A stretch of 20,457 nt of DNA from a virus: positions 1 to 20,457 of IMG/VR virus record IMGVR_UViG_3300042305_000673; one strand, 5' to 3'. The notes beneath the pieces are model-generated. The model saw nothing but the letters and a program-made list of their open reading frames with translations, was not told the origin of the DNA and ran no database searches. This document shows, one piece after another, positions 1 through 20,457 of this stretch (the first letter of the stretch is position 1; each line of letters begins with the position of its first letter). Made by a program: the position numbers and the translations under genes.

Positions 1-51
1 TTCGGTGTCGCCACGGGTGATAATCAGATCCTGGTCTGCGGGTTGAGCCAT
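1..51 (-). CDS. 5' end of a late virion gene (partial, runs off left edge)
   Basis: The start codon ATG lies at 51-49, four bases after the stop of the preceding small gene, and 17 codons are visible, reading MAQPADQDLIITRGDTE. The pattern of a short polar start followed by hydrophobics and TRGDT is one I associate with phage tail or baseplate-associated beta-sandwich proteins, but 17 residues cannot prove a family. An AGGG sequence just before the ATG can serve as ribosome binding site. Its place at the end of the capsid module makes a neck, tail or fibre gene reasonable. The rest lies outside the window. Confidence 0.6.
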   Translation of the reverse strand, partial: MAQPADQDLIITRGDTE

Positions 52-55
52 AGCC

Positions 56-307
56 CTACCACTTTACCTTATTTGCCCAGTACGCCGCCGACATTTTGCC
101 TTTGGCGATGTTCTTTGCGTGGCGAGCTTTGAACGCTTTGTTGCGGGCAGAACCTTCCGGCGACCCCTGAACCCCTTGCTGACCGAACCTGATCAGCTTC
201 ACCTTGTCGCCTTCTTTGGCGAGAACAGCGTGGGACTTTGCGGCGTTGGGGGTTCTTTTCGGTTTGTTGTAGCCAGCGAACTTTTCGCCCCGATACTCGA
301 TAGTCAC
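56..307 (-). CDS. Small basic conserved phage protein (KSHAVLA/LIRFGQQG family)
   Basis: This 83-residue, lysine/arginine-rich protein contains the segments YRGEKFAGYNKPKRTP, KSHAVLAKEGDKVKLIRFGQQG and a C-terminal KGKMSAAYWANKVKW. I recognise these from many marine, cyanobacterial and actinobacterial phages, where the protein has no assigned function. A GTG start is possible at 322, but I chose the GTG at 307: it forms a GTGA overlap with the stop of the upstream 52-residue gene, the same junction used repeatedly in this operon, and it begins the protein (M)TIEYRG as family members do. Being basic and in the virion module, it may bind DNA or coat the capsid interior; that is inference. Confidence 0.85.
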   Translation of the reverse strand: MTIEYRGEKFAGYNKPKRTPNAAKSHAVLAKEGDKVKLIRFGQQGVQGSPEGSARNKAFKARHAKNIAKGKMSAAYWANKVKW

Positions 308-462
308 TGCTTCGCCGCCCACGCATTGTCAACAAGATTCGGGTAGGTGCGACCAGCCTTCTTCGCGCGGGCCTGAGCCATCCGCTTCTGTTCCGCCGTC
401 AACGGGGTGGACTTCTTCTTCGGGTTTTTCGTGTCCCAAAACGGTGTCTGCTTCTTCTTCAC
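304..462 (-). CDS. 52-residue basic phage protein (ends YPNLVDNAWAAKQ)
   Basis: A GTG at 462 opens a 52-codon frame starting KKKQTPFWDTKNPKKKSTPL, continuing with TAEQKRMAQARAKKAGR and ending TYPNLVDNAWAAKQ. Small proteins with a lysine-rich start and a PNLVDN-x-WAA end recur next to the KSHAVLA-type protein in phages; function unknown. The start forms a GTGA overlap with the glycosyltransferase stop (459-461) and the stop forms another GTGA overlap with the next start (307), so the three genes are translationally coupled. An overlapping minus-strand frame at 329-574 is a shadow. Probable DNA-contacting or minor virion protein, by charge and position only. Confidence 0.83.
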   Translation of the reverse strand: MKKKQTPFWDTKNPKKKSTPLTAEQKRMAQARAKKAGRTYPNLVDNAWAAKQ

Positions 463-1550
463 TGATCCTCCAGGGCATCCGCATCTGATAGTACCTGAAA
501 CACGCCCTCAGGGACACGATACGTTGTGCCTGGGACCATCCGATAGTTGTGTTTCCCGATGTCAGCGTTGACACGGCGTTTCACCCTGATGTCCACCTCC
601 ACGTTCGGGGTGACCCACTCAGGGTCGTCCAGCAAGGTGCCGGTCGGGACAGCCTGCAACAACTGTTTCACCGCTTTGCTCCATGTCCAGTTCGAGGTGT
701 ATGCCGCCTGTTTGCGGGCCACCACATTGTTGCGTTCCCGGTTACGGTATGCGTCCAGCATCGCATCCATAACTTCCCCCAAATCGGGTTCGTCCCACAT
801 CCCTGTCGTGTCAGCTCGGGATTTGGCGCATGAGATTTGGTAGGTCGCCAACCCTGCGAACTGGGTTTGCCCAGTCGTCAACGACACAATGTTAGGTACA
901 CCTAACGCGATGGCTTGGAGGGGCATCAACCCGAACCCCTCACCCCGGCTGACCGCCACATAACAATCCGCCTCGTTGAACCACCCCACCTGCTGATCCA
1001 ACGTCATCCACTCTCGATGCAAAAAAATGTTGTTCCCCAACGGTTTCGTCGGGGTGTCACGCGCATGAGGGGCCGCTTTGATGTGCAGTTCCGCGTTATG
1101 TAACTTCAAACGGTTGAACGCTTCAACAACGATGTCCAACCCTTTGCGTCGCCACAACGACCCGCCAGCCGCAAACCTGAACACGTCACCACCGGGTCGT
1201 TCCCGAGGAAACCACACCTTCCGGTCAACCCCCAACGGCACCACCCGCACATCCCCACAAACCTGACCAAACAAGTCGGCATTATGGTCGCATGGGACAA
1301 GCACCTGATCATACTGACCCAACCAATGCCTAAACCTGTCAGGCAACCGGTCCGTTTCCCACATCGTAAACACCACCCGATGCTGCCCCTCAAACCAGCC
1401 TTTGCACACGTTCGGTACAGACATATGGATGTTCACCGAACCATGCCGGTCCAACACCGCCGTCTTCGGAAGAACATCCTTGAACCCGTGGAACATCGCC
1501 CCATAACCAAACCGGGGATCGTCATACCCGGTCCACGACTGGACATTCAC
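459..1550 (-). CDS. GT-B (GT4-like) glycosyltransferase with C-terminal extension
   Basis: The 363-residue protein has the second Rossmann half of retaining GT4-type transferases: VRVVPLGVD (101-109), FRFAAGGSLWRRKGLDIVVEAF (about 124-145) and SRGEGFGLMPLQAIALGVP (201-219), which holds the donor-binding acidic motif (E204 and nearby). The N-terminal half is short, with FTMWETDRLP at about 61-70. Residues from about 310 onward (EWVTPNVEVDIRVKRRVNADIG..., YRMVPGTTYRVPEGVFQVL) do not belong to the transferase fold and resemble a small phage beta-rich virion domain. The GTG start overlaps the upstream stop as GTGA. Phage transferases inside structural operons are known to glycosylate capsid or tail proteins in actinophages, so virion decoration is the likely role; sugar donor and acceptor are unknown. 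Confidence 0.88.
   Translation of the reverse strand: MNVQSWTGYDDPRFGYGAMFHGFKDVLPKTAVLDRHGSVNIHMSVPNVCKGWFEGQHRVVFTMWETDRLPDRFRHWLGQYDQVLVPCDHNADLFGQVCGDVRVVPLGVDRKVWFPRERPGGDVFRFAAGGSLWRRKGLDIVVEAFNRLKLHNAELHIKAAPHARDTPTKPLGNNIFLHREWMTLDQQVGWFNEADCYVAVSRGEGFGLMPLQAIALGVPNIVSLTTGQTQFAGLATYQISCAKSRADTTGMWDEPDLGEVMDAMLDAYRNRERNNVVARKQAAYTSNWTWSKAVKQLLQAVPTGTLLDDPEWVTPNVEVDIRVKRRVNADIGKHNYRMVPGTTYRVPEGVFQVLSDADALEDQ
891..906. repeat. 16-bp palindrome GTTAGG-N4-CCTAAC inside the glycosyltransferase gene
   Basis: GTTAGGTACACCTAAC has 7-base perfect arms around a 2-base centre. It has the same GTTAGG-N4-CCTAAC layout as the element at 16444-16459. It encodes the conserved ALGVPN stretch and uses a TTA leucine codon, uncommon in this GC-rich sequence. 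It may be coincidence. Confidence 0.4.
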
Positions 1551-1846
1551 TCAGCAACACCACGCGCCACAAGACGCTCCACATCAACACGGCCCTCAAC
1601 CTGGGCAACCGTCTCAGCCCTTGCCTCCAACGCCGCAGCACCGTCAATCCCGCGAGGCTGAACCCCGTTCTCCCGCAACCGTTTATAGGCAGGCATGTCC
1701 TTATCCCAGTTCTTCGCTGTCCGGTTCGTCGCCTCAACCTGCGCCCCACGGGTCGTCGTCGAGTTAGCACCGAAAGAAATCCCGGCAACCCGACACCCGA
1801 AGCACCCTTCCACATCCAGCGACGGATGCGTCTCTGCGTGTTTCAC
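1547..1846 (-). CDS. Conserved actinophage virion-module protein (HPSLDVEGCFGC type)
   Basis: The 99-residue protein carries HPSLDVEGCFGCRVAGISFG near its start, with a CFGC cysteine pair, followed by a charged helical part containing AYKRLRENGVQPRGIDGAAALE. I recognise this arrangement from small hypothetical proteins next to capsid genes of actinobacteriophages; no function is known. One CxxC and no second clear cysteine pair argue against a complete zinc finger unless it dimerises or uses a histidine. The GTG start at 1846 overlaps the upstream stop as GTGA and its own stop overlaps the glycosyltransferase start as GTGA. Confidence 0.85.
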   Translation of the reverse strand: MKHAETHPSLDVEGCFGCRVAGISFGANSTTTRGAQVEATNRTAKNWDKDMPAYKRLRENGVQPRGIDGAAALEARAETVAQVEGRVDVERLVARGVAE

Positions 1847-2094
1847 GTTATGTAATCCTCGTATCCAGCTTCAATAAGGTCCGCTTCCTCAGCGGCAGTC
1901 AACTCATGGATATGGCCCCCATGATAAATCTTCTCAACCGTGGACATGTCCCCCGGCTGGTTCTCCGTGAACGATCCATCAGTCAACTTGTACACGTTTC
2001 TGCCCCTCGGGAAGTTCTTCAAATACCTGAAGATGCCTTCCGTGCCGTCATCCCAAGACACATACAAATCTGTCGGGGGACGAAACGTAGCCAT
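1843..2094 (-). CDS. Small conserved virion-module protein (MATFRPPTD...GRNVYKLTDG)
   Basis: The 83-residue protein reads MATFRPPTDLYVSWDD, then FRYLKNFPRGRNVYKLTDGSFTENQPGD, then VEKIYHGGHIHELTAAEEADLIEAGYEDYIT. The combination of PRGRNVY, an LTDG/FTENQP segment, a YHGGH motif and a C-terminal AEEADLIEAGY is known to me from hypothetical proteins downstream of capsid genes in actinophages, where a head-completion or tail-adaptor role is often suspected. Translation starts at ATG 2094, 15 bases after the U-tract of the terminator that follows the capsid gene, with no strong ribosome binding site. It is the first gene after that terminator and so probably depends on read-through. Confidence 0.85.
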   Translation of the reverse strand: MATFRPPTDLYVSWDDGTEGIFRYLKNFPRGRNVYKLTDGSFTENQPGDMSTVEKIYHGGHIHELTAAEEADLIEAGYEDYIT

Positions 2095-2108
2095 GCACGG
2101 ACAATAGC

Positions 2109-2132
2109 AAAACCCCCCGCTTGCGCGGGGGG
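2109..2132 (-). terminator. Intrinsic terminator after the major capsid gene
   Basis: The eight-base arms CCCCCCGC and GCGGGGGG face each other across a TTGC loop (2113-2132) and are followed, on the minus strand, by TTTT (2112-2109). It sits 38 bases past the capsid stop. Such a partial terminator lets the capsid gene be expressed far above the downstream small genes. Confidence 0.85.
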
Positions 2133-2170
2133 CCTGCTCATCTTCCCGAACTGGGCGGAGGGAAGGAAAG

Positions 2171-3151
2171 TTAGGCGTTCGTGCCGATGCTCGACGCGGA
2201 CTCGATGCGGCGCAGAGCCTCCTGACGGAACACCCCGTACCCGACGAAGTGCTTCCAACCCACCGGGCGGAAACGCTTCAGGAGGTCCGTGACCGTCCCG
2301 TACACGATGGTCGGCTGCGAACCGTACTCACCGCCGAGGCTGATGCCCTTAGCGAGAGCCTGACGGCCCATGATGAGGGTGCCGTACACGTCGATGGTGC
2401 CAGCCGAACCCGAGTTGTCCGACGCATTGGCGAACAGCGGGGCGCGGGGGGACTCCATGAAGCGGACACCCTCGAACATGCCGATTTCACCGTTGTAGAT
2501 GCCCTCGGGGTTGACGTAGTTCGCGGGGGTACGCCACGCGGCGGCATCCGTCGCGGAACGGAAGTCGTAGGAGACATCCGGGTGGATGAAACCGACGTAG
2601 GAACCACCGATGGTCGGCACGTTCGCACCACGGAGCTGAGCAACCACGCGGCGGACATCGTTCGCTGCGAGGGTGTCATCCGAGTTGATGGTCGTGCGGC
2701 TCGACGGGTCCGTCGCACCACCGGTCGCGTAGATCACGTTGCTTCCGGCCTGGAGGACCGAACGGCAGATGGTGTCGATGCTGATACCGGCGTTGTAGCC
2801 GACCGCGTTCGCAGCCACCGGGTCAACCGGGAGGAACGAGGTGGCCCGCAGCTTGGCGGTCGTGACGGTTGCGTTGCCGTACTCCTTCAGGGTGACGGAC
2901 ACCTGGCTGTCGCTCATCGCAACAGGGGTGACATCCTCAGCCTCGCCCAGCTCCGTGGTGGCGGCAGCGAGGTCTGCGAAGATGGTGAACGTGATGGTCG
3001 CACCGGGGTTGGTGGCGTTGGTTGCCTGGACATCTGCGAACTGGTCGTAGTACATCTCGGGGCGGAGGGCGAAGTACGCGAGCTTCTCGAACGCGGTCTG
3101 ATCCACGCTGAGGTTGCTGGTACCCGTTTCGGCGGCGTAGTAGTCAGCCAT
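2171..3151 (-). CDS. Major capsid protein, N4-gp56 family (HK97 fold)
   Basis: The 326-residue protein begins MADYYAAETGTSNLSVDQTAF and contains features of the N4-gp56 capsid family: FEKLAYFALRPEMYYDQFAD (about 21-40), an ATITFTIFADL beta strand, the TLKEYGNATVTT segment, a central YVGFIHPDVSYDFR stretch, GEIGMFEGVRFMESPRAP, and C-terminal DLLKRFRPVGWKHFVGYGV. It self-assembles into the icosahedral shell with the scaffold encoded just upstream (30-base gap). A strong ribosome binding site, AAAGGA, precedes the ATG, fitting high expression, and a terminator follows. Length is in the usual range. No delta-domain or protease is fused, consistent with assembly on a separate scaffold. Confidence 0.93.
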   Translation of the reverse strand: MADYYAAETGTSNLSVDQTAFEKLAYFALRPEMYYDQFADVQATNATNPGATITFTIFADLAAATTELGEAEDVTPVAMSDSQVSVTLKEYGNATVTTAKLRATSFLPVDPVAANAVGYNAGISIDTICRSVLQAGSNVIYATGGATDPSSRTTINSDDTLAANDVRRVVAQLRGANVPTIGGSYVGFIHPDVSYDFRSATDAAAWRTPANYVNPEGIYNGEIGMFEGVRFMESPRAPLFANASDNSGSAGTIDVYGTLIMGRQALAKGISLGGEYGSQPTIVYGTVTDLLKRFRPVGWKHFVGYGVFRQEALRRIESASSIGTNA

Positions 3152-3181
3152 TTTGGGTTTTCCTTTGCAGGTTGAGGGTTG

Positions 3182-3643
3182 TTAGTTGCCACCCAGGTCG
3201 ATGCCCTGGGCTTGTGCCTCTGCAAAAATCGCCATTAGTTCTGACTCGGACTGGGCATCATTGATTCGTTTCATCCATGACGGGCCTTCGGAGGATGTCT
3301 CTGCGCCTGCGGCAACCCGGTTGGATTGCTGCCACGCCTGACGGTCCTCGTTTGCCGGTGACGGTGAGGGTGTAATCAGTTGTGCTTCTTCAGCTGCCTG
3401 CCGGATTGCTTCTGCTGTGAACTCGCCGTCGTAGCCTTTGACGAAATACTTGAACTTCGGGTCGCTGGCGTTGATGCCTGCTTCCATGAAGGTCAGTTTC
3501 TTTTGGGCTTCGTTGGACTGCTCAATTTGCTTGAGTAGTTCAGCGTTCTGCTTTTCCAGCTGCTTGAGTCGCGCTCGAACTGGGTTCTTCTGCGTCTCGG
3601 GCTGTTCGTCGTCCTCGTAGAACTCGTCTGCGAAATCTGACAT
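3182..3643 (-). CDS. Capsid scaffolding protein
   Basis: The 153-residue acidic protein begins MSDFADEFYEDDEQPE, has a coiled-coil run (RARLKQLEKQNAELLKQIEQ, about 23-42), a compact middle (FVKGYDGEFTAEAIRQAAEEAQLI) and a polar tail with SWMKRINDAQSESELMAIFAEAQ that could contact the capsid. Its position directly before the major capsid gene and its coiled-coil, low-complexity character are typical of phage scaffolds. I chose ATG 3643, not the GTG at 3664, because AAGGAG lies seven bases before it and the upstream codons fall in the hairpin leader. It should leave the shell on packaging; no protease is encoded nearby. Confidence 0.85.
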   Translation of the reverse strand: MSDFADEFYEDDEQPETQKNPVRARLKQLEKQNAELLKQIEQSNEAQKKLTFMEAGINASDPKFKYFVKGYDGEFTAEAIRQAAEEAQLITPSPSPANEDRQAWQQSNRVAAGAETSSEGPSWMKRINDAQSESELMAIFAEAQAQGIDLGGN

Positions 3644-3650
3644 TGGCACA

Positions 3651-3688
3651 CTCCTTGTGTCCACACCAGGATCGGAGGAAACCTGGTG
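3651..3688 (-). promoter_or_regulatory. Leader hairpin and ribosome binding site of the scaffold gene
   Basis: On the minus strand CACCAGG and CCTGGTG (3688-3682 and 3670-3664) form a perfect 7-bp stem with an 11-base loop containing TTTCCTCC, followed by the AAGGAG ribosome binding site at 3656-3651. The loop could pair briefly with that site (AGGA with TCCT), or the hairpin may protect a processed 5' end. Confidence 0.5.
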
Positions 3689-3794
3689 GCTACGTTGTTA
3701 CACCCCGTATGTTCGCCTCGGACTCGGGGGGCGGTCTGAGGGTCCAGCACTCGGCTTCAAACGAAATAATTACATAACTGTGGTTTGGTTTCCA
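3689..3794 (-). promoter_or_regulatory. Non-coding gap before the scaffold gene, possible internal late promoter
   Basis: This is the only sizeable gap inside the late operon besides the one after the capsid gene. It contains an AT-rich block on the minus strand (TTATGTAATTATTTCG, about 3776-3761) that could be a -10 region in an otherwise GC-rich sequence. No good -35 hexamer is seen at the right spacing. A dedicated promoter for scaffold and capsid would make sense, but the evidence is weak. Confidence 0.3.
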
Positions 3795-3902
3795 CTATGA
3801 GCCGCAGGTTCCTTCGCAGCAGTGGTGTTTCAGTCCGCAGTTCGGGCATCGCCATCGACAGGCGATGGGATCAAAGTCGGTGTCGCAGTTTTGGCAGGTC
3901 AT
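3795..3902 (-). CDS. 35-residue zinc-ribbon microprotein
   Basis: ATG 3902 opens a 35-codon frame ending TAG at 3795. The protein is MTCQNCDTDFDPIACRWRCP followed by NCGLKHHCCEGTCGS. Two CxxC knuckles (C3/C6 and C19/C22) and a cluster HHCC...C (residues 26-33) strongly suggest a zinc ribbon. I know similar tiny proteins (CxxC, RWxCPxCG, CCEG) from actinophage structural modules; role unknown. The ATG overlaps the stop of the preceding gene as ATGA, so it is translationally coupled. It is easily missed by length cut-offs. Confidence 0.83.
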   Translation of the reverse strand: MTCQNCDTDFDPIACRWRCPNCGLKHHCCEGTCGS

Positions 3903-4768
3903 TGACCGATGGTGGTCAGACCGGTTGCTGTCCCTTGGGTTTGTCCTGCGAATCCTCCGCCTGCTTGGAACTCGGCTGTTCTGCGACGGCGACGGTCTGC
4001 GATGGCTTTGCGGGCTGCGGCGTTGGTGCCGAATGTGGCCCCGATTTGCTGTTCACGGCTGACGGCTTCTTCGCCTTGCATCTGCCCTGCGAACAGTCCT
4101 TGACTTTCGGCTATGTCGGTGAACCCAGCCTGTGCCTGCTCCGGGGTGACCCCAGCCCTGGCAAGAGCCTCAGCTTCCTGGGTTTGCAACTGGATTTGGG
4201 CCTGCTGCTGTGCCTGCGCGGAAATAGCGGCGGATCGTGCCTGCCGTTCAGCTTCGTACCGGTCGAACGTGGGGCGGGCGCGGGTGGGGTCTATGAAGTA
4301 GGCGGCAAGGTCACCTTCGGAGACACCGTACAGGCGTTGGAACTCTGTAACGACGTTGGCGGGGGCGTTGCGGACAGCCTGATAGCCCTGGTCAATTCGT
4401 GCGCCCAGTTCGTCGGGGGACACGTCTTGGGCGATGAAGTTTTGAAAGTCGCTTGGCTGGTCATAGAAACCGGGGGGCATCCCTCGCTGCTGGAGGGTCC
4501 GCTTGTAGTCGGCCTCTATCGTCAGATACTGGCTGACCGTGTACTGCTGTTTGCCTTGGTCAGCAAGAATCTTGTTGGCGGGGAACCTGTCCTGAAATGC
4601 TTTGGTGTCCTTCAGGCGGATACCGATGGTGTTGATGTCGTCACCGGGTCCGATTTCTTGGGCGGTCCACAACTTTTGTACTTCGTCAAGGAAAGCCTGA
4701 TCCGTCAAACCGTAGAACGCAAGGGTTTGGCGAAGAATCCCAAACGCAGAATCAGTAGTGTCAGCCAT
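3899..4768 (-). CDS. Helical internal virion protein (minor structural), 289 aa
   Basis: The N-terminal two thirds contain LRQTLAFYGL, TIGIRLKDTKAFQDRFPANKI, SQYLTIEADYKRTLQQRGMPPGFYD, FIAQDVSPDELGARIDQGY and YGVSEGDLAAYFIDP. I recognise this order from minor structural proteins of actinobacterial phages that occur between portal/giant protein and capsid. Residues from about 165 on are a Gln/Ala-rich helix (QAQQQAQIQLQTQEAEALAR), and the C-terminus is polar and glycine-rich. It is probably packaged inside the head and ejected with the DNA, like the internal virion proteins of T7-like phages, but this is inferred from position and composition. Its ATG shares a base with the upstream stop (TGATG). 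Confidence 0.78.
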   Translation of the reverse strand: MADTTDSAFGILRQTLAFYGLTDQAFLDEVQKLWTAQEIGPGDDINTIGIRLKDTKAFQDRFPANKILADQGKQQYTVSQYLTIEADYKRTLQQRGMPPGFYDQPSDFQNFIAQDVSPDELGARIDQGYQAVRNAPANVVTEFQRLYGVSEGDLAAYFIDPTRARPTFDRYEAERQARSAAISAQAQQQAQIQLQTQEAEALARAGVTPEQAQAGFTDIAESQGLFAGQMQGEEAVSREQQIGATFGTNAAARKAIADRRRRRTAEFQAGGGFAGQTQGTATGLTTIGQ

Positions 4769-6114
4769 CAGATAATCCTCCCGAACGCCTGACTGATTGT
4801 GTTCGCCAACTCGCGGGCCTCACGCTTGGCGTTCTCAGTCTTATCCCAACCATACCGTGCATCAGTACGCAGAAGTTTCTGCCACTCCCCATTCGTCATC
4901 ACACGCTTCTTGCCTTCCTCCCCAAAATTGAGGGCAACCTCATACTGGGCGTTCGACATGTCAATCGTGTTCGGGTCAACCTCCAACAGCTGTGCCGCCG
5001 AAGTCTTGAACGACCCACTGATTTCATCCAACGTCAAACCCTGATCAATCAGCGGGGAAAGATGCCCGTACCGGGCTTTTGCCACCTCACGCTGCTGGCG
5101 TTGCACATCATCTGTCGTCATCTCACCGGTCAAGGTCCGCTGGATGGTGTCGTCCGAAACCTGGTTGAAGTACGCCTTGCCGATGTTGGCGATACCCAAA
5201 TAGTCGTTGGACTTTTTGATGCGGGTAACAGCGGTCGGGTTGACGAACTGGCCTGTGTCGTCCTTGCGGAACGCTTCTTTGTATGCCTCGAACTTGAGGG
5301 TGTCGCCGTCCCAGCCGAGGTTCATTGCCTTCGTCACGAAAGCGTTGAACGGCACAGAGTCAAAGCCTGCGTCACCCACCAAAGCCTTGATGTCGCGCAC
5401 CTTGTTGGTGGTTGCCAGCTCCTTATAGAACGACGTGTTTTGGAACCGGGCCGCGAACCGTTCGGGGGTTTCGTTCAGGGTGACAGCAGACTCAATGACC
5501 TGACGGACATCCGGGTACTTCGCTGGGTCCACATCAAGAATCCATGCTTGCGTGGGGAACAGTTCGCGGAACTTTGCTGAGACACGATCCCAGTTCATCT
5601 TCGGTGCAGACGGCAACTTGCCGCCTCTACCACCCCTACCACCACCGCCGCCAGGAACACCCGGAGCCGTAGGACCAGTCGGAGCCGCAGGACCAGTCGG
5701 CTGCCCATCAACCTTCGGCCCTGTGCCAGCCTTCGGGCCGCTCACAAGCCAATAATTCGTCAAAGGATTCGGGTTAGCAACCCCAGCAACCTTTGAACCA
5801 ACCTGAGGCGCAATAGCCTGAACAGTCGCCTCAGCAGTTTTCGGGTCGCTCAACGCCTTAGAAATCTTCGTCAAAGAAGCCGGAACCTTGTAGTTCGGCT
5901 TCAGGTCTGCACCAACAATGCCGACAGTCTTGATCATGTTCGTCAGCAAATCCGTGTAGGACTTGAACAACGTCTTGCGGTCCTCAACGGCCTTGTTGTA
6001 TTCAGCAGAAAACTGCGCCGAGGATCGGAACACACGCTCGTTTTCGTTGATTCGTGTCATCAACCTTTGGAACTCAAGATTGAAATCTTCACGGGTTTTC
6101 GGGGTTTCAGCCAT
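4768..6114 (-). CDS. Helical internal virion protein with Gly/Pro linker, 448 aa
   Basis: An N-terminal helical domain (1-120, starting MAETPKTREDFNLEFQRLM) is joined by a collagen-like linker (about 126-168, rich in GP, AP and GGR repeats) to a helical C-terminal domain. The C-terminal part has DPAKYPDVRQVIESAVTL, RFAARFQNTSFYKEL, KAMNLGWDGDTLKFEAYKEAF, ARYGHLSPLIDQGLTLDEI and DARYGWDKTENAKREARELA. The alternating 'FxNTxFYKxL' and 'GWDxDxLxxExY' elements are typical of actinophage minor virion proteins in this module. It shares TGATG junctions with both neighbours. A role in a DNA-ejection complex is inferred; no enzymatic motif is visible. Confidence 0.78.
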   Translation of the reverse strand: MAETPKTREDFNLEFQRLMTRINENERVFRSSAQFSAEYNKAVEDRKTLFKSYTDLLTNMIKTVGIVGADLKPNYKVPASLTKISKALSDPKTAEATVQAIAPQVGSKVAGVANPNPLTNYWLVSGPKAGTGPKVDGQPTGPAAPTGPTAPGVPGGGGGRGGRGGKLPSAPKMNWDRVSAKFRELFPTQAWILDVDPAKYPDVRQVIESAVTLNETPERFAARFQNTSFYKELATTNKVRDIKALVGDAGFDSVPFNAFVTKAMNLGWDGDTLKFEAYKEAFRKDDTGQFVNPTAVTRIKKSNDYLGIANIGKAYFNQVSDDTIQRTLTGEMTTDDVQRQQREVAKARYGHLSPLIDQGLTLDEISGSFKTSAAQLLEVDPNTIDMSNAQYEVALNFGEEGKKRVMTNGEWQKLLRTDARYGWDKTENAKREARELANTISQAFGRII

Positions 6115-6869
6115 CAGCCAAGACCTTTCATCAACTGGCCAATAACATCCGCATAACCCAACATTTTCATCGCCCCAGCCTCCTCCGGGTTAGAAGCCTC
6201 CACAGCCTCCAACGCCGCTGTCTGAGCAGTCGGCACAGCCACCCCACCCATAGCCTCAGACACCTCCATAGCGTTATACGAACGAACAAACTTTTCGACC
6301 TCAGCATCAGACAACTGGCGACCCAACACCGAACCAGCAGCCTGCTTGAACACCTGACGCAAATCCTGTTTTGCGGTCGTCCGAACCCTCGCACCGCCAG
6401 CAACCTTCGCTTTGATGCTCGGATCAGCAGCCATCAAATTGAGGGCAACATCAAGGGTTACACCCTCGGCGTTGGCGTACAACATCGCGTTCTTCACAGC
6501 AGAAATGTCGCGTGACATCGTGCCACTAGAAGACGGACGAGAGTTCCCGTACAGGCCGAGAGCAGCCAAACGGTTCAACACTGCTGATCGTTCCGCTGGT
6601 GTCCCAAACCGGGCTATCTCGCTGAACGCCTCATCCTCGCTGTACTGGCCCCGAACAAGCACACCGTCCTTGTTGACAAGGTTCTGACCGGTGTAACCCT
6701 GAGGGGTGTACTCGGTTTGTGCAACCGTTACACCTTCGGCAACGCTAGTGACCTTGCGGGGACGCAAACGCACACCAGGAAGCAAAGCATTGCTGCTCCC
6801 AGTAGACGGAATAAGCGGAGGCGGATTGTCGTTCACCTCATCCGTGGTTGTGTTCGTCTGCTCAGCCAT
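6114..6869 (-). CDS. Virion-module protein of unknown function, 251 aa
   Basis: The protein starts MAEQTNTTTDEVNDNPPPLI with a disordered N-terminus, then beta-type sequence (VRLRPRKVTSVAEGVTVAQ), then helices: PAERSAVLNRLAALGLYG, VTLDVALNLMAADPSIKAKV, DLRQVFKQAAGSVLGRQLSDAEVEKFVRSYNAME and EEAGAMKMLGYADVIGQLMKGLG. I do not recognise a named family. The LGRQLSDAEVEKFVRSYN stretch resembles helical segments in other phage internal proteins. I chose ATG 6869 (AGGA eight bases upstream) over the TTG two codons earlier. The stop shares a base with the next ATG (TGATG). Likely another ejected or scaffolding-type internal protein. Confidence 0.77.
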   Translation of the reverse strand: MAEQTNTTTDEVNDNPPPLIPSTGSSNALLPGVRLRPRKVTSVAEGVTVAQTEYTPQGYTGQNLVNKDGVLVRGQYSEDEAFSEIARFGTPAERSAVLNRLAALGLYGNSRPSSSGTMSRDISAVKNAMLYANAEGVTLDVALNLMAADPSIKAKVAGGARVRTTAKQDLRQVFKQAAGSVLGRQLSDAEVEKFVRSYNAMEVSEAMGGVAVPTAQTAALEAVEASNPEEAGAMKMLGYADVIGQLMKGLG

Positions 6870-6871
6870 TC

Positions 6872-9800
6872 TCAATCCTCGATTTCCGCAGCCAACAGTC
6901 TGTCATAAATACGGGCAAACTCGGGTGTCTCCGCCACAATCGCCTGCGCGTGACCAATTAGCCAGTCCCGCAACGGGGCCGCAGCGTTAGAAGCCAAACT
7001 GGAATACCCAGCCGATGCCGCCGACTGCAACGCCTGATCACGCTTCCGCAGATACAGGGCAGTCGCCTGAGCCACATCATTGTCAGCAAGGGAACCCTCC
7101 TGAACCATGCGTGTCAGTTCCTCAATCTTGGCGGGGAACTCACCAGGGTTGAACTCTGCAACAACCGGAAAACCAGGATATTCCTTGTTCAGTTTTTGCC
7201 GCCACCTGCGGAGCCATGCCTTCTGTTCAGCGGACGGAGACGCAGGAAGCTTGTCGCGCATAGCCCGATACTGGGATGCTGCCGCCCTGTATTGGGCTGC
7301 TTCCACGATTTCACGGTCGGTGAGACGGCGGCGTTTCCCGCTGGTCACCTGACGTGACCACACCTCGAACGAGAAGTTGTCGCCACCTGGGGCCATGAAC
7401 CCGGCAACATTCGGGTACTTCTTCAGCAGGTCACCGTTGCGGCGTTCCCAGTCTCCGAACTGTTCGGTGGCTTCCAGCCCGCCCGCAACAGATTCGGTTT
7501 TGTTTGACAGATACAGCAGGGCATCGTTGCCGTAGATGCGGAGAAACTCGGACACGGCGGTGTCGTAGTTGTCTGCCTGCAACTTTTGGAACTCTTTTAC
7601 GAGCTGAGTGGCGTACATGTCGCCGTCTTTGGTGGTGATACGGAACTCGGGGCTGGGGGCGGTAGGACCGAAGAACTGGCCCAATGCCCGCATACTGGTG
7701 ATAATGCGGGCTTTCCATCGTGCGTCGGCGTACAGTTGTTCCTGATCGTTGAAATCCGCAAGGTCGTACTCACCGGAGGTGGACAACGCTCGAAGGGTTT
7801 CAATATAGGTGTTTCCGTACACGGTTCCAAGGTTCATCGTGTTTTGTTCCCAAGCTTCGTTCAGGCGGGACACCCATTTCGGGACCAAACCCAATGTGGT
7901 TTTCTCACCATATGGGAGCAGGATTCCCCTGACGAAATCAATTGAAGGTGTGTCCGGCAACAGTTTCGATGCGGCAATCTGCCCGACCGGGCCGACAGAC
8001 GGGATGACACCAAGACCGATAGAGATACGCTTCACGGGTGCCTGCAACGGGGTGTCCAACCCTGTCAGCAGCTGGGAGAACCAACCTGAAAGCGGGAAGT
8101 TGAACGAGTATTCCCCGGTGGTGGCATCCTTGTAGAAGAATCCTTCGCCGTCGCCGTCGGGATCAAACTTTCGTGCGCCGTCAAAGATGAGTTGTGCGCG
8201 GCGGATACGGGTGGGGTCTTCGATGGTTGCGCGGGCGTAGGTGCCGAGAACTTCGCGCCATGCAGCACCGAACGGGATGACGACACGGAGGATGTCTTCC
8301 AGGTTGGAACGCTCTGTTGCGTTGTACAGAAGGTTTTTGGTTTCGCGGAGAGCCACCGCTTTTGCGTAAGCATCCAGTTCGTCCACGGTCCCGGTCGCAT
8401 CCGACACGGAATCAGCAACGGTCTTCAGTTTTTCAAGGACATCCTTGCCGCCGACATAACGGGCCGCAGGAATACCTTCCTGTTCGGCAGAAGCCAACAC
8501 CCTCGACAGAATCATCTGCGCCTGGTCAGGTGCCAACTCGTCGGCGGTAGCGAGAATCTCACGGAAATAGTATTGGCGGAACACCGGCGACTTCTCAAGA
8601 ATCTGTGTGCCACGCCCGTAAAGACCGACGAAGAACTTGTCAACGAAATAGTCGGCTGCGGCACCAGCCTTACCGAACCGGCGTGACGCAACCTGTCCCG
8701 CGCCTCGTTCAGCTCGTTTGACGAACTGGGCAAGTTGACCTTGGTTGCCTTTGATGGTGAGAAGTTCACGCAGTTCGGCAGAACCATAGGATTCGCCCAG
8801 CACCTCAGGGGCGAACTGTGCGACAGGAATGTCAATAGCAACATCATTGAACACAGGCTGAATGTCCAGCACAACATCAGTCATCACTTCACCCGTGAAC
8901 GGATCAATCTGATTGCCTGCCCTGTCAAACCGGTTGACAATGACCCCCTGCTTGTCGTTGCCCAAATCAACAATCGTCCCGGGGCGGGTGTCCGTAATGT
9001 TGGCGAGGTCATCCGCGTTTATGCGTTCAATCGGTGCAATAACCCGCACCCCGTTCTCGCTGGTGATAAGCGGGACACGGTTGTATGCGGCAACAACCTG
9101 CAAATCCTTGTCGCCACGGGTGATGGTGCTGGTTTTCATGCGAGACAACTTGCTGACCCAGCCAGCAACAAAATCTTCTAAAGCATTGTCGCCCAACTGG
9201 ATAACGGCACCAACATTGCCGTTTTCGGGGTCACCAACCTTCAAACCAAGCTTGGCGTAACGGTTCAACGACTCAAGAATCTTGGCCTGTTCCGGCTGAT
9301 TCAACCACTGGATAATGAGTTCGGTTTGGCGTTCCTCAGTCAAACCCATCAAATCAAACCGCGAAATCTGACCATTTACCGCGTCGGTATGAATCTGTGC
9401 AAGGTTGTCAACATAGCCGATACGGTGCGCGTTTGGATCAACCCCCTGGTTCACTTCAGTCCAGTTGCCGTTACGAAACTGGTTTATCTTCGCGTCAACA
9501 GAACGATCAAGATTCTTGTATGTGTCAAACGTGAGAGCATCAACCATCTCGCGCTGGTTCTCGCCCCACTCCTCCACGTTGGTACGAAGAACATCCTCAA
9601 AGTCAATGCCCCTGATGTCCTCAAAACCCTTCTTGTTCATCACCCACAGAATGAAATCCTGCGGATGGCGGAACACACCCGACATCCCGTTCATCGCAAT
9701 ACGGGTCTGAGCATCAATCATGTTACGCATGATGTAACCGCCGGTAGCCAACGCCAACGGCTTCCACAGTTCGTTCTGCGCCGACTCAATCAGAGCGTTC

Positions 9801-11524
9801 ACCTTCTCAACAGGCTGCTTCGTGCTGACCCTTGACAAGATGCCAGCAAACTTGCGGACTTCCCTGAAATCAGGGAGAACCGCAACCTCATCAGCCAGTT
9901 CGTTCAACGCCCCTGGTCCCGTCAAAACAAGACGATCAAGTGCGTCCTGCGGCAAATCATCAATGACTTCCTGCGGAAAATACTTCAGAAGGCTTTGAAC
10001 CAAACCACCGTCGTCAGCCCAACCGATTTCGTCCACCGTGAACACCCTCGACTTGGCAAGTTCAGCGTTCTTTGCAGCAACCATCCGCTTCCACACATCA
10101 TCAACATTCGCACCGGTACGCCCAGCGGCCTTCGTAGCAATGACACGCAAAGCATTATCAAACGCCGCTTGGACAGCAGGACGAGACGCACCAGGATCAG
10201 ACAACGAATACGCCCGAACAACCTGCCCCATCACATTCTTGTATTCGTCGCTATCAGGCCCGAACCCGATACCCTTCATGTAGTTCGAATAGTTCTTGAT
10301 TGCCTGCGCCTTGTCAATACCTGACCCGTTGATAACAACCTGGTTCTTCGGCACCTGACTGAAAAACCGGTTGTTGCGGACATTACGGAACAACGGGACA
10401 CGCTCAGCTTTTTCGTCAAGCCACGCCGAGGTGGCGGTAGCACCGCGAATCTCGCGGACATCCTTCGGAAGCAGAATCTCATCCGGTGTCCCCTGCAACC
10501 TGCTGGAAGCCTCCCCGAGCAAACCCTGAACCTTCAGACCGTCATCAGCTTTGGCGAACTCCCGCGCAATCTGAGGGGAAATGTTGTAATCAAACTTTTC
10601 CAGCAGAGACAAAACTTTTTCTTCGTCGGTCAGGTCAGCGTTCTTGGCGATGTCCACAATTTGCCCCGTCAAACGGACAGCCCTGTTGTCGGAAGTGACC
10701 CACTTGCCGAACTTTGTTCCCTCAAAAGCAATCTGTTCAGCAGACCCCAACCCTGCCTCGCCCTTAGCCAAAGCACGGGCTGCAGTCAACGCATCAGCAC
10801 CAACCAAACCGGGGATTGTTGCCCGAGCCGTTCGGGCCGCAGCAATAGGCTTCCCTGCGAGGGTGGTCGGGTCTGCGCCGATAGCCACCGCCGCATCAAC
10901 AAACCCTGACAGCACGTTGTACGGCTTCGAGCCGGGGGTGAACGCTAGTTGTGCCGCACCACGCCCGATAGTCCACGCATGATTGTTGATCGTGCCACGG
11001 AACTTGCGGGCGCGTTCAGCCTGCTTCTCAGCCGCTTCGCCACCAATAAAGAAACCTTCGCCAGCCTGAGACGAGTTCGAGATGAGGGTGCCGAGGTTCG
11101 TGGACTTGAACCAGCCATCCATACCAGCAGGATCATTCGGGGAGAATATTTCTGCGCCGACGTTCTGCGCCAAATCAGGAAGCAACTGCAAACCAGCAAA
11201 AGTCCAGCGGGTTGCCGCCTTGAAATTGCCGTACACATTCCTGGAGAACCAGTTGCCGTCATCACGTTGCGGGTCGTTGTCGCGCACATACTTGATTGCC
11301 GCAGCCTTCTTGGATGCCTCAACAGTTTGGTCAGACACCCCGGCCTTCGCCATCGACAAAATAACCGCAGGCGGAATGTACGGTGCAGACCGGTAAATCT
11401 CTGCGATACGAGAAGACACCTCAGGTCGGGCAGACTTCTTCAGTCGTTCAATCTCCGCAACAACATTGACAGCCTGCTCGTTTGATGATTCCTCGTTGAC
11501 AGGATCAAACGCCGAAAAAGGCAT
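6872..11524 (-). CDS. Giant internal virion / DNA-ejection protein, 1550 aa
   Basis: This 1550-residue protein is by far the largest gene. It starts MPFSAFDPVNEESSNEQAVN and is mostly helical, with hydrophobic stretches such as ATRWTFAGLQLLPDLAQNV (about 104-122) and LWKPLALATGGYIMRNMI (about 618-635) that could insert into a membrane. A motif around 1060-1095, LLYNATERSNLEDILRVVIPF then GAAWREVLGTYAR, recurs in large phage proteins of this type. C-terminal parts (SGWFSQLL, LPYGEKTTLGLVPKWVSRLN) fit a pore-forming or wall-spanning role. No transglycosylase or protease motif was found by eye. Position between portal and capsid plus size suggests a protein ejected to build a DNA channel, comparable in role to T7 gp16, with no sequence claim. 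It shares TGATG with the upstream stop. Confidence 0.8.
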   Translation of the reverse strand: MPFSAFDPVNEESSNEQAVNVVAEIERLKKSARPEVSSRIAEIYRSAPYIPPAVILSMAKAGVSDQTVEASKKAAAIKYVRDNDPQRDDGNWFSRNVYGNFKAATRWTFAGLQLLPDLAQNVGAEIFSPNDPAGMDGWFKSTNLGTLISNSSQAGEGFFIGGEAAEKQAERARKFRGTINNHAWTIGRGAAQLAFTPGSKPYNVLSGFVDAAVAIGADPTTLAGKPIAAARTARATIPGLVGADALTAARALAKGEAGLGSAEQIAFEGTKFGKWVTSDNRAVRLTGQIVDIAKNADLTDEEKVLSLLEKFDYNISPQIAREFAKADDGLKVQGLLGEASSRLQGTPDEILLPKDVREIRGATATSAWLDEKAERVPLFRNVRNNRFFSQVPKNQVVINGSGIDKAQAIKNYSNYMKGIGFGPDSDEYKNVMGQVVRAYSLSDPGASRPAVQAAFDNALRVIATKAAGRTGANVDDVWKRMVAAKNAELAKSRVFTVDEIGWADDGGLVQSLLKYFPQEVIDDLPQDALDRLVLTGPGALNELADEVAVLPDFREVRKFAGILSRVSTKQPVEKVNALIESAQNELWKPLALATGGYIMRNMIDAQTRIAMNGMSGVFRHPQDFILWVMNKKGFEDIRGIDFEDVLRTNVEEWGENQREMVDALTFDTYKNLDRSVDAKINQFRNGNWTEVNQGVDPNAHRIGYVDNLAQIHTDAVNGQISRFDLMGLTEERQTELIIQWLNQPEQAKILESLNRYAKLGLKVGDPENGNVGAVIQLGDNALEDFVAGWVSKLSRMKTSTITRGDKDLQVVAAYNRVPLITSENGVRVIAPIERINADDLANITDTRPGTIVDLGNDKQGVIVNRFDRAGNQIDPFTGEVMTDVVLDIQPVFNDVAIDIPVAQFAPEVLGESYGSAELRELLTIKGNQGQLAQFVKRAERGAGQVASRRFGKAGAAADYFVDKFFVGLYGRGTQILEKSPVFRQYYFREILATADELAPDQAQMILSRVLASAEQEGIPAARYVGGKDVLEKLKTVADSVSDATGTVDELDAYAKAVALRETKNLLYNATERSNLEDILRVVIPFGAAWREVLGTYARATIEDPTRIRRAQLIFDGARKFDPDGDGEGFFYKDATTGEYSFNFPLSGWFSQLLTGLDTPLQAPVKRISIGLGVIPSVGPVGQIAASKLLPDTPSIDFVRGILLPYGEKTTLGLVPKWVSRLNEAWEQNTMNLGTVYGNTYIETLRALSTSGEYDLADFNDQEQLYADARWKARIITSMRALGQFFGPTAPSPEFRITTKDGDMYATQLVKEFQKLQADNYDTAVSEFLRIYGNDALLYLSNKTESVAGGLEATEQFGDWERRNGDLLKKYPNVAGFMAPGGDNFSFEVWSRQVTSGKRRRLTDREIVEAAQYRAAASQYRAMRDKLPASPSAEQKAWLRRWRQKLNKEYPGFPVVAEFNPGEFPAKIEELTRMVQEGSLADNDVAQATALYLRKRDQALQSAASAGYSSLASNAAAPLRDWLIGHAQAIVAETPEFARIYDRLLAAEIED

Positions 11525-11916
11525 CAGTACCCCTCACGAATGTACGAATCAATCATGTCAGCCAAATCATCATTCGGGTACGCCTCATACAACGCCCGCA
11601 ACTCGTTCAAAACGGGGTCATTGTCGCGCGGAACCGCGAACCGTGTGGACGGCGTAGGCCCAGGACCAAACGATGCGCCAGCCGTGACAGGCTCCGTCGG
11701 GCGTTCAGTCGGACGGTTGAACGCACCCAACTGACCCGGCCCCACAGACGGTGCGGACTGCACAGCATCAGTCGGTGCAGCAGCCATCGGCACAGCCCGC
11801 TGAGATTCCATCTGCTTCCCAGCCTCACCATACGTCTGACCCTTAGCCGCCGCAACAGCCACCTTCTTCGCGGGGTTAGACAAATCAGACCTGTTTGAAT
11901 ACTTCTTTGCCGCCAT
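11524..11916 (-). CDS. Small virion-module protein, 130 aa, disordered middle
   Basis: The protein begins MAAKKYSNRSDLSNPAKKV, has a long low-complexity Pro/Ala/Gly region and ends in an acidic helix (NELRALYEAYPNDDLADMIDSYIREGY). It sits between portal and the giant protein. ATG 11916 is preferred over the in-frame TTG at 11922, which overlaps the portal stop; the region upstream offers only a loose GGTTGGG binding site. Unknown function. The disordered body with a structured C-terminal helix suggests a linker or chaperone for the portal or the ejection proteins, which is inference. Confidence 0.75.
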   Translation of the reverse strand: MAAKKYSNRSDLSNPAKKVAVAAAKGQTYGEAGKQMESQRAVPMAAAPTDAVQSAPSVGPGQLGAFNRPTERPTEPVTAGASFGPGPTPSTRFAVPRDNDPVLNELRALYEAYPNDDLADMIDSYIREGY

Positions 11917-11918
11917 GA

Positions 11919-13736
11919 TCAACCCAACCTGTTAGCAAGACTCAACACACCACCCGGCGAAGTCGGCTGCTGCGCCGATGCGGCACCACCACCACCGAGC
12001 TGGGCGAGCAGACCTTCCATCCCGGCAGGCGGAGCCTCAACGGGCTGTTCAGCACCCATCCCTGGCATCGCCAAACCAGGCATCGTCTCCGGTGAACCCA
12101 CCTCAGCAGGGGTGGCCTGTCGTTCCTGTGCGCGTTTCTGTGCAGCCATGATCGCCTCAGGCAGAGACATCTTGTTTGACTGGACTTGTTCTGCGATGAA
12201 CGCCAAATCGTCGGGCTGGTACGGGCCGTTCGGATCTGCGGCTTGTGCCTGAATAGACGACAACAGTGCCGCCTCAATACCTTCCGCGACGATACGGTCC
12301 TTTTCCAGTTCGGGGTCCGTAATCAGCGGGTCTGCCTCACGGGCCGACTCCTTCGACATCAGACCGGTGCCGAGACGCTGACCCAACCCGACAATCAAGC
12401 TGTTCACATCGGAACCCGACGCAGAGTACGACACATAATGGAAATCGGTTTCCCACAGTTTGTTCGGCGTGTAATCCTTCACGCCTCCCTTCATGCCGGG
12501 AATGAAAAAAGACTTCGGTGTGTTACCCCAATACGTCTTTTCCATGTGGATAGCAATCTTGTCTTCCTCGACACGGGCGGCAGCCATGATGTCCTGCGCC
12601 TCTTGGATACGGAAATCAACTGTTGCGGACAGAATTGACTCGCCACGGCGACCGGTACGGATGTTCGTGCCGCTTTCACCACCGAACTCGGCGGGGATGG
12701 CACCCTCCAAACGCTCCTGGCGTTCCAACCTGTCCAACGCGGTGTCAGTTTTGTAGCCCGGCTGGGACTGCAACTGCTGAATGTCGCCACCCTTGACGAC
12801 ACCAAGCTGACCTGTCTTGCCGTCAGCAATCTGAATGATTTCAGGGTTCTCACCGGGACGCGACACGAGGTACTCGTCAGGGAAAATCCCTCGCTCAATA
12901 GCGATTTCGGTGAGTGCCTGAAGTCTTGCACGGGTGTAATACATGCCGAGCAGCCCATCGAACTGGCCTTTCGGCTTGTCAAGCGTGATACGGGACGGGA
13001 TAACCACAAGTGGCATACCGCAACGGTTCGGGACACGCGACAACTCCACCGCAGGACGACCCATATACATCGAACCGGACAGCGGATCACGGTCACGTTC
13101 ATAACCAAGAACAACCAGCACGACTTCCATGTCGTCGACATACTCCAAAACAGTGAACATGTCGTCAGGGGCGGGGTCACCAACCCGCAACACACCGTTC
13201 AGGAACCCATAGTTACGCATCAACCACTGATAGCTGCGGCTGTAAGTAAAAATCACGTCGTCGGGGACAGGGTTTGACTCGTCAACGACAGGTGCGGCAA
13301 ACGTGTCAAGCGGGTTCCGCAGATGCCACTCCACCAGCCGCTTATCAAAGTTCGGTTTCAGGAACACCGGTGCGGATGAGTACGCAAAAAAGTTGCGGGC
13401 GCGTCGACGGTCCTTCTGTCCCATCCGGTTCTGATCCCAAATCGACAGCATGGCCCGCTTCCTGTCACGGGCGAACTGCATCGAACGGTCCTGTCCTTCA
13501 CGCAACGCAGGGAAATACGGTGTCGGCTGTGTCGAGGTGACACGCATCGCCATCTGATCAAGCCCCTGGACGAACAGGTTCGCCACTGAGGATCGTGCGG
13601 TGCGGTCAAGTTCGGACAATGGTACGACCACTTCGCCGTTTGCGAGGCGACGCACTTCGCGCATCTGCTGGAGAACAGGGCCGAGGGTCGTGTGCCGGTC
13701 ACGGTACAGGGCAACGATTTCCTCAACTGTCTTCAT
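11919..13736 (-). CDS. Portal protein
   Basis: The 605-residue protein begins MKTVEEIVALYRDRHTTLGP and follows the terminase gene, the standard place for portal. Portal-like features are an N-terminal helical region with SSVANLFVQGLDQMAMRVTS, a mixed core with RNPLDTFAAPVVDESNPVPD and LEYVDDMEVVLVVLGY, the LGMYYTRARLQALTEIAIERG helix, the GESGTNIRTGRRGESIL segment before the long stem helices, and a Met/Pro/Gly-rich C-terminus that often faces the head interior. It forms the dodecameric vertex through which terminase packages DNA. A good AAAGGTG site lies just before the ATG. Length (about 600) suits podovirus-type portals. Confidence 0.87.
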   Translation of the reverse strand: MKTVEEIVALYRDRHTTLGPVLQQMREVRRLANGEVVVPLSELDRTARSSVANLFVQGLDQMAMRVTSTQPTPYFPALREGQDRSMQFARDRKRAMLSIWDQNRMGQKDRRRARNFFAYSSAPVFLKPNFDKRLVEWHLRNPLDTFAAPVVDESNPVPDDVIFTYSRSYQWLMRNYGFLNGVLRVGDPAPDDMFTVLEYVDDMEVVLVVLGYERDRDPLSGSMYMGRPAVELSRVPNRCGMPLVVIPSRITLDKPKGQFDGLLGMYYTRARLQALTEIAIERGIFPDEYLVSRPGENPEIIQIADGKTGQLGVVKGGDIQQLQSQPGYKTDTALDRLERQERLEGAIPAEFGGESGTNIRTGRRGESILSATVDFRIQEAQDIMAAARVEEDKIAIHMEKTYWGNTPKSFFIPGMKGGVKDYTPNKLWETDFHYVSYSASGSDVNSLIVGLGQRLGTGLMSKESAREADPLITDPELEKDRIVAEGIEAALLSSIQAQAADPNGPYQPDDLAFIAEQVQSNKMSLPEAIMAAQKRAQERQATPAEVGSPETMPGLAMPGMGAEQPVEAPPAGMEGLLAQLGGGGAASAQQPTSPGGVLSLANRLG

Positions 13737-13779
13737 GCAGCACCTTTGCTAGACGGAACCAACGTAAAGATAACACAGT

Positions 13780-15759
13780 TCAACTGGTCAACATCCACGA
13801 AGGTCGCCACTGGCGCGGAGGGCGTTTCGCCTGAGTCAAATTAGGGATGTTCAAAACCGCCATCCACAAAGCCATCACGATGTCCGTCCCGTTCTTCTTG
13901 TCGCGGGACCATTTCGTCAGCTCCTCCAAAGCCGCCAACGTCTTCCAGTTGCCCCTCATCGACGGGAACCGCATAGCCCCCGACCGGATCACAGGCGGCA
14001 ACAAAGCCTCCACCCCCAGGTTCTCATCCACCTTGTTGCGGGTCGTGGTGTGCGGAACCACATTCACCCGGTTCGCGGCCTGCCATTTCCGCACAAAATC
14101 ATGTTGCAACAAAAACCGTTGGGCCGCGTTGATTTCAACCACCCAATGACTAATCGGATACCCCATATCGTATGACCGTTCCTGCCATTCGTTCATCAAA
14201 CCCGAATACTCGCCAGTCATCGTGTCGTACCCCAACACCTCCTCAGCGGACAGTTTGACCCGTTCCACATCAACCACATGGTAAAGCTTCAAATCAGGCT
14301 GGTAAATGATCCACACAAACGCCCAAAACATTGTCGGGCTGGGGTCAACCGCCACAAGAGAAATCCACGGGTGCGCCAAACCCTCAGGGATGTACCCCGG
14401 TTGGCGTTCATTGTCGATACAACCCGGGTAGTGAACCCCATCCATGCCGGTGCCACCAGTCATCCAGGTGCGGTCAATAAGACGGGAATCCAAATCAAGG
14501 TCTTCCTGCTGGTACACCACGTTGAACACATCAGGTTTCGAGTAGCGAATAAACGACAGGTCTTTCCACGGGAGCCGTTTCGGGTCCAGCAGCGGGCCAT
14601 CAGGATACGGCAAAGCGTTGAACGCTCGGGAAGCTTTCCCCGTATCCAACTCCTCGTAATACGCTTTGTAGATGATGTGGCGATACTTCTTCTGACGGAC
14701 CGGTTGCCCCTCCTGCACATCCTCAGGAGATTCCACATCCGACCCGTCATAGTTGATGTCGTCCTCAATGTCATACGTTTCTTTGGCGAGGCAATGCGCG
14801 TACAGGTCACCTGACCCCAACCGCTGACCGACCACCGCCAACAGGCCACCCGGATCGCAGCGGGCCTCCGCCACATTGTCCCACCGTTCCAACAGTTTGT
14901 CCCTAGCAACAGACTCACGGGCGTTATCAGGGGAAGCCACATCGTCAAACAAGCAAAGGTCGGCGCGGTGACCAATGAACTCGGCTTCGATACCGTAAGC
15001 CCTGACAGTTGGTTCCTTGTTGTCCAACCCATTCCCATCCAACTGTTCAACAACAAACTCGTCGGCTCGCCACAACGCCCCTTTGTCGGTCGGGCGGAAC
15101 CTGCCGTAATCCAACGCCAAACACCCCTCCGCGTTCACCGCAATCCCCTTAGCCACCATCATCGGATCAGGCTGAATCGGTTGCACACGCTCCAAAGTTT
15201 CACGAATACGACGCGAATACAACTTCGCCATATTCTGCGACACCGACCCAATCATCACACGAATACGACGGTTACGGACAATCGCCCACACCGCAACATC
15301 ATGAAACAAAGTCGACTTACCCGCACCCGGAGGCACGTTCAGTACAACAAACTCTTTCTCCTCCGACTCCAACAACTCAATCAGCTGATACGCGGCCTCA
15401 ACCTGCCACGGAGACGGCACCCTCCCCAAATAGTGTCGCCTGAAGAAATCAAAATCCTCCAACCCCCTCCGCGCCTCATCACACAACAAGTCAACCGGCA
15501 CCACCGACGGCAAATCCGCAGCATCCAACGCCAACTGAAAATCATGCTGCTGACGACCCCCCGACCCCTTACCGCGATGCGCCCGATGCTCCGCCTCCTC
15601 ACGTTGAGCAGCCAACAACTTCGCTTTCTTCACCCAATTCGAACCCGTATTGTAATGAACCCCAGCCTGCCTCGACGCATCCCTGATCGTATGCCCAGCA
15701 GTCACCAACGCAAAAAACTTTGCTTTGTCAGCAACAGAAACAGCTCGCTTAGTACCCAT
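13780..15759 (-). CDS. Terminase large subunit with N-terminal helix-turn-helix
   Basis: The 659-residue packaging motor has a Walker A VPPGAGKST (142-150), Walker B DLCLFDDV (267-274), a coupling motif VVGQRLGSGD (309-318), and a RNase H-like nuclease with D472 (VAVDPSPT), E542 (VVEIN) and D626 (GTDIVMAL). Residues 1-50 (VSVADKAKFFALV then TIRDASRQAGVHYNTGSNWV) form a transposase-type helix-turn-helix, like a small-terminase DNA-recognition domain; no separate small terminase gene is seen here. The gene is the first of the leftward operon. No clear ribosome binding site precedes ATG 15759, so it could be leaderless or use an unusual leader. Confidence 0.93.
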   Translation of the reverse strand: MGTKRAVSVADKAKFFALVTAGHTIRDASRQAGVHYNTGSNWVKKAKLLAAQREEAEHRAHRGKGSGGRQQHDFQLALDAADLPSVVPVDLLCDEARRGLEDFDFFRRHYLGRVPSPWQVEAAYQLIELLESEEKEFVVLNVPPGAGKSTLFHDVAVWAIVRNRRIRVMIGSVSQNMAKLYSRRIRETLERVQPIQPDPMMVAKGIAVNAEGCLALDYGRFRPTDKGALWRADEFVVEQLDGNGLDNKEPTVRAYGIEAEFIGHRADLCLFDDVASPDNARESVARDKLLERWDNVAEARCDPGGLLAVVGQRLGSGDLYAHCLAKETYDIEDDINYDGSDVESPEDVQEGQPVRQKKYRHIIYKAYYEELDTGKASRAFNALPYPDGPLLDPKRLPWKDLSFIRYSKPDVFNVVYQQEDLDLDSRLIDRTWMTGGTGMDGVHYPGCIDNERQPGYIPEGLAHPWISLVAVDPSPTMFWAFVWIIYQPDLKLYHVVDVERVKLSAEEVLGYDTMTGEYSGLMNEWQERSYDMGYPISHWVVEINAAQRFLLQHDFVRKWQAANRVNVVPHTTTRNKVDENLGVEALLPPVIRSGAMRFPSMRGNWKTLAALEELTKWSRDKKNGTDIVMALWMAVLNIPNLTQAKRPPRQWRPSWMLTS

Positions 15760-15779
15760 GAAGTTTTACACTTGAAAAG

Positions 15780-15808
15780 TTGACACGCACCTTACACCAC
15801 CATGTACA
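15780..15808 (+). promoter_or_regulatory. Candidate rightward promoter into the non-coding region
   Basis: TTGACA (15780-15785) is followed after 17 bases by TGTACA (15803-15808). The -35 is perfect, but the -10 matches TATAAT at only three positions. Together with the terminator at 16370-16386 it would define a non-coding transcript. Low confidence. Confidence 0.3.
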
Positions 15809-16255
15809 CTCACCACCGCAACCGAGAAAGACCGTCTCGCCGGGAGGCAGACACGGCACCCACGGCCTCATAGGGGATTGCACTCTGTAGGTAGAACACA
15901 CGCGGGGACGCGGGTAGATGATCCCTGCAACCAACCAGTACCCACGACCGACCCTGGCCCTGTTGCGTAAGAGAATCAAGCAGCGTTCGAGTCAACGACC
16001 AAAGACTCAACCAAACCGGTGTCGGCTAAAAACAACTAGCAACGGCGACCATCAACCATCAAGGTTGTAAACCGTGGGGGAAGCGAACCCGAAACCGGTG
16101 ATCAACCAAGCGAGCAACTCCCGCGCCTCCGGCTTGGGCTACCGCCCCTCACTACGTTCGGGTTGGTCACAGCAGCTCGAAGCACCTCACAGCACAACCC
16201 TAAACGCCGCACACCCCAAAAGAGTGACACCCCGCATGAAGAGATATACATATTC

Positions 16256-16285
16256 CCGGGGGTGGGTGCCTCGGCAGACCCCCGG
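16256..16285. other. Strong hairpin CCGGGGGT / ACCCCCGG
   Basis: Eight perfectly paired bases (16256-16263 with 16278-16285) enclose a 14-base loop in which TGC and GCA can pair around CTCG. No T-tract follows, so it is probably not an intrinsic terminator. It may be part of a structured RNA or a DNA recognition site. Confidence 0.5.
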
Positions 16286-16369
16286 TTGTGGCCTGGCGGG
16301 CGCGTGTGCGTTTCTGACATAACTAACATTATGGGCGTATCAAGTTCGACCACGGAGAGTGGTTACCGG

Positions 16370-16386
16370 CCACCCTGGGTGGTTTT
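16370..16386 (+). terminator. Candidate rightward intrinsic terminator in the control region
   Basis: CCACC, a CTG loop and GGTGG are followed directly by TTTT (16383-16386), with a smaller hairpin CCAC/GTGG just before (16350-16362). It would stop rightward transcripts made before the operator repeats. Confidence 0.5.
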
Positions 16387-16395
16387 CGTAGCGTG

Positions 16396-16422
16396 TGAGA
16401 CACGGGGGCGGGGATCGTCTCA
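16396..16422. repeat. Inverted repeat TGAGAC / GTCTCA
   Basis: Six-base perfect arms (16396-16401 and 16417-16422) flank a 15-base G-rich spacer. It lies 23 bases before the tandem operator-like repeats. It could be a protein site or a hairpin; nothing more can be said. Confidence 0.4.
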
Positions 16423-16443
16423 TTGTTGAGGGCGTGAGTCGAG

Positions 16444-16525
16444 GTTAGGTCCGCCTAACTTGTATGCAACTTGTGTTACCGGTTGTTAGGTTGGCCTTAC
16501 TTGTATTGTACTTGTGCTGTGCCAA
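16444..16525. repeat. Two 41-base tandem repeats with iron-box-like palindromes (operator candidate)
   Basis: Units at 16444-16484 and 16485-16525 start GTTAGGT-N2-GCCT-N-ACTTGTAT and contain a second ACTTGTG exactly 11 bases (one helical turn) after the first. Each unit begins with a palindrome GTTAGG-N4-CCT(A/T)AC. The 19 bases from TTAGGT (16445-16463 and 16486-16504) match the DtxR/IdeR iron-box consensus TTAGGTTAGCCTAACCTAA at 14 of 19 positions each, by my count. ACTTGG recurs at 16533 and the inverted form ACAAGT overlaps the -35 at 16560-16565. This looks like a multi-site operator for the promoter just downstream. The binding protein could be a phage repressor or a host DtxR/IdeR-type regulator. 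Confidence 0.65.
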
Positions 16526-16556
16526 TTGTCACACTTGGATAGTTGGTCAAATACCC

Positions 16557-16585
16557 TTGACAAGTGTCGCACGGTTCCCTAGAGT
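16557..16585 (+). promoter_or_regulatory. Sigma70-type promoter of the rightward gene cluster
   Basis: TTGACA (16557-16562), a 17-base spacer and TAGAGT (16580-16585) form the best promoter in the window. Transcription should start near 16592, about 37 bases before the first ATG. The -35 overlaps an inverted ACTTGT element, so a protein bound to the upstream array could block or assist polymerase. Confidence 0.8.
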
Positions 16586-16603
16586 GTGGTCATGCAGGCA
16601 CCG

Positions 16604-16631
16604 AGCTTGCCACCAGAAAGGGGAAACAATG
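16604..16631 (+). promoter_or_regulatory. Start-associated leader motif, copy 1
   Basis: AGCTTGC, five bases, then GAAAGGGG and ATG at 16629. The GAAAGGGG core recurs before starts at 17024, 17405 (GAAAGGG), 18017 (GAAAAAGGGGG) and 19040; the AGCTTGC part recurs only at 17988. It is a strong ribosome binding site whose conservation goes beyond what Shine-Dalgarno pairing needs. Confidence 0.7.
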
Positions 16632-16928
16632 TCTAGCAAGTGGGCAACAAACTATGGGGAGGTGCAGGCGGTGAGAACCCTTGCGGACTATCCCCGCTAT
16701 GAGGGGGTGTGCGAGGATTGCCACACGGCGGGGCTGGTGGCGGACGACCTCGGCGGGGGAGGCCCGCTGTGCCGTGACTGTATGACCGCATGCCTCATGT
16801 ACTGGGAGAGGCGGGCAGGCTCCGTGAGCGACATCGTGTTTGAGCCTGTCGCTACGGGTGAGGTCCCTCGCCGTGTCTACGATGCGGTCATGGAATCCTA
16901 CTGGCAGAACCTCACCAAGGGTTGGTGA
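16629..16928 (+). CDS. Small zinc-finger-like protein, first gene of the rightward cluster
   Basis: The 99-residue protein starts MSSKWATNYGEVQAVRTLAD. Two cysteine pairs, C28-x2-C31 (CEDC) and C48-x2-C51 (CRDC), separated by 16 residues, are laid out like a zinc ribbon or treble clef, with a further C55. The C-terminal part (FEPVATGEVPRRVYDAVMESYW) is probably helical. No named family is recognised. The ATG at 16629 is chosen because GAAAGGGG lies just upstream and the promoter at 16557-16585 would transcribe it as first gene; the longer frame from 16464 would start before the promoter. As first early-type gene it may act on host or phage transcription, but that is a guess. Confidence 0.82.
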   Translation: MSSKWATNYGEVQAVRTLADYPRYEGVCEDCHTAGLVADDLGGGGPLCRDCMTACLMYWERRAGSVSDIVFEPVATGEVPRRVYDAVMESYWQNLTKGW

Positions 16929-17023
16929 GGACTGACCAGGACGGGCGGGGCAAGGCCCGCGACAGGCTCGCCGCCTGTCCGCCCGCTACCGCACTGGCGG
17001 TACAACCTAGAAAGGGGAACATA
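16929..17023 (+). other. Intergenic hairpins between cluster genes 1 and 2
   Basis: Two perfect stem-loops lie here: GACAGGC/GCCTGTC with loop TCGCC (16961-16979) and TACCGC/GCGGTA with loop ACTG (16987-17002). No T-tract follows, so they more likely stabilise or separate the mRNA than end it. The second start-associated motif GAAAGGGG (17010-17017) follows, before ATG 17024. Confidence 0.6.
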
Positions 17024-17317
17024 ATGGGCAGGACCTACGAAAAGGTCATGGATGCCGCGCGGGAACGTGGCTACGAGGCGGGCCGGATGGCGGCCCGCAA
17101 CGGAGAAAGGCGTATCGATCCACTGTCGGGCGAGTGGGCCGGCGAGTCGATGCCGGAGCTTATCGGGGACCTTGTGGATGAGGCGGCGACGATTCACGGC
17201 GGGGACCCGGACGCGGACTGTTGGGATGACGTGGCGAACGAATACGAAACAGGCTATGAGGACGGGCAACGGGCAGAATGGGGAGACACTCTCGCGGATT
17301 CTCTCGCAGCGGACTGA
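17024..17317 (+). CDS. Conserved actinophage accessory protein (DPLSGEWA type), 97 aa
   Basis: The acidic 97-residue protein begins MGRTYEKVMDAARERGYEAG. It has two similar motifs, GYEAGRMAA (17-25) and GYEDGQRAEW near the C-terminus, on either side of a conserved-looking core DPLSGEWAGESMPELIGDLV. I associate the core DPLSGEWA and the YExGY pattern with small actinophage proteins of unknown function; this is recall, not a search. The duplicated motif suggests a helical protein built from two halves. Strong GAAAGGGG ribosome binding site seven bases before the ATG. No catalytic residues are evident. Confidence 0.82.
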   Translation: MGRTYEKVMDAARERGYEAGRMAARNGERRIDPLSGEWAGESMPELIGDLVDEAATIHGGDPDADCWDDVANEYETGYEDGQRAEWGDTLADSLAAD

Positions 17318-17404
17318 ATGCCGAAACAGTCCTGCTAGGGACTGTCTCGCGGAGATGGCCTCCCGCGACTGATGAGGCAGGCCACCAATGAAAGGGTAAA
17401 CATA
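17318..17404 (+). other. Intergenic hairpin between cluster genes 2 and 3
   Basis: ACAGTCC and GGACTGT form a perfect 7-bp stem with a 6-base loop (17326-17345). A second pairing TGGCCT/AGGCCA (17356-17361 with 17379-17384) has a long loop and is weaker. GAAAGGG (17390-17396) then precedes ATG 17405. The layout (hairpins, then start-associated motif, then gene) repeats that of the preceding gap. Confidence 0.55.
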
Positions 17405-17659
17405 ATGGCAACGACGGGACGGGCAGGGGATGAGGCCCCGCCGAACGGGATACCGCGGCCTAGCGCGGTGGAACTTGCCGCGGCAGAAATGCAAGCGGCG
17501 GCACGGACGTTCGACCGGGCGTATCATGCGGGCGCGGATCGTGGCACGCTTGCCGTATTGCGGGCGGCGCACAACCGTGCGCGCGGTGAGTGGCTGCGGG
17601 CGCGTGCGGCGGCAGGCGACACGCAAGCGGCGGTGCTAGTGGCGTTCGGGGCGGCGTAG
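17405..17659 (+). CDS. Small Ala/Arg-rich helical protein, 84 aa, unknown
   Basis: The protein begins MATTGRAGDEAPPNGIPRPS and continues as a long predicted helix with Ala, Arg and Glu (VELAAAEMQAAARTFDRAYH, LAVLRAAHNRARGEWLRARAAAG). No domain is recognised. The composition is strongly biased and could reflect high GC as much as function. The ATG at 17405 has GAAAGGG upstream; an earlier in-frame start at 17372 lies in the hairpin region without such a site. Its TAG stop shares a base with the GTG of the next gene. Possibly a small coiled-coil protein interacting with DNA or a partner. Confidence 0.7.
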   Translation: MATTGRAGDEAPPNGIPRPSAVELAAAEMQAAARTFDRAYHAGADRGTLAVLRAAHNRARGEWLRARAAAGDTQAAVLVAFGAA

Positions 17660-17865
17660 TGGAACGCGGCAACAAGTACGCGGGGCCGTGTCACTTGTGC
17701 GGGCAGACTGTCCCGGCGGGTGCGGGCAGACTGTTGCGGAATGTGGACGGGCGGCGGTTCGTGGTGATTCACGCGCCGTCAGTGTGGCACGGGTCGCCGG
17801 TGTCGGGGCGGTGGGCTGGCGGATGTCCGGACCCGGACGGGACGGTGCTAGTAGCGGCGGACTGA
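17659..17865 (+). CDS. Small Cys/His zinc-site protein, 68 aa
   Basis: GTG at 17659 overlaps the preceding TAG (TAGTG). The protein reads (M)ERGNKYAGPCHLCGQTVPAG, then RLLRNVDGRRFVVIHAPSVW, and ends GGCPDPDGTVLVAAD. C11-x2-C14, H38 and C56 could form one zinc site, as in small treble-clef proteins. Such proteins starting with CxxCG and a VIHA segment are familiar to me from actinophages without known role. The alternative longer frame from 17590 would overlap the upstream gene fully and is rejected. The tRNA-like fold starts 8 bases after its stop. Confidence 0.75.
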   Translation: MERGNKYAGPCHLCGQTVPAGAGRLLRNVDGRRFVVIHAPSVWHGSPVSGRWAGGCPDPDGTVLVAAD

Positions 17866-17873
17866 TCCGCCTG

Positions 17874-17919
17874 GCGCGGCGGGATCGGCCCGCTAGGTGG
17901 GTTCGATTCCCACCCGCGC
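17874..17919 (+). other. Compact tRNA-like fold with canonical T-arm (or tRNA-derived attachment core)
   Basis: A perfect T-arm GTGGG-TTCGATT-CCCAC (17897-17913) is followed by CCGCGC (17914-17919), which pairs fully with GCGCGG at 17874-17879 as an acceptor-like stem. Between them CGGG/CCCG (17880-17883 with 17889-17892) makes a short hairpin with loop ATCGG. The D-arm and a proper anticodon arm (7-base loop with U33) are missing, and CCA is not encoded (CTA follows the adenine). It is therefore not a normal tRNA. It may be a degenerate tRNA, a tRNA mimic, or the 3' end of a host tRNA gene kept as an integration core. Confidence 0.6.
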
Positions 17920-17922
17920 ACT

Positions 17923-17940
17923 ACCCTTACGAGGGTTCTT
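17923..17940 (+). terminator. Small hairpin with TACG loop, possible weak terminator
   Basis: ACCCT and AGGGT (17923-17927 and 17932-17936) pair around TACG and are followed by TCTT. It lies between the tRNA-like fold and the second TTGACA. The stem is short, so termination would be partial at best. Confidence 0.35.
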
Positions 17941-18019
17941 GACACGGGCAAGGATTCGTGCCACGATTGCAGAACAGGACGGGCGCAAGCTTGCTAACAG
18001 AAAAAGGGGGCCAGTAATG
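17939..18019 (+). promoter_or_regulatory. Second promoter-leader module (copy 2)
   Basis: TTGACA (17939-17944) lies 49 bases before AGCTTGC (17988-17994), against 47 in copy 1, and AGCTTGC is again 12 bases before the GAAA of the ribosome binding site (18000). The 16 bases AGCTTGCYAMCAGAAA agree at 14 positions between the copies. The -10 is poor (ACGATT at 18-base spacing), so promoter activity is uncertain, though the leader duplication is clear. Confidence 0.5.
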
Positions 18020-18466
18020 GCAACAGAACAGAGAGACAAGGCCACGGGGCAAGTGTTCCCGTGCGAGTGCAAAGGATGCCGCGGGCGTACCGCGGATCTC
18101 GCGTCGGTGTGGCGTTGGGAACACATCCCGGACCGGGTGGCGGGCCACTATTTCGACGCGGCAACGCGGCGGTTTTTCCGTTCGCGTATCAACAGCTGGC
18201 GGCAGCTGGCTGGCGGTGCGTTGGCGGTGCGGGAGTCTTCCGCGGGGGACATGGAAAACACTTGGCGGGCGCATCGTGTGGTTCTGTTCTGCCGCTACGG
18301 GTCATTGGTGACCCGCTACGGGCGAGACGGCGCGGACGATCTCACGTCCACGCCCTGGCGGACGGGTGACGCGGCGGAACGGTTCATGCGTGGCCTTGAC
18401 ATTGGCGCGGCGGACGGGTGCGAGTGCCACGGCTGCACCCTCGACCGGAACGGGCGGGGCAAGTGA
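18017..18466 (+). CDS. Protein with paired CECxGC motifs, 149 aa
   Basis: The protein starts MATEQRDKATGQVFPCECKG. CECKGC (residues 16-21) near the N-terminus is matched by CECHGC (135-140) near the C-terminus, which could come together to bind one zinc or an Fe-S cluster. The middle is rich in Arg and aromatic residues (SVWRWEHIPDRVAGHYFDAA, RFFRSRINSWRQLAGG, NTWRAHRVVLFCRYGSLVTR), suggesting nucleic-acid contact. No family is recognised. ATG 18017 follows a strong AAAAAGGGGG site and the second promoter-leader module, so it heads the second half of the cluster. Its TGA shares a base with the next ATG (TGATG). Confidence 0.8.
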   Translation: MATEQRDKATGQVFPCECKGCRGRTADLASVWRWEHIPDRVAGHYFDAATRRFFRSRINSWRQLAGGALAVRESSAGDMENTWRAHRVVLFCRYGSLVTRYGRDGADDLTSTPWRTGDAAERFMRGLDIGAADGCECHGCTLDRNGRGK

Positions 18467-18816
18467 TGAAGCGTACCGAATGGGAAGTGACTGCCATTCA
18501 CATGGCTAACCCCGCCGCTAGCTTTACCGTGTGGGACTGGTCACCCGATAGGGCCGTGGCGCGGGTGATCGAATGGGAAACACCCGCCCGAATTGGTGAC
18601 TACTACGTCACGGTTCACCACATACCTAGCGGGGTGGCTACCACATACAACGGGGGCGATTATCTCGTGGACGGCGGCAAGGAGGCGGGGGTGCCGTGCG
18701 TAGACTGCGGCGGCCCGTGCAACGCTGCCGACAGTGTGGCGGACGATTCCGGGCTGGCGTGGTGCGGGTCTTTCTACGGTAACGGGTGCGCCGATCGGAA
18801 CGGGGGCCAGGCATGA
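18466..18816 (+). CDS. Cys-rich C-terminal protein of unknown function, 116 aa
   Basis: The N-terminal two thirds look like a small beta-rich domain: MKRTEWEVTAIHMANPAASF, TVWDWSPDRAVARVIEWETP and DYYVTVHHIPSGVATTYNGG. The C-terminal third has C78-x2-C81-x3-C85 and C100, C108 (VPCVDCGGPC, AWCGSFYGNGC), a plausible zinc site. No named family is recognised. Translation is coupled to the upstream gene by a TGATG junction and to the next gene by ATGA (18813-18816), so the genes at 18017, 18466 and 18813 form one unit. Confidence 0.8.
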   Translation: MKRTEWEVTAIHMANPAASFTVWDWSPDRAVARVIEWETPARIGDYYVTVHHIPSGVATTYNGGDYLVDGGKEAGVPCVDCGGPCNAADSVADDSGLAWCGSFYGNGCADRNGGQA

Positions 18817-19040
18817 GCGCGGACGAATTGGTGCGGGCGTGGCGAATCATCGACAACGCTGCCCGCGAGCTGGCAGACACCCGCATTATGGCGGCCCTGC
18901 CGGACGATGCGCGGGGAGTGTTCGACGGTATCGCGTGGACGTTGGGCTATGTCGCCGCAATGATCGACCCGCACCCGCGGGAAGAAACAGACACGGACGG
19001 GGCGCACCCGTTCGGTAACGCCACTGAAAGGGGCAACTAA
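18813..19040 (+). CDS. Small acidic helical protein, 75 aa, unknown
   Basis: The protein begins MSADELVRAWRIIDNAAREL, continues ADTRIMAALPDDARGVFDGI and AWTLGYVAAMIDPHPREETD, and is probably all-helical and acidic. No family is recognised. The start was set at ATG 18813, which overlaps the upstream stop (ATGA), in preference to 18786 further inside that gene. The stop TAA shares a base with the next ATG (TAATG), and the next gene's GAAAGGGG site lies within this gene's last codons. Confidence 0.77.
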   Translation: MSADELVRAWRIIDNAARELADTRIMAALPDDARGVFDGIAWTLGYVAAMIDPHPREETDTDGAHPFGNATERGN

Positions 19041-19303
19041 TGAACAGACGGTCGGACTGGCACCCGTCCTACGGGACCCCGATACCGCGTACCCTTGCGG
19101 AACGGACCGCCGCCATGCGCGACAGGCAAGGCATACCACACCCGCGCCGACTGTACGGCTGGGGTATCGCGTTCGGGTTCCTATTGATGTTCGCAGGGCT
19201 TCCCCTGGCAGACAACTATTTCGGGTTGGCCCTCATAGTGCAGGCGGTCGGGGCAGCGTTCGTCGTCCCGAACGTGAAAGCTCTCGAACGCCGCAGGAAG
19301 TGA
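19040..19303 (+). CDS. Small membrane protein with two predicted helices, 87 aa
   Basis: After a polar N-terminus (MNRRSDWHPSYGTPIPRTLA) come two hydrophobic segments: LYGWGIAFGFLLMFAGLPLA (about 38-57) and FGLALIVQAVGAAFVVP (about 61-77), joined by a short DNY turn. It ends with the basic tail ALERRRK. This is a hairpin membrane topology with both ends probably in the cytoplasm. A holin could look like this, but the place inside an early-type cluster with no lysin nearby makes superinfection exclusion or host-envelope modification equally possible. The start-associated motif GAAAGGGG (19026-19033) precedes ATG 19040. Confidence 0.8.
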   Translation: MNRRSDWHPSYGTPIPRTLAERTAAMRDRQGIPHPRRLYGWGIAFGFLLMFAGLPLADNYFGLALIVQAVGAAFVVPNVKALERRRK

Positions 19304-19527
19304 TCCGCAAAAGAAAGCGTGACACCCGCTACCTCATCGCCAAGACTGTCAGCGGGCGGTCCGTTGCATGGTTCCGATACTCGCGCACCGAAGTGTGGCA
19401 GTGGGTACGGCAACCCGAACGGGCCACCCGGTTCCGCAGCCATGACGACGCGGATCATGCAGCCGTGAGCTGTACGATGTGTTACGCGCACCAATACAGA
19501 ATCGAGACGGCACCCGACAGGGTGTGA
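19300..19527 (+). CDS. Small basic protein, 75 aa, last gene of rightward cluster
   Basis: GTG 19300 overlaps the preceding TGA as GTGA. The protein reads (M)IRKRKRDTRYLIAKTVSGRS, then VAWFRYSRTEVWQWVRQPERATRFRS, then a C-terminal part with H and C residues (DDADHAAVSCTMCYAHQYRI). It is basic and aromatic; C58-x2-C61 (CTMC) is a single cysteine pair near histidines. No family is recognised. It may bind nucleic acid. The terminator at 19544-19580 follows 16 bases after its stop. Confidence 0.75.
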   Translation: MIRKRKRDTRYLIAKTVSGRSVAWFRYSRTEVWQWVRQPERATRFRSHDDADHAAVSCTMCYAHQYRIETAPDRV

Positions 19528-19543
19528 TAATCTCCCCCTGAGG

Positions 19544-19592
19544 CCCCGCCCACTGGTTCCCCCTTCCCGGTGCGGCGGGGTTCTCCCTTTCC
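19544..19592 (+). terminator. Strong terminator ending the rightward cluster
   Basis: CCCCGCC (19544-19550) pairs with GGCGGGG (19574-19580). After one bulged C the stem continues CACTGG/CCGGTG, giving 13 pairs and a 10-base loop. TTCTCCCTTT follows on the plus strand. On the minus strand no T-run follows, but the stem could still slow transcripts arriving from the WhiB gene. Confidence 0.8.
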
Positions 19593-19692
19593 TGGGGTCA
19601 GTCAGCTGGCAATAACGTCATGACGAAAAGGCTAAGCACCCTGCATACGGGGCAGCACGGGATCGTGGTGCAGGCGTGATCCTGGAGGGCGT
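19593..19692. other. Convergent intergenic spacer
   Basis: About 100 bases separate the terminator from the end of the WhiB-like gene. A 19-codon ATG frame at 19620 has no ribosome binding site and is not called. No other structure was recognised. Confidence 0.5.
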
Positions 19693-19959
19693 TTATCGTA
19701 GGCGGATCGTGAGAGGGTGCGCGGTATGTATGTCCCGTTCGCGTGGGGTCATACCGGCCCACATACCGTTGCGGCGGCCTGCCTCAGCCTCGAACGGCAG
19801 AACGAACGCAAGACAGTCAGCTTTGACGATGCAGCCTTCACAGTAGGTGCGGGCCTTGCGCCACCAATGACTCGATGAGTCCCCCTGGGGTATCTCCGGG
19901 AAGAACACACCGATAGGCACACCTTTACAGGCAGCCTTGTCGCGCCACGCTTGGCTCAT
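19693..19959 (-). CDS. whiB-like: WhiB-like Fe-S transcription regulator
   Basis: The 88-residue protein has the four cysteines of the Wbl family: C11 (AACKGV), C40, C43 and C49 in YCEGCIVKADC, i.e. Cx2Cx5C. These hold a [4Fe-4S] cluster. The family's G-x-W-x-G turn is GMWAG (65-69), followed by the basic TPRER. FFPE (19-22) is also typical. Wbl proteins occur only in actinobacteria and their phages and bind the sigma A region 4; phage versions such as WhiB of TM4 can alter host septation and exclude superinfection. The ATG overlaps the preceding stop (ATGA), so it is expressed with the Cys-rich gene and the methyltransferase. Its terminal RLR tail is short; no AT-hook is seen. Confidence 0.93.
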   Translation of the reverse strand: MSQAWRDKAACKGVPIGVFFPEIPQGDSSSHWWRKARTYCEGCIVKADCLAFVLPFEAEAGRRNGMWAGMTPRERDIHTAHPLTIRLR

Positions 19960-20132
19960 GTCTTTTTCTTTCTTGGGGTGATGATCCCGCGTCGTCGTGC
20001 CTGGATGCGTTCAGCTTCGGCGTTGTGTTCGTTCCGCCGGACATGACACATACAGGGGCATGAGCGGTGGATGTCTTCGGGCCACAGCGTTAGGGCGCGT
20101 TCAACGGTTCCGCAGTGGTCACATTCCAGCAT
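19956..20132 (-). CDS. Small Cys-rich protein between methyltransferase and WhiB-like genes
   Basis: The 58-residue protein reads MLECDHCGTVERALTLWPED, then IHRSCPCMCHVRRNEHNAEA and a basic tail ending RRRGIITPRKKKT. C4-x2-C7 and the C25-x-C27-x-C29-H30 cluster suggest a zinc finger, and the basic tail suggests nucleic-acid binding. The ATG at 20132 overlaps the end of the methyltransferase by 14 bases; earlier in-frame starts (20195, 20222) would overlap it much more and add non-conserved-looking sequence, so I prefer 20132. The stop overlaps the WhiB-like start (ATGA). Function unknown; start moderately certain. Confidence 0.7.
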   Translation of the reverse strand: MLECDHCGTVERALTLWPEDIHRSCPCMCHVRRNEHNAEAERIQARRRGIITPRKKKT

Positions 20133-20457
20133 CGGAACGCCGTTCAGCTTCAAGCTGGTCAAGGTAGTGGTCCATGAACGAGCGTGGTTCAGCATCGGGA
20201 CGGCATCGCATGATGGCTTCACCGATCCATTGTGCGACCGGGGAGGCGACCCCGTTGCCGCACATTTTGTAGCGGTTGGTGTCTGAGACGGGGCCGTTGG
20301 TGCCGACAGCGGTGTGATTATCGGGCCATCCCATTAGCCGTTCACATTCGAGTGGGGTGAGGCGGCGTACCTGCATTGTTGGTTCCTCTTGGTCGTCGGT
20401 GACTGCAATGTCAAACTGGAATCTTCCGAGACAAGCGGGCCTTTGCCCCCACCGGGT
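20119..20457 (-). CDS. Cytosine-C5 DNA methyltransferase, C-terminal part (partial, right edge)
   Basis: The frame stays open to the window edge, and 112 residues are visible. It contains the C-terminal motifs of m5C methyltransferases: VRRLTPLECERLMGWPDNHT (motif IX region) and RYKMCGNGVASPVAQWIGEA (motif X, with GN-x-V). The catalytic PC motif IV and ENV motif VI would lie beyond the edge. The preceding residues FDIAVTDDQEEPTMQ continue the protein, so the ATG at 20376 is internal. Such genes in phages protect DNA from host restriction. The stop overlaps the small Cys-rich gene, and the WhiB-like gene follows: one leftward operon. Confidence 0.9.
   Translation of the reverse strand, partial: TRWGQRPACLGRFQFDIAVTDDQEEPTMQVRRLTPLECERLMGWPDNHTAVGTNGPVSDTNRYKMCGNGVASPVAQWIGEAIMRCRPDAEPRSFMDHYLDQLEAERRSDAGM

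Follow-up and report, generated by a model that had tools for sequence, protein, structure and literature searches.

A phage family-4 glycosyltransferase with a fixed C-terminal module of possible docking function, encoded beside the capsid gene

Several phages are known to modify their own particles with sugars. Glycosylation by phages of their own capsid and tail-tube proteins is described in PMC12363180, which cites Freeman 2023. A first-pass annotation of the DNA studied here had likewise pointed to actinophages that act on their own virion proteins. For the mycobacteriophages Che8 (gp110), Corndog (gp38) and Myrna, capsid or tail-tube glycosylation by phage-coded glycosyltransferases (GTs) has been reported. 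As a rule, the annotation of a phage GT encoded close to structural genes names no acceptor. In bacteria, the Clostridioides difficile enzyme SgtA, a GT-A domain with TPR, is described as adding GlcNAc to Thr in the GPT collagen repeats of the adjoining BclA3 (PMC7157674). Full-length gpFI of phage lambda is described as a packaging chaperone that is bound to the gpE lattice of the prohead (PMC4856287).

Here we describe a GT gene from a virus sequence in IMG/VR (record IMGVR_UViG_3300042305_000673, positions 1 to 20,457); this whole stretch of 20,457 nucleotides is called the window. The gene and the parts of its product are as follows.

459 to 1550, minus strand: open reading frame of the GT-B family-4 glycosyltransferase, 363 amino acids, GTG start
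636 to 1550, minus strand: GT-B core, residues 1 to 305, with the motif RGEGFGLMPLQ at residues 202 to 212
603 to 635, minus strand: linker, approximately residues 301 to 316 (the coordinates correspond to 306 to 316), with P302, G304 and L307 invariant
462 to 602, minus strand: C-terminal beta4-alpha module, residues 317 to 363

The best explanation of these features, to which we assign a probability of roughly 45% and which depends in part on predicted structures, is that the GT carries a docking module and acts on a virion component encoded in the same operon.

Three Pfam families match the reading frame above their cut-offs and place the enzyme in family 4, namely Glyco_trans_1_4 (40.6 bits, cut-off 27), Glycos_transf_1 (33.1 bits, cut-off 26.4) and GT4-conflict (PF20706; 39.8 versus 26 bits). 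The surroundings are not those of a defence or conflict locus: the gene lies in a virion operon, and PADLOC returned no match for the GT. All three Pfam matches end by residue 297, the match to PHROG 2170 ("glycosyltransferase") stops at residue 300, and in an AlphaFold2 model of the full chain (mean pLDDT 89.5, pTM 0.85, from an alignment of 16 non-redundant relatives) the last core element is a helix at 290 to 300, with the core ending at about residue 305. The first-pass annotation had placed the end of the GT-B core at about residue 300, and these boundaries agree with it. Its count of about 55 additional residues outside the fold is likewise borne out, if slightly low (about 58 with the linker); it named no strand for the gene, which lies on the minus strand. 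Residues 1 to 305 of the predicted model match solved GT-B enzymes with Z scores of 22-25 (MshA, BshA, GlgM and others), and the comparison with MshA (Z 25.4, rmsd 3.0, 286 residues aligned) indicates a GT-B fold.

More than 200 relatives of the GT were found in IMG/VR (201 confirmed, 80 kept). Two patterns from the core, run against 84,980 prokaryote genomes, found none. Core residues K136 and E204, the GYG loop and the MWET motif are invariant in all 16 non-redundant members. Retaining GT-B enzymes of family 4 carry an EX7E motif; at this position the first Glu is kept in 16 of 16 members, and the second is replaced by Gln in all 16, as it is in three of four GTs from isolated phages. Because of this Gln, activity of the enzyme cannot be assumed.

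The C-terminal module is modelled with confidence. In the full-length AlphaFold2 model, residues 317-361 have a pLDDT of about 93 and form strands at 318-323, 327-331, 334-338 and 343-347 followed by a helix at 348-356; the same fold is predicted, with pLDDT 87.5, when the module is modelled alone. The module is present in all 82 complete fetched relatives with more than 45% identity (several of them from one contig). In a set of 115 GT reading frames, comprising close relatives and a capsid-guided set with the window included and some contigs fetched twice, it is present in 113; a contig end truncates the remaining two, so that every complete frame (113/113) carries it. Two scans of IMG/VR with module alignments yielded 84 loci and 82 module reading frames, of which 81 are the end of this GT and one is a frame-broken remnant; two of the 84 loci (L212 and L213) are partial matches with no module row. 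The module is absent from the GTs of four isolated actinophages (4/4 checked), and alignments to solved GT-B structures end by model residue 313 in all 50 matches listed. Since all complete frames carry the module, the scans find it on the GT in 81 of 82 frames and the four isolate enzymes lack it, we conclude that it is real, a fixed and clade-specific component of a single phage enzyme and, within the reach of these searches, phage-specific. The 50 structures and the absence of relatives from the prokaryote genomes also answer whether the extension might be a regular element of family-4 enzymes: it is not.

Sequence evolution within the module indicates constraint, with pN (0.37) well below pS (0.76, a value near saturation). 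It nonetheless varies more than the core, with a mean pairwise identity of 46% versus 63% among the 16 non-redundant members. This difference bears on an alternative account, in which the module is intrinsic to the enzyme, stabilising the two-domain GT-B core or driving oligomerisation, and has no targeting role. Such a role would fit the observation that the module never occurs apart from a GT core (81 of 82 frames, the other being the broken copy, and 113 of 113), the correlation of 0.65 between pairwise identities of module and core, and the whole-chain pTM of 0.85, which suggests that the module has a defined position in the model. However, an element packed against the core would not be expected to be the less conserved part, and all four related phage GTs checked share the short core but lack the module. 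We therefore regard a purely intrinsic role as doubtful.

Modelled with AlphaFold and searched with Foldseek, as the first-pass annotation suggested, the extension proves to be a confidently predicted beta4-alpha module whose fold resembles those of small phage proteins. After its own family, the viral fold matches at ranks 1-15 (probability 1.00) are small uncharacterised phage proteins, and DUF7210 proteins rank lower. In Thermus phage P74-26, the gene for a predicted fold-mate of the DUF7210 type immediately follows that for the capsid; the protein was recognised by its length of 74 amino acids, its position and a Pfam match. By sequence, DUF7210 was undetected in the module, both with Pfam across 16 members and with PF23843 across five contigs carrying the GT. 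The first PDB row from Foldseek is the C-terminal domain of lambda gpFI (2lsm), a weak match (E 0.059, TMq 0.69). With VIA, the module scores Z 4.5 against this domain and Z 4.6 against Bacillus subtilis YqbF (2hjq; rmsd 2.0 over 42 residues), all values being below 8, and among the matches listed GINS and primase domains score higher; the gpFI and YqbF matches are thus leads, not homology.

The same domain standing alone in other phages, for which the annotation had also proposed a search, was sought by sequence and none was found. The module has no sequence match in Pfam, PHROG or the PDB, and no stand-alone copy occurs in 86 loci plus the window. Twenty complete records, those of P74-26, FlowerPower, Patelgo, WhereRU and DanielleIgnace among them, also contain none; the module profile matched eight of the 20, always inside open frames of GT length. 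A phage collection gave chance-level rows only, and two direct scans of IMG/VR found no stand-alone module, these scans being based on short patterns whose reach extends to near relatives only. A likeness to the Y-x-G-G-H module of the adjoining 83-residue gene and of fibre-like proteins, first raised by weak phrog_8987 matches, was rejected (hhalign probability 0.4%).

The surroundings of the GT gene in the window are those of a virion operon.

304 to 462, minus strand: gene for 52 amino acids (phrog_34011), with a 4-nt overlap at the GT stop
1547 to 1846, minus strand: gene for 99 amino acids (phrog_24600), with a 4-nt overlap at the GT start
1843 to 2094, minus strand: gene for 83 amino acids (phrog_23524), with a C-terminal YGGH-type module
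2109 to 2132, minus strand: terminator-like hairpin that follows the capsid gene, GC-rich and with a T run
2171 to 3151, minus strand: major capsid protein (Phage_capsid_3, phrog_1357), upstream of the GT
11919 to 13736, minus strand: portal protein (phrog_104)
13780 to 15759, minus strand: terminase large subunit (phrog_38)

The capsid gene upstream, the 4-nt overlaps on both sides and the fibre genes found downstream of the GT in relatives, where the GT sits between capsid and fibre genes, all uphold the initial view that the enzyme belongs to the virion operon. The hairpin behind the capsid gene was missed by a consensus terminator scan, because its T run has only four T, and was found by direct folding; similar hairpins follow the capsid gene in each of the 11 further loci that were folded. 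It suggests that the genes downstream are probably made in smaller amounts.

Several other features of these genomes can be recorded here. The YGGH-type module also ends longer fibre-like proteins in relatives (for example, L131:5603-6637). A virion-operon protein of 1550 amino acids (6872-11524, minus strand) has no Pfam or PHROG match. A type II hammerhead ribozyme (Rfam RF02276, 49.5 bits, E 1.2e-7) occupies 17319-17386 on the plus strand, spanning the junction of the plus-strand reading frames 17052-17372 and 17372-17659, and the C-terminal part of a C5-cytosine methyltransferase lies at the right edge of the window (20119-20457, minus strand). Two related loci (L006 and L007:3753-5807) encode a protein of 684 amino acids in which a distant family-4 GT follows another N-terminal region, which may resemble a heptosyltransferase; this protein lacks the C-terminal module.

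Among the 18 long relatives searched, 14 have a WhiB match over the cut-off, and in a control set of 14 the only match was in Corynebacterium. The relatives are therefore assigned to actinobacterial hosts, as actinophages. The isolates with the most similar capsid proteins infect Streptomyces, FlowerPower (about 40% identity) among them. No GT is annotated in a 25-kb stretch of FlowerPower, and the module profile finds nothing in its whole record. Masking of the particle from antibodies, one benefit originally envisaged, fits environmental actinophages poorly, and the masking idea as a whole, host factors included, found no support. On the capsid tree, the GT has been gained or lost at least seven times; the phages can thus do without it, and the acceptor, too, may be non-essential.

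Operon position also bears on two targets other than virion proteins. Pyle is said to have reported in 2024 that phage GTs glycosylate hypermodified DNA. If the GT modified the phage's own hypermodified DNA in this way, to evade restriction, it would match what the authors of the freshwater actinophages E7 and F5 propose for their GTs. Yet the thymidylate synthase family is represented in none of 14 long contigs, ThyX exceeds the cut-off in none of the 14 (one match is sub-threshold) and the gene is placed among head and fibre genes. The lack of thymidylate-synthase-type genes over the cut-off makes a DNA target less likely, and what little room it retains comes from the methyltransferase fragment at the edge of the window; we consider it improbable. 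Changing the host surface so as to block superinfection is a common role of phage GTs, as described in PMC10202952 and PMC7029224. In a late virion block, such a change would presumably be of little use by then, and a hydropathy scan found no long hydrophobic or membrane segment in the GT (maximum 19-residue mean 1.53). Of the readings discussed here, we rate this one very improbable.

A further candidate acceptor is the collagen-like fibre downstream, to which the GT might add glycans, or whose glycans it might extend, with Thr of GPT repeats as acceptor as in BclA3. In the close clade, the association looks strict: wherever at least 749 nt of DNA follow the GT, a collagen-like fibre is encoded 0.36-1.14 kb away (75/75 loci). 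It dissolves in the wider capsid family. Of 80 loci there, 32 extend 4 kb or more beyond the capsid gene; of these, 13 carry both GT and fibre, nine the GT only, three the fibre only and seven neither. In addition, the GT co-occurs with Gln-rich fibres and is absent alongside some Thr-rich ones, and a different enzyme tracks the Thr-rich fibres (see below). The fibre was consequently dropped as the substrate, given that enzyme and fibre each occur alone and that Gln-rich fibres accompany the GT, and we view it as quite improbable. Because GT and fibre are decoupled, the acceptor should be common to phages with and without the fibre.

The enzyme that does follow the fibre is a GT2 encoded further downstream in collagen-bearing relatives. 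In 21 loci that extend 6 kb or more beyond the capsid gene, it is present in 10 of 10 with a collagen-like fibre and in none of 11 without. Two types, matched to the Gly-X-Y composition of the fibre (L005:9914-10954, L110, L092, L125 and others), can be distinguished over 67 distinct fibre loci, in 36 of which no GT2 was found in the sequence covered. Type A, a GT2 with weak TPR matches and weak matches to the peptide glycosyltransferases GmaR and SunS, occurs only with Thr-rich Gly-X-Y repeats (27/27), and type B only with Gln-rich Gly-X-Y repeats (4/4). The GT2 type switches three times on the capsid tree, and the fibre switches along in three of three cases; the p value is 0.25, as three pairs cannot reach significance. 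O-glycosylation of the fibre by the GT2-TPR enzyme, in the manner of SgtA, would be a testable reading. A literature search found no report of a link between GT2 and collagen fibres in phages.

For the GT with its module, action on a virion component thus remains our preferred explanation. In this scheme, small quantities of a GT-B family-4 enzyme would be made late in infection. Docking would be the task of the C-terminal beta4-alpha module, which would bind the acceptor protein and keep the enzyme attached to it while the core transfers a sugar from a nucleotide donor. The acceptor would most likely be a component of the virion from the same operon that is common to phages with and without collagen-like fibres, candidates being the capsid, an accessory head protein or a tail protein; both this target and any benefit to the phage are inferences. 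The docking idea, which is plausible, draws on the fold likeness to small phage proteins and, weakly, to the gpFI C-terminal domain, on the location of gpFI on the prohead lattice and on gene position.

Evidence for the scheme includes the predicted GT-B fold shared with MshA and BshA, the invariant core residues, the lack of a hydrophobic segment or a PADLOC match, and the presence in the relatives' operon of a GT2-TPR enzyme with weak matches to GmaR and SunS. The gains and losses of the GT, the weak gpFI and YqbF fold scores, the lack of a DUF7210 sequence match in the module, the Gln in EX7E and the absence of mycobacteriophage matches count against it. A more specific version, which we think rather unlikely, is that a GT captured a domain of the gpFI C-terminal type that docks on the capsid lattice, so that the enzyme would ride on proheads or finished particles and glycosylate the virion in place. 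The literature searched does not describe such an enzyme-on-capsid design for phage GTs. Because the module is kept in every complete member fetched, it also offers a handle, as it can be expressed alone as bait for the acceptor.

How the enzyme relates to described systems can now be stated. The Streptomyces phage GTs Patelgo gp19 and gp20 and WhereRU gp38 (PHROG 2170) share its family-4 core with a short N-terminal domain, at 22-29% identity among the tblastn matches listed, and have the same Gln at the EX7E position. However, they end at the equivalent of window residue 302-307, without the module, and they adjoin ribonucleotide reductase and endolysin genes, whereas the window GT sits by the capsid gene. 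Arthrobacter phage DanielleIgnace gp21 lies, like the window GT, between the major capsid gene and tail genes, but has a canonical EX7E and lacks the module. Homology to the Che8, Corndog and Myrna enzymes was not detected, with no Mycobacterium phages among 140 matching phage records (tblastn). The gpFI C-terminal domain, YqbF and DUF7210 have a small beta-plus-helix fold that may resemble that of the module, with weak scores; they differ in that no sequence homology was found and, as far as seen, none is fused to a glycosyltransferase. SgtA provides a precedent for the GT2-TPR enzyme encoded nearby in relatives, and its GT-A and TPR architecture is unlike that of the window's GT-B enzyme. 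The comparison also tells apart two enzymes of a single operon, a family-4 GT whose tail resembles a docking piece and a GT2-TPR that is like SgtA and goes with the Thr-rich collagen fibres.
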